Shown here: one piece after another, positions 1 through 64,000 of the stretch | Numbering within the stretch: position 1 is the first letter of the stretch | How the letters are laid out: every line of letters begins with the position of its first letter | NCBI RefSeq assembly: GCF_004357995.1 | Contig: NZ_SMTK01000002.1 | Location: forward strand, 62,001 to 126,000 | Length of the DNA: 64,000 nucleotides | Source: Arthrobacter crusticola | GTDB lineage: Bacteria; Actinomycetota; Actinomycetes; Actinomycetales; Micrococcaceae | Reading direction: 5' to 3' | Program-made: the position numbers and the translations under genes | The notes under the pieces: generated by a model | What the model saw: only the letters and a program-made list of their open reading frames with translations | What the model was told of the DNA's origin: nothing | Database searches by the model: none

Positions 1-2282
1 CGGATGGCGGTGCGCAACGTCTCGAGTCCGAGCAGGGTTTCCCCTTCGGGGCCCGCCACCCGTCCGGACGCCTGCCGGGCGCCGGCCCGCAGTGACACCA
101 CCTGGGCGGCGATCTCCTCCTCGGTGATGGACCACGGGCCGGACCGGGTGCGCGCAGGCCCTGCGGGCAGGGCCGGCGACGGCGCCGATGGTGGGGCGGG
201 GGCCTGGGGAGGGGCACTGCCGGATGGGGTGGGGTGCTCGGGGGCGGGCGTATAGCCAAGGTCCCGCAGCAGCGCCGTGAGCTCGTCGGCGCCTGCACGG
301 GCTGCCACGACGGTCGGAGCGAGCTTGACCACACCCAGCGCCGCGGCGCGCGGATCGGCAAGCAGGGCCTCGACGGCGGCGTCGTCGTCGGTGCGCAGGT
401 AGCTGCCCGCGCTTCCCACCCGGAGGGCGCCGTACCGGGCGGCGGTATCTTCGACGAGGTAGGTGAGGGCCTGGGGCAGGTCGGTTGCCGAATGCCGGGT
501 CAGGAAGGCGAGAATCGACTTGGCGTCCTGCCCCGCGTCAAGAGCCGGACGGATCGAGGCCGGTGAAAACCGGTAGGTCGTGGCCGGCCCCCTGCCCTCG
601 GGTGCCGCCAGCAGCAGCAGCTCCCGCGCCACCGCCGGGTCGAGGTACCCGGGGGCGACTGCGGTGAGGTCCGCCTGGACGACGAAGTGGCTCACGGGCG
701 CCGGGAGGGCTTCCCGGACCGCGGCGGCGGCCTCCGGCAGGCGGTCCTGCTGCACGAGCTCCCCGATGGGAGTCAGGGCACCGCCGCCGAAGAGCCCCAG
801 CGCCTCCGCCTCGGCCAGGATTCCGGGGACGAGACGTTCGAAGCGCCGACGGAGCCGGGGCTGGTGCCAGGCGAGCCGCGCGGTCAGGGAGGAGGCGTCG
901 ATGCCTGCCGCTGCGGCGCCGTCGTGTTCGGCGGTCAGTTCGACGGCGGCGTCGAGCACCCGCCGGCGCACCCGGGGTGCGTCGGGGCGGGAGGCCTCGG
1001 CGGCCAGCGCGTTGATGGTGGCCCCGTCGGGGGATCGAGTTCCCACCATCGCGGGGGCGCGCTCGAGGTCGAGCCATCCGTCGGCCAGGGCCAGCCACAG
1101 CGCCTCCCGGTCGCCGGCGGCTGCGGCCGCCCCGGTGGGCTTCCACCGTGAGTCGTCGACATCGAGCCCGAGCAGGCCCGCGCCGGCGGCGAGCTCAAGG
1201 AGCCACGGCGTGGCGGCCGGCTCGACCTGCAGAGCCTCGGTCAGCCGCTTCACTTCCCGCACGCCGACGCCGCCCGAGCGCAGGGTGGCCACCGGGGTGG
1301 GTCCGCCGGGGGCCAGCAGGGCATCCACGAGGCGCAGGGTCTCGGCGACGGCGCTGTGGGCGGCGTTGTCACGGACCGCAGGGCGCACCGGGCGGAGGTC
1401 GGGATCCGGTGGCGCGGCCTGCAGCGAAGCGGCGATCCGGTGCCCCCGCACCGCCCTGCCCACGCTGCGGGGCAGCTCCACATGGGCGATGTCGAGAGGC
1501 GCGAGCAGCCCGTGCCCGAGCAGCCAGTCCACCGGAGCCGCGGCGGGCCCGGGCCGGTACCCGGCGCGGGCCGCGGCGGGAACGACGCCTACGGGCGCTC
1601 CGGCGAGCCGCTCAAGCAGCTCCGCAGCGCCCGTCGGGGCCGCGGCCAGCAGGACGTTCCAGTCCGTCGGACGTCCGACGGCGCCGGACAGCTCATGGGC
1701 GGCGGCCTCAGGATCCGGGGTCGGACCCAACGCGATGCCGAGCGACCGGACCCGCCCGGCCGCCTCCAGGAGCTGCCCGCCAAAGCCGGGCAGGACGCGG
1801 ACGAGGGTCTCGAGCGGGCGGCCAAGGCCGGCGGGGTACGGTCCGAGCGCCTCGGCCAGTGCGCCGACGGGAACGTAGCAGGTACCGGCCGGCGTCGAGC
1901 CGTTCGTCGCTCCGTCCTTCGGCTTTCCGACCTGCGACACCGGGGGAGCCTGCAGCAGGGCCCGTGCGGTGAGCTGAGCCAGGACCGGCTCGAGCACCGG
2001 AGGTTCCGCGCCGCCGAGGACGGCGCCCAGGGTGGCGGCGTCCACCCCGGTTCCGCCGGTGTCCTCGGCGGCGATGAGCACCGCCTCGAGGACCTGGAGC
2101 TGCGGTTCGGTCAGGTTTTCGAGTGCCCGCTGGAGGCTGGCGCGCGTTGAGGCCCGGGCGGCCAGGGCGGGGAAGTCCGGGACCGGCGGCAGGGACAGAT
2201 CGGGGCGTGCCGAAAGGAGGCTGCGCAGATCGGAGTCGCTGCGGGCGGCCAACTCGTCGGCCAGGGCGCGGATTGCGGACAT
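1..2282 (-). CDS. Helicase-associated (XPB/Ssl2-like) domain protein, C-terminus cut by window edge
   Basis: Reading the minus strand from an ATG at 2282 gives one open frame with no stop to base 1, about 760 residues (MSAIRALADELAARSDSDLR...). Around residue 570 it carries RFSPASIRPALDAGQDAKSI followed by a Leu-rich segment and a VKLAPTVVAAR-type strand. This is the pattern of actinobacterial helicase-associated proteins related to the non-catalytic part of XPB/Ssl2. No Walker A or DEAD motif is visible in the part present, so the protein is probably a DNA-binding or accessory partner rather than a helicase motor. In related actinobacteria such genes often sit next to the XPB-type helicase, which would lie beyond the left edge. 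The true 3' end is outside the window. Function beyond family membership is unknown. Confidence 0.75.
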   Translation of the reverse strand, partial: MSAIRALADELAARSDSDLRSLLSARPDLSLPPVPDFPALAARASTRASLQRALENLTEPQLQVLEAVLIAAEDTGGTGVDAATLGAVLGGAEPPVLEPVLAQLTARALLQAPPVSQVGKPKDGATNGSTPAGTCYVPVGALAEALGPYPAGLGRPLETLVRVLPGFGGQLLEAAGRVRSLGIALGPTPDPEAAAHELSGAVGRPTDWNVLLAAAPTGAAELLERLAGAPVGVVPAAARAGYRPGPAAAPVDWLLGHGLLAPLDIAHVELPRSVGRAVRGHRIAASLQAAPPDPDLRPVRPAVRDNAAHSAVAETLRLVDALLAPGGPTPVATLRSGGVGVREVKRLTEALQVEPAATPWLLELAAGAGLLGLDVDDSRWKPTGAAAAAGDREALWLALADGWLDLERAPAMVGTRSPDGATINALAAEASRPDAPRVRRRVLDAAVELTAEHDGAAAAGIDASSLTARLAWHQPRLRRRFERLVPGILAEAEALGLFGGGALTPIGELVQQDRLPEAAAAVREALPAPVSHFVVQADLTAVAPGYLDPAVARELLLLAAPEGRGPATTYRFSPASIRPALDAGQDAKSILAFLTRHSATDLPQALTYLVEDTAARYGALRVGSAGSYLRTDDDAAVEALLADPRAAALGVVKLAPTVVAARAGADELTALLRDLGYTPAPEHPTPSGSAPPQAPAPPSAPSPALPAGPARTRSGPWSITEEEIAAQVVSLRAGARQASGRVAGPEGETLLGLETLRTAI

Positions 2283-2337
2283 TAGCTCAAGGTTACCCGG
2301 CGGGCGGGAGGCGGTGGTGCGGCAGGGGTTTCCCGCC

Positions 2338-2586
2338 TCAGCTCCTGCGGCGCGTGATGACCGCCCCAAGGACCAGGGCGACCATCAGCAGGAAAGCCAG
2401 CGGCAGCAGGATGAACGCCGCGTAGACGAAGCCGGGCCAGGCGGATCCCTGCAGCCAGGCTCCCACCAGGACAGCGATCAGTGAGGCAAGGCCCAGGGCC
2501 GTGCAGGTGACGGCGGCGAGCATCAGGGCGGTGCGCCCGCGCTGAGGTGCGGCGGCCGGCGGGGCCGGGATCTGAGAGGCTTCCAT
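2338..2586 (-). CDS. Small two-helix membrane protein
   Basis: About 82 residues from MEASQ. A Pro/Ala-rich cytosolic-looking N-terminus is followed by two hydrophobic segments (about residues 21-44 and 52-77 from MEASQ) and ends in Arg-Arg-Arg-Ser, a positive-inside cue. An in-frame ATG six codons upstream (2604) is also possible; neither start has a strong Shine-Dalgarno sequence. I do not recognise the family. It lies downstream of, and opposite to, the cold-shock gene, separated by about 170 bp that must hold both promoters. Confidence 0.6.
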   Translation of the reverse strand: MEASQIPAPPAAAPQRGRTALMLAAVTCTALGLASLIAVLVGAWLQGSAWPGFVYAAFILLPLAFLLMVALVLGAVITRRRS

Positions 2587-2758
2587 AACGCTTACAGCGT
2601 ACAAGAACGCCCGCGCACACGAGTAAGCCCCGAGGGGATATTCTTTTATCTTAAAGACCTCCCCGCCAGTGGCCGCCAGGGCAGAATCCTGCCGCAGCGC
2701 CGGGCTCCCCCAGACAGCAGGCGGACACCGCCCCAGCAGACCAAGAAGAGGTAACTAC

Positions 2759-3142
2759 GTGCCCATCGGCAAAGTGAAATGGTTCGACGCTGAGAAGGGC
2801 TTCGGCTTCGTCGCCACCGACGACGGCAAGGAGGTCTTCCTCCACGCTTCCGCCCTGCCCGCCGGCGTGACCGAGGTCAAGGTCGGCACGAAACTCGAAT
2901 TCGGAGTCGCCGATGGCCGGCGGGGGCTTCAGGCCCTCTCGGCCAGGATCCTTGAGGCGGCGCCTTCGGTGGTCAAGGGCACCCGCAAGAAGGCCGACGA
3001 CATGGCGGTCATCACCGAGGACCTCATCAAACTGCTCGACGGTGTGTCCAACGGGCTGCGCAAGGGCCGCTACCCCGAGAAGTCCCACGCGTCGAAGGTC
3101 GCTGCCGTGCTGCGCGCCGTCGCCGACGACCTGGACGCGTAG
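2759..3142 (+). CDS. Cold-shock protein with C-terminal extension
   Basis: The protein has 127 residues from a GTG preceded by AAGAGG. Residues 1-66 are a cold-shock domain with RNP1 GFGFV (14-18) and RNP2 VFLHAS (26-31), so it should bind single-stranded RNA/DNA as a chaperone. The remaining 60 residues are a basic then helical extension (KGTRKKADDMAVITEDLIKL...), about double the length of CspA; this longer form is common in Micrococcaceae. An upstream in-frame ATG at 2669 would add 30 residues of non-conserved Arg/Ser-rich sequence, and I reject it because the domain begins right after the GTG. The DUF3027 gene starts 6 bp after the stop, so the two are probably co-transcribed. Confidence 0.9.
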   Translation: MPIGKVKWFDAEKGFGFVATDDGKEVFLHASALPAGVTEVKVGTKLEFGVADGRRGLQALSARILEAAPSVVKGTRKKADDMAVITEDLIKLLDGVSNGLRKGRYPEKSHASKVAAVLRAVADDLDA

Positions 3143-3148
3143 GCTGCC

Positions 3149-3982
3149 GTGATCCCCGCCCGCACCGACGCCTTGGAAGCCGATCCCGCCACCGCCACGG
3201 ACGCGGTCGACGCCGATGCTCCCGTGAAACGCCGGCCCGCCCGACGGCAGGCCAAGCCCGACGCCGTGCTTGCGGCCGCGGTCGACTTCGCGCGGGAGGG
3301 CATCCTCCAGATGGCCCCGGCCGAGCAGGTCGGCGGGCACGTCACCTCCTACCCCGAGGGTGAGCGCCTCACGACCCACCGTTTCGAGGCCTTCGTCCCC
3401 GGCTACGGGAACTGGCACTGGTTCATCACCCTGGCCCGGGTGGCCCGCAGTAAGGAACCGACGATCTGCGAGGTTGGCCTCCTGCCCTCGGAGACGGCGC
3501 TGCTGGCGCCTCAGTGGCTGCCGTGGTCCGAACGGGTGCGACCCGAGGACCATCAGGACGCCGTCGACCCGGCGGCTCCCGGCGAGCCGGCGACTGAACT
3601 GACCGCCCAGGAGCCAGCCTCCGTGGACCCGGTTCCGGGAACCGACGCCGGAACCAGCGAGCCAGGCACTGACCGGGCTCCCGACGACACGGACCGTGCC
3701 ACCGACGAACCGGTGACCCCCAATGCTGCCGTCGAACCTGCGGCCGAGGACGCCACCGACGAGCCGGAGCTTGACAACGCCACCGACGAGCCCACCACCG
3801 ACGGCGGTAGCGACAAGCCGGCGGCGGACAGCCGCACGGACGAGCCGGTGACCGACGGCGGCGGTCCCGAACCGGACGCGGCGGGGCCTTCCGAGGCTGA
3901 CGCGCTTCCCTCCGGTCCTGCCGCCGAACCGGCCGCCGGGCCGATCTTCGCGGAGCCTTTCACCCCGGGCCGGGACGACTAG
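3149..3982 (+). CDS. DUF3027 family protein
   Basis: The protein has 277 residues from a GTG 6 bp behind the cold-shock gene. The conserved part is about residues 30-135, with GGHVTSYPEGERLTTHRFEA, GYGNWHWFITLARV and EVGLLPSE, matching actinobacterial DUF3027. The last 140 residues are acidic and low in complexity, with recurring TDEP segments, and are likely disordered. The function of the domain is not known to me. The pairing with a cold-shock gene is seen in other actinobacteria and hints at a nucleic-acid or translation-related role, but that is inference. Confidence 0.8.
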   Translation: MIPARTDALEADPATATDAVDADAPVKRRPARRQAKPDAVLAAAVDFAREGILQMAPAEQVGGHVTSYPEGERLTTHRFEAFVPGYGNWHWFITLARVARSKEPTICEVGLLPSETALLAPQWLPWSERVRPEDHQDAVDPAAPGEPATELTAQEPASVDPVPGTDAGTSEPGTDRAPDDTDRATDEPVTPNAAVEPAAEDATDEPELDNATDEPTTDGGSDKPAADSRTDEPVTDGGGPEPDAAGPSEADALPSGPAAEPAAGPIFAEPFTPGRDD

Positions 3983-4024
3983 CGTCTTGCCTTCGAGGGG
4001 TCCGGACGGTCCGGGAGTGCGCTG

Positions 4025-5299
4025 ATGAGCACGTTCCGGTCGCTGCGCATCCCGAACTACCGCCGGTGGTTCATCGGTGCCTCGATATCGAATGTCGGCA
4101 CCTGGATGCAGCGCACGGCCCAGGACTGGCTCGTCTACGACATCCTGACCGACCAGAACGCCTCCGCCCTCGGCATCGTCCTGGCCCTCCAGCTCGGCCC
4201 GCAGCTGCTGATCTCGCCCCTGGCCGGGCTGGTCGCCGACACGGTAGACCGCCGGAAGCTGCTGCAGGCAACGCAGGTCCTCATGGCGGTGCTCGCCGTC
4301 GGGCTCGGCCTGCTCGTCGTGCTCGGCATGGCCGAGCTCTGGCACGTCTATGCGTTCGCCCTGGCCCTCGGCGTCGTGTCCGCCTTCGACGCGCCGGCGC
4401 GGCAAAGCTTCACCTCGGAGCTGGTACGCGATGAGTACCTGCCCAATGCCGTGGCCCTCAACAGCGCCTCCTTCAACGCCGCCCGCCTCGTCGGCCCCGC
4501 CGTCGCCGGGCTGCTGACCGCCGCCGTCGGGCCCGGGTGGGTGTTCCTGATCAACGCGCTCACCTTCGGCGCCATGGTGTACACCCTGCTCGTGCTCCGC
4601 ACCCCCGACCTGCAGGTCCAGCCCAAATCGCCACCGGGCAAGGGGCGCATCCGGGAGGGCTTCCGGTATGTGCGGGGCCGGCCCGACCTGATGATGGTGC
4701 TGCTCACGATCTTCCTTGTCGGGACCTTCGGCCTGAACTTCGCGGTGTTCATCGCAGCCATGGCCCGCACCGAGTTCGGGCAGGGAGCCGGGGTGTTCGG
4801 GGTGCTGTCCTCGGTCATGGCGATCGGGTCGGTCGTCGGGGCGCTGCTGTCGGCCCGGCGGGAACAGCCCCGGCTGCGGTTCGTCTTTGGTGCCGCCGGA
4901 GCCTTCGGCGCGGCATGCGTCCTGGCGGCGCTCGCACCGAACCTGATCCTGTTCGGCCTCGCCCTGGTCCCCGTCGGCCTGTTCGCCCTCACTCTTCTCA
5001 CCAGCGCCAACGCCTACGTGCAGACCACCACGGAGCAGGTGATGCGCGGACGGGTGATGGCGCTGTACCTGGCGATCTTCCTGGGCGGGACGCCGCTCGG
5101 GGCGCCCGTCGTCGGCTGGGTCTCGGACGCCTTCGGGCCGCGCTGGAGCCTGGGCGTTGCCGCAGCCTCAGGGCTGGTGGCGGCGTCCGCCGGGCTGTTC
5201 TGGGCCTGGCGGTACCACGAGGTCCGGATCCGGTACGACCGCTCCGCTCCGCGGCGGCTGCGGATCACGCACGAGGCGCCGCCGGCCCCCGCGGACTGA
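4025..5299 (+). CDS. MFS transporter (EntS/MFS_3-type exporter)
   Basis: The protein has 424 residues with about 12 hydrophobic helices. The start SLRIPNYRRWFIGASISNVG and the ALDWLV-like segment AQDWLVYDILT are typical of the MFS_3 branch that includes the enterobactin exporter EntS and macrolide efflux proteins. The loop between helices 2 and 3 reads GLVADTVDRRKLL, the usual MFS motif A region. A central basic loop (residues about 195-215) separates the two six-helix halves. It sits 42 bp after the DUF3027 gene in the same direction. The substrate cannot be told from sequence. Confidence 0.85.
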   Translation: MSTFRSLRIPNYRRWFIGASISNVGTWMQRTAQDWLVYDILTDQNASALGIVLALQLGPQLLISPLAGLVADTVDRRKLLQATQVLMAVLAVGLGLLVVLGMAELWHVYAFALALGVVSAFDAPARQSFTSELVRDEYLPNAVALNSASFNAARLVGPAVAGLLTAAVGPGWVFLINALTFGAMVYTLLVLRTPDLQVQPKSPPGKGRIREGFRYVRGRPDLMMVLLTIFLVGTFGLNFAVFIAAMARTEFGQGAGVFGVLSSVMAIGSVVGALLSARREQPRLRFVFGAAGAFGAACVLAALAPNLILFGLALVPVGLFALTLLTSANAYVQTTTEQVMRGRVMALYLAIFLGGTPLGAPVVGWVSDAFGPRWSLGVAAASGLVAASAGLFWAWRYHEVRIRYDRSAPRRLRITHEAPPAPAD

Positions 5300-5322
5300 C
5301 CCGCCTCACACCCGCGCCGGCC

Positions 5323-6540
<1,218 letters not shown>

Positions 6541-6716
6541 TTATTTGTGAAGCCCGGCACGGACCCGGGTGCGCGGTCTCGCTGAATTGCCGGGGCGCGT
6601 GGTGCATGGGTTAACCTGAGGGGGCGTAGGGACGCGGTCGGCCCCACCCGGACGTGCTGCAGCGCGCGTTTTCTTTACCTGCCCCGCATTGTGCCGTACC
6701 TAGGAGCCGAACGGTT

Positions 6717-7412
6717 ATGACGGATCTCATCGATACCACCGAGATGTACCTGCGGACCATCCTTGAGCTCGAGGAAGAGAACATCGTTGCCCTTCGGGCC
6801 CGCATCGCCGAACGGCTGCGCCATTCCGGTCCGACGGTGTCCCAGACAATCGGACGGATGGAACGCGACGGGCTCGTCGTCGTCTCCGGCGACCGTCACC
6901 TCGAACTGACCGAACTCGGCCGGCACCGCGCCACCGGGGTGATGCGCAAGCACCGCCTCGCCGAACGGCTGCTGAGCGACGTCATCGGCCTCGACTGGGC
7001 ATACGTGCACGAAGAGGCCTGCCGGTGGGAACACGTGATGAGCGAGCGGGTCGAACGGCGCCTCTACGAGCTGCTCGGCCAACCCTCCGAGTCGCCCTAC
7101 GGCAACCCGATCCCCGGGCTTGAGGCCATCGGAGGGGTCGCCTCCGAGTCGACCACCGACGGGGTGACGACGCTGCTGGCCGCGATGGACGACTACCGGC
7201 CGGACTCCTCGGTGACCCTGCTGCGCCTCGCCGAGCCGATCCAGGTCGACCCGGAACTGCTCTCGCAGCTGGCCGAAGGCGGCCTGCGCCCCGGGGCCTC
7301 CCTTAACCTCGAGTCCGTGGGCGGGTACGTCTCGGTCCGGGTTCCCGGGGTCGAGGGTGCCCTCGAGCTGCCGCCCGAGGTCGCCGCGCACGTCTTCGTC
7401 GCCGTCGCCTAG
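6717..7412 (+). CDS. ideR: Iron-dependent repressor IdeR (DtxR family)
   Basis: The protein has 231 residues from an ATG with AGGAG upstream. Counting from this start, M10, H79, E83, H98, C102, E105 and H106 are all present at the residue numbers of the two metal sites of mycobacterial IdeR, and P39/Q43 of the recognition helix also match. That supports both the start codon and a true iron-sensing function rather than a MntR-type protein. The N-terminal winged helix (about 5-70) binds DNA, 71-140 is the dimerisation and metal domain, and the C-terminal 150-225 is the SH3-like FeoA domain (LRPGASLNLESVGGYVSV). It should repress siderophore and uptake genes when Fe(II) is sufficient. No convincing IdeR box was found inside this window. 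Confidence 0.93.
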   Translation: MTDLIDTTEMYLRTILELEEENIVALRARIAERLRHSGPTVSQTIGRMERDGLVVVSGDRHLELTELGRHRATGVMRKHRLAERLLSDVIGLDWAYVHEEACRWEHVMSERVERRLYELLGQPSESPYGNPIPGLEAIGGVASESTTDGVTTLLAAMDDYRPDSSVTLLRLAEPIQVDPELLSQLAEGGLRPGASLNLESVGGYVSVRVPGVEGALELPPEVAAHVFVAVA

Positions 7413-7764
7413 CGCCAACAGGCCCTCCGCCCGGCCCGGGCGGGCCCGGGCGTACATCCGATCCGACGTGCCGCCTGTCCGCCGCTCCGTGTGCACCCCT
7501 TCGTGCCGCACCGGGCCGGCTGGCCCGGTTTGCTGACCAGTTTTAGCGACGCGGTTCGCTGACCCGTTTTGCCGCCCGGGCCTCTTGCTGTGAGACTGTT
7601 CCCGATCGTCTCCTGATCCCCGCGCGGCCGCGGGGACAAGCCCGCCGCCGGCGCCGGCCCGCAGGAGCGCACAGCATTTTCGCCCCGGGACGCGTCCGCC
7701 GCTGCGGCGCCCCGGGTGCGCCCTGCCCGGCGCCGTGCGGGCATCGGCAGTGAAAGGGGACAGC
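7413..7764 (+). other. Non-coding gap after ideR: hairpin and direct repeat
   Basis: No gene is supported here. A perfect 7-bp stem CCGGGCC/GGCCCGG with loop GGCT lies at 7511-7528 and is followed by TTT, a plausible ideR terminator. Right behind it a 16-nt motif GCTGACC-(A/C)-GTTTT occurs twice, at 7532-7547 and 7558-7573 (26 bp apart). Its position, about 200 bp upstream of the M23 gene, would suit a regulatory site. A long GC palindrome also lies at about 7431-7453. Confidence 0.4.
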
Positions 7765-8529
7765 ATGCCGAAACACCGAGTATCGGGCCGCCGCCGCGCG
7801 GAACCCGCCCGGCCCGCGCCGCGGCCGCGGGACGCGCACCGGACCAGCCGGCGCCGCAACGGCCGGTGGACCGGCGGCTCGCCGGACCGGGTCGGACAGA
7901 AGCTGGCGATGGCCGCGGCCGTCTCCGGGCTGGTCCTGATGGCGGCCCTGCCGACCACAGCCGCAGGCACCTCGGCTTCGGCCGCCGGGACCGTGCCTGA
8001 ACGGCGGGAGGTCCGCGCCCCGGAATCGGCAAGCATCAGCTTCACCCCCGTTCCCCTTCGAGGTTCCCAGGACTTCGACACCCAACTCAGGGCCATCGTC
8101 GCCGCCTCGGACCGTCCGGGAGTGCCGCTGGGCGTGAAGGGCTCGCTGAGCGGGCCGCTTGAGACCCTGAGGGGCACCTCCGGGTTCGGCCACCGCGTCA
8201 GCCCGATGACGGGGGTTGCCGGGGAGTTCCACTCCGGGCAGGACTTCAGCGCCGCGTGCGGCACCGAGGTGCGGGCCGCGGCCGACGGGACCGTGGTGTC
8301 CGCCGGGTGGCACCCCTACGGCGGCGGCAACCGGGTTGTCGTCGATCACGGCAACGGCCTCGAGACGACTTACAACCACCTCGCCTCGATGGAGGCCGCC
8401 AAAGGGGATGTCCTCGCGCGGGGAGCTACCGTCGGGACGAGCGGCAGCACAGGCTCCTCAACGGGTTGCCACCTCCATTTTGAGGTCCTGATCAGCGGGC
8501 GTCCGGTGGACCCGATGGGCTGGCTCTGA
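7765..8529 (+). CDS. Secreted M23 (LytM-like) peptidoglycan endopeptidase
   Basis: The protein has 254 residues from an ATG preceded by AAAGGGGA. A long Arg-rich N-terminus is followed by a hydrophobic export segment (46-66). The linker reads PERREVRAPES (78-88). The C-terminal domain (about 138-254) is an M23 peptidase with GFGHRVSPM, zinc ligands H156 and D160 (HSGQD), catalytic-type H205 (NHL) and HLHFE at 236-240. It should cleave peptide cross-links of the wall. The signal region and the following ERRE segment resemble the two NlpC-like proteins downstream, so the three appear to share a secretion module. It ends about 280 bp before them, with a promoter and riboswitch in between. Confidence 0.88.
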   Translation: MPKHRVSGRRRAEPARPAPRPRDAHRTSRRRNGRWTGGSPDRVGQKLAMAAAVSGLVLMAALPTTAAGTSASAAGTVPERREVRAPESASISFTPVPLRGSQDFDTQLRAIVAASDRPGVPLGVKGSLSGPLETLRGTSGFGHRVSPMTGVAGEFHSGQDFSAACGTEVRAAADGTVVSAGWHPYGGGNRVVVDHGNGLETTYNHLASMEAAKGDVLARGATVGTSGSTGSSTGCHLHFEVLISGRPVDPMGWL

Positions 8530-8556
8530 CGGGCGACACACTTGTCGTGATCTGAA

Positions 8557-8596
8557 TGTGACAATTGTGATAGATGTGAGGTACGGTACTACTCGT
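8557..8596 (+). promoter_or_regulatory. Promoter region with three 9-bp-spaced TGTGA repeats (possible MtrA site)
   Basis: TGTGA occurs at 8557, 8566 and 8575, forming tandem 9-mers ATGTGACAA, TTGTGATAG and ATGTGAGGT. The complement of the first contains GTCACA, the core of the direct-repeat MtrA box described for mycobacteria (GTCACAgcg). A TACGGT/TACTAC -10-like stretch follows at 8582-8591. MtrA governs wall hydrolases and rpf genes in actinobacteria, so the site fits the downstream genes. The binding assignment is inference. Confidence 0.45.
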
Positions 8597-8618
8597 GCCG
8601 AATCGTTATAGATTCGGC
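8597..8618 (+). other. 5'-terminal hairpin of the nlpC transcript
   Basis: GCCGAATC-gttata-GATTCGGC forms a perfect 8-bp stem with a 6-nt loop. It is immediately downstream of the likely start site and immediately upstream of the riboswitch. It may stabilise the 5' end or isolate the aptamer fold. Confidence 0.5.
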
Positions 8619-8806
8619 GCCCTCAAGCAAATCGCCTAGCTCTGCCATTGCCTGAGGTCCGTCCGCACAATTCGCATGGCAGAGGCGGGGGAACCAATTT
8701 TTGGGTTTCGTTTAGAAATCCTTGGGGTTAAGTCGCTGATTTCAGCGGCCGGGTGACTCCCATCCGAATCCGACAGCTCACCTCGCAGGCATTGGGAGAG
8801 GCAATC
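8619..8806 (+). promoter_or_regulatory. Cyclic di-AMP riboswitch (ydaO/yuaA class)
   Basis: The stretch holds the signature blocks of the ydaO/yuaA aptamer in order. They are CAGAGGCGGGGGAACCAA (about 8680-8697), TTGGGGTTAAGTCGC (8722-8736), a GGCCGGGTGACTCCCATCC arm, and CCGAATCCGACAGCTCACCT then CGCAGGC (about 8764-8790). CTCTGCCAT (8639-8647) pairs with ATGGCAGAG. GCCCTC at 8619-8624 can pair with GAGAGGC at 8796-8802, which contains the Shine-Dalgarno of the following gene. This suggests that c-di-AMP binding stabilises an extended P1 helix and hides the ribosome site. In actinobacteria this class commonly controls wall hydrolases, as here. No intrinsic terminator lies between aptamer and start codon, which favours translational control. 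Confidence 0.92.
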
Positions 8807-8810
8807 AAAC

Positions 8811-9608
8811 GTGTCCAATAGCTCTTCTCTGGGTCGCCACCGCGCCGCCCAGGCTCCTGTGAATCCGCTAACGGCTCTCTCAAAGGCCGTCACCTCGAAT
8901 GCCGGCTCGGTCGGGCGCCAGGCCGCCGCCGTCGTCGCCGCCTCAGGCCTCGTGCTCGCCGCCGGCCTCCCGGCCCACGGCTCCTCCACCGCCGAGCGCG
9001 AAGTACAGTCCTCCTCCTCGCTGAGCGTCACCGCTCCGGAAACCGCAGCCGTCAGCGCAGCGGCCACCGCCGCCGTCTCGTTCGAGCGCGAAGCCGTCAC
9101 CGTGGCCCCCGCGCCCGTCGTCGTCGAAGCACCGGTCGTCGAAGCACCGGTCGTCGAGGCCCCCGCCGCCCCGGCCGCCGTCGTCCGGCCCGCAGTCGCT
9201 GCCCCTGCCGCTCCGGCTCCCGCTCCCGTGCGGGTTGCCGCCGTCGCCGCCCCGGCTCCGGCCTCCGCCGCTCCCACCGCCAAGCCCGAGGTTCCTTCCT
9301 CCGGCATCGGCGCCGCACTCGTCGGATCCGCCTACTCCCAGATCGGTGTCGCACAGGACTGCACCGCCATGGTCGAGAAGGCCCTCCGCTCGGTTGGAAA
9401 GTCGGTGGGCGACCTCGCCCCCGGCCAGTTCTTCCAGTACGGCGACGTCGTCGGAACCCCCGCGGCCGGCGACCTTGTCATCACCGGCGGCCACGTCGCC
9501 ATCTACGTCGGCAACGGCCAGGTCATCAGCGGTGGCCTCAACGGACTGAACACCGGTCTTCACTCGCTGTCAGATCTGCCCGGCGCAAGCTTCGTCCGCG
9601 TTCGCTAA
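8811..9608 (+). CDS. Secreted NlpC/P60-like wall hydrolase, first of a tandem pair
   Basis: The protein has 265 residues from a GTG 9 nt after GGGAGAGG, itself the 3' edge of the riboswitch. The N-terminus (MSNSSSLGRHRAA...) leads into a hydrophobic export segment (34-53), then an Ala/Pro/Val-rich linker (about 95-165) of the kind that spans the wall. The C-terminal 100 residues form a compact papain-like domain with QDCT (Cys184) and GGHVAIYVG (His228); the usual NlpC motif is DCSG, so this is a divergent family. The third catalytic residue is unclear (S240 or N244), unlike the His in the next protein. The likely substrate is peptidoglycan stem peptides. It is 33 bp upstream of its paralogue. 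Confidence 0.85.
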   Translation: MSNSSSLGRHRAAQAPVNPLTALSKAVTSNAGSVGRQAAAVVAASGLVLAAGLPAHGSSTAEREVQSSSSLSVTAPETAAVSAAATAAVSFEREAVTVAPAPVVVEAPVVEAPVVEAPAAPAAVVRPAVAAPAAPAPAPVRVAAVAAPAPASAAPTAKPEVPSSGIGAALVGSAYSQIGVAQDCTAMVEKALRSVGKSVGDLAPGQFFQYGDVVGTPAAGDLVITGGHVAIYVGNGQVISGGLNGLNTGLHSLSDLPGASFVRVR

Positions 9609-9641
9609 AACCCTTCTTTCACCACCTTCTGGAGATCTCCC

Positions 9642-10469
9642 ATGTCTAATCGCGCCTCCATTGCCCGCCACCGCGGCGAAGCGCAGCGTTCGGCCACCCT
9701 CACCACCCTCGCCAAGGCCGTCAGCGACAACGCCGGCGGAATGGGCCGCCAGGCCGCTGTCGTTGCCGCAGCGTCCGGCCTCGTCCTCACCTCCGGTGTT
9801 GCGGCGAACGCAGCCGACCTGCAGCCCGAGCGTGAATCCTTCACCTCGACGCTCCAGGTGACCGCGGCGCCGGCCGCCGCCGTCGTCGCCGACGTCAACG
9901 CGAAGGTTGCCTTCAACCGCACCCCCGTGAAGGCCGTCGCCAAGCCGGTCGTCGTCGAAGCACCGGCTCCCGCCCCCGTGGCAGCGCCGGCCCCCGTGGC
10001 CGCCCCGGCTGTGGCTCCCGCCGCTCCCGCCGCCCCCGCCGTCCAGACGCCGGCACCCGCCGCCAAGGTCGTCACCGCGGCGGTTGCACCCGCCCCGGCT
10101 CCTGCTCCTGCGGCACCCGCCGCCCCGCGCGCCTCCTCCGGCAAGGCAGCGACCATCGCCGCCGCCGCCAAGGGTCAGCTCGGAGTCATGCAGGACTGCA
10201 CCCGCCTCGTCAGCAACGCCCTCGCCGCCGCGGGCATCAACTTCCACGGCTGGCCGGCCGGCTACCTCTCCCTGGGCCGCACCGTCAGCGCCGCCGAAGC
10301 TGTCCCCGGCGACCTCATCTACTACGCCGACGGCGGCATGGGCCTGGCCCACATCGCCGTGTACATCGGCGGCGGCCAGGCCGTCCACGGTGGCTTCAAC
10401 GGCAACACCACGGTCATTGCGCCGGCCCAGCTCGGCTCGGGCCCCGTGTTCATCCGCGTTGGCGGCTGA
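9642..10469 (+). CDS. Secreted NlpC/P60-like wall hydrolase, second of the pair
   Basis: The protein has 275 residues, with CTGGAG upstream of its ATG. The layout matches the previous gene: MSNRASIARHR start, GRQAAVVAAASGLVL export segment (36-50), ERE motif (63-65), long Ala/Pro linker (95-165) and NlpC-like domain. The catalytic set is Cys186 (QDCTRLV), His237 (AHIAVYIGG) and probably His249 (VHGGFNG), so this copy has a complete triad. The similarity along the whole length indicates tandem duplication. A very strong hairpin follows the stop, so the operon under the c-di-AMP riboswitch is these two genes. Confidence 0.87.
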   Translation: MSNRASIARHRGEAQRSATLTTLAKAVSDNAGGMGRQAAVVAAASGLVLTSGVAANAADLQPERESFTSTLQVTAAPAAAVVADVNAKVAFNRTPVKAVAKPVVVEAPAPAPVAAPAPVAAPAVAPAAPAAPAVQTPAPAAKVVTAAVAPAPAPAPAAPAAPRASSGKAATIAAAAKGQLGVMQDCTRLVSNALAAAGINFHGWPAGYLSLGRTVSAAEAVPGDLIYYADGGMGLAHIAVYIGGGQAVHGGFNGNTTVIAPAQLGSGPVFIRVGG

Positions 10470-10484
10470 TCTCCCCGTATTAAT

Positions 10485-10521
10485 CGACGGGCCGGCAGGG
10501 AAACCTGCCGGCCCGTCGTTC
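10485..10521 (+). terminator. Strong intrinsic terminator of the nlpC operon
   Basis: There is a perfect 15-bp stem, CGACGGGCCGGCAGG (10485-10499) with its complement (10504-10518), closed by a GAAA tetraloop and followed by TTCGTT. Confidence 0.85.
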
Positions 10522-10708
10522 GTTAACAGTGTCCGTCCCGCGGTGCGGAGACGGGGGCAGGGTGCATCCTGCGATCCGGACGGGAGCAGTGATGTGTTCC
10601 CGCCCGGGCGCCGGGCGGCTACCCTAGGCATTGTTAATCCGTAGAACTTATCCCGAACTTCCGGGGTGGCAGCCGGCGGCGGGACATAGTCCGCAAAGAG
10701 GCATGCGC

Positions 10709-11206
10709 ATGCGCACTCTCGTTTTGAACGCAGGATTCGAGCCACTGGCGGTTGTGACATTCCGCCGCGCCCTGGTGCTGGTGCTCACGGGAAAGGCGAG
10801 CGTTATTGCGGAAGACGACGAGCCGGTCGTCGGGCCGACGGAGATCCTGGGGCGGCCGTCGGTGATCCTGCTGAACCGGTACGTGAAGATTCCATACCGC
10901 CACGACCTGGCCGTGACCCGGCGGGGCGTCCTCCGGCGGGACAACCACCTGTGCGCCTACTGCGGGAAGACAGCGACGACCATCGACCACGTGGTTCCCC
11001 GCTCCCGGGGCGGCGGGGACACCTGGGAGAACATGGTGGCCTGCTGCCTGCGCTGCAACAACACCAAGGGGGACAAGACCCTGGCCAGTCTCGGCTGGAG
11101 CCTCCGGTTTGTGCCCAAGCCGCCCCGCGGGCCGCTGTGGCAGCTTAAGGAACTTGAAAAACCGGCGCCCTCCTGGAGCGAGTACCTCTCCGAACGGGCC
11201 GCGTGA
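10709..11206 (+). CDS. HNH endonuclease domain protein
   Basis: The protein has 165 residues. AAAGAGG ends 7 nt before this ATG but only 1 nt before an in-frame ATG at 10703, so 10709 is preferred. The N-terminal half (TLVLNAGFEPLAVVTFRRAL) is the usual lead of this HNH subfamily. The nuclease core has CAYCGK, IDHVVPRSRGGGDTWENMV (catalytic His) and CLRCNN, so the zinc is held by two CxxC pairs. Such proteins occur singly in most actinobacteria and their cellular role is not established. The stop overlaps the mobA start, suggesting translational coupling into the molybdenum cofactor cluster. A GCGGCTACCCT promoter-like element lies at about 10615-10625. Confidence 0.88.
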   Translation: MRTLVLNAGFEPLAVVTFRRALVLVLTGKASVIAEDDEPVVGPTEILGRPSVILLNRYVKIPYRHDLAVTRRGVLRRDNHLCAYCGKTATTIDHVVPRSRGGGDTWENMVACCLRCNNTKGDKTLASLGWSLRFVPKPPRGPLWQLKELEKPAPSWSEYLSERAA

Positions 11207-11823
11207 GCGCGACCGTCCCGCCGGCGTTCGACGCCGTCATCCTGACCGGCGGCAGGTCGAGCCGCCTGGGCGGAACACCGAAGGCCTCCCTGCGCATCGC
11301 CGGGACGACCCTGCTCGAGATCACCCTGCAGGCGGTCGCCGGCGCGGGCCGCATCACCGTCGTCGGCCCTGAGCCGGCCGCCGGGGTGCGCCGGGCGCAG
11401 GGGGCCCCGCCCCTGGTCTTCGTGCGTGAGGACCCGCCGTTCGGCGGACCCGCCGCCGCCCTGGCCGCCTCGCTGGCCCAACCGGAGCCGGGCCGCTCCA
11501 CCGCCCCCTGGCTGATGGTGCTCGCCTGCGACATGCCCCGGTCCGGGCAGGCGGTCGCGGTCCTGCTGACGGCGGCCGCCGAGTCAGGCACCTCCGTGAT
11601 GGCCTCCGACGCGGGCCGGGATCAGCCGCTGGCCGCGCTGTACCGGCGCAGTGACCTCGAGGGCGCGGTGACGGCGGCGGTCGAGGCCGGCGGTGTGGAA
11701 AATCTTTCGATGAAAGCCCTCCTTGCTAGGGTGAGTGTTCGACCGGTCCCGGTTCCACCGGGAACGACACTCGACGTCGACACGTGGGACGATGCACGGG
11801 CCCTCGGGGTCGACGGCGGCTAA
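11203..11823 (+). CDS. mobA: Molybdenum cofactor guanylyltransferase
   Basis: The protein has 206 residues from a GTG overlapping the HNH stop (GTGA). It adds GMP to molybdopterin to make the MGD form used by formate dehydrogenases and related enzymes. The nucleotide-binding loop LTGGRSSRLGGTPKA is at residues 14-28 with Lys27. ACDMP (about 107-111) is the metal-binding Asp motif. Residues DQPLAALYRR near 147-156 are also typical. It is followed by the DUF6457 gene and moeA, a standard actinobacterial arrangement. CTP-using MocA is the alternative, but the MGD context with fdhD favours MobA. Confidence 0.85.
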   Translation: MSATVPPAFDAVILTGGRSSRLGGTPKASLRIAGTTLLEITLQAVAGAGRITVVGPEPAAGVRRAQGAPPLVFVREDPPFGGPAAALAASLAQPEPGRSTAPWLMVLACDMPRSGQAVAVLLTAAAESGTSVMASDAGRDQPLAALYRRSDLEGAVTAAVEAGGVENLSMKALLARVSVRPVPVPPGTTLDVDTWDDARALGVDGG

Positions 11824-11843
11824 CCAACCCCGGGAGGGCCCGC

Positions 11844-12119
11844 ATGGATGAGCGCGATCAATTACTTTCTCAGTGGTGTGAGAACCTGCTGGCCGCCTTT
11901 GAGCTCGAGGAGTCCCGGGTGGACATCGACGCGGTGCTGGCACTGGCCGGAAAGGCCGCCCACGCCGTGGTCCGGCCGGCGGCACCGCTGACCACCTTCG
12001 TCGCCGGCTACGCCGCTGGGCTTGCGGCGGGCAGCGGCCAGGCCTCGGAGGAGGTCGCCATGCGCTCCGCGCTCGCCCTCGCCGCGCGCCAGTGCGACGC
12101 CGCAGGGGCCGGCTCTTGA
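11844..12119 (+). CDS. DUF6457 protein of the molybdenum cofactor cluster
   Basis: The protein has 91 residues from an ATG with GGGAGGG upstream. It is mostly helical, with the pattern LLSQWCENLLAAFELEES, DIDAVLALAGKAAHAVVRPA and TFVAGYAAGLAAG, characteristic of the small DUF6457 family found next to mobA/moeA in actinobacteria. The biochemical role is unknown. The conserved pairing suggests an accessory function in cofactor synthesis, possibly as a partner of MobA or MoeA. Its stop overlaps the likely TTG start of moeA. Confidence 0.75.
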   Translation: MDERDQLLSQWCENLLAAFELEESRVDIDAVLALAGKAAHAVVRPAAPLTTFVAGYAAGLAAGSGQASEEVAMRSALALAARQCDAAGAGS

Positions 12120-13372
12120 GCGCTGGGGCGGGGCGCAACCTCGGCTGGGAGGATGCCCGGCAGGTGGCCCACGCCGCGGGCAAGGCCATGCCGTACCAGA
12201 TGGTGCCGCTGGCCGATGCCCTCGGGCAGACGCTCGCCGAGCCGGTCACCGCGCTTCAGGAAATTCCGCACTACGCCTCATCGGCGATGGACGGGTGGGC
12301 CGTCAGCGGCCCGCCGCCGTGGACCTTCGTCCACCCGCCGGTTGAGGACCCGCGCAGGCTGAACGCCCCGCACAGCGACTCGGGCACCGTCGCGCTCGAG
12401 CCGGGCCAGGCCACCTTCATCCTCACCGGCGGCACCGTGCCGGCGAACACCACGGGGATCCTGCGGACCGAGCACGGCCAGGTGCGCGGGGACATCCTGA
12501 ACCGCAACGACCTTGCCCGCGCCGACGAACCGGCGCCGGGGGAGCACATCCGCCCCGCGGGCGAGGAAGCGGCCAGCGGCTCGACCGCCATTCCCGCCGG
12601 CGTCATCCTGAACCCGGCGCAGATCGCCCTCGCGGCGGTGTGCGGCCACGACACCCTGGCGGTCCTGAGGGCCCCGCGGGTGTCGCTGCTGATGACCGGG
12701 GACGAGGTGATCGAGGCCGGGCTGCCGCAGCCCGGACAGGTGCGCGACACCTTCGGGCCGCAGCTGCCGGCGTTCGTGGCGATGCTCGGCGGCCATGTCG
12801 ATGTTGCGGGCCGGGCCAGCGACGACTTCGACGACGTCGTGCACGCCATCAGCGCCGAGGCCACCGATGCCGCCTCGCTCGCCCGGGCCTCGGGCGACGT
12901 CCTGATCACGACCGGCGGCACTGGAGGGTCATCCGCCGACCACATCCGGCGGGCCCTTGCGGCGCTCGAGGCCGAGTTGATCATCGACGGGATCGCCATG
13001 CGGCCCGGTCATCCGACCCTGCTGGCCCGGCTGCCCGACGGGCGGTTCCTGGTGGGACTGCCGGGGAACCCGCTCGCGGCGATGATGGCGATGCTCACCG
13101 TTGCCGGGCCGCTGATCGCCGGGCTGCGCGGGGCGCCGCTCCCGCCGCTGCGCCAGGTGCTCAGCGGGGCCGACTTCGAGCCCCTGCCCGGCAGGAGCAG
13201 GCTGGTGCCGTACCGCAATGAGGGCGGGCGGGCCCAGCCCAGCACCCACCAGCGCTCCGGGATGCTCCGCGGCCTGGCTATGGCACACGGGGTCATGGTG
13301 GTGCCATCCGCCGGATGCGCCACCGACCAGCCGATGCAGGCCATCGACCTGCCATGGCCCACTCCGCAGTGA
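12116..13372 (+). CDS. moeA: Molybdopterin molybdotransferase MoeA
   Basis: The protein has about 418 residues from a TTG that overlaps the previous stop (TTGA); an in-frame GTG at 12092 is the alternative, and neither has a clear ribosome site. It inserts molybdate into adenylylated molybdopterin. Visible motifs are HYASSAMDGWAV, a FILTGGTVPANTTGI beta-barrel segment, LMTGDEVIEAG, the MPT-binding TTGGTGGSSADH, MRPGHPT and GLPGNPLAAMMAM, in family order. The C-terminal domain IV (from about residue 350) is present. It lies in the run HNH-mobA-DUF6457-moeA-fdhD, and the end of moeA is followed by a promoter-like GGCTACCCT and fdhD. Confidence 0.88.
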   Translation: MSAGAGRNLGWEDARQVAHAAGKAMPYQMVPLADALGQTLAEPVTALQEIPHYASSAMDGWAVSGPPPWTFVHPPVEDPRRLNAPHSDSGTVALEPGQATFILTGGTVPANTTGILRTEHGQVRGDILNRNDLARADEPAPGEHIRPAGEEAASGSTAIPAGVILNPAQIALAAVCGHDTLAVLRAPRVSLLMTGDEVIEAGLPQPGQVRDTFGPQLPAFVAMLGGHVDVAGRASDDFDDVVHAISAEATDAASLARASGDVLITTGGTGGSSADHIRRALAALEAELIIDGIAMRPGHPTLLARLPDGRFLVGLPGNPLAAMMAMLTVAGPLIAGLRGAPLPPLRQVLSGADFEPLPGRSRLVPYRNEGGRAQPSTHQRSGMLRGLAMAHGVMVVPSAGCATDQPMQAIDLPWPTPQ

Positions 13373-13413
13373 TGCGGCTACCCTCGAGATAGACCATCTC
13401 AAGGAGGCTCCCC

Positions 13414-14322
13414 ATGAACCGGGTCACCCAGCGGCGCCGCATCACCACCTTCCGCTCGACGGCGGATCCCCGCCGGCGCGAGGACGCCCTGGCGGGGGAG
13501 GAACCCCTTGAGATCCGGCTCGGCGGGTCGGCCTTCACTGTGACCATGCGCACCCCGGGCGACGACTTCGACCTTGTCGCCGGATTCCTGGTTTCCGAAG
13601 GCGTGGTGTGGGAGCCCGGACAGCTGCCGAGCCTTCGGTACTGCGCCGGGGTGGACGAGTCGGGCCGGCAGACCTTCAACGTCGTAGAGGCGCAGCTGCG
13701 CCCGGGCACGGTGCTACCCGACACGGCCCTTGAACGCCATGTCTACACCTCGAGTTCCTGCGGAATCTGCGGCACCGCCTCGATCGACGCGGTGCGCAAG
13801 TCCTCGCGGTTCGACCTGAGGGCCGACACGGCAGGGGTCGACCTTGAGGTCCTGCTCGGGCTGCCGGACCGGCTGAGGGAATCCCAGAAACTGTTCGACC
13901 GCACCGGCGGGGTGCACGCCGCCGGCCTGTTCACGGCCGGCGGGGAACTGCTCTGCCTGCGCGAGGACGTCGGCCGGCACAACGCCGTGGACAAGGTGGT
14001 GGGCTGGGCGCTGCGCGAAGGCCGCCTTCCCCTGGCAGGCACGATCCTCCAGGTCTCAGGACGGGCCTCCTTCGAGCTGGTGCAGAAGGCCCAGCTCGCC
14101 GGGATCCCCATCCTGGCCGCCGTCAGCGCGCCGTCGTCCCTGGCGGCCGACCTGGCCGACGACGCCGGCATGACCCTGGTGGGCTTCAGCAGGGGCTCCT
14201 CGCTCAACTGTTACTCCCACCCCGAGCGGATCCGGGCCGGATCTGCCGCCGATACCGGTACCGGTGCCGGTGCCGCCGTGGACACCGGTCCGGCGGACCG
14301 TTCGGTGCCGGCCGCCGGGTAG
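13414..14322 (+). CDS. fdhD: Formate dehydrogenase accessory sulfurtransferase FdhD
   Basis: The protein has 302 residues from an ATG with AAGGAGG upstream. FdhD passes sulfur from a cysteine desulfurase to the molybdenum cofactor before it enters formate dehydrogenase. The sulfur-carrying Cys pair is SSCGICG (Cys116 and Cys119). The cofactor-binding end has EDVGRHNAVDKVVGWAL and SGRASFELVQKA. The last 30 residues are a Thr/Gly/Ala tail without conservation. No formate dehydrogenase subunit lies in the window, so its client enzyme must be encoded elsewhere. A GCGGCTACCCT -10-type element sits 30 bp upstream, so it may also have its own promoter. Confidence 0.92.
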   Translation: MNRVTQRRRITTFRSTADPRRREDALAGEEPLEIRLGGSAFTVTMRTPGDDFDLVAGFLVSEGVVWEPGQLPSLRYCAGVDESGRQTFNVVEAQLRPGTVLPDTALERHVYTSSSCGICGTASIDAVRKSSRFDLRADTAGVDLEVLLGLPDRLRESQKLFDRTGGVHAAGLFTAGGELLCLREDVGRHNAVDKVVGWALREGRLPLAGTILQVSGRASFELVQKAQLAGIPILAAVSAPSSLAADLADDAGMTLVGFSRGSSLNCYSHPERIRAGSAADTGTGAGAAVDTGPADRSVPAAG

Positions 14323-14326
14323 TCCA

Positions 14327-15358
14327 GTGGAACTGGGCGTCTTCAGCTTCGGCGACCTCCACCCCGATCCGGTCACCGGAGAGCGGGTCTCCCCTCAGGC
14401 GCGCATGGCCCACCTGCTCGAACGGGCGCGGCTTGCCGACGAGGTGGGCCTTTCGTACTTCGGCATCGGCGAACACCACCGCCCGGACTATGCCGTCTCC
14501 TCGGTCATTCCGGTGCTCGCCGCCGCTGCGGCCCAGACGACCTCGATCCATGTCGGCTCCGCCGTGACCGTGCTGAGCACTGAGGACCCGGTGCGGGTGT
14601 ACCAGCAGTTCGCCACGCTTGACCTGCTCTCCGGCGGCCGGGCCGAGCTGACGGCGGGGCGGGGATCCTTCATCGAGTCCTACTCCCTGTTCGGTGCCGC
14701 GCTCGAGGACTACGACGCGCTCTACGAGGAGAAGATCCGCCTGCTCCTGCAGCTCGATGCGCAGGAGCGCGTCACCTGGAGCGGGCGGTTCCGGCCGGAG
14801 TTGAAGGACGCCCTCGTGCTGCCGCGCCCGCCGTCGGGCCACCTCGATGTCTGGATCGCGACCGGCGGAACACTGTCGTCGACGGTCCGGGCCGCCCGCC
14901 TGGGCCGCCCGGTGATGTACGCGATGCTGGGCGGGACGGTCGGCAACTTCGCCGAGCACGCCCAGCTGTACCGGGCCACCGCCGCGGAGGCCGGGCACGA
15001 TCCCGGTGCGCTGCGGGTCGGGGTGAGCAGCGTGGGCCTGGTGCTTCGGGAGGGCGCCCGGGAGGTGTTCCGGCCGTACTGGCTCGATACTATGACCCGG
15101 ATCTCGGCGGAGCGTGGATTTCCCACCCCCAGCGGCCTGACGTACAACATGCAGGCGGCACGCGCCGGTGCGGTCTTCGTCGGGACCCCGGAGGAGGTGG
15201 CGCAGAAGATCGTGCTGACCTCCGCCCAGATGCAGCACGACCGCCACATCTTCCAGTTCGATTTCTCCTCGGTGCCGCAGGCGAAGGTGCTCGAGTCGAT
15301 CGAACTGCTGGGCACCGAGGTGCTGCCGTTGGTGCGGCGGGAGCTCGGTGTAGCCTGA
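14327..15358 (+). CDS. LLM-class flavin-dependent monooxygenase
   Basis: The protein has 343 residues from a GTG 4 bp after fdhD. It is a luciferase-like TIM-barrel enzyme that uses reduced FMN (or F420) on an unknown substrate. The start VELGVFSFGDLHPDP, the segment YFGIGEHHRPDYAVSS, HVGSAVTVLSTEDPVRVYQQ and ELTAGRGSFIES are family hallmarks. It is clearly paralogous to the LLM gene at 44555 (same GIGEHHR, GSAVTVLS, GRGSF and VTWSGR blocks at the same spacing). An FMN reductase that could supply the cofactor is at 37478. Despite touching fdhD, a link with molybdenum metabolism is not evident. Confidence 0.85.
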   Translation: MELGVFSFGDLHPDPVTGERVSPQARMAHLLERARLADEVGLSYFGIGEHHRPDYAVSSVIPVLAAAAAQTTSIHVGSAVTVLSTEDPVRVYQQFATLDLLSGGRAELTAGRGSFIESYSLFGAALEDYDALYEEKIRLLLQLDAQERVTWSGRFRPELKDALVLPRPPSGHLDVWIATGGTLSSTVRAARLGRPVMYAMLGGTVGNFAEHAQLYRATAAEAGHDPGALRVGVSSVGLVLREGAREVFRPYWLDTMTRISAERGFPTPSGLTYNMQAARAGAVFVGTPEEVAQKIVLTSAQMQHDRHIFQFDFSSVPQAKVLESIELLGTEVLPLVRRELGVA

Positions 15359-15491
15359 CGCTCGCCCTCCATGGGTGGGCCCATGCGGCCCGAAGCGGTT
15401 TCTATCCCGCCGAGTGTGCAGGTAACCACCCTTCGGCGCCGGCGAAGCGTGGTGAGCTGCGGTTTCGGCGGGGTTGGCGGGGCGCTCCCCG

Positions 15492-16289
15492 CTAGAAGGG
15501 GTGCAGCAGGCGCTGGACGAAGCGCCGGGTCCGTTCGTGCTCGGGGTTGCGCAGCACCTGGTCCGGGTGGCCGCGCTCGACGACGACGCCGCCGTCCATG
15601 AACACCACCTCGTCGGCGACCTCACGGGCGAAGGCGAGCTCGTGGGTGACGATGACCATGGTCCAGTCCTCCTCGGCCAGATCCTTGATGACCTTGAGCA
15701 CCTCGCCCACCAGCTCGGGGTCAAGGGCGGAGGTGGGCTCGTCGAAGAGCAGCAGGTCGGGCCGCAGCGCCAGGGCCCGAACGATTCCCACCCGCTGCTG
15801 CTGCCCGCCGGAGAGCTCGAAGGGGTACTGGTCCTTCTTCTCGAGGAGCCCGACCCGGTCGAGCAGCTTCTCGGCGTCCTGGACCGCCTCGGCCCGGCGG
15901 CGCCTCTGCACCTGCACCGGACCCTCGATGACGTTTTCGAGGACCGTCCGGTGAGGGAAGAGGTTGTACTGCTGAAACACCATCGCGCTGTGGTCGCGCA
16001 GGGCGGACAGCTCCCGGCCGGAAACGGTTCCGCCGAAGTTCACCGACGGTCCGCCGGCGAAGGCGACGGTCCCGCCGTCGGGCACCTCCAGCCCATTCAG
16101 GGAGCGCAGCACCGTTGTCTTGCCCGACCCGGAGGGCCCGACCAGGGCGACGACCTCACCGCGGCACACCGTCAGGTCGATGGAGCGGAGCACCATGTTG
16201 CTGCCGAAGGATTTCTGCAGGCCCGTGGCGCTGAGCAGCACCTCACCGGGTGTCTGCGTGCGGGCCGGAGCCGGATCAGTGGATGACAT
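15492..16289 (-). CDS. Polar amino-acid ABC transporter ATP-binding protein
   Basis: The protein has 265 residues. It carries Walker A GPSGSGKTT (about 52-60), Q-loop FQQYNLFPH, signature LSGGQQQR, Walker B LLLFDEPTSALD and switch-His VTHE, all consistent with the polar amino-acid uptake (PAAT) family. The start overlaps the permease gene by 14 nt. It is the third gene of a binding protein-permease-ATPase operon on the minus strand. The closest textbook relatives are the GlnQ/TcyC type. The 30-residue N-terminus before the ABC fold (Asp/Pro/Ala/Thr) is non-conserved. Confidence 0.93.
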   Translation of the reverse strand: MSSTDPAPARTQTPGEVLLSATGLQKSFGSNMVLRSIDLTVCRGEVVALVGPSGSGKTTVLRSLNGLEVPDGGTVAFAGGPSVNFGGTVSGRELSALRDHSAMVFQQYNLFPHRTVLENVIEGPVQVQRRRRAEAVQDAEKLLDRVGLLEKKDQYPFELSGGQQQRVGIVRALALRPDLLLFDEPTSALDPELVGEVLKVIKDLAEEDWTMVIVTHELAFAREVADEVVFMDGGVVVERGHPDQVLRNPEHERTRRFVQRLLHPF

Positions 16290-16935
16290 AGCGGTCCAAC
16301 CTTTTCTCGAGTGCTCCCTGCCCGGCGGCGAGAACGAAACAGAACACCCAGTAGATCAGTGCGGCCTCAAGGTACAGGAACATGAACTCCCGGCTGAAGG
16401 CGGCGATCTGCTGGGCCTCGCGGAACAGCTCGGTGACGAGGATCAGTGAGGCAAGCGAGGTGTCCTTCACTAGGGAGATGAAGGTGTTCGACAGCGGGGG
16501 CACCGATACGCGGGCCGCCTGCGGGAGGATGATCCGCCGCAGGGTGCGCCGGCGGGACATGCCGATGGTGTGCCCGGCTTCCCACTGGCCCTTGGGTACC
16601 GACAGGATCGCGGCCCGCAGGATTTCGGCGGCGTAGCCGGCGACGTTGAGCGAGAACGCGATCACGGCACTTGGCCACGGCGGGATCACCACCCCGATCG
16701 AGGGGAGCCCGTAGAAGACGACGAAGAGCTGCACCAGCAGGGGCGTACCCCGGACCAGCGAAATGTACACGCGGGCGATGCCCGAAAGCAGGCGCCTGCC
16801 GCTGATCCGCATCAGGGCGAGGACCAGGGCCAGAGTCAGGCCGACGACGAAGGAGACAAGCGTCAGCGGGATGGTTCCGGTCAGGCCGCCCCGGAGGATA
16901 GGCCAGAACGAACTCCGGAACAGCTCCCAATCCAC
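16276..16935 (-). CDS. Polar amino-acid ABC transporter permease
   Basis: The protein has 219 residues with five or six hydrophobic helices. It has the family start WELFRSSFWPILRGGLTGTI and the EAA loop EAGHTIGMSRRRTLRRIILP that docks to the ATPase. RGTPLLVQLFVVFYGLP (about 64-80) is the diagnostic HisM/GlnP segment. A single permease implies a homodimer. It is separated from the upstream binding-protein gene by 130 bp containing a very stable hairpin and overlaps the ATPase gene downstream. Confidence 0.93.
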   Translation of the reverse strand: MDWELFRSSFWPILRGGLTGTIPLTLVSFVVGLTLALVLALMRISGRRLLSGIARVYISLVRGTPLLVQLFVVFYGLPSIGVVIPPWPSAVIAFSLNVAGYAAEILRAAILSVPKGQWEAGHTIGMSRRRTLRRIILPQAARVSVPPLSNTFISLVKDTSLASLILVTELFREAQQIAAFSREFMFLYLEAALIYWVFCFVLAAGQGALEKRLDRYVIH

Positions 16936-17023
16936 TTAGTCGTCCTTCCCTCCGCGTATCTGCGCGCGGCCGCGTCGAATGGCCCGGCGGTGGGTTCCGG
17001 GTCGGAGATTCCGGGTCCACCTG

Positions 17024-17059
17024 CCGGTCCGCCGGGCGGCTCAGCCGCCGGCGGACCGG
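17024..17059 (-). other. Intercistronic hairpin between binding protein and permease
   Basis: The stem has 16 pairs (17024-17040 with 17044-17059), one bulged G at 17034 and loop TCA. It lies just after the stop of the binding-protein gene and has no T-run. Such hairpins typically cause partial termination or protect the upstream message, giving more binding protein than membrane components. Confidence 0.65.
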
Positions 17060-17065
17060 GTGGGA

Positions 17066-17887
17066 TTACTTGCTGACGTCGGCGCCGAAGTACTTCGTCG
17101 AAATCTCGGCAAGGGTACCATCGGCCCGCAGCTCGTCCAGGGCGTCGTTGACGGCCTCGGCCAGGTCTTCGCTTCCCTTCTTGAATGCCACGGCGCTCTC
17201 CGAGGTCTCCTCGGTTTCCGCGGCAACCTTGATGGAGTCGTCCTTCTCGGTGTTCTGGTAGTCGAGGTAGGTCAGCTCGTCGTTGATCGTCGCGTCGACC
17301 CGGCCCTGCTGGAGGAGGGAGACCGACTGGGCCCACCCTTCGACGGCCTCGACCTCGGCGCCGGCCTCCTTGGCCATTTTGTACCAGTTGCTCGTGAGCG
17401 ACTGGGCGGTGCGCTTGCCCTCGAGGTCCTCGAAGGAGGTGATCTCGTTATTGTCGGCGCTGGTGACGATTACGCCCTTGCTGACGGTGTAGGGATCGGA
17501 GAAGACGTACTTCTCGGTGCGGTCGTCGGTGATCGAGACCTGGTTGGCGATCGCGTCGAAACGGCCCGCCTCGAGCCCGGCGAAAATCGCATCCCACTGG
17601 GTCTCCTCGAACTCGACCTCGACACCGAGCTTCTCCCCAACGGCGGAGATGACCTCGACGTCGTACCCGGTGAGGTCGCCGTTGCCTTCTTCGTGGAAGC
17701 TGAAGGGCTTGTAGGTGCCCTCGGTGCCGACGGTGAGAACGCCGGCTTCCTGGATTTCCTGGAGGGTCGACGGCGCCGCCTCGGTGGCTCCGCCGCCTGC
17801 TCCTCCGGAGTCGGACGAAGCCGAGCACCCGGTGACGGCAAGGGCCAGCGCTGCGGCGGTGCCGAGGACGGACAGACGGAAGGTCAT
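17066..17887 (-). CDS. Solute-binding lipoprotein of polar amino-acid ABC transporter (cystine-like)
   Basis: The protein has 273 residues. A lipoprotein signal ends in LAVTGC (lipidated Cys21). The mature part is a family 3 binding protein: GVLTVGTEGTYKPFSF (ligand entry), GYDVEVISAVGEKLGVEVEF, WDAIFAGLEAGRFDAIANQV and ITDDRTEKYVFSDPYT. The block GWAQSVSLLQQGRVDATIND followed by LTYLDY resembles the cystine binders of the TcyA/YtmK type, so cystine is my best guess for the ligand. It is the first gene of the operon, with AAGGA before its ATG. It diverges from the ABC exporter. Confidence 0.88.
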   Translation of the reverse strand: MTFRLSVLGTAAALALAVTGCSASSDSGGAGGGATEAAPSTLQEIQEAGVLTVGTEGTYKPFSFHEEGNGDLTGYDVEVISAVGEKLGVEVEFEETQWDAIFAGLEAGRFDAIANQVSITDDRTEKYVFSDPYTVSKGVIVTSADNNEITSFEDLEGKRTAQSLTSNWYKMAKEAGAEVEAVEGWAQSVSLLQQGRVDATINDELTYLDYQNTEKDDSIKVAAETEETSESAVAFKKGSEDLAEAVNDALDELRADGTLAEISTKYFGADVSK

Positions 17888-18128
17888 GATGAGGTCCTTA
17901 ATTCTTTTTGGGGGGTGTCTGCGGGCGGCGCGGTGAACCGCCTTCTACAATGTGCAACAACACTGAACCCTGTCATTGTTCCGCGGCGGTGGCGACCCAG
18001 TGTGACGCCAGATGTCGAACTTTCCCGCAGACCCTTGAAAACCCGTTCCAAATTGTGCCTTGGGCATACTCCGGGAGCCGGGCAGCCCGAGCGCCTAAGC
18101 TTGGAGAGGCTGAACGGAAGGCACCTGC

Positions 18129-20048
18129 ATGAGCATGGAAGGCGCGGCGTGGAGTTCCCTCTACCGGATCTCCACCGCCAAGGACCGCACGAACAAATTC
18201 TCGAAGGAAACGCTGAAACGCATTGTCGCGTTCGCGGTGCCCTACCGGGTGAAGCTCACGCTCTTCATCCTGTTGTCGGTGGCCGCCGCGTTCCTCGCCG
18301 TCGCAACCCCGGTGCTCGCCGGGCAGGTCGTCGACGTCATCGTCGCCCGCGGCTCGACGCAGACGGTGATCTGGCTCGCCGTCGTCATCGCCCTGGTCGC
18401 GGTGGCGGACGCCGCCGTCAGCCTGGCCACCCGCTGGTACTCGGCGAACATCGGCGAGGGTGTCATCCTGGATCTGCGCACCGCGGTGTTCAATCATGTC
18501 CAGAAGATGCCGATCGCCTTCTTCACCCGCACCCGCACCGGCGCCCTGGTGAGCCGGCTCAACAACGACGTGATCGGCGCCCAGCAGGCCTTCAGCGGCA
18601 CCCTCTCCGGCGTGGTCAGCAATACCGTGGCGCTCGCCCTGACCCTTATCGTCATGCTGAGCACCTCCTGGCTGGTGACCGTCCTTGCCATCGTGATGCT
18701 CCCGCTGTTCCTGGTGCCGGCGCGGCGCATGGGCGGAAAACTCGCGGCGCTGCGGCGGGAAGCGGCCGACCACAACTCGGCGATGAGCACCCAGATGACC
18801 GAGCGGTTCTCCGCACCCGGAGCCACCCTGGTGAAGCTGTTCGGCCGGCCCGAGGCCGAGTCCGAGGAATTCCGGGTCCGCGCCGCCCGCGTCCGCGATA
18901 TCGGCGTGCGCATGGCCATGCTCCAGTTCATCTTCTTCACTGCGCTGATGCTCGTCTCCGCACTTGCCCTGGCGCTCGTCTACGGCCTCGGCGGAACCCT
19001 CGCCCTCGGCGGGCAGCTCGACACCGGCGAGGTGGTGACCCTCGCCCTGCTGCTCACGCGGCTGTACGCGCCGCTGACGTCCCTGGCGAACGCGCGGGTC
19101 GAGATCATGAGTGCCCTGGTGAGCTTCGAGCGGGTCTTCGAGATCCTGGACTTGAAACCCCTGATCCAGGAAAAGCCCGACGCCCGCCAGGTGCCGCCCG
19201 GTCCCGTCACCATCGAGTTCGACGACGTCCGCTTCGCCTACCCGTCGGCCGACAAGGTCTCCCTGGCCTCGTTGGAGGAGGTCTCCACCCTCGACACCCG
19301 GGGAGGCGAGGAAGTACTCCACGGGATCTCCTTCACCATCCAGCCCGGGCAGACCGTGGCGCTGGTGGGAACCTCCGGCGCAGGGAAGTCGACCATCGCG
19401 CAGCTGTTGGCGCGCCTCTACGACGTCGACAGCGGCGCGGTGCGCCTGGCCGGGGCCGACGTCCGTGACCTCACTTTCGCCTCAATGCGCTCCACCCTGG
19501 GCATGGTGACCCAGGACGGGCACCTCTTCCACGAGACCATCCGGTCGAACCTGCTCCTCGCGCGCCCCGAGGCGACGGAGGACGAGATCTGGGACGCCGT
19601 CCGCCGCGCCCGCCTGGAGCCGCTGCTGCGCTCGCTTCCCGACCAGCTCGACACCATGGTCGGCGAGCGCGGCTACCGGCTCTCCGGCGGTGAGCGCCAG
19701 CGCATGACGATCGCCCGGCTGCTGCTGGCCCAGCCCCGCGTCGTCATCCTCGACGAAGCGACGGCGGCGCTCGACTCGACCTCGGAGGCCGCCGTGCAGG
19801 CTGCGCTCACCGAGGCGCTCGAGGGGCGGACCGCCATGGTGATCGCGCACCGGCTCTCGACGATCCGCAGCGCCGACCTGATCCTCGTGGTCGAGGACGG
19901 CCGGATCGCCGAACGCGGCACCCACGAGGAACTGCTGGAGCGCGGGGGCCGCTATGCGGAGCTGCACCGGACGCAGTTCGCGGTGCAGAAGAACGCCGCG
20001 CCGGACGAGGACCCCGAAGTGCTCAGCGGGGCGCCCGCCACGCCGTAA
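18129..20048 (+). CDS. ABC exporter, fused transmembrane and ATPase domains
   Basis: The protein has 639 residues. Six transmembrane helices (about 35-330) precede an ATPase with Walker A GTSGAGKST, signature LSGGERQRM, Walker B VVILDEATAALD and switch-His IAHRLST. It is an MsbA/LmrA-type half transporter acting as a homodimer. The nucleotide-binding domain has a 20-residue insert after FAYPSADKVSLAS that is common in actinobacterial members. The substrate is unknown. Its ATG follows GGAAGG. The 240-bp gap to the divergent binding-protein gene holds the promoters. Its 3' end overlaps the convergent Nudix gene by 26 bp. Confidence 0.9.
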   Translation: MSMEGAAWSSLYRISTAKDRTNKFSKETLKRIVAFAVPYRVKLTLFILLSVAAAFLAVATPVLAGQVVDVIVARGSTQTVIWLAVVIALVAVADAAVSLATRWYSANIGEGVILDLRTAVFNHVQKMPIAFFTRTRTGALVSRLNNDVIGAQQAFSGTLSGVVSNTVALALTLIVMLSTSWLVTVLAIVMLPLFLVPARRMGGKLAALRREAADHNSAMSTQMTERFSAPGATLVKLFGRPEAESEEFRVRAARVRDIGVRMAMLQFIFFTALMLVSALALALVYGLGGTLALGGQLDTGEVVTLALLLTRLYAPLTSLANARVEIMSALVSFERVFEILDLKPLIQEKPDARQVPPGPVTIEFDDVRFAYPSADKVSLASLEEVSTLDTRGGEEVLHGISFTIQPGQTVALVGTSGAGKSTIAQLLARLYDVDSGAVRLAGADVRDLTFASMRSTLGMVTQDGHLFHETIRSNLLLARPEATEDEIWDAVRRARLEPLLRSLPDQLDTMVGERGYRLSGGERQRMTIARLLLAQPRVVILDEATAALDSTSEAAVQAALTEALEGRTAMVIAHRLSTIRSADLILVVEDGRIAERGTHEELLERGGRYAELHRTQFAVQKNAAPDEDPEVLSGAPATP

Positions 20049-20460
20049 GGTCCGGCGGCGGCAGGGTGGCCAGCGCGGGGACGACGAACTCTGTCAGCAG
20101 CGGGGCGAGGTCGGTCCGGCTCCCGGCCGCCGCCAGGTCAAGCCAGCCGATCTCCTCGATCTCCGCTGCGGGGACCGGGGTACCCTCGAGCGGGCCCAGG
20201 AACACGGCGGCGTCGATGAAGGTGTCCGGCTCGTTGGCGGCGGGTCCGTACCAGCGGCCGAGGTCCGTAAGCCGGGAAGGCAGGACGGCGAGCCCTAGTT
20301 CTTCATCAAGTTCTCGGACCGCGGCCGCCGCCGCGCTTTCCCCGGGCTCGAGCTTGCCCCCGGGCTGCATGAACAGTGTGGTGCCGCGCTTGCGCACGAG
20401 GAGGAGGCGTCCGGCGTCGTCGAGCAGGCACAGGGCCGCAATGGAGAGTACGTGGGTCAT
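20023..20460 (-). CDS. Nudix hydrolase
   Basis: The protein has 145 residues. The Nudix box is complete: G-KLEPG-E-SAAAAAV-RELDEELGL, so it should hydrolyse a nucleoside diphosphate linked to another group, with Mg2+ at the REXXEE glutamates. The start MTHVLSIAALCLLDDAGRLL is typical of MutT-like members. Substrate specificity cannot be read from sequence. It overlaps the convergent exporter gene and lies just downstream of the tRNA-Arg, which is on the same strand. Confidence 0.88.
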   Translation of the reverse strand: MTHVLSIAALCLLDDAGRLLLVRKRGTTLFMQPGGKLEPGESAAAAAVRELDEELGLAVLPSRLTDLGRWYGPAANEPDTFIDAAVFLGPLEGTPVPAAEIEEIGWLDLAAAGSRTDLAPLLTEFVVPALATLPPPDLTAWRAPR

Positions 20461-20505
20461 GGCCGCCTCGGGGTTGGGGCAGTGCTGCCCCTTCTTTCAT
20501 CGAAG

Positions 20506-20579
20506 TGCCCCTGGCCGGAATCGAACCGACGACCTTCCCTTTAGGAGAGGGACGCTCTATCCTACTGAGCTACAGAGGC
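20506..20579 (-). tRNA. tRNA-Arg (anticodon CCU)
   Basis: A 74-nt cloverleaf on the minus strand. Acceptor GCCTCTG pairs with CAGGGGC plus discriminator A, the D arm is TAGCTCAG...GAGC, anticodon stem TCCCT/AGGGA closes loop CTCCTAA with anticodon CCT, and the T arm is GTCGG TTCGATT CCGGC. CCA is not encoded. The tRNA reads AGG, a rare arginine codon in such high-GC genomes. Confidence 0.96.
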
Positions 20580-20790
20580 CTGCGGGGCCGAAAAAAGCAC
20601 CCCGGGCGCTCTTAGCTTACCTGCTTCGCTCACCCTGTCGAAAAGCATCCGACAGTGCCCGCTGCGTTTGGGAAAGCGGTAGGTGTGCTGCGTGCAGGCG
20701 CCGTGCGCACGGGACGGACGCGGGGTGGAAGGGCCCGGCGCAGTTCGACCGCGCCGACGGTCGGAGCCAGCGCCTAGACTGGTGGGCACC

Positions 20791-23241
20791 ATGGATATGC
20801 TTTTCGACCCGTACCCCGCACCCAAGAACCCAGGTTCGAAACAGCCCCAGGGCGGGCAGCTCTCCGCATCGTCCGATCCGGCACTGGCACACAGCCCCGT
20901 CTCCGCGCGCCCCAGCGAGGAGCGTGCCCGCGAACTCCTCGAGGGGCTGAACCCGCAGCAGGAGGAAGCCGTCCGCCACAGCGGCTCCCCGCTGCTCATC
21001 GTCGCCGGCGCCGGCTCGGGCAAGACCCGCGTGCTCAGCCACCGCATCGCCCACCTGCTGGCCACTGGGCGGGCGCGGCCCGGGGAAATCCTCGCGATCA
21101 CCTTCACCAACAAGGCGGCGGCCGAGATGCGCGAGCGCATCGAGGCACTGATCGGGGACGTCGCCCAGCGCATGTGGATCTCCACCTTCCACTCCTCCTG
21201 CGTGCGCATCCTGCGCCGGGAGGCTGCGAGCGTCGGACTCAACTCCAACTTTTCCATCTACGACTCAGCCGACACCCTGAGGCTGATCACCCTCACCGCC
21301 AAGGGCCTCGACCTGGACCCGAAGCGCTTCGCGCCCAAGGCCATCCAGCACAAGATCTCCGCCCTGAAGAACGAGCTGATCGACGAGGAGGCCTACGCCG
21401 ACGCTGCCGATCCCTCCGATCCGTTCGAGACCGCCGTCGCCGAGGTCTACAAGGGCTACGCCCAGCGCATGCGCTCGGCCAACGCCATGGACTTCGACGA
21501 CCTGATCGCCCAGACGGTCTACATGTTCCGCGCCTTCCCGGGGGTGGCCGACTACTACCGCCGCCGGTTCCGCCATGTCCTCGTCGACGAATACCAGGAC
21601 ACCAACCACGCCCAGTACGCCCTGGTCCGGGAAATTGTCGGGGTGCCGGGGGAGACCACCGACGACCCCGCCGAACTGACCGTCGTCGGCGACTCCGACC
21701 AGTCGATCTACGCCTTCCGCGGCGCCGACGTCCGGAACATTGTCGAGTTCGAGAATGACTATACGAATGCCCGCACCATCCTGCTCGAGCAGAACTACCG
21801 CTCGACGCAGACCATCCTGAGCGCGGCCAACGCCGTGATCTCCCGCAACCCCAACCGGCCCGAGAAGCGGTTGTGGACGGCCGAAGGCAACGGCGAAAAG
21901 ATCGTCGGCTACGTGGGGGAGAACGAACACGAGGAAGCCCGGTTTATCGCCGACGAGATCGACCGGCTCCAGGACGAGGAGAACCTGCGCCCCGGAGACG
22001 TTGCGGTGTTCTACCGAACGAACGCGCAGTCGCGCTCCATTGAGGAAATCCTGCTGCGGGTCGGCCTGCCCTACAAGGTGGTGGGCGGCACCCGCTTCTA
22101 CGAGCGCAAGGAGATCAAGGACGCACTGGCCTACCTGCGGGTCCTGGTGAACCAGGACGACGTCGTCAACCTGCGCCGGATCCTCAACGAGCCCAAGCGG
22201 GGCATCGGGGACCGTGCAGAGTATGCGGTCGCAGCGCTCAGCGAGCGGCACCGCATCAGCTTCATGGAGGCGCTGCGGCGGGCCAACGAGGCGCCAGGGA
22301 TGGCGACCCGGTCGGTGAATGCCGTGGCAGGCTTCGTCAAGCTCATCGACGACCTCGCCGAGGTCGCGGCGGGCTCGGGCGCCGCCGCGGCGCTCGAGGC
22401 GGTCCTCGAGCAGACCGGATACCTCGAACAGCTGCGCACCAGCAACGACCCCCAGGACGAGTCCCGCGTCGAGAACCTCGCGGAGCTGGTCGCCGTCGTG
22501 CGCGAATACGAACGCGACAACCCGGAGGGAACCCTCGGGGACTTCCTCGAACAGGTCTCCCTCGTCGCCGACGCCGACTCGATCCCGGATGCGCCGGAGG
22601 GCTCCGCCGAGGAGGTCGAGCAGGCCGTCGCGGAGGCGCGGCGCCAGGGCGTCGTGACCCTGATGACCCTTCACACGGCGAAGGGCCTCGAGTTCCCGGT
22701 GGTCTTCCTCACCGGCATGGAACAGGGGATCTTCCCACACCAGCGGTCGGCGACCGACCCGAAGGAACTCGCCGAGGAGCGCCGGCTCGCCTATGTCGGT
22801 CTCACCCGCGCCCGCCGCAGGCTCTACCTGACCCGGTCGGAGGTCCGCAGCATGTGGGGGCAGAGCCAGTACAACCCGGCCAGCCAGTTTGTCTCCGAGG
22901 TTCCCGACGAGCTCATCGAGTGGAAGCGCGAAGGGGCGTCCCTGCCGGCCTGGAACGCCAGCCCGACGAGCGGCCCGCGCTTCAGCGGATCGTACTGGGG
23001 TTCAGGTGCCTCCGGCTCCGGAGCGGCAACGGCCTCCCCGGCCAAGGCCATCGGGCGCGTCCAGCCTCAGAAGGAGGTCATCTCAGTGGCTCCCGGGGAC
23101 AAGGTGAACCACACAACCTTCGGCAACGGGACCGTGGTCGCGGTCGAAGGAGCCGGGGATAAGACGGTGGCGAAGGTGCGCTTCGGTGAGGGCGAAAAGC
23201 GCCTCCTGCTGCGTTATGCGCCGCTCACAAAGGCCGGATAA
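20791..23241 (+). CDS. pcrA: UvrD/PcrA-type DNA helicase
   Basis: The protein has 816 residues of superfamily 1A. Motifs in order: LNPQQEEAV (Q motif), AGAGSGKTR (I), TFTNKAA (Ia), STFHSSC, VDEYQDTN (II), GDSDQSIYAFRGA (III), LEQNYRST (IV), TLHTAKGLEFPVVFL (V), YVGLTRARRRLYL (VI). The C-terminus has a tudor-like tail starting GDKVNHTTFGNGTVVAVEG, which is known in PcrA/UvrD for RNA polymerase contact. It acts in nucleotide excision repair and clearing of replication blocks. TAGACT at 20775-20780 lies just 10 nt before the ATG and no ribosome site is visible, so the mRNA may be leaderless. Confidence 0.93.
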   Translation: MDMLFDPYPAPKNPGSKQPQGGQLSASSDPALAHSPVSARPSEERARELLEGLNPQQEEAVRHSGSPLLIVAGAGSGKTRVLSHRIAHLLATGRARPGEILAITFTNKAAAEMRERIEALIGDVAQRMWISTFHSSCVRILRREAASVGLNSNFSIYDSADTLRLITLTAKGLDLDPKRFAPKAIQHKISALKNELIDEEAYADAADPSDPFETAVAEVYKGYAQRMRSANAMDFDDLIAQTVYMFRAFPGVADYYRRRFRHVLVDEYQDTNHAQYALVREIVGVPGETTDDPAELTVVGDSDQSIYAFRGADVRNIVEFENDYTNARTILLEQNYRSTQTILSAANAVISRNPNRPEKRLWTAEGNGEKIVGYVGENEHEEARFIADEIDRLQDEENLRPGDVAVFYRTNAQSRSIEEILLRVGLPYKVVGGTRFYERKEIKDALAYLRVLVNQDDVVNLRRILNEPKRGIGDRAEYAVAALSERHRISFMEALRRANEAPGMATRSVNAVAGFVKLIDDLAEVAAGSGAAAALEAVLEQTGYLEQLRTSNDPQDESRVENLAELVAVVREYERDNPEGTLGDFLEQVSLVADADSIPDAPEGSAEEVEQAVAEARRQGVVTLMTLHTAKGLEFPVVFLTGMEQGIFPHQRSATDPKELAEERRLAYVGLTRARRRLYLTRSEVRSMWGQSQYNPASQFVSEVPDELIEWKREGASLPAWNASPTSGPRFSGSYWGSGASGSGAATASPAKAIGRVQPQKEVISVAPGDKVNHTTFGNGTVVAVEGAGDKTVAKVRFGEGEKRLLLRYAPLTKAG

Positions 23242-23394
23242 TTCGCTGTTTTCTCCTAAATTAATTCAATTTCTTTCTACAACTCATAGAAGTGTGGCCT
23301 TCCTCACGAAACGGGTAGTCTGGAAAAGGCCCCCAGTGCCAAGGGACTAAAGTTCCCTGTGTAAACCTACTTCGACGTAGAAGGACACTAGCCC
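23242..23394 (+). promoter_or_regulatory. Promoter region of sucCD
   Basis: An A+T-rich stretch (23250-23290) that stands out from the GC-rich surroundings precedes GGGTAGTCTGG at about 23309-23319, a good -10 element, then about 75 nt of leader ending in GAAGGAC before the GTG of sucC. The A+T tract resembles an UP element. No terminator for pcrA is evident. Confidence 0.5.
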
Positions 23395-24561
23395 GTGGAC
23401 CTGTTTGAATATCAGGCGCGCGATCTCTTTGAGGCACACGGAGTTCCCGTGCTCGCCGGCATCGTGGCGCATACCCCTGAAGAAGCCAAAGCAGCAGCTG
23501 AAAAAATCGGCGGAGTTGTCGTCGTCAAAGCTCAGGTCAAGGTTGGTGGCCGCGGTAAGGCCGGCGGCGTGAAGGTGGCCAAGACCCCGGACGAAGCCCA
23601 CCGCTATGCCTCGGACATCTTGGGGATGGACATCAAGGGTCACACGGTACACACCGTCATGATCGCCCAGGGCGCCGACATCGCCGAGGAGTACTACTTC
23701 TCGGTGCTGCTCGACCGGTCAAACCGCAACTACCTCGCCATGTGCTCCGTCGAGGGCGGCATGGACATCGAACAGCTCGCCGTGGAACGCCCCGAGGCGC
23801 TGGCCCGCGTTGCCGTTGACCCGGGCGTCGGCATCGATCAGGCCAAGGCCCAGGAAATCGTCGAAACGGCAGGGTTTGCACCGGAACTGCACGAGGGCGT
23901 CACCGCGACGCTCCTGAAGCTGTGGGACGTGTTCGTCAAGGAAGACGCGACCCTCGTCGAGGTGAACCCCCTGGTGAAGACCGGCAGCGGCGACATCCTC
24001 GCCCTCGACGGCAAGGTCACCATCGACGAGAACGCCGGCTTCCGCCACGCCGACCACGCGGCGCTCGAGGACAAGGAATCGGCCGACCCGCTCGAGGCGA
24101 AGGCCAAGGCCAACGACCTCAACTACGTCAAGCTCGACGGCGAAGTCGGCATCATCGGCAACGGCGCCGGACTCGTGATGTCCACGCTCGACGTCGTCGC
24201 CTACGCCGGCGAATCCCACGGCAACGTGCGCCCGGCGAACTTCCTCGACATCGGCGGCGGAGCCTCCGCCGAGGTCATGGCCGCCGGCCTCGACGTCATC
24301 CTCAACGACTCCCAGGTCAAGAGCGTGTTCGTCAACGTCTTCGGCGGCATTACCGCCTGCGACGAGGTCGCCAACGGCATCGTGAAGGCCCTTGAAATCC
24401 TTGGCGACGAAGCCAACAAGCCCCTGGTGGTGCGCCTCGACGGCAACAAGGTGGAGGAGGGCCGCGCCATCCTGCGCGGAGCCAACCACCCCCTGATCAC
24501 CCTGTCCGACACCATGGACGAAGGCGCCGACAAGGCCGCCGAGCTGGCTTACGGAAAGTAA
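23395..24561 (+). CDS. sucC: Succinate-CoA ligase, beta subunit
   Basis: The protein has 388 residues from a GTG preceded by GAAGGAC. It starts [19 protein letters not shown], has the ATP-grasp region [20 protein letters not shown] and the glycine-rich [20 protein letters not shown] and FLDIGGGAS motifs. With SucD it converts succinyl-CoA plus NDP to succinate and NTP in the citric acid cycle. The next gene is 12 bp away. Confidence 0.96.
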
Positions 24562-24573
24562 AGGCAACCCACC

Positions 24574-25476
24574 ATGTCTATCTACCTCAATAAAGACTCA
24601 AAGGTGATCGTCCAGGGCATCACCGGCGGCGAAGGTACCAAGCACACCGCCCTCATGCTCGCGGCCGGCACGCAGGTCGTCGGCGGCGTCAACGCCCGCA
24701 AGGCCGGCACTACCGTGACCCACGGCGACACCACCCTGCCCGTGTATGGCACCGTGAAGGAGGCCGTCGCCGAGACCGGCGCCGACGTCTCCATCGTGTT
24801 CGTACCGCCGGCCTTCACCAAGGACGCCGTCGTCGAGGCGATCGAGGCGGGCCTCGGCCTGGTCGTCGTGATCACCGAAGGCGTCCCCGTGCAGGACACC
24901 GCCGAGTTCTGGGCCCTGGCCCAGTCCAAGGTCGACGCCGACGGCAAGCAGGTCACCCGTATCATCGGCCCGAACTGCCCGGGCATCATCACCCCGGGGG
25001 AGTCCCTCGTGGGCATCACCCCGGCGAACATCACCGGCAAGGGAGGCGTCGGCCTGGTCTCCAAGTCCGGCACCCTGACCTACCAGATGATGTTCGAGCT
25101 GCGCGACCTCGGCTTCTCCACGGCCATCGGCATCGGCGGCGATCCCATCGTCGGCACCACCCACATCGACGCCCTCGCCGCCTTCGAGGCGGATCCCGAG
25201 ACCAAGGCGATCGTCATGATCGGCGAAATCGGCGGCGACGCCGAGGAGCGAGCGGCCGAGTACATCAAGGCCCACGTGACCAAGCCGGTCGTCGGCTACG
25301 TCGCGGGCTTCACGGCCCCGGAGGGCAAGACCATGGGCCACGCAGGCGCCATCGTCTCGGGCTCCGCGGGAACCGCCCAGGCGAAGAAGGAGGCCCTCGA
25401 GGCCGCCGGCGTCAAGGTCGGCAAGAGCCCGTCCGAAACCGCGCGCCTGCTGCGCGAGGTCTACGCCACGCTCTAG
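24574..25476 (+). CDS. sucD: Succinate-CoA ligase, alpha subunit
   Basis: The protein has 300 residues. [20 protein letters not shown] is the CoA-binding Rossmann start. [16 protein letters not shown] and [18 protein letters not shown] contain the catalytic His of the phosphohistidine intermediate (GHAGA). It forms the heterodimer with SucC and is co-transcribed with it. A strong terminator follows. Confidence 0.96.
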
Positions 25477-25492
25477 CTCTCCAGCTACATGG

Positions 25493-25525
25493 AAAAGCCC
25501 CGGACCGCTGCGGTCCGGGGCTTTT
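25493..25525 (+). terminator. Intrinsic terminator of sucCD
   Basis: AAAAGCCCCGGACCG pairs perfectly with CGGTCCGGGGCTTTT (15 bp, loop CTG). The right arm ends in TTTT, so the hairpin may work in both directions. Confidence 0.9.
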
Positions 25526-25583
25526 GCGTACCGATGCAGGACGCGCCCGCGATGCTGTGCCGCTCCCGTGACACGATGGGCGC

Positions 25584-26048
25584 ATGACAACGACGCCGGC
25601 GCCCGCCGGTTCCCGCTACCTCATCACCCGCAGCCGCCTGATCAAGGCGCCCGCCGCACGCATCTTCGAGGTGCTTGCCACCCCTGCCCTTCACAGCGTG
25701 ATTGACGGCTCCGGCACGGTCCGCGGCGAACAGCCCGGCGGCCCCGCGCGGCTCTCGGAGGGCGCCCGCTTCGGCATGAACATGAAGCTCGGGCCCCGGT
25801 ACCGGATCCTCAACCAGGTCGTCGAATTCGAGGAGGGACGCCGGATCGCCTGGCGCCACTTCTCCCGCCACGTATGGCGTTACGTCCTCGAACCGCGCGG
25901 GGAGTCAACGCTCGTCACCGAGCAGTGGGACGCCCGCCCGGTGCCCTGGAAGCTGGTGCTGCGGCTGACCGGCTTCACACGCCGGCACCCGGAGAGCATT
26001 GAGAAGACGCTGGTACGCCTCGAGGAGTACGTAACCGGGCGGCCCTGA
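25584..26048 (+). CDS. SRPBCC (START-like) family protein
   Basis: The protein has 154 residues. The pattern YLITRSRLIKAPAARIFEVL, GSGTV, FGMNMKLGPRYRILNQVVEF, RRIAWRHFSRHVWRYVLEP and STLVTEQWD is a polyketide cyclase/dehydrase-like helix-grip fold with a ligand pocket. Such proteins bind hydrophobic small molecules; the ligand is unknown. Convergent with the iron-transporter gene. Confidence 0.8.
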   Translation: MTTTPAPAGSRYLITRSRLIKAPAARIFEVLATPALHSVIDGSGTVRGEQPGGPARLSEGARFGMNMKLGPRYRILNQVVEFEEGRRIAWRHFSRHVWRYVLEPRGESTLVTEQWDARPVPWKLVLRLTGFTRRHPESIEKTLVRLEEYVTGRP

Positions 26049-26093
26049 CCGGCCGGCAACCCCACCGGCGGGGAAGGACCCGCCAGCCGGGCT

Positions 26094-27191
26094 CTAGATG
26101 GCTGTGGTGCCGAAGAGCATTCCCAGCAGGTAGGTCGCCGCCGCGGCTCCGAGCCCGATGGCGAGCTGGCGCAGCGCGAGCTTCAGCGGGGAGGCACCCG
26201 ACAGCAGCCCCACGACGGCGCCGGTAGCCAGCAGCGCCAGCCCGACGAGAACGCACGCCGTGACAATGGCGGCCAGGCCCGTGAGGCCCACCAGGTAGGG
26301 AAGCACCGGAATCACCGCTCCGGAGGCGAAGAAGCAGAAGCTCGACGCCGCGGCGCCCAGCCCGGTGCCGACCTGCTCATGGGCGTCCTCAGAGGTGTCG
26401 TTCTCGGGCTGCAAGGAGAAGCTTGGATCGCAGTCGCAGGCCGCGAGCCCCATCCGTTCCTCGGCGCGGTGCGTGGCGGCCTCCGGCGTCATTCCCCGCG
26501 CCCGGTACACGAGCACGAGCTCGTTCGCCGCGATGTCGAGTTCCTTGGAGGCCGTCAGCGTGACCTGCGTGGGACGGGTGGCCGACAGCAGCTCCCGCTG
26601 GGAACGGACCGAAACATACTCTCCGGCGCCCATCGAGAGGGCGCCGGCCAGCAGGCCGAAAAGGCCGCTGACAAGGATGAATCCGGTGGAGACGCCCGTC
26701 GCCCCGATGCCCATGATGAGTGCCAGGTTGCTGACGAGGCCGTCGTTCGCCCCGAAGACTGCGGCCCGGAAGTTCCCAGAGAGACGGTTCCGGCCGCGGG
26801 TCGCCAGCGCCCGGACCACCTCCTCGTGGATCTGCTCGTCAGCGGCCATCGCGCTGGTTGCGGTGGGGTCGGCTGCATAGGGAGAGCGCCCTTCGGCCCG
26901 CTGGGCCAGGGCGAGGACAAACACCGAGCCGAACCGCCGCGCCAGCAGCCCCAGGAGCCGGTTCCGCACCGAGGGGCGGACCGGGCGTCCCGCCTCGTCG
27001 CCGAGCAGCCCCAGCCAGTGTGCTTCGTGGCGGCCCTCCGCATCGGCGAGGGCGAGCAGGATGTCGCGCTCCTCTCCGGTCCGCCGCCGGGCGAGGTCCC
27101 GGTAGGTGGCTGCCTCGGCGCGCTCGTCGGCAAGGTACTGGCGCCAGCGCTTGAGGTCGCGGGGATTGTGCGTGGATCGGGGGGCTTTCAC
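26094..27191 (-). CDS. VIT1/CCC1-family iron or manganese transporter with ferritin-like domain
   Basis: The protein has 365 residues from a GTG with GAGGAG upstream. The N-terminal 140 residues are a ferritin-like helical bundle (DERAEAATYRDLA, DAEGRHEAHWLGLL) whose Glu/His pattern could bind iron. The C-terminal 220 residues are the CCC1 transporter with five helices, FGANDGLVSNLALIMGIG and SMGAGEYVSVRSQREL, and a cytosolic loop with GLAACDCDPS. This domain fusion (erythrin/MbfA type) exports iron in other bacteria. It may relieve iron or manganese excess, but no IdeR box is visible. Confidence 0.87.
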   Translation of the reverse strand: MKAPRSTHNPRDLKRWRQYLADERAEAATYRDLARRRTGEERDILLALADAEGRHEAHWLGLLGDEAGRPVRPSVRNRLLGLLARRFGSVFVLALAQRAEGRSPYAADPTATSAMAADEQIHEEVVRALATRGRNRLSGNFRAAVFGANDGLVSNLALIMGIGATGVSTGFILVSGLFGLLAGALSMGAGEYVSVRSQRELLSATRPTQVTLTASKELDIAANELVLVYRARGMTPEAATHRAEERMGLAACDCDPSFSLQPENDTSEDAHEQVGTGLGAAASSFCFFASGAVIPVLPYLVGLTGLAAIVTACVLVGLALLATGAVVGLLSGASPLKLALRQLAIGLGAAAATYLLGMLFGTTAI

Positions 27192-27572
27192 TGACTGCTC
27201 CTCTAAACCTGCTGCAGTGATCGCCGGGGAGGTGGAACTCCGGCCTGCAACACGTGGACGTGTTCTGGCCGAAGGTCTCGCTCGCCGCCCTGATGGCGGT
27301 GGACTGCCGGGCGGCTCGATTGACGCCAGTATGTCGACAGGCCTCGTGGCACACCGGCCGCGGAGCTACTCCCCTTCGCTGGCGATAGTCTAACGTGTCC
27401 GCGCCCGATGTATTTGCGTCCGGTGTTCGGGTTGTCCGGATGCGCCGGTTTCGCGACGGCGCGCCGGGAAGAACCAATCCGCGTGCCGGATCGTCGAGAA
27501 TACACAGGAGGCGCTACCGTGACGCCGGTGCGGCACGGTAGAGTTCACAGGGTCAAAACAGGAAGCAGGCTT
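27192..27572 (+). other. Divergent intergenic region before the acyl-CoA ligase
   Basis: No gene is supported. TAGTCT at about 27385-27390 is a good -10 element reading right. A second candidate, TAGAGT, lies at about 27538-27543, 30 bp before the ligase ATG. AGGAGG at 27506-27511 precedes an in-frame GTG (27519), so the ligase could start there with 18 extra residues. Confidence 0.4.
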
Positions 27573-29306
27573 ATGAAATCGGAGTTCTCCCGCCCGTGGA
27601 CGGCGCGCTACGCGCCCGGGGTGCCCCACGAGATCGCCGTGCCGGAGGGCTCGTTGTATGACCTGCTCGAATCCGCCGCAGCCCGCCACCGCAACGGCGT
27701 AGCACTTGAGTTTTTCGGGGCGGAGACGACCTACGGCCGGCTGGGCGCCGACGTCCTGCGCATCGCCGAAGGGCTGCGCCGGCTCGGAGTCACCGCAGGG
27801 GACCGCGTGGCCCTCGTCCTTCCCAACTGCCCGCAGCACATCGCCGCCTTCTATGCCGTGCTCCGGCTCGGGGCGATCGTCGTCGAACACAACCCGCTCT
27901 ACACCGACCGGGAACTGCGCCACCAGTTCGAGGACCACGGCGCGAAGGTCGCCGTGGTGTGGGACAAAGTGGTTCCGCAGGTCCAGCGGCTCCCCAAGGA
28001 CCTCGGGCTTGAAGGAATCGTCTCGGTCGACCTCACCCGCGCCCTCCCGGCCGGAAAGCGCCTCGCACTGAAACTGCCGCTTCCCGCCGCCCGCCGCGCG
28101 CGGTCCGCCCTGACCCCGTCGGAAATACTCGCGGGGCCGCACCCCATCCACCGCTGGGAAGGGCTGCTGGCGTCCCCGCCGCTGGATCAGGGGCATCCCC
28201 GCCCCTTCTCCGGCGACACCGCCGTGATCCAGTACACCAGCGGTACCACCGGAACCCCCAAGGGCGCCGTCCTGACCCATCAGAACCTCCTCGCCAATGC
28301 CGCCCAGGGCAGGGCCTGGGTGCCCGGACTTGTTGAAGGGCAGGAGACCGTCTACGCGGTGCTGCCCATGTTCCACGCCTACGGGCTGACCCTGTGCCTG
28401 ACCTTCGCCATGAGCATTGGGGCGCGGCTTGTCCTCTTTCCGCGGTTCGACGTCGACCTCGTACTGCAGGCCGTCCGGAAGAGCCCACCGACGTTCCTGC
28501 CGGCGGTTCCCCCCATCTACGACCGGCTCGCCGCGGCCGCCGAGGAGCGGGGGGTCGACCTCTCGAGCATCCGGTTCGCCATCTCCGGTGCCATGAACCT
28601 GCCTCCGGAGACGGTGGCCCGCTGGGAGAAGGCCACCGGAGGGTACCTTGTCGAGGGCTACGGGCTCACCGAAACCTCCCCGGTGGCCCTTGGCAATCCC
28701 ATCGGCCCCACCCGGCGGCCGGGCAGCGTCGGCGTTCCGTTCCCCAACACCGACATCCGGGTCGTCGACCCCGATCGCCCGGACGTGGAGAGGCCGCCCG
28801 GAGAAGCCGGCGAACTGCTGATCCGCGGCCCCCAGGTGTTCTCCGGCTACTGGCAGAAGCCCGAGGAAACCGAGGCCGTGCTCCTTGAGGGTGGGTGGTT
28901 CCGCACCGGTGACATTGTGAGCGTCGACGCCGGCTCCTACGTCAGCATCGTCGACCGGATCAAGGAACTGATCATCACCGGAGGCTTCAACGTGGCTCCC
29001 ACCGAGGTGGAGGACACCCTTCGAGCCTACGGCCCGGTCACCGACGCCGCCGTCGTCGGCCTGCCGAGGCCCGGCGGTGGGGAGGACGTCGTCGCCGCCG
29101 TCGTCCTGGCCGACGGGGCGCAGCTCGACGAGGAATCCCTCCGCAAGCGTTGCCGGGAGGGGCTGGCCGCCTACAAGGTTCCCCGCCGCATCTTCGCGGT
29201 GGACGAACTGCCCCGGTCCCTGATCGGGAAGGTGCTGCGCCGCGAAGTGCGCACCCGCCTGCTGAATAGCAAAACATCGACACCTACCGGAAGACAGGCA
29301 TCATGA
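27573..29306 (+). CDS. Long-chain acyl-CoA ligase (AMP-forming)
   Basis: The protein has 577 residues from ATG 27573 (AGGAAG upstream); a GTG at 27519 with a better ribosome site is an in-frame alternative. Adenylate-forming enzyme motifs: YTSGTTGTPKGAVLTH (P-loop), VEGYGLTETSP, FRTGDIV and IVDRIKELIITGGFNVAPTE, with the C-terminal Lys in LPRSLIGKVLRRE. It activates fatty acids to acyl-CoA through acyl-AMP. Its stop overlaps the start of the AI-2E permease gene (ATGA), so the two are translationally coupled. Confidence 0.9.
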   Translation: MKSEFSRPWTARYAPGVPHEIAVPEGSLYDLLESAAARHRNGVALEFFGAETTYGRLGADVLRIAEGLRRLGVTAGDRVALVLPNCPQHIAAFYAVLRLGAIVVEHNPLYTDRELRHQFEDHGAKVAVVWDKVVPQVQRLPKDLGLEGIVSVDLTRALPAGKRLALKLPLPAARRARSALTPSEILAGPHPIHRWEGLLASPPLDQGHPRPFSGDTAVIQYTSGTTGTPKGAVLTHQNLLANAAQGRAWVPGLVEGQETVYAVLPMFHAYGLTLCLTFAMSIGARLVLFPRFDVDLVLQAVRKSPPTFLPAVPPIYDRLAAAAEERGVDLSSIRFAISGAMNLPPETVARWEKATGGYLVEGYGLTETSPVALGNPIGPTRRPGSVGVPFPNTDIRVVDPDRPDVERPPGEAGELLIRGPQVFSGYWQKPEETEAVLLEGGWFRTGDIVSVDAGSYVSIVDRIKELIITGGFNVAPTEVEDTLRAYGPVTDAAVVGLPRPGGGEDVVAAVVLADGAQLDEESLRKRCREGLAAYKVPRRIFAVDELPRSLIGKVLRREVRTRLLNSKTSTPTGRQAS

Positions 29307-30730
29307 GCGTTCCAGCACCAGATACGACAAGCCCCTGGAAGGACAGCCTGGGCCGGGCCAGCCTGCGCTGCGCCCAGGTCCTCCTCATGCTGCTGCTCGC
29401 CGTGGTTACGGTCTACGCGCTGATCCAGGTGCGGCTTGTGGTCATTCCGGTGCTGCTGGCCCTGATCCTCGCGGCGGCTATCGTGCCCCTCGTGCATTGG
29501 CTCCGCCGCAAGGGCTGGCCAAGCTCCGCTGCGACAGGGTTCTCGTTCCTGCTCCTCCTGCTCCTGTTCGGCGGGCTGATCACCGGCATCGTGTTCGCCG
29601 TGCAGAACCAGGCCGGTGAGCTTGTCGACAGTGCCGTGCAGGGCTTCGACCAGCTCTACGCCTTCGTCGAGAACGGCCCAATTCCCATTGACTCCGGCCA
29701 GATTCAGCAGGCCCGGGATGCGGTTGTCGACTTCGCTACCAGCAGCACCGCGGGCGCCGGGGCCCTCTCCGGCCTGAGTGCCGCCACCAACTTCATCGCG
29801 GGCGGCCTGCTGATGGCTGTCATCCTCTTCTACTTCCTCAAGGATGGGGAGAAAATCTGGGCCTTCATCCTGCGGGCGTTCAAGGGCAAGCGGCTCGTGA
29901 AGGCCCGCCGGGTCGGCTACAGCAGCCTCGCCGTGCTCGGCGGCTACGTCCGGGGAACGGCCATTGTCGCACTCGTCGACGCCGTCTTCATCGGCATCGC
30001 GCTTGCCGTCCTCAACATTCCGCTGGCCCTTCCGCTGTCGGTCATCGTCTTCATCGGGGCGTTCATCCCGCTCGTCGGAGCCACCCTTGCCGGGGTGCTC
30101 GCAGCTCTTGTCGCACTGGTCTCCAACGGGCCCACCGCGGCGCTGATCGTGATCATCGTCGTCATCGTCGTGAACCAGCTCGAGGGGAACTTCCTGCAGC
30201 CGGTCGTGATGGGACGCACCCTGAGCGTCCACGCCCTTGTCATCCTGCTCGCCCTGACCGCCGGAACCATCCTGGCCGGCATCATTGGCGCCATCCTGTC
30301 GGTGCCGGTGGCCGCCGTGACCTGGGCTGCGATCAAGGCCTGGAACCAGGAGGAGGACGACGCGATCACCGAAACCGAGATCGTGAAGGCCGAACAGGCC
30401 ACTGCCCTCGATGAGAGCGGACACGGCCTGAGCACTCTCCCCAAGGACGACCCCAAGGCGATCGAGCTGGCCGAACTCGCCGCCGCCAAGCGCTCCGATG
30501 AGGACCGCCCCGGCGTCGCCTCGCGCGGTGTCACCCCGGAGACCGAGGAATCCTCGAAGCAGTTCGCCGAGGAGCCCTCGGTCCCGGCCACGGCCGGTTC
30601 CCCCGGGACTCCGGGGACCGGTTCGCACGGCAACGGCTCCGAGGACGCCGGGCCGGTTGCTTCCTCCGGAACCCGGCGGGAGCGGCGGGACCGCCGGGAC
30701 GGCGGCGGCTCCACAGCCCTCGACGACTGA
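29303..30730 (+). CDS. AI-2E family transporter-like membrane protein
   Basis: The protein has 475 residues. Residues 20-350 contain about eight hydrophobic helices with the family blocks IPVLLALILAAAIVPLVHWL, VILFYFLKDGEKIW and NQLEGNFLQPVVMGR, and closing IIGAILSVPVAAV. The last 125 residues are charged, Glu/Ala/Pro/Gly-rich and probably disordered. The family includes TqsA, but most members move unknown solutes. Coupling to an acyl-CoA ligase is the only context clue. Confidence 0.85.
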   Translation: MSVPAPDTTSPWKDSLGRASLRCAQVLLMLLLAVVTVYALIQVRLVVIPVLLALILAAAIVPLVHWLRRKGWPSSAATGFSFLLLLLLFGGLITGIVFAVQNQAGELVDSAVQGFDQLYAFVENGPIPIDSGQIQQARDAVVDFATSSTAGAGALSGLSAATNFIAGGLLMAVILFYFLKDGEKIWAFILRAFKGKRLVKARRVGYSSLAVLGGYVRGTAIVALVDAVFIGIALAVLNIPLALPLSVIVFIGAFIPLVGATLAGVLAALVALVSNGPTAALIVIIVVIVVNQLEGNFLQPVVMGRTLSVHALVILLALTAGTILAGIIGAILSVPVAAVTWAAIKAWNQEEDDAITETEIVKAEQATALDESGHGLSTLPKDDPKAIELAELAAAKRSDEDRPGVASRGVTPETEESSKQFAEEPSVPATAGSPGTPGTGSHGNGSEDAGPVASSGTRRERRDRRDGGGSTALDD

Positions 30731-30792
30731 CCCACTGACCGGCGCCGACTGAATAACCGGACGAACCGCTGGTCGGACAACCGCTTCAACAA

Positions 30793-30830
30793 CTGAGGGC
30801 CCCTCCCGCGTTGCGGGAAGGGCCCTCAGG
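30793..30830. terminator. Bidirectional terminator between AI-2E permease and symporter
   Basis: A 17-position stem with one C-A mismatch (CTGAGGGCCCCTCCCGC with GCGGGAAGGGCCCTCAG, loop GTT) lies between two convergent genes. On the minus strand it is followed by TTGTTG, so it should serve at least the symporter. Confidence 0.8.
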
Positions 30831-30843
30831 CCGTTAAATCCGG

Positions 30844-32415
30844 CTACCGGCGTTCCGGGAGGACCGATGCGCCGCCGCTGGGCGATTCGACGGCAGGAGC
30901 GTCGTCGTCGGGCACGTTGCCCGCGACACGGTCCTCCCAGGCGGCCATGACGGCCGGATCGGTCCGCCGGCTGGCCAGGGAAACGATGATGTAGACGGCG
31001 GCCGACGCGAGCAGGCCGACGTAGATGGGCCAGTTCGAGTAGATGCCGTCGTACTGGTTTTCGGCGTTCACCTCGAGGAAGATCATGGTCCCGAGGGTGA
31101 AGACCGTCCCGACGGCCATTGAGACGCCGGCGCCGAGTCCGTTGCCGCGCTTCCAGACGAGGCCACCGATAATGGCGACGAGGAGTCCGCCGACGAGGAT
31201 GTCGTAGGCGATGGTCAGGGCGGCGACGACGTCCTGCACCACGACCGCGAGCAGGATGGCGGTCACGCCGAGGCCGAACACCCACCACCGGCTGCTTCCG
31301 ACGTCATGCCCGCCGGCGTCAACCGCCGTGCGGTTGGCCGCCTCGGCACCGGCGGTACGCCCGCTCCGCCGCGACCAGCTCCGGACGTAGGGCAGGACGT
31401 CGGTGCGCGCCACGGTCGCCGACGCGATCAGCGCGCCCGACGCCGTCGACATCATGGCGGCGACTGCGGCGGCCAGGACCAGCCCGCCGATTCCGATCGG
31501 CAGGACGTTGAGGGCGATGTCGGCGTAGACGTCGTCCTGGGACTCGATGTCCGGCAGGATGACGCTTGCGGACATCCCGATCAGCGCCCCGGCCACCCCG
31601 TACAGGATGCAGTAGACGCCGGCAGTGGCACCGCCCCAGCGGGCGACCTCCGGCGTGCGGGAGGTGAAGACGCGCTGCCAGATGTCCTGTCCGATCAGCA
31701 GGCCCAGCGTGTAGACGACGAAGTAGGTGAGAATGCTCTGTGCGCCGATGCCGGTGATGTCAAAGAACTCCGCGCCGGCGCGCTCGGAGATTCCCTCGAA
31801 CCCTCCGGCCGAGGAAAGCGCGAACGGAAGCATCAGCGCGAAGACGCCGATTGTCTTGATGACGAACTGCGCCATGTCGGCCAGGGTGATCGACCACATG
31901 CCGCCCACCGCCGAATAGATCACCACGATGATTCCGCCGATGGCGATGGAGAGGGCGCGGTCCCAGCCGAAGAGGACCACGAAGATGGTGGCGTAGGCGC
32001 CGGTGGAGGTGGCGCACAGCATCAGGGTGTAGGCCAGCATGACGATGCCCGAGACCTTCGTCGCCTCGGAGCCGTAGCGGAGGCTGAGCATCTGCGACAC
32101 GGTGTAGATCTTCAGCCGTTGGATCGAGGGCGCGAACAGCAGGCTCAGCAGCAGCACGCCCACCCCGATGGCGACGACGAGCCACATGCCCGAGATCCCG
32201 TAGGTGTAGCCCAGGCCGACGCCGCCGACGGTCGAGGCCCCGCCGAGGACCACGGCGGCCATGGTGCCCGTATAGAGCAGTGGTCCAAGGCGCCGGCCGG
32301 CGACGAGGTAGTCGCTCGCGTTCCGGGTGCGGGACTTGCCCCACCAGCCGAAGCCGAGCATGGCCACGAGATAGACGACCACTATCGCCGCATTAAGATA
32401 TTCCATTGTTCCCAC
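30844..32415 (-). CDS. Sodium:solute symporter (SSS family)
   Basis: The protein has 523 residues and about 13 transmembrane helices. It starts with the SSS pattern AAIVVVYLVAMLGFGWWGKS, then ASDYLVAGRRLGPLLYTGTM, VVIYSAVGGMWSITLADMAQ and a GQDIWQRVFTSRT loop. Sodium-coupled uptake is expected. The substrate is not readable, but the gene diverges from a cupin regulator that is followed by a ureohydrolase and a ThDP decarboxylase, so a guanidino compound, arginine or a related amine is plausible. Its promoter (see 32435) has the same layout as that of the ureohydrolase gene. Confidence 0.88.
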   Translation of the reverse strand: MGTMEYLNAAIVVVYLVAMLGFGWWGKSRTRNASDYLVAGRRLGPLLYTGTMAAVVLGGASTVGGVGLGYTYGISGMWLVVAIGVGVLLLSLLFAPSIQRLKIYTVSQMLSLRYGSEATKVSGIVMLAYTLMLCATSTGAYATIFVVLFGWDRALSIAIGGIIVVIYSAVGGMWSITLADMAQFVIKTIGVFALMLPFALSSAGGFEGISERAGAEFFDITGIGAQSILTYFVVYTLGLLIGQDIWQRVFTSRTPEVARWGGATAGVYCILYGVAGALIGMSASVILPDIESQDDVYADIALNVLPIGIGGLVLAAAVAAMMSTASGALIASATVARTDVLPYVRSWSRRSGRTAGAEAANRTAVDAGGHDVGSSRWWVFGLGVTAILLAVVVQDVVAALTIAYDILVGGLLVAIIGGLVWKRGNGLGAGVSMAVGTVFTLGTMIFLEVNAENQYDGIYSNWPIYVGLLASAAVYIIVSLASRRTDPAVMAAWEDRVAGNVPDDDAPAVESPSGGASVLPERR

Positions 32416-32434
32416 CCAAATCGAGGTTGCACAC

Positions 32435-32536
32435 GAAGCAACTTTTGTTTCGTACTAGGCTAGGGTGATGAAGGTCACTCCGTCAATCGTGGCCGATCCG
32501 AGCGCTTCATAGAAGCAACCCTGGGCTCGCTATGCT
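32435..32536. promoter_or_regulatory. Divergent promoter/operator region of symporter and cupin regulator
   Basis: Minus strand: TTGACG (32486-32481), 18-bp spacer, TAGCCT (32462-32457), a strong promoter for the symporter. Just past its start site lies an imperfect palindrome CGAAGCAAC-TTTT-GTTTCG (32434-32452). The 8-mer GAAGCAAC recurs at 32512-32519 behind a perfect GCTTC-ATA-GAAGC repeat, next to TATGCT (about 32531), a -10 for the regulator. The two GAAGCAAC copies flanking the gap are candidate binding sites for the cupin regulator. Confidence 0.55.
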
Positions 32537-32581
32537 CTATCTTGACTCCCGTTCATTCCCTTCACCCTTGGGAGGACTGCC

Positions 32582-33160
32582 ATGAAGGCCCTGCCTGTTG
32601 AGCCCACCAACGCCCCGGTGGCGATCGGTTCCCGCATCCGCGCCGCCCGGCAGTCCCAGCGTATGACCATCGAGCAGGTGGCGGAGGCGACGGGGCTGAC
32701 AAAGGGGTTCCTGAGCCGGGTCGAACGCGACCTCACCTCGCCCTCGGTGGCTTCGCTCGTCACCCTGTGCCAGGTTCTCTCGATCTCCATCGGCGACCTG
32801 TTCCTGGCTCCAGAGACCCACCTGACCCGCCTAGAGGAGGCCCCCCGGATCAGCCTTGGTGGCGAGGGGATCATCGAGCGGTTGATGACCGCCCGCTCGG
32901 AACGCCGCCTGCAGATGATCCGGGCCGTGATCGAACCGCATGGGCGCGGGGAGGCCGAGCTGTACTCGGTTGACTGCGAGGTGGAGACCCTGCACGTAGT
33001 GGAGGGCTCCTTCGAACTGATTTTCTCCAATCAGCGGTTCGAACTGCAGGCGGGGGACACGGTGACCTTCCCCGGACGCGAGCCCCACACCTGGGCCAAT
33101 CCCTCGGGGGATCCGGCCGTCATCCTGTGGACCCTGGTCCCGGCGGCCTCCGGGAAGTAG
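32582..33160 (+). CDS. XRE-family regulator with cupin sensor domain
   Basis: The protein has 192 residues. Residues 14-70 form a helix-turn-helix (IGSRIRAARQSQRMTIEQVA, GLTKGFLSRVERDLTSPSVA). The C-terminal half is a cupin barrel (ELYSVDCEVETLHVVEGSFE, GDTVTFPGREPHTWAN) that would bind a small effector. PuuR-like regulators of polyamine and amino-acid catabolism have the same build. The gene stands between the symporter and the ureohydrolase and is the obvious local regulator. GGGAGGACTGCC precedes its ATG. Confidence 0.88.
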   Translation: MKALPVEPTNAPVAIGSRIRAARQSQRMTIEQVAEATGLTKGFLSRVERDLTSPSVASLVTLCQVLSISIGDLFLAPETHLTRLEEAPRISLGGEGIIERLMTARSERRLQMIRAVIEPHGRGEAELYSVDCEVETLHVVEGSFELIFSNQRFELQAGDTVTFPGREPHTWANPSGDPAVILWTLVPAASGK

Positions 33161-33202
33161 GCCGGGTCGACGACGGCACCCCGGCGTCGGGCGGTCCGCA
33201 CC

Positions 33203-33254
33203 TTGACCCGTGACCCGGCCCACAATTAGCCTTATGCAAAACAATTGATGCATA
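33203..33254 (+). promoter_or_regulatory. Promoter and operator of the ureohydrolase operon
   Basis: TTGACC (33203-33208), 18-bp spacer, TAGCCT (33227-33232). Immediately downstream, over the start site, is a perfect inverted repeat TATGCA-N10-TGCATA (33233-33254), followed by AGCAACTT (33258-33265), an 8-mer also present in the symporter control region. The layout fits repression by a dimeric regulator. Confidence 0.65.
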
Positions 33255-33306
33255 TTTAGCAACTTCGGTGCGCCGACCGCGTACCGCTGAGGAACGGACG
33301 ACGCCC

Positions 33307-34293
33307 ATGGAAGAACTGCGCATCACCGCAGGTGGCCACCTCGGCCCCATCGATTCGGCCCGCGTGCCGCGCTACTCCGGCGCCGCGACCTTCGCGCGGC
33401 TCCCACGCCTCGACCAGGTGGACCGCACTGACATCGCCGTGGTGGGCGTGCCCTTCGACTCCGGTGTCTCGTACCGGCCGGGGGCGCGGTTCGGCGCCAA
33501 CCACGTCCGCGAGGCCTCACGCCTGCTGCGCCCCTACAACCCGGCGCTCGACGTCTCGCCGTTCGAACGCGTCCAGGTCGCCGACGCCGGCGACATGGCC
33601 GTCAACCCCTTCAACATCCATGAGGCCATCGAGACGGTGCAGGCCAACGCGCTCGAGCTGACCGCCGACGGAACCCGGCTCGTCACCCTCGGCGGGGACC
33701 ACACCATCGCCCTGCCCCTACTGAGGGCGGCCTCCGAGCGGGCGGGCTCACCCGTGGCGCTGCTCCACTTCGACGCCCACCTCGACACCTGGGACACCTA
33801 CTTCGGCGCGGAATACACCCACGGGACGCCCTTCCGGCGGGCCGTCGAGGAGGGGATCCTCGACACCGAGGCGATCTCACACGTCGGGACGCGCGGACCG
33901 CTCTACGGCGTGAAGGACCTCGAGGACGACCGGCGCTTCGGCTTCGGCATCGTCACCTCCTCCGATGTGTTCCGCCAGGGCGTCGACGAGGTCATCGCCC
34001 GGCTGCGGGACCGCATCGGAGACCGGCCGCTGTACGTCTCGGTCGATATCGACGTGCTCGACCCCGCCCACGCCCCGGGCACCGGTACCCCCGAGGCCGG
34101 CGGAATGACAAGCCGTGAACTCCTTGAGATCCTGAGGGGGCTGCGCGGCCTCAACCTCGTCGGCGCCGACGTGGTCGAGGTGGCCCCCGCCTACGACACC
34201 GCCGAAATCACCGGCGTCGCGGCCTCCCATGTCGCCTACGACCTCGTCAGCCTCATGGCCGACAACCTCACCCCGCCCTCAAAGGAAAGCTGA
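33307..34293 (+). CDS. Ureohydrolase (agmatinase/guanidinobutyrase family)
   Basis: The protein has 328 residues from ATG 33307; an in-frame GTG at 33268 is less likely. All dimanganese motifs of the arginase fold are present: [19 protein letters not shown] and [19 protein letters not shown]. It should split urea from a guanidino compound. Agmatine and 4-guanidinobutyrate enzymes are hard to separate by sequence. The adjacent ThDP decarboxylase, which resembles 2-ketoarginine decarboxylase AruI, makes guanidinobutyrase (GbuA-like) the better guess. The stop is followed without a gap by the ATG of that gene. Confidence 0.87.
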
Positions 34294-35988
34294 ATGGAAA
34301 TCACCGACAGCGCCGCCTCAGTTCCACCCCAGCCGCTGACCACCGGGCAGCGCAACGGCGGTGACCTCGTCGTCGAGACGCTCACCGCGCTGGGCGCCAC
34401 CACCGTCTTCGGCATCCCCGGCCAGCACGCCCTCGGGCTCTTCGATGCCCTGTCGCGCTCGCCGCTGCGCTTCGTTTCCTCCCGGGTGGAGAACAATTCG
34501 GCGTTCGCCGCCGACGGCTTTTCCCGGGCCACCGGCGAGGTCGGCGTCCTCTTCCTCTCCACCGGTCCCGGGGCGCTCACCTCGCTGGCGGGACTCCAGG
34601 AGGCCTACGCCACCGGCGTCCCGATGATCGTGATCGCCAGCCAGATCCCCCTGGAGGGCCTCGGCGCGCGGCGCAAGGGCATGCTCCACCAGCTCGACGA
34701 CCAGAAGGCCTCGGCGGCGAACGTCACCAAGAGCCAGCGGCTGATCCAGCACGCCTCGGGAATCCCCTCGGCGATCCAGGACGCCTGGACCGAAGCAGTC
34801 TCCTCGCCGCAGGGGCCGGTCTGGATCGAGGTGCCCCAGAACGTGCTGCTCGACCCGGTGATGGTGCCCCGGGTCGAGGATGCACTCGCCGAGCCGTTCG
34901 ACAACCCTCCGCGCGTCGAGCTCGTCCGTGAAGCGATCGAGTGGCTGACGGCGTCCAAGCGTCCCGCCATCGTCGCCGGCGGCGGAGCGCGCCGCGGCAA
35001 GGCCGAGCTCGAGCTGCTCTCCATCGCCGAGAAGCTCGGTGCTCCCGTGGTGTGCTCGCCCGGCGGCAACGGCGCGTTCCCCTGGAACCACGAGCTGTCG
35101 CTGCAGTCCTGGGTCGAGGACCGCTATGTCACCGAGGTGCTCGAGGACGCCGACCTCCTGCTGGTCGTCGGCTCCTCCCTCGGTGAGGTCACCTCCAACT
35201 ACTTCACGCTCGAACCGCGTGGGCGCATCATCCAGATCGACGCCGAACCCCGCGTCCTCGAATCCAACCGCCCGGCGCTCGGTATCCGGGCCGACGCCGG
35301 CCAGGCGCTCAAGGCCCTCGACGAGGCGCTGCCGACGCTCGACCGCGCACGCACCGAGGGCTATGACGCCGCCGCGCTGGTCGCGGAAACCCTCGCCAAG
35401 GTCTCGGCGCGCCTCGACGCCCAGGACCTGGGGATGGAGCGCAAATTCATGGCCGACATCCGCGAAGCGGTGCCGGACTCGATGCAGACCTTCTGGGACA
35501 TGACCATCTCCGCCTACTGGGCGTGGAGCTGCTGGGACTCACGCGAGGGGCAGTTCCATTCGGCGCAGGGCGCCGGCGGCCTCGGCTACGGATTCCCCGG
35601 TGCCATCGGCGGCGCCGTGGGCCTTGAGTCGAAGGGCCTGCCGCCGCGGGTGCTCGCGGTCTCCGGCGACGGCTCGGCCATGTATTCCATCGCCGAGCTG
35701 GCGACGGCGAAGCAGCACAGCCTCCCCGTCACCTGGCTCATCGTCGACGACGGCGGCTATGGCATCCTGCGCGAATACATGGAGGGGGCCTTCGGCAAGG
35801 CGACGGCCACCGAGCTGGCCCGGCCCGACTTCGTGAAGCTCGCCGAGGCCTTCGACGTACCGGCGCGCAGGGTCGCCCCCGCCGACGTCCGGGAGGCCCT
35901 CGAGGAGAGCCTCGCGGCCGAGGGGCCGAACGTCGTCGTCGTCGAGACCCTGCTGCGCCTCTTCGCGCCCACGCACCTGGCCGACTGA
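34294..35988 (+). CDS. ThDP-dependent decarboxylase, probable 5-guanidino-2-oxopentanoate decarboxylase (AruI-like)
   Basis: The protein has 564 residues of the acetolactate synthase/pyruvate decarboxylase fold. Catalytic Glu lies in SSRVENNSAFAADGFSR, and the ThDP motif begins SGDGSAMYSIAELATA. It ends in VDDGG where the usual form is NN, so the metal ligand is probably Asp. There is no FAD-style signature to settle acetolactate synthase. Next to a ureohydrolase and without an ilvN partner, a role in the arginine transaminase route (2-ketoarginine to 4-guanidinobutyraldehyde) is likely. That step would still need an aldehyde dehydrogenase, which is not in the window. Assignment of substrate is inference. 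Confidence 0.72.
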   Translation: MEITDSAASVPPQPLTTGQRNGGDLVVETLTALGATTVFGIPGQHALGLFDALSRSPLRFVSSRVENNSAFAADGFSRATGEVGVLFLSTGPGALTSLAGLQEAYATGVPMIVIASQIPLEGLGARRKGMLHQLDDQKASAANVTKSQRLIQHASGIPSAIQDAWTEAVSSPQGPVWIEVPQNVLLDPVMVPRVEDALAEPFDNPPRVELVREAIEWLTASKRPAIVAGGGARRGKAELELLSIAEKLGAPVVCSPGGNGAFPWNHELSLQSWVEDRYVTEVLEDADLLLVVGSSLGEVTSNYFTLEPRGRIIQIDAEPRVLESNRPALGIRADAGQALKALDEALPTLDRARTEGYDAAALVAETLAKVSARLDAQDLGMERKFMADIREAVPDSMQTFWDMTISAYWAWSCWDSREGQFHSAQGAGGLGYGFPGAIGGAVGLESKGLPPRVLAVSGDGSAMYSIAELATAKQHSLPVTWLIVDDGGYGILREYMEGAFGKATATELARPDFVKLAEAFDVPARRVAPADVREALEESLAAEGPNVVVVETLLRLFAPTHLAD

Positions 35989-36007
35989 GCCGGGCCTGTG
36001 CCGCGCG

Positions 36008-36044
36008 CCGGCCTGCGGGTAGGGTTTACCTACCCGCAGGCCGG
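36008..36044 (+). terminator. Perfect 16-bp hairpin after the ThDP gene
   Basis: CCGGCCTGCGGGTAGG (36008-36023) pairs fully with 36029-36044 around loop GTTTA. There is no T-run, but such I-shaped hairpins act as terminators in actinobacteria. It ends just 5 bp before the AGAAAGGG ribosome site of the next gene, so it may also serve as that gene's leader. Confidence 0.7.
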
Positions 36045-36061
36045 ACAGAAAGGGCGCATCG

Positions 36062-36268
36062 ATGTCATTCCGCAAGGGCGAGAAGGTTACCTGGAACACA
36101 CCGCAGGGGACGACCGAAGGCAAGGTCGTCGAGAAGCGGGAGAAGGAATTCACCTTCGACGGCCAGAAGTTCAAGGCGTCCTCCGACGAGCCCTACTACA
36201 TCGTCGAGAGCGCCAAGTCCGGCAAGCAGGCCGCCCACAAGCAGAGTGCCCTCAGCAAGCCTTCCTAG
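36062..36268 (+). CDS. DUF2945 (HVA1/Tudor-like) small protein
   Basis: The protein has 68 residues with AGAAAGGG upstream. The block FRKGEKVTWNTPQGTTEGKVVEK followed by Lys-rich sequence and a YYIVES-SGKQAAHK end is the hypervirulence-associated TUDOR-like family. The molecular role is unknown. It converges on a DUF3140 gene 9 bp away; the two families are frequent neighbours in actinobacteria. Confidence 0.83.
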   Translation: MSFRKGEKVTWNTPQGTTEGKVVEKREKEFTFDGQKFKASSDEPYYIVESAKSGKQAAHKQSALSKPS

Positions 36269-36277
36269 GCCCGCCCG

Positions 36278-36616
36278 CTACTTCAGCGGATCGTGGCCCC
36301 AGTTCATCAGGGAGTAACGCCACCTCGAGTGTTCAAGGTCGTCCTTGCCTGGGGTCTGCGCGAGATGCCGGTGCACGTAGCCAACCACCTTCGCCATGTG
36401 CTGGACATCGTTCTCGGTCAGGTCCGGCTTCCGGGTTTCGAGGATCTCCACGATCCGGCGGCCCGAGGCGTGGCCGACCGATTCCCCGCCGTCCTTCTGG
36501 CCGACGGAAAGGGACTCGTCGGTGTCAAGCCATTTCTTCAGCTCCGCGGCCGTCATATTGACCGCTTCCCTCCACTGGGGCCATACCGCGTCGAGATCCG
36601 TGCCGTCAGTTGCCAC
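36278..36616 (-). CDS. DUF3140 family protein
   Basis: The protein has 112 residues. The conserved core is WREAVNMTAAELKKWLDTDE, SVGHASGRRIVEILETRK and DVQHMAKVVGYVHRHLAQ. The core suggests a small helical, DNA- or protein-binding fold, and the family name carries no function. It pairs convergently with DUF2945; both are found with stress-response genes in related genomes. Confidence 0.83.
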   Translation of the reverse strand: MATDGTDLDAVWPQWREAVNMTAAELKKWLDTDESLSVGQKDGGESVGHASGRRIVEILETRKPDLTENDVQHMAKVVGYVHRHLAQTPGKDDLEHSRWRYSLMNWGHDPLK

Positions 36617-36756
36617 CGGTCACTCCCTTCGCCGGGCGGGTACCCGTGCCGGCATCCGCGTACTTCCTGTTTTCGGGGCTTCCCGTAGCTTAATCGTAAG
36701 TAGGCTGATAAAGGTAGAGGGTAGGTCGATTTTCGAGAACTAAGGAGTACGACATC

Positions 36757-37299
36757 ATGGCAGGAAACCTTCTGGCTCGATCCGCCCACGACCTCGGCGC
36801 GGCCGCATGGTTCGGTGGAACCCTCATGGGTGCGGTAGGGCTGAACGGCGCCACCGGCAAAGCGAAGGACCCCCGCGAGCGCACACGCCTCTCGAGCCTC
36901 GGATGGGCGAAGTGGACCCCGGTGCAGATCGGCGCGTTCGTCGCGCACGCGGCCGGCGGCATTGGGCTGATCTACGGCAACAAGGGCCGCCTGGCCAAGC
37001 AGGAGGGCGTGGGGGCCAACACGGTGATCAAGAGCGTGGTCACGGTGGCCGGCATGGCACTTTCCCTCTACGCAGGCATGATGGGCAAGAAGGTCGCCGA
37101 GCTGGCCGAACAGGGTGGCGAAGGTGCGACTGAGCCGCGTCCCGGTGCCTCGGACGACCTCGCCAAGGCCCAGTCGAAGCTCAAGATGCTGCAGTGGGCG
37201 CTCCCCGTCGTCAGCGGTACGGTGGTGGTCCTGTCGGCCCACCAGGGCGAGATGCAGCGTCCCACCAACGTGCTCGACGGAATCTTCGGCAGGAAGTAG
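36757..37299 (+). CDS. Predicted membrane protein of unknown function
   Basis: The protein has 180 residues from an ATG with AAGGAG upstream. Four hydrophobic stretches are visible, at about residues 10-30, 55-75, 90-108 and 145-163. A Gly/Glu-rich cytosolic-looking loop (120-140) lies between the third and fourth. The start MAGNLLARSAHDLGAAAWFGG recalls small actinobacterial membrane proteins seen near stress genes. I do not recognise a characterised family. It diverges from the DUF3140 gene across 140 bp. Confidence 0.7.
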   Translation: MAGNLLARSAHDLGAAAWFGGTLMGAVGLNGATGKAKDPRERTRLSSLGWAKWTPVQIGAFVAHAAGGIGLIYGNKGRLAKQEGVGANTVIKSVVTVAGMALSLYAGMMGKKVAELAEQGGEGATEPRPGASDDLAKAQSKLKMLQWALPVVSGTVVVLSAHQGEMQRPTNVLDGIFGRK

Positions 37300-37333
37300 G
37301 CTCCCAGCGGCCCCGCAGCGGGCGCTGAGGACG

Positions 37334-37373
37334 AGGTGGCTCCCGGCGTATGGCGCGGGGAGCCACCTGCTGT
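37334..37373 (+). terminator. Intrinsic terminator after the membrane protein gene
   Basis: AGGTGGCTCCC (37334-37344) pairs with GGGAGCCACCT (37358-37368), followed by GCTGTTT. Confidence 0.75.
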
Positions 37374-37439
37374 TTAATCCTCCGGCGCGTTGGCCGCCCG
37401 CTGAGGGGAATGAAACCGGAGTCCCTGGAGTTGAGTCAT

Positions 37440-37455
37440 ATACATGCAAATGTAT
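37440..37455. promoter_or_regulatory. Inverted repeat upstream of the FMN reductase (possible operator)
   Basis: ATACAT-gcaa-ATGTAT sits 22 bp before the GTG in an A+T-rich island that stands out from the background. Palindromes of this size bind MarR/TetR-type regulators. No regulator gene is adjacent. Confidence 0.45.
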
Positions 37456-37477
37456 GTAATTCGAGGAGGGTTTTCCG

Positions 37478-38110
37478 GTGTCTACACCTTCAATTGTTGT
37501 CGTTTCGGCGGGGTTGGGCGTTCCTTCATCAAGCAGGATGCTTGCCGATCAGCTGGCGGAGTCGGCCGTTGAGGCCCTTGGTGCGGCCGGCGCCACAGCC
37601 GAGGTCGAAACAATCGAGCTCCGCGAGCTTGCCCTGGATATCGCCAACCATCTCGTCACGGGCTTCGCCCCGCCGGCTCTCGCCGCGGTCCAGGAGCGGC
37701 TGGCCGCGGCCGATGCGCTGATCGTCGTCAGCCCGGTGTTCTCAGGCTCTTACAGCGGGCTGCTCAAATCGTTCTTCGACGTCCTCGATCCCAAGGCCCT
37801 CGAGGGGATGCCTGTGCTGCTGGGCGCCACCGGCGGCAGTGCACGGCACTCATTGATGCTTGAGCACGCCCTGCGGCCGCTGTTCAGCTACCTGCGGGCC
37901 GTCGTCGTTCCCACCGCCGTCTACGCCGCACCGCAGGACTGGGGTGCCGGCAGCGGGGACGGCGCTCCGGGGCTTGAGCAGCGGTCGCGCCGGGCGGCGA
38001 AGGAACTGGTGGCACTGATCCTCGGCTCGGTCGGCCCCCGGCCGGCCCGGGCGCCCGAGGTGTCGGCGCCTTTCGAGGAGCTGCTGGCAAAGATCCAGGG
38101 CAACCGCTAG
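37478..38110 (+). CDS. NAD(P)H-dependent FMN reductase
   Basis: The protein has 210 residues from a GTG with GAGGAGGG upstream. The flavodoxin-like fold is shown by SIVVVSAGLGVPSSSRMLAD, VIVVSPVFSGSYSGLLKSFFD and PVLLGATGGSARHSL (FMN and dimer contacts). It resembles the FMN reductases that accompany LLM monooxygenases in actinobacteria (the CE1759-type group). Two LLM monooxygenases are in the window (14327 and 44555) and are likely to depend on such a reductase, but neither is adjacent. Confidence 0.82.
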   Translation: MSTPSIVVVSAGLGVPSSSRMLADQLAESAVEALGAAGATAEVETIELRELALDIANHLVTGFAPPALAAVQERLAAADALIVVSPVFSGSYSGLLKSFFDVLDPKALEGMPVLLGATGGSARHSLMLEHALRPLFSYLRAVVVPTAVYAAPQDWGAGSGDGAPGLEQRSRRAAKELVALILGSVGPRPARAPEVSAPFEELLAKIQGNR

Positions 38111-38128
38111 CCCCGGCCGCCCGCGGCG

Positions 38129-39262
38129 TCACTGCATGGTGAAGGCGCGGGCAATCCCTGAGGAGACGGCTGGCCGCGACAAAAGGTGCGCGAGGGCCGC
38201 GTTGCGCGCCGCCAGCACCCGGGGAGGCAGGGGCCGTCCGAGCGCCATGTTCAGGTGGGCCTTGCGCCGAGCCACGCCCGCGGCCCGGCGCCGGGTCCGG
38301 TTGAACCGGGCCAGCTGCTGCCCGACGTCGGTACCTTCGCGCAGGTGTGCCGTGACGAGCGGCACCAGGGCCTGGACGTCGAGCCAGCCCAGGTTCATCC
38401 CCTGGCCCCCGATGGGGCTGATTTCGTGGGCGGCATCCCCCACCAGCAGCACCCGGCCGGCGACAAGCCGCTCGGCCAGCCGGGAACGCACCTCGAAACT
38501 GCTGACCATGGTGTTCCCGGCCGGATCCACCGCCACGTTCGTCCGCTGCCCGATGAGGCGTGAAAGCAGGTGCGGGTCGGGCTCGGCGGGCGCACCCAGC
38601 CGCACCACCCAGCGGCGTACCCCGCCCGGCAGCGGGAACGACTCGACGATGCCTGCGGCTTCGAGGTAGAGCACGGCGGAGTCGCCGTCGCCGGTTCCGT
38701 CGGGGAAGTCGCCCATGAGGTAGCAGTCGGGGTAGGACCTGCCCGGAGCCCCGATGCCGGCATAGTCCCGCACGGCACTGCGCGCTCCGTCGGCGCCGAT
38801 GACACAGCGCGCCTCGAAAATGTCGGCGCCGCCGGGCGCCACGGCATGGACCTCTACCCGGTCGTCGCGCTCCGCGAGGCCGGTCACGGTGGTTCCGCGG
38901 CGCAGGGTGCCGGGATAACGCCCGGCCAGCCGGTCCTCAAGCACCTCCTCGGTCACGGCCTGCGGGACCGCCAGCACGTAGCCGTGCTCGCCGGGGAGGC
39001 CGGCAAAGGAGAGGCTCGCGACCTGCCGACCCGCGCTGCGGGCGATTCCCTCCGTGATCCGCACCCCCCGCGACTCAAGGGCCCCGGCCACGTCGCCCGC
39101 TTTCAGCGCCGCCAGGGCCGGCGGGTGGATGCCGATGGCCCGGGAATGCCCGCTGCGTGCGGTGCGCCTCTCAAGCGCGACGACGTCCAGGCCGGCCCGC
39201 CGCAGTTCAAGGGCGGCGTAGAGGCCCACGGGTCCGCCGCCGACCACCACCACGTCATGCAT
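38129..39262 (-). CDS. FAD-dependent hydroxylase of the type III polyketide operon
   Basis: The protein has 377 residues. It has the FAD dinucleotide loop VVGGGPVGLYAALELRRAG at the start, the GADGARS segment and VLLVGDAAHEISPIGGQG, the second FAD motif of PHBH/UbiH-type aromatic hydroxylases. As third gene of the operon after the polyketide synthase and methyltransferase (overlap of 8 nt), it probably oxidises the aromatic ring of the polyketide, as SrsC does for phenolic lipids in Streptomyces. Geranylgeranyl-reductase-like activity is an alternative. Confidence 0.85.
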   Translation of the reverse strand: MHDVVVVGGGPVGLYAALELRRAGLDVVALERRTARSGHSRAIGIHPPALAALKAGDVAGALESRGVRITEGIARSAGRQVASLSFAGLPGEHGYVLAVPQAVTEEVLEDRLAGRYPGTLRRGTTVTGLAERDDRVEVHAVAPGGADIFEARCVIGADGARSAVRDYAGIGAPGRSYPDCYLMGDFPDGTGDGDSAVLYLEAAGIVESFPLPGGVRRWVVRLGAPAEPDPHLLSRLIGQRTNVAVDPAGNTMVSSFEVRSRLAERLVAGRVLLVGDAAHEISPIGGQGMNLGWLDVQALVPLVTAHLREGTDVGQQLARFNRTRRRAAGVARRKAHLNMALGRPLPPRVLAARNAALAHLLSRPAVSSGIARAFTMQ

Positions 39263-39974
39263 CCGGGCCGGCCCGGAAGATGAGGAGGTTCCGGAAGGGG
39301 GCGGTGCTCTCCACGCTCCACCCGGGCCGGGGCTCGGCGGCCAGGACCGCCCGAAGCTCCGCCGGGGTATAGCTGCGCCGGATCGAGGTCAGCCCGTCCC
39401 GGCGGATGTACGAACCGCGCAGGGGCAGTGTCCCCACCGAGAAGAGACCGTAGCCGATCCTGCTGCGCGCAATGTCGCTGTGCACCGCGAGGCGCTCGGC
39501 GAGCCGGGTGCTGTCCCCGAGCAGGCCCGACAGGGCGCCGGGGTCGAGGTGGTGGAGCACATGGTTGGAGGTCACGATGGTGAACCTCCGGCCCTCCGCG
39601 ACGAGCTCCGAACTGAGCGCCCGGCGGAAGCTCAGCCCGGGGACCCCCGGCCTTGAGGTGGCATAGGCGTGGGCGCGCCCGTCCGGGTCAATAGCCGTAA
39701 TGGACAGGGCCAGCCCGTCCCGGCGGGCCCACCGGGCCAGCGCCCGGGGAACATCCCCGCCCCCCGAGCCGATATCGAGCAGCGTGTTTTCCCGGTCCGG
39801 GGAAAGCTGCGGGCGCACGAGCATCCGATAGGTGTGCCTCCAGCCGGCCACCGCAGCGTTGACCAGGCCGAACTGGGAGTAGGTGCGCTCAAGGGTGATC
39901 GGGTCGCAGTCGGGCTTGTCCATCTCCTCGACGGCTCCGGCGTCGCGCCGCAGGAGGAATCCGCCGGGGGTCAT
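39255..39974 (-). CDS. SAM-dependent methyltransferase of the type III polyketide operon
   Basis: The protein has 239 residues, class I fold, with LLDIGSGGGDVPRALARW (SAM loop), ITAIDPDGRAH (acidic ribose contact) and IVTSNHVLHHL (motif post IV). It overlaps the synthase stop by 4 nt. It is soluble, unlike the membrane-bound isoprenylcysteine-type methyltransferases (SrsB, BpsB) of comparable operons, so it probably methylates a phenolic oxygen by a different enzyme type. A substrate cannot be given. Confidence 0.85.
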   Translation of the reverse strand: MTPGGFLLRRDAGAVEEMDKPDCDPITLERTYSQFGLVNAAVAGWRHTYRMLVRPQLSPDRENTLLDIGSGGGDVPRALARWARRDGLALSITAIDPDGRAHAYATSRPGVPGLSFRRALSSELVAEGRRFTIVTSNHVLHHLDPGALSGLLGDSTRLAERLAVHSDIARSRIGYGLFSVGTLPLRGSYIRRDGLTSIRRSYTPAELRAVLAAEPRPGWSVESTAPFRNLLIFRAGPDA

Positions 39975-41098
39975 CCGATCTTCGTGAGGAGCGCGGTCTC
40001 CACGGTGAGGCCGGGCCCGAAGGCCATCGAGCAGACCCGTCCGTTGCCGCCGGAGGAGGGCTGGTCGAGGATGTTCTTCAACACGAACATCACCGTTGCG
40101 CTGCTCATATTGCCGTAGTTGCGCAGGATCTCCCGCGCCGGCGTCAGCTGGTCCGGAGTGAGGTCGAGCTTGGCCTCGACCTTGTCCAGGATGCTCCGGC
40201 CGCCCGGGTGGATCGCCCAGTGTTCGATGTCCGAGTAGGCCTTGCCCTCGAGGGAAATGTCGTGGGCCAGCAGGGGTTCGAGGGCCGAAACGATGTTTTC
40301 GTCGATGATGTGGGGCACATAGGTCCCAAGGACCATCTCGAAGCCTTCATCGCCGATGTTCCAGGCCATCGATTCCTCACCCACCGGCGTCAGGACCGTC
40401 TCGAAGTGGTCAAGGCTCAGGACGGGGCCGGTCAGCGGCAGCTCCCGCGCGGTGATGATGGCGGCCGCGGCGCCATCCGCGAAAAGGGAGGACCCGACGA
40501 TGGTGTCGGGGTTGTTCGAAGAGCGCACATGCAGGGAGCACAGCTCGGCGCTCACCACGAGGACCACGGCCTCGGGATCGGCCTCGCAGAAGGCCTTCGC
40601 CGCGCGCAGGGCGGGAAATGCCGCGTAGCAGCCCATGAAGCCGAGGTGGTACCGCTGGACGGCGGGGCTGAGGTCAAGGGCCCGCACCACCTTGTAGTCG
40701 GGGCCGGGATTGAAGAACCCCGTGCAGGACACGGTGACGACGTGGCTGACATCGGCCGCCTCGATGCCGTCCGCGGCCTCAAGTGCTCTGCGGCCGGCCT
40801 CGATGAAGAGCTTGCTTCCCTCCTCGGCGTACACCGCGTTGCGGGTCTTGGTGCTGGGGCTCAGGATCCGCATCTGCCGCGAATCGAAGAAGACCGGGTT
40901 CTCGGCATTGCTGTCGAGCGTCAGTTCCTTGACCGCCGTGTACCGGGTGTCGATGCCGGAGGAATCGAAGGCGGCTCCCACCAGGCGCGTGCCCAGCCGG
41001 GTCAGGTCGGGCTGGGCGGCGAACACGTCCCGCACCTGGGGCTGCACCATGACCGTCTCGGGTACGGCTGTTTCAAGGGACCTCAGCATCACTGTCAT
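39971..41098 (-). CDS. Type III polyketide synthase
   Basis: The protein has 375 residues of the chalcone synthase fold. The triad is complete: Cys125 (VSCTGFFNPGPDY), His297 (WAIHPGG) and Asn330 (NYGNMSSAT). GFMGCYAAFPALRAA and FADGAAAAII are typical of bacterial alkylresorcinol or pyrone synthases. It condenses malonyl-CoA onto an acyl-CoA starter and cyclises the product. It is the first gene of a compact three-gene operon with a methyltransferase and an FAD hydroxylase. Product class (alkylresorcinol, alkylpyrone or naphthol) cannot be told from sequence alone. Confidence 0.92.
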   Translation of the reverse strand: MTVMLRSLETAVPETVMVQPQVRDVFAAQPDLTRLGTRLVGAAFDSSGIDTRYTAVKELTLDSNAENPVFFDSRQMRILSPSTKTRNAVYAEEGSKLFIEAGRRALEAADGIEAADVSHVVTVSCTGFFNPGPDYKVVRALDLSPAVQRYHLGFMGCYAAFPALRAAKAFCEADPEAVVLVVSAELCSLHVRSSNNPDTIVGSSLFADGAAAAIITARELPLTGPVLSLDHFETVLTPVGEESMAWNIGDEGFEMVLGTYVPHIIDENIVSALEPLLAHDISLEGKAYSDIEHWAIHPGGRSILDKVEAKLDLTPDQLTPAREILRNYGNMSSATVMFVLKNILDQPSSGGNGRVCSMAFGPGLTVETALLTKIG

Positions 41099-41194
41099 AG
41101 TCCATTGTTAGGGGACTCACACGGAGAACACAATGACAGTAGGCTTAGTATTCCCGCCTCAGCAGGCAACGAACACACCGGTAAGGAGTGCAGT

Positions 41195-42094
41195 ATGTCG
41201 AACCCCAACGCGCATCCCCTCGAGCAGGATGACCCACGCGGGCCCAAGGAGGAGGTCTCGACCGACCTTCAAAACTACCCCGGCTTCACCGAGCAGATGG
41301 ATCCGCGGCCCGATCACGGTGAGGAGACCTACCGTGGCACCGGCAGGCTGGCCGGCCGCCGGGCCCTGATCACCGGCGGTGACTCGGGCATCGGGCGTGC
41401 CGTGGCGATCGCCTTCGCACGGGAGGGAGCCGACGTCGCCATCGGGTACCTTCCGGAGGAGGAAGAGGACGGCCGCAGCTGCATCGAACTCATCGAGGCC
41501 GAAGGCCGGAAGGCGCTCGCCCTGCCTGGGGACATCCGGGACGAGAACTATGCCCGGACCGCCGTGGAGCGCGTCGTCGCCGAGTTCGGCGGCCTTGACC
41601 TGCTGGTGAACAACGCCGGATTCCACATCGCCCAACCCGGCGGGATCGCCGACATCCCGACCGAGCAGCTGAAGCGGACCTTCGAGACGAACGTCTACGG
41701 GACCGTGTGGATGATCCAGGCGGCCCTGCCGCATCTCGGCGCCGGTGCCTCGATCATCAACACGACCTCCATCCAGGGCTACCACCCGTCCACCTCCCTG
41801 ATGGACTACGCAGCCACCAAGGCGGCGCTGAACAGCCTGACCTTCAGCCTGTCGGAACTGCTGGGCGAGCGGGGCATCCGGGTGAACGCCGTGGCCCCCG
41901 GTCCGGTCTGGACGCCGCTGCAGCCCGCGACAACGAACCAGGAGAAGCTGGAGAGCTTCGGCGAGGACACCCCCCTGGGGCGGATGGGCCAGCCGGGGGA
42001 GCTGGCCGGGGCCTTCGTGTTCCTCGCCTCGAATGACGCCCGGTACGTCTCCGGCGAAGTGCTCGGCGTCACCGGCGGGAATCACCTCGCGTAG
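41195..42094 (+). CDS. Short-chain dehydrogenase with N-terminal tail (general stress type)
   Basis: The protein has 299 residues from an ATG with AAGGAG upstream. The Rossmann loop is ALITGGDSGIGRAVA (about 57-71), NNAG is present, and the catalytic pair is Y-x3-K in DYAATKAAL with Ser in NTTSIQGY. The 50-residue lead (DLQNYPGFTEQMDPRPDHGE) marks the YghA/GsiB-neighbour group of SDRs often induced by stress. Substrate unknown. It diverges from the polyketide operon across about 96 bp. Confidence 0.87.
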   Translation: MSNPNAHPLEQDDPRGPKEEVSTDLQNYPGFTEQMDPRPDHGEETYRGTGRLAGRRALITGGDSGIGRAVAIAFAREGADVAIGYLPEEEEDGRSCIELIEAEGRKALALPGDIRDENYARTAVERVVAEFGGLDLLVNNAGFHIAQPGGIADIPTEQLKRTFETNVYGTVWMIQAALPHLGAGASIINTTSIQGYHPSTSLMDYAATKAALNSLTFSLSELLGERGIRVNAVAPGPVWTPLQPATTNQEKLESFGEDTPLGRMGQPGELAGAFVFLASNDARYVSGEVLGVTGGNHLA

Positions 42095-42172
42095 GGCGGG
42101 GCGAGGAGGGCGCCACCCGACGCCCGGCTAGGCTGGAGAGCACCCATCGCCAACCCCGCCGGAGGCACCCCC

Positions 42173-43183
42173 ATGGCATTCTTCCAGGGCCGCCGCGCCG
42201 CGGCCTCCGCCGCACTGCTGGCCGGTTCCCTCCTGCTGGCAGGGTGCGCCGCAACTCCCGGCGCGCCCGCCGGGGCGGGCGGAGGGGAGCCCCCGGCCAC
42301 CCCCGGAGCACACACATCGCCGTCTCCCGCCCCCGCCGCAACGAGCGCGACGGCGACTCCCTCGCCGTCACCCACGGCGCCCCGGCCGAAGGAACTGCCG
42401 CGCGGAGGGACTGAGCTGTTTCCGGCCTACCGCCTCGTGGGCTACAGCGGTCACCCGCTGTCGCCAGGGCTCGGACGGTTGGGGATCGGGAACCTGGACG
42501 AGCGCATCACCGAAATGGAGACCCAGGGCGCCGCCTTCGCGGCAGGGCGCAAGGTACTGCCCGTGCTTGAGCTGATCACCGTCGTGGTGCAGGCCGAGCC
42601 GGGCCCGGATGGAACCTACCGCACCCACACCCCGGATGAGACCATCCGGCAGTACCTCGAGGCGGCACGCCGCCACGACGGCATCCTGCTGCTGAACATC
42701 CAGCCCGGCCGCTCAAGCATGACCGAGGAGGTGAAGCGCCTCGAGAAGTGGCTGAAGGAACCCGACGTCGGCCCTGCCCTGGACCCGGAGTGGGACATCA
42801 CCGGAGAGCAGCTTCCCGGAGCCGTGTACGGCTCCACGGCGGGACAGGAGATCGAGGCCATCGCCGCGTGGCTGGACGGGCTCGTCGCCCGGGAGGCGCT
42901 GCCGCAGAAGGCCCTGGTCTTCCACCAGGTGGCCGTTGGCGTCGTCCCCAACGAAGCCGCTATCACTGAGCACCCCGGGGTGGAGGTGATCAAGAGTGCC
43001 GACGGTATCGGCAGCGCCGTCGACAAGACGGAGGCGTATGCCCTGCTCACCGCCGGGCTTCCGGCCAGCATCCGCCCAGGCTTCAAGCTGTTCTTTGAGG
43101 AGGACGCTGCGGTCGGACCGCTGATGACCCCGTCGGAGGTCCTCGCCCTGGTCCCGCAGCCGGAGTACATCCTCTACGAGTAG
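42173..43183 (+). CDS. Lipoprotein of unknown function
   Basis: The protein has 336 residues. Signal peptide with lipobox LLLAGC (Cys25), a Pro/Ser/Thr/Ala linker to about residue 72, then a globular domain with YRLVGYSGHPLSPGLGRLG, LPVLELITVVVQAEP, GILLLNIQPGRSS and HQVAVGVV. The alternating strand-helix pattern and the IQPGRS and ITTVV strands suggest a TIM-barrel-like surface enzyme. I do not recognise a named family. A TAGGCT -10 element lies about 40 bp before the start. Confidence 0.7.
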   Translation: MAFFQGRRAAASAALLAGSLLLAGCAATPGAPAGAGGGEPPATPGAHTSPSPAPAATSATATPSPSPTAPRPKELPRGGTELFPAYRLVGYSGHPLSPGLGRLGIGNLDERITEMETQGAAFAAGRKVLPVLELITVVVQAEPGPDGTYRTHTPDETIRQYLEAARRHDGILLLNIQPGRSSMTEEVKRLEKWLKEPDVGPALDPEWDITGEQLPGAVYGSTAGQEIEAIAAWLDGLVAREALPQKALVFHQVAVGVVPNEAAITEHPGVEVIKSADGIGSAVDKTEAYALLTAGLPASIRPGFKLFFEEDAAVGPLMTPSEVLALVPQPEYILYE

Positions 43184-43224
43184 CCGGCCCCGGGCCGGGC
43201 TCCTTCGACGCCTCGGCAGTCCCA

Positions 43225-43249
43225 CCCTGCCGGCACCCAGCCGGCAGGG
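43225..43249 (+). terminator. Hairpin between two lipoprotein genes
   Basis: CCCTGCCGG (43225-43233) pairs with CCGGCAGGG (43241-43249), loop CACCCAG. No T-run follows, so it is only a probable terminator. Confidence 0.5.
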
Positions 43250-43327
43250 CCCGGGCTCCGAATACCTTCCAGAGCACGGCCGCTCCTCCCGCGGGGGTGG
43301 CGGAGGCCCCGACCATGGAAGAGCGCT

Positions 43328-43975
43328 ATGACGATGAGAAAGACCCCGAGGCGGCTCGCTGGAGCCGCGGTCCTCCTGACGGTGCTCCTTGCAGGCTGCG
43401 GCGGGACCGAGGAAAATCCACTCGACGTCAATGCCGCCCGGGACGTGTCAACCGGTCCCGTCAAGGGCTCCCCGGCCGGGACGGTCAAGGGTGAAGACCC
43501 CCTGAATATCGGGGTGGACGGGGCGAAACTCTGTGGCGTGCAGCCGAAGGACAGCTTCCAGGAATACACGGTCATGCTTCACAACCCGACCCTTGAGGAG
43601 TTCACCTTCGGGGAGATCGCCTTGGGTGCTCCCGAGGGGCTGCGGATGATCTCGGCGGAAATCACGCCGGCCAACAAGGAAGGCCACGGCCACCACGGAG
43701 CGGAGGTCGACGCCGGCCACTCCGGACACGGGGCCTCAGCGGCGCCGACGACCGAACCGGCGGAACCGAGCACCTTCCTGGTGGAGCCGGTGCCCGCCGC
43801 CGGGTACCGCTTCACGCCCGACTCCCACATCAACATCGTCGTGGCGGTGGCACTCGAGGAGGGCGTGGACAACGGCACCGCGGAAAACATCCTCGTGCGG
43901 TTCGCCTCATCGGAACGCGACTACGAGGTGGCGCACAAGCTCGAGATCGAGATCGACCGGACGAGCTGCTCCTGA
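43328..43975 (+). CDS. His-rich lipoprotein
   Basis: The protein has 215 residues. Signal with VLLAGC (Cys24). The mature part begins GGTEENPLDVNAARDVS and holds a beta-sandwich-like segment (YTVMLHNPTLEEFTFGEIAL). A His-rich loop, GHGHHGAEVDAGHSGHG (about 118-134), has six His and could bind a metal such as copper or zinc. Cys residues in KLCGV and the very C-terminal SCS may form a disulfide. No family is recognised. The His patch suggests a role in metal handling, but the neighbours give no support. Confidence 0.65.
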   Translation: MTMRKTPRRLAGAAVLLTVLLAGCGGTEENPLDVNAARDVSTGPVKGSPAGTVKGEDPLNIGVDGAKLCGVQPKDSFQEYTVMLHNPTLEEFTFGEIALGAPEGLRMISAEITPANKEGHGHHGAEVDAGHSGHGASAAPTTEPAEPSTFLVEPVPAAGYRFTPDSHINIVVAVALEEGVDNGTAENILVRFASSERDYEVAHKLEIEIDRTSCS

Positions 43976-44020
43976 CCCGCTGCGCCGATCCCCGCGGGGA
44001 AGGTGTGCGGCCTGCCGCTC

Positions 44021-44458
44021 CTACTGGGCGTCGACGTGGCGACCGGGCAGCAGTTCGGTGATCAGCTGTTGAACCCTTCCCTTGATTTCGTCGCGGATCC
44101 GGCGGACCGTCGCCGCGTCGCGGCCCACCGGGTCCTCCACCGGCCAGTCCTCGTGCCGGACATGCGGGAACGTGGTTTCCTGGTCGGCGTACCCCATGGT
44201 GACGATGATGTCGGCGTTCATCACCGCCTCCTGCGTGAGCAGCCGGGGCACTTGGGAGGAGATGTCCACCCCCACCTCGGCCATCGCCTCGACCGCCTGG
44301 ACGTCCACACTGTCCGCAGGGTCGGGACCGCCCGAGCGCACATCCACCCGCCCCTGCGCGAAACGCGTGAGGAACGCGGCTGCCATCTGGGACCGCGCCG
44401 AGTTATGTGCGCAGACGAAAAGGACTGAGGGTTTGGGGGTGGCGGTGCTCCCTGTCAT
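44021..44458 (-). CDS. arsC: Low-molecular-weight phosphatase fold protein, probable arsenate reductase
   Basis: The protein has 145 residues. P-loop VCAHNSARS (C16-x5-R22) and EDPVGRD supply the catalytic acid. The spacing and the AHNSARS loop fit the ArsC (thioredoxin or mycothiol-coupled) branch rather than the tyrosine-phosphatase branch. Mycothiol-dependent ArsC1/ArsC2 is an alternative in this group. Upstream of the start is CGATATATCG (44485-44494), a perfect 10-bp palindrome that might be an ArsR operator. No arsR or arsenite pump is adjacent. Confidence 0.75.
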   Translation of the reverse strand: MTGSTATPKPSVLFVCAHNSARSQMAAAFLTRFAQGRVDVRSGGPDPADSVDVQAVEAMAEVGVDISSQVPRLLTQEAVMNADIIVTMGYADQETTFPHVRHEDWPVEDPVGRDAATVRRIRDEIKGRVQQLITELLPGRHVDAQ

Positions 44459-44554
44459 CGATACGGCCTTTGCTTGAGCTGATCCGATATATCGAAGTAA
44501 ACCAGCAGATCCGCCGTTGGCATACCCGCCGGCGCTTAGGTGCCCCGCCTCCGC

Positions 44555-45586
44555 TTACGCCAGGAGGTCCCGAACCATCGGGATGACCTTCGTCCCGTAC
44601 AGCTCGACGTTGCGCATCAGCGACTCATGCGTCATCGGGCCGGAGCCGTACTTGAGCGTGAACCGGTCGACGTTCAGCGTCTTCACCGTCTCGGCAATCT
44701 TGCGCGCCACCGTGTCGGGTGAGCCAACGTACAGTGAGCCCCCCTCGATCTCGGCGTCAAATTCGGCACGGCTCGCCGGGCCCCAGCCGCGCTCGGCCCC
44801 GATCCGGTTCCTCATGATCTCGAAGTTGGGCCACAGCTCCTCGCGGGCCTGCTCGTCGGTGTCGGCGACGTGGCCGGGGGAGTGCATCCCGACCGGCAGG
44901 AGGGGCTTACCCAGCTGGGTCAGGGCCCGGTGGTACAGGTCAATGTAGGGCTCGAACCGCGAGGGGTGGCCGCCGATGATCGCAATCATCAGGGGCATGC
45001 CGTACTGGGCGGCGCGCACGACTGACTGCGGGCTTCCCCCGACGCCGATCCACGCCTTCAGCTCACCGGACGCCGTGGTGGGAAAGACGCGTTGCTGCGT
45101 CAGCTCGGGGCGGGTGCGGCCGCTCCAGGTGACGGGCCTTTCCTTGCGGACCTCAGTGAACAGGTCCAGCTTGTCCTCGAAGAGTTCCTCGTACTTGGTC
45201 AGGTCGAATCCGAACAGCGGAAAGGACTCGGTGAAGGAGCCCCGGCCCAGGATCACTTCGGCGCGGCCGTTGGAGGCGGCGTCGAGCGTTGAGAAGCGCT
45301 GGTAGACCCGGATCGGGTCATCGGAGCTGAGGACTGTCACCGCGGAGCCCAGCTGGATGTTTTTAGTGCGGCCGGCGATTGTCGCCAGCACCATCTCGGG
45401 GGAGGACACTGCGAAGTCGGAGCGGTGGTGCTCTCCGATGCCGAAGAAGTCGACGCCGACCTGATCCGCGAGAACCCCTTCCTCGATGACGTCCCGGATC
45501 ACCTGGTGGTAGGGCACGGGGTTGCCCTCGGCATCCGCCGTGACGTCTCCGAACGTATCCAGTCCAAGCTCGAGTTCCTTCGCCAT
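44555..45586 (-). CDS. LLM-class flavin-dependent monooxygenase
   Basis: The protein has 343 residues from an ATG with AGGAG upstream; a longer frame reaches 45751 but the added 55 residues are Pro/Ala-rich and unconserved. Blocks FFGIGEHHRSDFAVSS, GSAVTVLSSDDPIRVYQR, GRGSFTESFPL and VTWSGR match the LLM gene at 14327 at the same spacing, so they are paralogues. It resembles the FMN-dependent CE1758-type group. The dodecin gene lies 122 bp upstream on the same strand, a plausible flavin-storage partner. Confidence 0.85.
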   Translation of the reverse strand: MAKELELGLDTFGDVTADAEGNPVPYHQVIRDVIEEGVLADQVGVDFFGIGEHHRSDFAVSSPEMVLATIAGRTKNIQLGSAVTVLSSDDPIRVYQRFSTLDAASNGRAEVILGRGSFTESFPLFGFDLTKYEELFEDKLDLFTEVRKERPVTWSGRTRPELTQQRVFPTTASGELKAWIGVGGSPQSVVRAAQYGMPLMIAIIGGHPSRFEPYIDLYHRALTQLGKPLLPVGMHSPGHVADTDEQAREELWPNFEIMRNRIGAERGWGPASRAEFDAEIEGGSLYVGSPDTVARKIAETVKTLNVDRFTLKYGSGPMTHESLMRNVELYGTKVIPMVRDLLA

Positions 45587-45708
45587 GAGTGCTCCTGTAA
45601 TAGGCTGACGCGGCCCGGGAAGTGCCGCCGGGGACATAACGCCGTCAGCGGCGCCACCATTCCCCGAAGCAGCCCTGAGCACGCCCTGACCAAGGAGGGC
45701 GGAGGGGC

Positions 45709-45918
45709 TCAGTCGTCGAGGCGGAAACCGACCTTCATCGTCACCTGCCAATCGGCGATGGCACCGTCCACAAGGTGCCCGCGGACCTCCTTCACCTCGA
45801 ACCAGTCGAGGTTGTGAAGTGTCGATGCCGCGCGGGCGATCCCATTTCGCACTGCTGCATCCGAGCCGTCCGGCGAGCTGCCAACGATCTCCGTTACGCG
45901 GTAAGTGTGCCCGGCCAT
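45709..45918 (-). CDS. Dodecin (flavin-binding)
   Basis: The protein has 69 residues from an ATG with GAGGAGG upstream. The sequence TYRVTEIVGSSPDGSDAAVR, then a WFEVKEVRGHLVDG strand and the WQVTMKVGFRL end define dodecin, which forms a 12-subunit cage holding flavin dimers. The Trp of NLDWFEV is in the usual flavin-stacking position. It is transcribed toward the LLM monooxygenase and away from the Rpf gene. Confidence 0.9.
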   Translation of the reverse strand: MAGHTYRVTEIVGSSPDGSDAAVRNGIARAASTLHNLDWFEVKEVRGHLVDGAIADWQVTMKVGFRLDD

Positions 45919-46021
45919 GAGTCCTCCTCGACGATGTGGGTGCGCGGCGGCGCCGCGGATGGCCGCAACACTATTACGAGCCGGCACTGCAGTCCAGAGC
46001 CCGCCGAGGACCGACCAACCC

Positions 46022-46055
46022 AAAAACCCCCTGCCTCGACAGAAGGCAGGGGGTT
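46022..46055 (-). terminator. Intrinsic terminator of the rpf gene
   Basis: A 12-bp stem AACCCCCTGCCT/AGGCAGGGGGTT (46025-46055) with 7-nt loop. Read on the minus strand, the right arm is followed by TTT, the form of a classic terminator for the gene ending at 46090. Confidence 0.88.
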
Positions 46056-46089
46056 CTAGGGGATGGGCGTACTGCCCGGGCGGTTGTGC

Positions 46090-47254
<1,165 letters not shown>

Positions 47255-47725
47255 ATGGAATCGCCATCCCAGGCCCTCACCTGCCACGTCCCGCTTCGGT
47301 GGGGTGACATGGACGCGTACGGCCATATCAACAACGTCCAGGTGCTTCGGATCCTCGAAGAAGCCCGGATTGCCGCCTTCGGGCCACCCGCGGGCACGGG
47401 GCTGCCGGGCACGGCGCCGCAGGTCGAGCTCTTTTCCTCACTGGAACCCGGAGTGCAGGCCCTCGTCGTCGAGCACCGGGTCCGCTACACCGCCCCGCTT
47501 GACTACCGAAACATCCCCGCCGTCATCGATGTCTGGGTCAGCGGGCTCACCCCCGCCAGCCTCACCCTTTCCTACCTGATCCGCGATCCGGAGAGCCGGA
47601 CCGTGTGCGCCAAGGCCGAAACCGTGCTCGCGTTCCTGCGCGTCGAGAAGGGGCAGCTGGTGCGCCTTGATGCCGAGCACCGGCGCCTGCTTGAGCCCCA
47701 CCGCGCCGCGCCCGTCTTCGCCTGA
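47255..47725 (+). CDS. Acyl-CoA thioesterase (hotdog fold)
   Basis: The protein has 156 residues. The motif RWGDMDAYGHINNVQVLRIL (catalytic Asp) is that of 4HBT-family thioesterases. ALVVEHRVRYTAPLDYR forms the central helix and strands. It hydrolyses acyl-CoA; chain preference is unknown. It has its own promoter region, shared divergently with rpf. Confidence 0.87.
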   Translation: MESPSQALTCHVPLRWGDMDAYGHINNVQVLRILEEARIAAFGPPAGTGLPGTAPQVELFSSLEPGVQALVVEHRVRYTAPLDYRNIPAVIDVWVSGLTPASLTLSYLIRDPESRTVCAKAETVLAFLRVEKGQLVRLDAEHRRLLEPHRAAPVFA

Positions 47726-48145
47726 AGCCGCAGCCGGTGGGTGGGCACACTCCCTGCCCCCGCCGCACAATATTTCCTGACGCACCATCGGCTGCAGGAT
47801 GATGATTTCGCCCGAAGCGAACGACCTGCCCGGATGGAGGGCAGTGTCCCGCAACTGGCTGTTCTATCCACCGGCCACCCTGTGGCCGCAACCAGAGGTG
47901 GCTACCCGGAGAACTGCCGCTGCCTCGACGGTTACCAGCGCGTCGGCATCCTCGTGGTGAAGGAGGGGCTCGCCACCTTGTAGGACGTGGGCTGGAAAGA
48001 ACGGCCCCTCTCGCCGGCCACAGGCCGGCGGGAAGGGCCGCTGTCCGCCCCAGGGCGGTTGATGGCAGCCGTTCCGGCCGGCGCAGCGCCGGCCGGAACG
48101 GTACATGCCAGGGCCATCGCGTGAGCGAAAGCCCGGTACAGCGGA
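47726..48145 (-). terminator. Non-coding gap with hairpin terminators after the formaldehyde dehydrogenase gene
   Basis: No gene is supported. Reading the minus strand from the stop at 48146, a near-perfect 16-bp palindrome (48068-48100) comes first. A small hairpin CCGCCC/GGGCGG (48045-48058) follows. The third is a 17-pair hairpin with one mismatch and loop ACA (48002-48040). Behind it comes TTCTTTCC, so the last is the likely terminator. Confidence 0.7.
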
Positions 48146-49363
48146 TCAGGCCGCGATATACCCGTTGGGGTTGAGCACGTACTTCGTGGCGGCGCCGGCG
48201 TCGAACTCCTGGTAGCCCTGAGGGGCCTCATCCAGTCCGATCGGCTTGGCGTTGACGGCCTTGGCAATCTGGACCTTGTCGTGCAGGATCGCCATCATGA
48301 GCCGCCGGTTGTACTTCATGACCGGGCACTGCCCGGTGGTGAAGGACAGCGACTTGGCCCACCCGGTGCCGAGGCTCAGGGAGAGCGAGCCGACCTTGGC
48401 CGCCTCGTCGATGCCGCCCGGGTCGCCCGTGACATAGAGCCCCGGGATGCCGAGTGCGCCGCCGGCGGCGGTGATCTGCATCAGCGAGTTAAGCACCGTC
48501 GCCGGTGCCTCACCGGCGTCCTTCGAGCCGTGGGCGCGCGCCTCGAAACCGACCGCGTCGACGCCGCAGTCGACCTCGGGCACACCGAGCAGCTGCTCGA
48601 TCTGATCCCGGGGATCGCCCTTCGAAACATCGACGGTCTCAACACCGAAGCTGCGGGCCTGCGCCAGCCGGTCCTCATTGAGGTCGCCGACAATCACGAC
48701 GGCGGCACCGAGCAGTTGCGCGCTCGCCGCCGCGGCAAGCCCGACCGGCCCCGCCCCCGCGATGTACACGGTGGATCCCACTGTTACCCCGGCGGTGACC
48801 GCGCCGTGGAAGCCGGTGGGGAAGATATCCGACAGCATGGTGAGGTCGAGGATCTTCTCCAGGGCCTGGTCGCGGTCCGGGAACTTCAGCAGGTTCCAGT
48901 CCGCGTACGGCACCAGCACGTACTCGGCCTGGCCGCCGACCCAGCCACCCATGTCGACATACCCATAGGCACTGCCGGGCCGGTCCGGGTTGACGTTCAG
49001 ACAGATGCCGGTCTTGCCCTCCTTGCAGTTCCGACACCGCCCGCACGCGATATTGAACGGCACCGAGACGATGTCGCCCTGCTTGATGAATTCGACGTCC
49101 CGGCCAACCTCAATAACCTCGCCGGTGATCTCGTGACCCAGGACGAGGTCGACCGGTGCGGTGGTGCGGCCCCTAACCATGTGCTGGTCGGAACCGCAGA
49201 TATTCGTCGCCACCGTCTTAAGGATGACGCCGTGGTGAACCGCCCTGCCGACATTGGCAGGGTTGACCCCCGGCCCGTCCTTCAACTCAAAGGTGGGGTA
49301 TTCGGTATCGATCACTTCGACCTTGCCGGGCCCTTTGTAAGCGACAGCCCTGTTCGTGGTCAT
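48146..49363 (-). CDS. fdhA: Formaldehyde dehydrogenase, glutathione-independent type
   Basis: The protein has 405 residues of the zinc-dependent medium-chain dehydrogenase family. Catalytic zinc ligands lie in NICGSD (Cys) and LGHEITGEV (His). The structural zinc site is CGRCRNCKEGKTGIC. NAD binding is GAGPVGLAAAASAQ, with Asp in VGDLNEDR. The long C-terminus with SLSLSLGTGWAKSLSF and KYNRRLMMAIL is typical of FdhA/Pseudomonas putida-type enzymes. It oxidises formaldehyde to formate. Despite fdhD (13414), no formate dehydrogenase is in the window. Confidence 0.9.
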   Translation of the reverse strand: MTTNRAVAYKGPGKVEVIDTEYPTFELKDGPGVNPANVGRAVHHGVILKTVATNICGSDQHMVRGRTTAPVDLVLGHEITGEVIEVGRDVEFIKQGDIVSVPFNIACGRCRNCKEGKTGICLNVNPDRPGSAYGYVDMGGWVGGQAEYVLVPYADWNLLKFPDRDQALEKILDLTMLSDIFPTGFHGAVTAGVTVGSTVYIAGAGPVGLAAAASAQLLGAAVVIVGDLNEDRLAQARSFGVETVDVSKGDPRDQIEQLLGVPEVDCGVDAVGFEARAHGSKDAGEAPATVLNSLMQITAAGGALGIPGLYVTGDPGGIDEAAKVGSLSLSLGTGWAKSLSFTTGQCPVMKYNRRLMMAILHDKVQIAKAVNAKPIGLDEAPQGYQEFDAGAATKYVLNPNGYIAA

Positions 49364-49532
49364 GGTTTTCCCTTTCCCTTGACAGTTGACCCGATCACCA
49401 ATGACCGGGCCATTCCCGCTGGAACCTGCCTCTCAGCCTGTCCAATCCGTCGTTGGCCGGGGGGCTGGCCCCGCATCAAACTAACGGGGTGAAGGTTGCA
49501 TCAGCGTTGCAGGAAAGGGCACAGTAAGCCCC

Positions 49533-50291
49533 ATGACTCAGACCGCTATGATCACCGGCGCGACCGCCGGCCTGGGCGCCGAATTCGCCCGCTCGCTGGC
49601 CGCCCGCGGCTCCAATCTGGTGCTCGTTGCCCGCGACGCCGAACGCCTCGAAGATGTCGCCCGCCGCCTGCGGCGGGCGCATGGCGTGACCGTGGAGGTC
49701 CTGCCGGCCGACCTGCTCGAGGACGGCGGACTCGACCGGGTGACGGCTAGGCTCACGGGGGATGCCGTACCCATCACCACCCTCATCAACAATGCGGGAT
49801 ACGGTCTGCGCCAGGCGTTCGCCGAGAACTCCTTCGAGGAGGAGCGGCGTCACCTCCGGATCCACATCGAGGTTCCGTTGGCCCTGACCCATGCGGTGCT
49901 CGGCGGTATGCGCAAGCGGGGAAGCGGGCACATCATCAATGTGGCGAGCGTCGCCGGCTTCGTTCCGCGGGGCACCTACGGTGCGGCGAAGGCCGCAATG
50001 ATCAGCTTCAGCCGGTGGGCCAATCTTGCCTACGGCAGGGAGGGCATCACCGTGACGGCTTTGTGCCCGGGCTTTGTCCATACTGAGTTCCACGACCGGA
50101 TGGGCCTCGATAAGTCAACAGTTCCGGCCTGGATGTGGCTCAACGCCGAGCAGGTCATCGCCGAAGGACTCCGCGATGCCGCGGCGGGCAAGGCTGTGTC
50201 GATACCCAGCGTGAAGTACAAGGCGCTCGCCGGCATCGCCCGCACTCTGCCGTCACGCCTGGTGGCGGGTCTCGCCAGCCGGGGCCGCTGA
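49533..50291 (+). CDS. Short-chain dehydrogenase
   Basis: The protein has 252 residues. The cofactor loop is ITGATAGLGAEFARSLA, NNAGYG is present, and catalytic Ser lies in NVASVAGF with Y-x3-K as YGAAKAA. The pattern, including CPGFVHTEFHDRMG, fits the DltE/YqjQ-type group of SDRs. Its substrate is unknown. The stop codon lies inside the first copy of a 33-bp tandem repeat. Confidence 0.87.
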   Translation: MTQTAMITGATAGLGAEFARSLAARGSNLVLVARDAERLEDVARRLRRAHGVTVEVLPADLLEDGGLDRVTARLTGDAVPITTLINNAGYGLRQAFAENSFEEERRHLRIHIEVPLALTHAVLGGMRKRGSGHIINVASVAGFVPRGTYGAAKAAMISFSRWANLAYGREGITVTALCPGFVHTEFHDRMGLDKSTVPAWMWLNAEQVIAEGLRDAAAGKAVSIPSVKYKALAGIARTLPSRLVAGLASRGR

Positions 50292-50403
50292 GAACAGCGC
50301 CGGCCTCACCGCCAGGGCCGCTGTGGGCAGCGCCGGCCTCACCGCCAGGGCCGCTGTGGGCAGCGCCGGCCTCACCGCCAGGGCCGCTGTGGGCAGCGCC
50401 GGC
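50284..50403. repeat. 33-bp tandem repeat with a hairpin in each copy
   Basis: Units start at 50284, 50317, 50350 and 50383 (the fourth is partial). Each contains CGCTG-loop-CAGCG. The loop is AGAA in the first copy but TGGG in the others, while stems are identical. The array follows the stop of the SDR gene and precedes the end of a convergent small gene. It may act as a multi-hairpin terminator. Confidence 0.75.
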
Positions 50404-50431
50404 GCGCCCCGCTGCGCCCTGTGGGGCGGGC

Positions 50432-50677
50432 TCAGCCTTCGCTGTCCCACATGTCGACGTCGGCTGCGGCCGCGTCTTCAGGACGGCGGTCCGCAGCGGG
50501 GTCCCCGGATCCTGGACCGCCGGTGAAGCTCGCGGGCACCATACCGCCGGCGGAATTCCCCTGCTGCTCCCGGATGTTGGCTCCGGGGCCGCCGGTGGCG
50601 CCGGTTCCGGCCTCCGGCTCAAGGACGTTCTTCCGCCGATCGCCAGTCGGCTCCTGGGTGCCGTTGGAATCCGTCAT
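50432..50677 (-). CDS. Small acidic hypothetical protein
   Basis: The protein has 81 residues from an ATG with CAGGAGG upstream; this good ribosome site is the main support. Rich in Gly, Ala, Asp and Glu without hydrophobic core segments (MTDSNGTQEPTGDRRKNVLE...VDMWDSEG), so likely disordered. No family is recognised. Similar short acidic proteins are widespread in Micrococcaceae, with no known role. Confidence 0.6.
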   Translation of the reverse strand: MTDSNGTQEPTGDRRKNVLEPEAGTGATGGPGANIREQQGNSAGGMVPASFTGGPGSGDPAADRRPEDAAAADVDMWDSEG

Positions 50678-50733
50678 GGGTGTCCTCCTGTTGAGTGCCC
50701 CGGCCGCTGCTGCGCCGTTGTCCTCCGGCCAGC

Positions 50734-51210
50734 CTACGCGGGGTTCGGCGGGCCGGGTTCGGCCGGGCCGGAGGGAGCGCCCGGCGGGGCTCCGAGGAAT
50801 GCCCTCAGCTGTTCCTCCAGGGCCGACGGGGATTCTTTGAGCCGGCATTCCCAGGCAATGAAAATGTCCCAGCCCTGGGCGCGCAGCGCCTCCTGCTGGC
50901 GTTGATCCCGCAGGCGGGTGCGCTCCCGCTTGTCGGCCCAGAACTCGGAATTGGTTGACGGGGCGCGCTGGCCGGCGCGGCAGGAGTGGGAATGCCAAAA
51001 ACAGCCATTGACAAAAACCACTTTGCGCCGCCCGGCGAAGACCAGATCCGGGCGGCCGGGAAGTAGGCCTCCCGCGGTGGCCCCATGGAGGCGGTAGCGG
51101 TACCCGGCGCGGTGCAGCAGGCGGCGGACCACAAGCTCGGGCTGGGTGTTCTTGCCCCGGATCCGGGACATGTTGCGGCTGCGCTGTTCGCGGCTAACGG
51201 TGTCGGCCAT
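50734..51210 (-). CDS. vsr: Very short patch repair endonuclease (Vsr)
   Basis: The protein has 158 residues. RSRNMSRIRGKNTQPELVVRR, LLPGRPDLVFAGRRKVVFVN and GCFWHSHSC carry the Vsr fold, the catalytic Asp of RPDLVF and the zinc ligands. Vsr nicks 5' of T:G mismatches that arise by deamination of methylated cytosine. It usually accompanies a 5-methylcytosine methyltransferase, but none is within this window. The last 20 residues (Pro/Gly/Ala) are unconserved. Confidence 0.88.
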   Translation of the reverse strand: MADTVSREQRSRNMSRIRGKNTQPELVVRRLLHRAGYRYRLHGATAGGLLPGRPDLVFAGRRKVVFVNGCFWHSHSCRAGQRAPSTNSEFWADKRERTRLRDQRQQEALRAQGWDIFIAWECRLKESPSALEEQLRAFLGAPPGAPSGPAEPGPPNPA

Positions 51211-51317
51211 CCTCCGATCGTAGGGCGCCACCACCCGATGAGCCAGGAAGCCCTAAGTGTGCTTATGATTGATCACCGCTAGGTGGAAAATTAAGCCCCT
51301 TACAAGGAGGTAAGACA

Positions 51318-51581
51318 ATGGCTGGTTACTTCAAACTGGTCGACGCTCACGACGGTGGATTCCGGGTAAAACTGACGGCCCCCGACGGCTCCCTCGTCGC
51401 CGTTTCAACCTTCTTCGCCACCAAGCAGGAGGCGATTTCCGGAATCGAACTGATCCGCGAGATCGCTGGAACCGGGCCCATCGTGGATCACAGCCGGGAC
51501 GAGGAACTCGTCCAGGAGGACTTCCTGCGAAGTGCAACCGCCGAACTGGCGGCCGATGCCGGTGAAATCCGCCGCGCCTGA
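51318..51581 (+). CDS. YegP-like (DUF1508) protein
   Basis: The protein has 87 residues from an ATG preceded by AAGGAGG. Single DUF1508 unit: GYFKLVDAHDGGFRVKLTAP, then DGSLVAVST and TKQEAISGIELIRE. E. coli YegP has two such units; here only one plus an acidic C-terminal tail. Function unknown. The gene is flanked by vsr (divergent) and, 270 bp downstream, aconitase. Confidence 0.82.
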   Translation: MAGYFKLVDAHDGGFRVKLTAPDGSLVAVSTFFATKQEAISGIELIREIAGTGPIVDHSRDEELVQEDFLRSATAELAADAGEIRRA

Positions 51582-51772
51582 CCTCTTTCTGCCCCCCGGT
51601 GAACTCCCGACACCCTCCCGCGAGTTCTTCGCCCGGGACCAGAGCCTTTTTCCGGCTCCCCCCCTTCGCGGTCTCCCGCCGAGGAATCTCCGACGTGCTG
51701 CGCCCGGCTCAGACCCCGCCCGCAACGGCCGGACCCCGCCGGCGTTCCTCGACGGCGCGCAGGTGTGTACGT

Positions 51773-51805
51773 ATGTATACATTCCCGCGGTCCGAAAGAT
51801 AGACT
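51773..51805 (+). promoter_or_regulatory. Aconitase promoter with palindrome over the -35 element
   Basis: ATGTATACAT (51773-51782) is a perfect 10-bp palindrome inside GTACGTATGTATACATTC, distinctly A+T-rich. TATACA (51776-51781) then 18 bp then TAGACT (51800-51805) gives a promoter, so the palindrome overlaps its -35 and is a candidate repressor site. Confidence 0.55.
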
Positions 51806-51850
51806 GGGCCGCATACTAACTTTCACGCAATGCAATAAGGAGCGATGGTC

Positions 51851-54706
<2,856 letters not shown>

Positions 54707-54715
54707 CCCGGCCCC

Positions 54716-55381
54716 GTGACCGAGTCCACGGACATGTCAGCGAAAGTTGACGGCGAGGCGATCTTCCGGGTCCTCCGGGGGGAGATCCTCGCCGGGGTCC
54801 ACCCGCCGGGCACCGCCCTGCGCGAAGTGGTCATCTCGGAGCGGTTTGGCGTCTCCCGCACTCCGGTGCGGGAGGCGCTCAGCCGGCTCCAGCACGAGCG
54901 GCTCCTCGAGCGTGCGGCGCGTGGGCTTCAGGTGCCCCAGATCGACCCGCAGGAGGTCATCCAGATCTACGACCTGCGGGTGATGCTCGAGGAGGAGGCC
55001 GCAGGCCAGGCCGCCTCCGAACGCCGGTCGGCCGATGTGATCCGCCTCGAGGCGCTCGTGGAGCGGGATAAGGCCCTGTCGGACCCGGACGACCAGACCC
55101 GGATCAACCTCAACCAGGAGTTCCACGTGGCGCTGTGGGCGGCCTCCCACAACCCCGTGCTCACCGACCTGCTGGCGAGGCTCTCCACGCACCTGATCCA
55201 CACCCCGCGCTCCACCCTCTCCGTCGGCAACCGCTGGCAGGAGTCGCTGGACGAGCACGAGGCGCTGGTGTGTGCCGTGGCCGACCGCCGGGCGGAGGAC
55301 GCCCGGCGAATCGCCCGCACCCACATGGAGACGGCCCGCGCCCTGCGGCTTGCACTCCTGCGGACCTCGGCGGCCGGCTAA
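54716..55381 (+). CDS. GntR-family regulator (FadR/FCD type)
   Basis: The protein has 221 residues from a GTG 9 bp after acnA. The winged helix-turn-helix is AIFRVLRGEILAGVHPPGTA to FGVSRTPVREALSRLQHERL. The C-terminal FCD domain, with metal-binding His in DLLARLSTHLIH and DEHEALV, senses an organic ligand. The next gene starts inside its stop (TAATG), so it probably controls the nucleoside hydrolase/ECF operon it heads. Proximity to acnA may instead indicate a role in carboxylate metabolism. Confidence 0.85.
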   Translation: MTESTDMSAKVDGEAIFRVLRGEILAGVHPPGTALREVVISERFGVSRTPVREALSRLQHERLLERAARGLQVPQIDPQEVIQIYDLRVMLEEEAAGQAASERRSADVIRLEALVERDKALSDPDDQTRINLNQEFHVALWAASHNPVLTDLLARLSTHLIHTPRSTLSVGNRWQESLDEHEALVCAVADRRAEDARRIARTHMETARALRLALLRTSAAG

Positions 55382-56409
55382 TGGCCCCGACCCGGCTGCT
55401 GCTCGACGTCGACACCGGTATCGACGACGCGGTGGCGCTGCTCTACCTGTGTGCCGTGCCCGAGGTCCGCCTCGAAGGCATCACCTGCACCGCCGGAAAT
55501 GTGGGCGCGGCGCAGGTGGCGGCGAACAACCTCGCCCTCCTCGAACTCGCCGGGCGGAGCGGGGTCGAGGTGGCCATCGGCAGCGAGGTGCCCCTCGTGG
55601 TGCCGCTGGTGACGACCGAGGAAACCCACGGGGACCAGGGGGTGGGCTACGCCGTGCTTCCGGCCGCCCGGCAGCAGGTCTCCGACCGCTCCGCGGTGGA
55701 GGTATGGGTGGAGGCGGCCCGGGCGAACCCTGGGGAGATCACGGGGCTGATCACCGGGCCGCTGACGAACTTTGCCCTCGCGCTGCGTGCCGAGCCACGG
55801 CTCCCGATGCTCCTGAAGGGCCTGGTGATCATGGGCGGGGCGTTCAACTACCCCGGCAATACGACGCCGGTCGCCGAGTGGAACATCCACGTCGATCCGC
55901 ATGCGGCCAAGGAGGTCTTCGCGGCCTACCGCGGCCTGCCGGCGGACCGGCTGCCGGTGGTGTGCGCCCTCGAGTCGACCGAGCGGATCGAGTGCCGCCC
56001 GGAGCACCTCGACCGGCTGTCGCGCTCCGCCGGTGCCGGCGGAGAGCTGCTCAGCCCCGACGACCCTGAAGGGCTGCGCAGCAGCAACCCCAACCGGGTC
56101 ATCGCCTGCGTCTCGGATGCGCTCCGCTTCTATATGGAGTTCCACCGCCGGTACGACCAGGGCTACCTCGCCCACCTCCACGACCTCTTCGCCGCGATGG
56201 TCGCCACCGGGGAGGCGACCGCCACCACCCGGCCCGCGACCGTCGACGTCGAAACGGATTCTCCCCTGACGTTCGGGCAGACCGTCGGTGACTTCGCCGG
56301 GTTCTGGAAACAGCCGCCCAACGCCCGGGTGGTGACCGCCAACGAGCCGGAAAAGGTCTTTGGGACGCTCATCGACCGCCTCGCCCGGCTGGCCGCAGAC
56401 CGGGGCTGA
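55381..56409 (+). CDS. Inosine-uridine-type nucleoside hydrolase
   Basis: The protein has 342 residues, starting inside the previous stop codon. The calcium-binding motif is DVDTGIDDAVALL (about 8-20), with further ligands in TGPLTNFALAL and EWNIHVDPHAA. It cleaves ribonucleosides to ribose and free base. Substrate choice within the family is not predictable. Coupled to an ECF importer, it suggests that imported nucleosides are hydrolysed for salvage. Confidence 0.87.
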   Translation: MAPTRLLLDVDTGIDDAVALLYLCAVPEVRLEGITCTAGNVGAAQVAANNLALLELAGRSGVEVAIGSEVPLVVPLVTTEETHGDQGVGYAVLPAARQQVSDRSAVEVWVEAARANPGEITGLITGPLTNFALALRAEPRLPMLLKGLVIMGGAFNYPGNTTPVAEWNIHVDPHAAKEVFAAYRGLPADRLPVVCALESTERIECRPEHLDRLSRSAGAGGELLSPDDPEGLRSSNPNRVIACVSDALRFYMEFHRRYDQGYLAHLHDLFAAMVATGEATATTRPATVDVETDSPLTFGQTVGDFAGFWKQPPNARVVTANEPEKVFGTLIDRLARLAADRG

Positions 56410-56429
56410 CCCGCCCCGGATCCTACGGG

Positions 56430-56435
56430 TACACT
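56430..56435 (+). promoter_or_regulatory. Possible -10 element before the ECF genes
   Basis: GGGTACACT at 56427-56435 is a good TAnnnT element about 80 bp before the ATG of the S component. No clear -35. It suggests the ECF genes can be transcribed separately from the regulator and hydrolase. The leader shows no known riboswitch. Confidence 0.35.
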
Positions 56436-56515
56436 TAGCTACTGCCCGCACCGCCGCGGGCCGCGCCGAGGTGACATGAGGTGCACGCCCCTGCCCCGCG
56501 CGCCCGAGGACTGCA

Positions 56516-57328
56516 ATGAGCTCACCCCTGACCCTTCCTGCGACGACGGCCGCGCGCCCCCGAAGTGCCCTGGTCGCCGCCGGAGCCGCCCTGATCGCCG
56601 CCACCTACCTGTACCTCGTGTTGGTGCAGCCCGCGGAGATCGCCGAAGGGATCGGTGGAACCTCCTCGCTGATCACCCTGCTCGGCTTCCTGGGCGGCGG
56701 CGCCCTGCTGGTGGCGGGGATCCTGCCCTCCCTGAGCACGAGTTCACTGGTCCTGATGCCGCTGGGCATTGCCCTCAATATCGCCATCGGGCAGACAGCG
56801 GGCAGCCTCGGGCTGCAGATCTACCTCGATGCCATCGGCACGGTCCTCGTCGCGGTCCTCGCCGGTCCGGCCGCCGGTGCGGCCACCGGGGCGCTGAGCA
56901 ACGCCATCTGGGGCCTGTTCAACCCGCTGGCCCTGCCCTTCGCGGCCGGAGCCGCCCTCATCGGGCTGCTGGCCGGCACCGCCGCACGGTACGGAATGTT
57001 CCGGCGGGTCTACCTGGCGCCGGTTGCAGGGCTCGTCGTCGGTGCCGTCGGCGGACTGGTGGCCGCGCCGGTGGCCGCCTTCATGTTCGGCGCCGCGGGC
57101 ACGGTGGGCACCAACGCGCTCGTTGCCGCCTTCCGCGCGGTGGGGGACTCCCTGTTGGTCGCCGCAACGAAGCAGGGACTGACCTCCGACACTCTAGACA
57201 AGCTCGTCGTCTTCACCCTGGTGGCCCTTCTCGCCTATGCGCTGCCGCGCCGCTCGCGGGCCCAGTTCCCCTTCCTCCGGCGGTACGGGGTCCTCGCCGG
57301 GAGGACCGGGTCGGCCACCGGGCGGTAA
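56516..57328 (+). CDS. ECF importer substrate-binding (S) component
   Basis: The protein has 270 residues with about seven hydrophobic helices. Features: LGIALNIAIGQTAGSLGLQIY (substrate-contacting region), DAIGTVLVAVLAGPAAGAATG with NAIWGLFNP, and a paired Ala-rich third. The compact build agrees with ECF S components. It is followed by its own T and A subunits, so this is a group I ECF system. Nucleoside or nucleobase is my guess for the substrate, from the hydrolase next door. Confidence 0.75.
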   Translation: MSSPLTLPATTAARPRSALVAAGAALIAATYLYLVLVQPAEIAEGIGGTSSLITLLGFLGGGALLVAGILPSLSTSSLVLMPLGIALNIAIGQTAGSLGLQIYLDAIGTVLVAVLAGPAAGAATGALSNAIWGLFNPLALPFAAGAALIGLLAGTAARYGMFRRVYLAPVAGLVVGAVGGLVAAPVAAFMFGAAGTVGTNALVAAFRAVGDSLLVAATKQGLTSDTLDKLVVFTLVALLAYALPRRSRAQFPFLRRYGVLAGRTGSATGR

Positions 57329-57332
57329 TCCG

Positions 57333-58088
57333 GTGCCCCGCCGACGCGTCTTCAACCCGCTGACCGAACTCCTCGCCGCGGCGCTGCTGGTGGTGCTGGT
57401 CCTGGTGGTCAACACCTGGCAATTCTCACTCGCCGTCCTCGTCGTCGCCGTCCTGCCGGGCGTGCTGCTTTCGGGTAAACCGCGGCAGATCACCCTGGCC
57501 ATCGCGGTCACTGCCGGTCCGCTGCTGATCTCCTCTTTCTTTCTCCACGGCCTGTTCTTCCCTGAGGGAACCACGGTCCTCGCCGAGTGGGGGCCGGCCC
57601 GCGTCACCGCCGAGGGGCTGCAGTTCGCCGCGCTGACCGGGCTGAGGCTCGCCGTTTTCACCGGGGTGCTCCTCACCGCGGCGCTGACCGTAAGCATTCC
57701 CGAGCTGGTCTCCACGCTGACCCACCGCCGCTGGAACCGCAGGCTCGTCTTTGTCCTGGGCTCGGCGGTGGGGCTGTTGCCGCACGTCGCCGAACGGGCC
57801 CGCCAGATCACCCGGGCGCAACAGGCGCGCGGACTGGTGGTGGGCGGCAGCATCTCCGCCCGGGTGCGGGGGCTCCTGATGGTCAGCGTTCCCCTCGTCA
57901 CCGGCCTGCTGATCGATGCCGCCGAACGGACCCAGCTGCTCGAAGCGCGGGGGTTCTCCTCCCCGGGACCCCGCACCAACTACCTTCCCGACACCGACAC
58001 GGCGGGCCAGCGCACCGCCCGGTGGCTGATGGCCGCCGGGGTGCTCGCGTTCGGCTGCGCCTGGTACGCGGTGGGGGCCGGCCGGTGA
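57333..58088 (+). CDS. ECF importer transmembrane component EcfT
   Basis: The protein has 251 residues from a GTG 4 bp after the S gene. It has N-terminal FNPLTELLAAALLVVLVLVV, four to five helices and the coupling-helix motifs ERARQITRAQQARGL and AERTQLLEARGF (the two Ala-Arg-Gly-like EcfT signatures) that bind the ATPases. The stop overlaps the ATPase start (GTGA). Confidence 0.87.
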   Translation: MPRRRVFNPLTELLAAALLVVLVLVVNTWQFSLAVLVVAVLPGVLLSGKPRQITLAIAVTAGPLLISSFFLHGLFFPEGTTVLAEWGPARVTAEGLQFAALTGLRLAVFTGVLLTAALTVSIPELVSTLTHRRWNRRLVFVLGSAVGLLPHVAERARQITRAQQARGLVVGGSISARVRGLLMVSVPLVTGLLIDAAERTQLLEARGFSSPGPRTNYLPDTDTAGQRTARWLMAAGVLAFGCAWYAVGAGR

Positions 58089-59608
58089 TCCGGCTCGAGT
58101 GTTCAACCTTCGCGTACGACGGCGGTCCGGTGGTCCTTTCCGGTGTGGACCTCGCCGTGGAACCCGGAGGCCTGGTGCACGTCGTTGGGCCGTCGGGGTC
58201 AGGAAAAACCACCCTCGCCCGCCTGCTGGCAGGGCAGACCGGGGCCGGGAGCGGAGCGCAGTTCCGCGGTGCGCTGACCCTCGGAGGGGACCGGCTCGGG
58301 TTCACAGGCGGCCCGGCGGACCCGCGGATCGATCCCGCCGCGTGGAGTTCCACCGTGGCGTATGCGGCGCAGCGGACCGAGGGCCAGCTCTCCATGATGT
58401 CGGCCACCGTCGCGGAGGAAATCGCCTTCGGGCCGGCGAACCGGGGGATGCCCACCGGGGAGCTGCGGGCGGCCGTGCAGGCCACCGCCGCCCGGCTCGG
58501 GCTGACGGACGTCCTGAACCGGGATCCCCGGCGGCTTTCCGGCGGCCAGCTCCGCCGCACCATCATCGCGGCGGCCGTCGTCGGGAACCCTCGGGTGCTG
58601 ATCCTCGACGAGCCCTTCCAAGGGCTCGATGCCGGCTCCCGGGCAGAGGTGGCCCGGACGCTCGAGGTCCTGCGCGCCGCGGGCACCGCCCTGGTGATCT
58701 GCGCTCCAATGCTCCCCGGTTCGGTCGCGCCGCACTCCCGGGTCCTGGCACTTGCAGGGGGTCGGCCCGTGTTTGACGGCACCTTCGCGCAGGCCCGGAC
58801 GGCGGGGCTGGAGCGGTACGCCATCGGTACGGAAGGATCGGCCCCGGACCTACGGCGGGCACCTGCCGCCCCGGCGGTACCGCCCAGGCGGCAGGTGCAG
58901 GCGGGGACCCCGCTCGCCGAGCTCTCCGGAGTGTCCTTCTCCTACCGCGGGGAGAATTCCCGGCGGCAGGAGAAGGTCCTCCGGGGCGTCGACCTGCGGG
59001 TCGACCCGGGTGACATCGTCGGCCTGACGGGCGTGAACGGGTCGGGCAAGTCGACGCTCCTGCAGCATCTTAACGGGCTGCTGAGGGCGTCGTCGGGCAC
59101 CGTGACCGTCGCGGGCCAGCCACTGGGGCGCCGCACTGCTGTCGGGCGGCTGGCCGGTGCAGTCGGGTACCTGTTCCAGGACACCGACCAGCAGCTTTTT
59201 GAACGGACCGTGCTGCGCGAGGTGGCCTACGGGCCCGCAGCGGCCGGTGCCGGCCGGGAGACGGCGCAGGAGCGGGCGCGGACGGCGCTGGCTGCCGTTG
59301 GGCTCGGACACACCGCCGGAGAACACCCCTACGAGCTGGGATTCGTTGAGCGCCGGCTGGTGGCGTTTGCCTCCCTGATCGCCTCGGGACCGGCGGTGTG
59401 GGTCCTCGACGAGCCGACCGCAGGCCTTGACCAGCGTGGACGGAACCGGGTGGGAGACCTGCTTCTCGACCACGCCGCGGCGGGCGGTGCGGTGGTGCTT
59501 GCCACTCATGACGGGGCGTTCGCCGATGCCCTATGCACCCGGATCCTTGAGCTGAAGGACGGCAGGATCTTCTCCGGCGGGGCCCGCCGGGGAGCGGGCG
59601 GGGCGTAG
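58085..59608 (+). CDS. Fused double ATPase of the ECF importer (EcfA1-EcfA2 type)
   Basis: The protein has 507 residues with two ABC ATPases. N-half: Walker A GPSGSGKTT (35-43), signature LSGGQ (151-155), Walker B VLILDEPFQGLD (from 171), but CAP (206-208) replaces the switch histidine. C-half: Walker A GVNGSGKST (316-324), signature replaced by LGFVERR (418-424), Walker B VLDEPTAGLD (from 440) and switch His475 in ATHD. Because each ATP site uses the Walker motifs of one half and the signature of the other, one site is complete (C-half Walker/His with N-half LSGGQ). The other is doubly degenerate. It powers the adjacent EcfT/S pair. Confidence 0.9.
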   Translation: MIRLECSTFAYDGGPVVLSGVDLAVEPGGLVHVVGPSGSGKTTLARLLAGQTGAGSGAQFRGALTLGGDRLGFTGGPADPRIDPAAWSSTVAYAAQRTEGQLSMMSATVAEEIAFGPANRGMPTGELRAAVQATAARLGLTDVLNRDPRRLSGGQLRRTIIAAAVVGNPRVLILDEPFQGLDAGSRAEVARTLEVLRAAGTALVICAPMLPGSVAPHSRVLALAGGRPVFDGTFAQARTAGLERYAIGTEGSAPDLRRAPAAPAVPPRRQVQAGTPLAELSGVSFSYRGENSRRQEKVLRGVDLRVDPGDIVGLTGVNGSGKSTLLQHLNGLLRASSGTVTVAGQPLGRRTAVGRLAGAVGYLFQDTDQQLFERTVLREVAYGPAAAGAGRETAQERARTALAAVGLGHTAGEHPYELGFVERRLVAFASLIASGPAVWVLDEPTAGLDQRGRNRVGDLLLDHAAAGGAVVLATHDGAFADALCTRILELKDGRIFSGGARRGAGGA

Positions 59609-59617
59609 GGTTGCCGG

Positions 59618-60571
59618 ATGGAACGCCCCGACGCCCCCTCAGGCCCCAACGCCGGTCCGTCCGGCGCGCCCGCTGACACCGCCGGGAGCGGCAGTCCTGC
59701 CGAAGGCAGCGGAGACTCCAGCGACGGCCGACACACCGCCCGCCGCCGCACCGTGGTCGTCGGAACGCCGGGGCAAGGCGCGGAACTGGCGGTCTTCGAA
59801 TACGGCAGGGAGCCGGGGCCGGGCGTGCCCACCCTGGTGCTGGTCCACGGCTACCCCGACGACCACCGCGTGTTCCTCCCGGTCATCGCCCGGCTGGCTG
59901 CGACCCATCACCTCATTGCCGTCGATACCCGCAACGCCGGCCAGTCGGTGGCCGTCTCGGGGGACTACCGGATTTCCGTCCTGGTGGATGACCTCTTCGC
60001 GGTGCTCGACGCCGAGGCCGTTCCCGGGGTACACCTCGTCGGCCACGACTGGGGCTCGATCCAGGGTTGGGCGGCGGTGGCCGACCCCCGCTCCGAGGGG
60101 AGGATCGCGCGCTTTACGAGCATCTCGGGCCCCGACCTCGGGCACTTCCGCCGCTGGACGCGCAGCCGCCTCCGGACGCCGGGCCGCTGGCCCGAACTCG
60201 CCGGGCAGCTGCTGCGCAGTTGGTACATCGGGGCGTTCCAGCTCCCGGTCCTCCCCGAACTGTTCTGGCGGCTGGTGGTCCGCCGGCGCTATGAGCGTTC
60301 GACGCGGCGCCGGGTGGGAGCCGATCCGCTCCGGGGCCTCGCCCTGTACCGGGCGCTGCGTTCGCCGTCCGGGCTCGGGCCACGGCTGCCGGCCGTAACG
60401 GTGCCGGTCCACGTGGTCGTGCCGGTGAAGGATCCCTTCCTGTCCCCGGCGCTGGTCAAGGGGCTGGGGGAGTGGGTGGAGCACCTGAGGGTGACGAGGG
60501 TCGACGCCGGGCACTGGTGGCCGGAGGCCCGGCCCACCGAATTCGCCGACCTGCTCCGCCGGGAGCCGTAG
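59618..60571 (+). CDS. Alpha/beta hydrolase with Asp nucleophile
   Basis: The protein has 317 residues with a 45-residue Ala/Gly/Ser lead. The hydrolase core has the oxyanion motif HGYPDDHRVF, nucleophile elbow VGHDWGS (Asp, not Ser) and a closing His in VDAGHWWPEARPTEF. An Asp nucleophile is the mark of epoxide hydrolases and haloalkane dehalogenases. No ring-opening Tyr pair is certain. It begins 9 bp after the ECF ATPase. Physiological substrate unknown. Confidence 0.8.
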   Translation: MERPDAPSGPNAGPSGAPADTAGSGSPAEGSGDSSDGRHTARRRTVVVGTPGQGAELAVFEYGREPGPGVPTLVLVHGYPDDHRVFLPVIARLAATHHLIAVDTRNAGQSVAVSGDYRISVLVDDLFAVLDAEAVPGVHLVGHDWGSIQGWAAVADPRSEGRIARFTSISGPDLGHFRRWTRSRLRTPGRWPELAGQLLRSWYIGAFQLPVLPELFWRLVVRRRYERSTRRRVGADPLRGLALYRALRSPSGLGPRLPAVTVPVHVVVPVKDPFLSPALVKGLGEWVEHLRVTRVDAGHWWPEARPTEFADLLRREP

Positions 60572-60574
60572 GAG

Positions 60575-60790
60575 CCACCTGCCGGCCCGGCCACCTGTTC
60601 TCCGCCGAACCTGCCGGCCGCCCGGCCTCGCAGATCCTGCCACCTGCCGGCCCGGCCACCTGTTCTCCGCCGAACCTGCCGGCCGCCCGGCCTCGCAGAT
60701 CCTGCCACCTGCCGGCCCGGCCACCTGTTCTCCGCCGAACCTGCCGACCGCCCGGCCTCGCAGATCCTGCCACCCGCCGGCCCGGCCACG
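60575..60790. repeat. 65-bp tandem repeat, 3.3 copies
   Basis: Units start at 60575, 60640, 60705 and 60770 (last partial). Copies 1 and 2 are identical; copy 3 differs by one base (GGCC to GACC, about 60746). Each unit holds the sub-motif ACCTGCCGGCC twice. The array sits between two convergent genes. The period is not a multiple of 3, so it is not coding. Confidence 0.8.
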
Positions 60791-60856
60791 GGCCACCCGC
60801 CGCCACCCGCCAGCCGCCCGGCTGCTCGCCCGGCCAGCGGTCACTGGCCCGTAGGC

Positions 60857-63800
60857 TCAGGCCTCGAGCAGGCCGCGGATGTCCTCGGCGGTGAGCGCCG
60901 AGCTGAACACGGCGTCGTCGTCCATGACGGAGTTGAAGAGCTGGGCCTTCTGCTCCTTGAGCTTCATCACCTTCTCCTCGATGGTGCCCTTGGAGACCAT
61001 CCGGTAGACCATGACGTTCTTCGTTTGCCCGATCCGGTGGGTCCGGTCGACCGCCTGCGCCTCGCTGGCCGGGTTCCACCAGGGGTCGAGGAGGAAGCAG
61101 TAGTCGGCCTCGGTCAGGTTCAGGCCGAAACCGCCGGCCTTGAGGCTGATCAGGAACACCGGCGCCGAGCCTTCCTTGAACCTGTCGATCACCTCGCCCC
61201 GGCTGCGCGTCGAGCCGTCGAGGTAGGCATACTCGATTCCGCGGGCCTCAAGCTGTTCGGCGGCCTTCTTCAGGTAGGAGGTGAACTGGCTGAACACCAG
61301 GGCGCGGTGGCCCTCGGCCAGGACGTCCTCGAGCTGTTCGAAGAGCACCTCAAGCTTGGCCGAGGGAACGTCCGCGTGGTCGGGGTCGACGAGGGAGGCG
61401 TCGAGGCTCAGCATGCGCAGCAGCGTCAGCGACCGGAACACGATCATGCGGTTGCTGTTGAGGTCATCGATGAGGCCCAGCAGCTTCTGCCGTTCCCGCT
61501 GGAGGTAGGTCGAATAGATGTGGCGGTGCTCGGGGGTGAGCTCGACCTCGAGGACCTGCTCCTGCTTCGGCGGCAGGTCGGAGGCGACGGCCTCCTTGGT
61601 GCGGCGCATCATCAGGGGGCGGATGCGCCGGCGCAGCCGCGCCAGCGGGCGGTTGTCGCCGATCTTCTCGATCGGGGTGCGGTAGTCCTCGGTGAACCGG
61701 CGGGCCGAGGGGAACAGCCCGGGGGCGACGATATTGAACATCGCCCACAGTTCCATCAGGTTGTTCTCCATGGGCGTGCCCGTGATCGCCAGCTTGAAGG
61801 GCGCGGCGAAGTCCTTGGCGGCCTGGTGGACCTTCGAGGTGCGGTTCTTGACGAACTGGGCCTCGTCGAGGATCAGCCCGGCCCACTCGGTTTCCGAGTA
61901 CGCGTCAAGGTCGAGCCGGAACAGGGTGTAGGAGGTCACGACGACGTCGGCGCCGCGCACCTGCTCGCGGATCGGTACCCCGGAGGCACCCTGGGTGTCG
62001 GTGATGCCGACGACGTGGAGCCCGGGGGTGAAGCGGTGGGTTTCGTTGATCCAGTTCGGCACCACGGAGGTCGGTGCGACGATGAGGAAGGGAGCGTGCG
62101 GCCCGCCGGTCTCATGGGCGTGCTGGATCAGGGTCAGGGCCTGAAGGGTTTTACCGAGGCCCATGTCGTCCGCGAGCACACCACCGAGCCGGTGCCGCCA
62201 GAGGAAGGCGAGCCAGTTGAAGCCTTCCTTCTGGTAGGGCCGCAGTTCGGCCTTGACCCCCAGGGGAACCTCGACCGGTGCCAGGTCGGGAAGCTCGAGC
62301 AGCCCGGCGACGGCGTTCCGCCAGGACTCGGCCTGCTCCGTCTCGTCGGCGAGGTCTTCGAACTCGGCCCACAGCCCGGCCTGGTAGCGGCTGATCTGGA
62401 ACCCGGTCTCCCACTCCGTGAGGCCGCGTGCCTCCTCGATCAGTTCGCGCAGCTGGTCGAAAACGGGCTGCTGGAGGGACAGGTAGCTGTTGTCGACGAG
62501 CTTGAGCTTCGTCCGGCCCTGCGCGAGGGCGCGGAAGATGGAGTCGAAGGGGATCTTGCGACCGCTGACCGTCACCATCACGCCCAGGTCGAACCAGTCC
62601 CGGTCCTCGGTCTCGACGGTGCTGATGACCAGCTGCGGAGTTTCGGTCAGGTGCTCGTAGTCGGGTTTCTCCCCGACGACGTCGACCTCGAGGCCCGGTT
62701 CCGCCTCGATCCGCGGCAGCACCGACTCCGTGAACTCCACGGCCTGCATGTCCTCGAGGGTGGTCTTCCGCAGCGGCAGCGGGCTGAGCAGCGCCCGGGC
62801 GGCCGCCTCCAGGGCGTCCTCGGCGTCGGGGTCCCGGTAGCCGTCAGCGGCGGCCGGGCCGCCGCCCAGCGGGTGGCGCTGCACGGCGGTGCCGAAGGTG
62901 TACCGGAAGTCCCAGGAGAGGGTCACCGCACCGTCGGGCCGGTAGGCGGCGGTGAGGACGAGCGCCGGGGGCTGGACCTCGGGCAGGTCCACGCTTCCAT
63001 CGCTGCTGGCGACCTTGAGCGACCGGCTGAGGCGGGGGTAGTACTCCTCGAGGAAGATGGAGGTCTCTTCGGCCGGGATGAGGACCGGGCGGGCGCGGCG
63101 GAGCAGTTCAAGGTCCTGTCCGCTGAGCTTCTTTCCGGTCGGGGCGAGGGTGATTGTCGTATCCGGCGCCACCGTGTAGATCCCGTGGTCGCTGATGACG
63201 TGGGCGGTCTCCGGCGGGTGGATCCGCCCATCGATCTCCAGGATGGGGGAGAGCTGCACCGCGTCGTCGGCCGACGCCGTCGCGTCGAGGCGCAGGGTGG
63301 CCCGGTGGGCGAGGACGACGGTCACCGACTTCTTCGAACCGACGAACTCGATGCCGAGCCGCCCCGCTTCCTCGAGGAGGTGCCAGAGCAGGGGATTGCT
63401 GAAGTCGTCGAGATACAGCCACGAGTCATTGTTGCCGAAGTAATTGACGCCGGTGCCCCGGTGCAGGGCAGGGAACTGGGAGAACCAGCGGTGCTGATCC
63501 GGGTCCAGCCGCAACCCATAGGTCTGGTAGCTGATGCTTCCCCACGAGAGGTTGTTCTTCACCCACTTGCCCTTGGAATTCTGGCTCACGGGGCGCACCC
63601 CCAGCCGGGCATTGAGGGTGCGCAGGCCCTGCCGGTCGGCGGCCGATCCCCAGCGCTGGACCGCCACCTCGGGGGTGCGTACCTCGAACTGCAGGCCCAA
63701 CGGCGTCGTCGGCGCTGCGGGCACTTCGGCAGTGCCGGGGGCCGGGTCGAGCAGTTCACTCAGTGAGGCCTGCCAGCCCGCCGCCGGCCGCGGAGGCGGC

Positions 63801-64000
63801 GGTGCCGCGGTGGTCTCCTGGCGGGCCAGGAGGTGCTCGGTGTTGCTCTGGAGGGCGGTGGCGGCAACATGCTTGCAGTCCGAGCCGACGGGGCAGCTGC
63901 AGAAGTTTTCGAGGGGACGGAAGCGGCCGTCACCCTTGAGGCCGAGGCGCAGCTTGGTGCGGTATTCGGCGGGCGCGCTTCCCCGCACCCGGCCGGTGAG
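60857..64000 (-). CDS. SWIM zinc-finger SNF2-family helicase, N-terminus cut by window edge
   Basis: About 1,047 residues are visible and the frame stays open past base 64000, so the start lies outside. The SWIM finger is CSCPVGSDCKHVAATAL near the beginning. The SNF2 motor follows: DDMGLGKTLQAL (Walker A), ILDEAQFVKN (DEAQ), TGTPMENNLMELW (III), LVFSQFTSY, DGSTRSRGEVIDRF and DPWWNPASEAQAVDRTHRIG (V-VI). This build matches bacterial HepA/RapA-like enzymes, which remodel DNA-protein or RNA polymerase complexes. It converges on the alpha/beta hydrolase across the 65-bp repeat. Confidence 0.92.
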   Translation of the reverse strand, partial: LTGRVRGSAPAEYRTKLRLGLKGDGRFRPLENFCSCPVGSDCKHVAATALQSNTEHLLARQETTAAPPPPRPAAGWQASLSELLDPAPGTAEVPAAPTTPLGLQFEVRTPEVAVQRWGSAADRQGLRTLNARLGVRPVSQNSKGKWVKNNLSWGSISYQTYGLRLDPDQHRWFSQFPALHRGTGVNYFGNNDSWLYLDDFSNPLLWHLLEEAGRLGIEFVGSKKSVTVVLAHRATLRLDATASADDAVQLSPILEIDGRIHPPETAHVISDHGIYTVAPDTTITLAPTGKKLSGQDLELLRRARPVLIPAEETSIFLEEYYPRLSRSLKVASSDGSVDLPEVQPPALVLTAAYRPDGAVTLSWDFRYTFGTAVQRHPLGGGPAAADGYRDPDAEDALEAAARALLSPLPLRKTTLEDMQAVEFTESVLPRIEAEPGLEVDVVGEKPDYEHLTETPQLVISTVETEDRDWFDLGVMVTVSGRKIPFDSIFRALAQGRTKLKLVDNSYLSLQQPVFDQLRELIEEARGLTEWETGFQISRYQAGLWAEFEDLADETEQAESWRNAVAGLLELPDLAPVEVPLGVKAELRPYQKEGFNWLAFLWRHRLGGVLADDMGLGKTLQALTLIQHAHETGGPHAPFLIVAPTSVVPNWINETHRFTPGLHVVGITDTQGASGVPIREQVRGADVVVTSYTLFRLDLDAYSETEWAGLILDEAQFVKNRTSKVHQAAKDFAAPFKLAITGTPMENNLMELWAMFNIVAPGLFPSARRFTEDYRTPIEKIGDNRPLARLRRRIRPLMMRRTKEAVASDLPPKQEQVLEVELTPEHRHIYSTYLQRERQKLLGLIDDLNSNRMIVFRSLTLLRMLSLDASLVDPDHADVPSAKLEVLFEQLEDVLAEGHRALVFSQFTSYLKKAAEQLEARGIEYAYLDGSTRSRGEVIDRFKEGSAPVFLISLKAGGFGLNLTEADYCFLLDPWWNPASEAQAVDRTHRIGQTKNVMVYRMVSKGTIEEKVMKLKEQKAQLFNSVMDDDAVFSSALTAEDIRGLLEA

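Follow-up and report, generated by a model that had tools for sequence, protein, structure and literature searches.

The window, a 64,000-nt stretch of the Arthrobacter crusticola contig NZ_SMTK01000002.1 to which all coordinates below refer, carries on its forward strand two tandem genes for NlpC/P60 hydrolases, as the first-pass annotation had described: gene 1 at 8811-9608 (GTG start; PF00877, 24.5 bits against a cut-off of 23) and gene 2 at 9642-10469 (PF00877, 39.8 bits). A gene for an M23 peptidase lies upstream at 7735-8529 (likely ATG start at 7765), and upstream of this hydrolase cluster, at 6717-7412, there is a gene for a regulator of the iron-dependent-repressor type with an FeoA domain. 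Between the M23 gene and NlpC gene 1, the forward strand matches the full-length RF00379 model at 8654-8805 with 68.5 bits (gathering threshold 38). This covariance search bears out the earlier assignment to the ydaO/yuaA class and, judged by its sequence, the element is a c-di-AMP riboswitch (RF00379) for cell-wall hydrolases: besides the score, it has a P1 helix in a corrected register, the P7 pseudoknot to the 3' end, and wall-hydrolase genes downstream. Its relatives and the literature suggest c-di-AMP as the ligand of the window RNA; a diadenylate cyclase domain, the maker of c-di-AMP, is encoded once in the genome. At the gathering threshold, Rfam finds just one more element in the window, a tRNA gene at 20506-20579 on the reverse strand.

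An RF00379 search of 6500-11300 with relaxed thresholds found neither a second riboswitch copy nor a riboswitch, remnants included, in front of the upstream M23 gene. The genome contains two further RF00379 matches, both on other contigs (L002 and L003), one preceding a gene with a TTG start that tblastn identifies as M23-like, and the other, by eye, an NlpC-like gene (ATG start). At least one match is present in each of the 38 genomes searched within the genus, this one included. By reading of the match table, ten of the 38 same-genus genomes have two matches approximately 1-1.5 kb apart; in such paired loci, the first precedes a homologous M23 gene and the second precedes NlpC. Either a loss of the first element here or its gain there could account for the difference.

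For the analysis of base pairing, we aligned 36 related leaders of the NlpC class; this alignment, denoted A1, includes near-duplicate rows (L243/L247 and L265/L266). Rows were selected by a CTCTGCC motif in the S2 hairpin, CCGT[CT]CG in its loop and a GC anchor after CAGCT, so that S2, the CCGT[CT]CG motif and the inner pairs of P1 cannot be judged on A1, whereas the P0, H and P7 helices and the outer helix discussed below lie outside the row filter.

The Rfam alignment places the 5' strand of P1 at 8664-8667, with two non-standard pairs. This register was rejected: it is paired in 62.5% of the A1 cells, with one pair formed in none of the 36 sequences, against 94.4% for a strand 31 nt upstream, CGCC at 8633-8636, facing GGCA at 8788-8791 (inner G-C pairs are partly search anchors). 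The corrected helix has 10 compensatory cells, all at the single variable pair; in the window, three of its four pairs are standard, with a C.A at 8633/8791. Rfam thus misplaces P1 in this leader and, judged column by column, in the rest of A1, so that its match here starts 21 nt inside the aptamer. The aptamer body, from P1 to P7, spans 8633-8798 on the forward strand. The stretch taken by Rfam for P1 is part of the loop of S2, a hairpin between P1 and P2 formed by 8640-8648 and 8676-8684. S2 shows compensatory differences between subfamilies by eye, and its invariance in A1 stems partly from the choice of rows.

The leader hairpin and the P0 helix

A probable -10 element, TACGGT at 8582-8587, conforms to TANNNT, and its T8582, A8583 and T8587 are invariant in the 36 A1 rows; a -35-like element, TGTGACA at 8557-8563, tentatively assigned by reading of the sequence, is separated from it by an 18-nt spacer. 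A sigma-70 consensus scan reported no promoter at these two elements. With the -10 element in this position, transcription would start near 8594 and the RNA would begin right at a 10-pair hairpin, H (8595-8620, forward strand). The perfect 8-bp hairpin noted previously at 8597-8618 thus extends by two pairs, and it covaries in related leaders: changes on both sides occur at eight of the ten pairs of H in A1, 89.9% of the cells are paired, and none of 500 shuffles does as well.

The leader strand immediately behind H, CCTCAAGCAA at 8621-8630, pairs with the start of the S2 loop, TTGCCTGAGG at 8648-8657, both on the forward strand. This helix, which we call P0, shares U8648 with S2 and forms nine of ten standard pairs in the window, with one A.C mismatch at 8626/8652. 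All nine counted pairs (8621-8629) have changes on both sides in A1, with 47 compensatory cells (0/500 shuffles) and a covariation value of 0.494 compared with 0.219 in shuffles. Pairing extends to 89.8% of the cells, and shifting the partner by one to three columns brings this down to 47.6% or less. Inside the helix, 8626/8652 does not pair in 21 of the 36 rows, the window included, and P0 is weak in seven rows (4-6 bp with one mismatch allowed). Comparison of the sequences demonstrates the P0 helix, along with H, P7 and the corrected P1. P0 is also present in both other riboswitches of the genome.

In a swap test, the pairing of each 30-nt leader with its own partner was compared with its pairing with exchanged partners. 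The sample for P0 was obtained from 273 parsed hairpins, among which 103 from the scan of mostly other phyla were removed; those of the remaining 170 whose loop measures at least 14 nt were kept, leaving 160. Leaders paired with their own loops at -16.6 kcal/mol on average and with exchanged loops at -11.2 kcal/mol (z -24.6). The signal appears at the level of the genus (z -15.5), family (-12.5), order (-10.1) and class (-4.8), the 17 class-level leaders including, by eye, wrongly parsed ones with short hairpins. The same kind of test gave no signal when the leader was matched with the P2 strand (z -0.6) or with the last part of the S2 loop (z +1.1). An earlier version with 47-nt leaders, which include much of the hairpin, gave a leader-loop sum of -3399.5 for own partners versus -2702 (sd 41) for exchanged ones, and -1605.7 versus -1628.7 (sd 26) for the leader and the Shine-Dalgarno region.

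P0 and S2 fit edge to edge. In 145 of the 160 leaders, the junction between them measures between -1 and +1 nt (search window from -1 upwards), and 8-10 nt, including the 5' strand of P1, lie between them in 130 of the 160 (search window from 4 upwards). By sequence, this layout is as in an H-type pseudoknot with coaxial helices, and the edge-to-edge fit suggests that P0 and S2 coexist. In the window, H ends at the base that precedes P0, which would allow the three helices H, P0 and S2 to form a single continuous stack.

The remainder of the S2 loop contains TCCGTCCGCA (8658-8667, forward strand), an instance of the recurrent CCGT[CT]CG motif that is found in the S2 loops of 39/73 leaders of the genus, 16/40 of the family, 1/30 of the order and 2/17 of the class. 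No partner strand was noticed for this motif, which could possibly make a tertiary contact or serve as a protein site.

The ribosome-binding site and the P7 pseudoknot

The Shine-Dalgarno region of NlpC gene 1, GGGAGAGG at 8794-8801, ends 9 nt before the GTG and overlaps the 3' strand of a pseudoknot between CTCCC at 8757-8761, an anti-Shine-Dalgarno sequence, and GGGAG at 8794-8798 (all forward strand). We denote it P7, which we take to be the label of the corresponding pseudoknot in the ydaO crystal work. A six-pair version (8757-8762/8793-8798) is paired in 94.9% of the A1 cells. P7 is nearly constant in A1, with a single compensatory cell, and 15 of 500 shuffles reach its pairing and covariation values. 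The swap test gave z -12 over 130 leaders, indicative of covariation between subfamilies; the support for P7 comes from this subfamily comparison, since P7 hardly varies within the 36 A1 leaders. By reading of the table, the best-scoring stem between the two P7 segments is P7 itself in 62 of 71 leaders and another stem in nine, the 71 being a regex extraction of L001-L092 that covers part of the RF00379 matches of the genus. P7 covers GGGAG only; AGG (8799-8801) is free and could still bind the ribosome.

A search for terminator-like sites in 8500-10600 found none, in agreement with the initial observation that no terminator precedes the GTG. Complementarity between a strand of the aptamer and the ribosome site, combined with the lack of a terminator, is the arrangement of the Corynebacterium glutamicum nlpC type. 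In the C. glutamicum nlpC riboswitch, c-di-AMP lowers the amount of reporter protein, not that of the transcript, and in an artificial operon it has no effect on the second gene (PMC9960051). Control at the ribosome site, as the first-pass annotation had proposed, is therefore the best reading, given the lack of a terminator-like site, the Shine-Dalgarno sequence within an aptamer strand and the C. glutamicum reporters; by analogy, this control would be an OFF switch at translation initiation acting via P7.

Proposed mechanism and alternatives

We consider it probable that the element is a c-di-AMP OFF switch on the initiation of NlpC/P60 translation, with the block provided by P7 and a stack of H, P0 and S2 located 5' of P1. 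Transcription would begin near 8594, making H the first structure formed; the leader strand behind it would then pair with the apical loop of S2 to form P0, yielding an H-P0-S2 stack directly 5' of P1. With c-di-AMP bound, the aptamer would be stable, P1 closed, and P7 (CUCCC, 8757-8761, with GGGAG, 8794-8798) would hold part of the Shine-Dalgarno sequence, so that ribosomes presumably could not start; without the ligand, P7 would open and the Shine-Dalgarno sequence would become accessible. P0 would most likely act as a clamp that places the 5' strand of P1 and stabilises the ligand-ready fold. The OFF direction and the translational level of control are extrapolated from relatives and the literature, whereas we infer the transcription start, the coexistence of P0 and S2, and the role of P0.

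In an alternative that we regard as possible but rather unlikely, only one of P0 and S2 could exist at a time: P0 would be a 5' expression platform that arises first, traps the 5' strand of P1 in its loop and prevents the aptamer from folding (ON), and the ligand would select S2, P1 and P7 (OFF). Pseudoknot-free folding of the growing transcript draws P0 at 8660-8680 and S2 from 8690, one excluding the other, an order that is just as compatible with switching from one to the other; as single hairpins, P0 and S2 are comparable here (-8.3 and -11.2 kcal/mol), and the 5' strand of P1 sits in the P0 loop. However, strands that abut and scarcely overlap, as in 145 of the 160 leaders, are what would be expected if both helices form together, and the strengths of P0 and S2 are only weakly correlated (Spearman 0.15, p 0.066). 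This alternative shares the P7 block with the coexistence of P0 and S2 proposed above, so that the probabilities of the two overlap.

Transcription attenuation, intrinsic or Rho-dependent, with the Shine-Dalgarno overlap incidental, appears quite improbable, even though the coupling of untranslated mRNA to Rho, which is common in bacteria, would count in its favour. A precedent is the termination reported for Streptomyces coelicolor rpfA in a review (PMC10117811). Against attenuation at the present locus stand the lack of a terminator-like site in 8500-10600, the mere 5 nt between the Rfam match and the GTG, and the reporter transcript of C. glutamicum nlpC, which is unchanged by c-di-AMP (PMC9960051).

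An outer helix between GCCCTC (8619-8624) and GAGAGGC (8796-8802), which the first-pass annotation took to hide the Shine-Dalgarno sequence, is highly improbable as the switch and was rejected on covariation and the swap test. The two segments are indeed present and complementary with one bulge, and RNAfold draws the helix in the minimum-energy fold of the window. Nevertheless, the 82.4% of the A1 cells that pair are matched by the shuffle mean of 82.2% (253/500 shuffles as high; 65 to 120/500 for the other four measures), and 25 of the 36 rows do not form the outermost pair. Swapping the leader and the Shine-Dalgarno region between genomes did not weaken their pairing (z -1.2, 132 leaders). 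The minimum-energy partner of the tract in A1 is the Shine-Dalgarno sequence in seven of the 36 rows, the S2 loop in four and neither in 25. The helix would also compete with the supported H (8619-8620), P0 (8621-8630) and P7 (8794-8798): four of the six bases of the GCCCTC tract belong to the 5' strand of P0, and the other two close hairpin H. Pseudoknot-free minimum-energy folding is misleading here, as it cannot draw P0, S2 and P7 together. The original interpretation holds for the identity of the aptamer and, as the best reading, for control at the ribosome site, but included neither P7 nor P0. Pairing of ATTGCCT (8647-8653) with AGGCAAT (8799-8805) was set aside as a switch; by reading, paralogues such as L003 and L007 do not have it.

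Relation to known riboswitches and distribution

Both the RF00379 assignment and the control of nlpC at the level of translation are of kinds already known. The closest description is that of the C. glutamicum nlpC riboswitch, also a ydaO-type element in front of an operon of nlpC and a second nlpC-type gene, with no canonical terminator (PMC9960051). A CTCC:GGAG pseudoknot at the ribosome site has already been proposed there and matches P7 in the window; in the ligand-free state, CTCC was suggested to pair with a GGAG located approximately 20 bases upstream (PMC9960051). In contrast to the window, P0 does not figure in the part of the C. glutamicum description used here, the comparison being one of descriptions only (PMC9960051). 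The overlap between P7 and the Shine-Dalgarno sequence makes this published proposal testable by compensatory changes across many actinobacteria (PMC9960051).

Firmicute ydaO riboswitches, such as that of Bacillus subtilis ydaO/kimA, have the same core aptamer, and a 108-nt crystal sequence contains, by reading, the counterpart of P7, with CUCCUUCG facing CGAAGGAG (PMC5393176), but the B. subtilis element acts via transcription termination (PMC9960051). In Streptomyces, ydaO-type riboswitches likewise place actinobacterial wall hydrolases under the control of c-di-AMP (PMC10117811, PMC8079986). Older work on S. coelicolor rpfA is cited for a ribosome site seemingly blocked by a stem-loop (PMC8079986), and the review that reports transcription termination for the same gene is PMC10117811. 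Among more distant classes, preQ1 and cobalamin riboswitches with direct occlusion or docking likewise cover the ribosome site through the liganded aptamer, and a review lists ydaO among the docking classes with translational control by ribosome-site occlusion (PMC10907184). The preQ1 and cobalamin classes have other ligands and folds, and we claim no relation.

The P0 pseudoknot was not found in the literature searched, which leaves out the older core papers on this riboswitch class, and we provisionally regard the P0 architecture and its spread as new. In the part of a covariation re-analysis of Rfam seeds used here, RF00379 appears only under 'helix extended' (PMC7657543). Part of P0 falls outside the Rfam model, which it leads astray, the P1 register falling within the S2 loop in the A1 leaders. 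Should P0 stabilise or gate the aptamer, binding or structural work on constructs that start at P1 would deal with an incomplete RNA. The pathway concerned links c-di-AMP to cell-wall cutting.

Beyond the family, we drew 70 loci of the same class, 30 by best score and 40 picked for family variety, and examined 69, one locus from the own family being excluded. These comprise 21 distinct sequences with the S2/P2 signature, 47 without it and one repeat; many of the 47 have a short S2 by eye. In the 21 sequences, all from outside the own family, the leader forms duplexes of -14.0 to -23.9 kcal/mol with its own loop, with a mean of -19.3 compared with -12.7 kcal/mol for exchanged partners (swap z -9.5); the sample of 160 leaders shares five loci with these 21.

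A set of mostly other phyla was gathered by a pattern scan with no phylum filter, the assignment resting on titles for 80 of the 118 loci. The S2 loop in this set has a median of 6 nt (quartiles 4 and 17.5; 82/103 parsed, among the matches listed), compared with 26 nt in 143 sequences of the own genus, family and order. The short S2 loops leave no room for P0 in most of this set, and in the 26 sequences whose loop reaches 14 nt or more no P0 pairing was detected (z -0.3, among the matches listed).

The actinobacterial c-di-AMP riboswitches seem to be of two types. We propose a type I with a short S2 and CCGGGG at P2, and a type II with a long S2, GCGGGGG at P2 and, in addition, P0. The sorting is not clean, with 24 leaders of the order and four of the class untypable. 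It is conceivable, albeit unlikely, that P0 is a 5'-side expression platform specific to one of the two architectures, which would fold first, compete with S2 and P1 and decide between ON and OFF co-transcriptionally, with P7 blocking the ribosome.

In favour of the proposed mechanism, the start codon lies at a nearly constant distance behind P1 in type II leaders: the median is 19.5 nt for the 94 from the order and 20 nt for the 17 from the class, compared with 25 nt for the other type (36 leaders of the class). However, 11 leaders of the order that were sorted as type I are similarly short here, with a median of 18. Both types can occur within one family, for example, f20.
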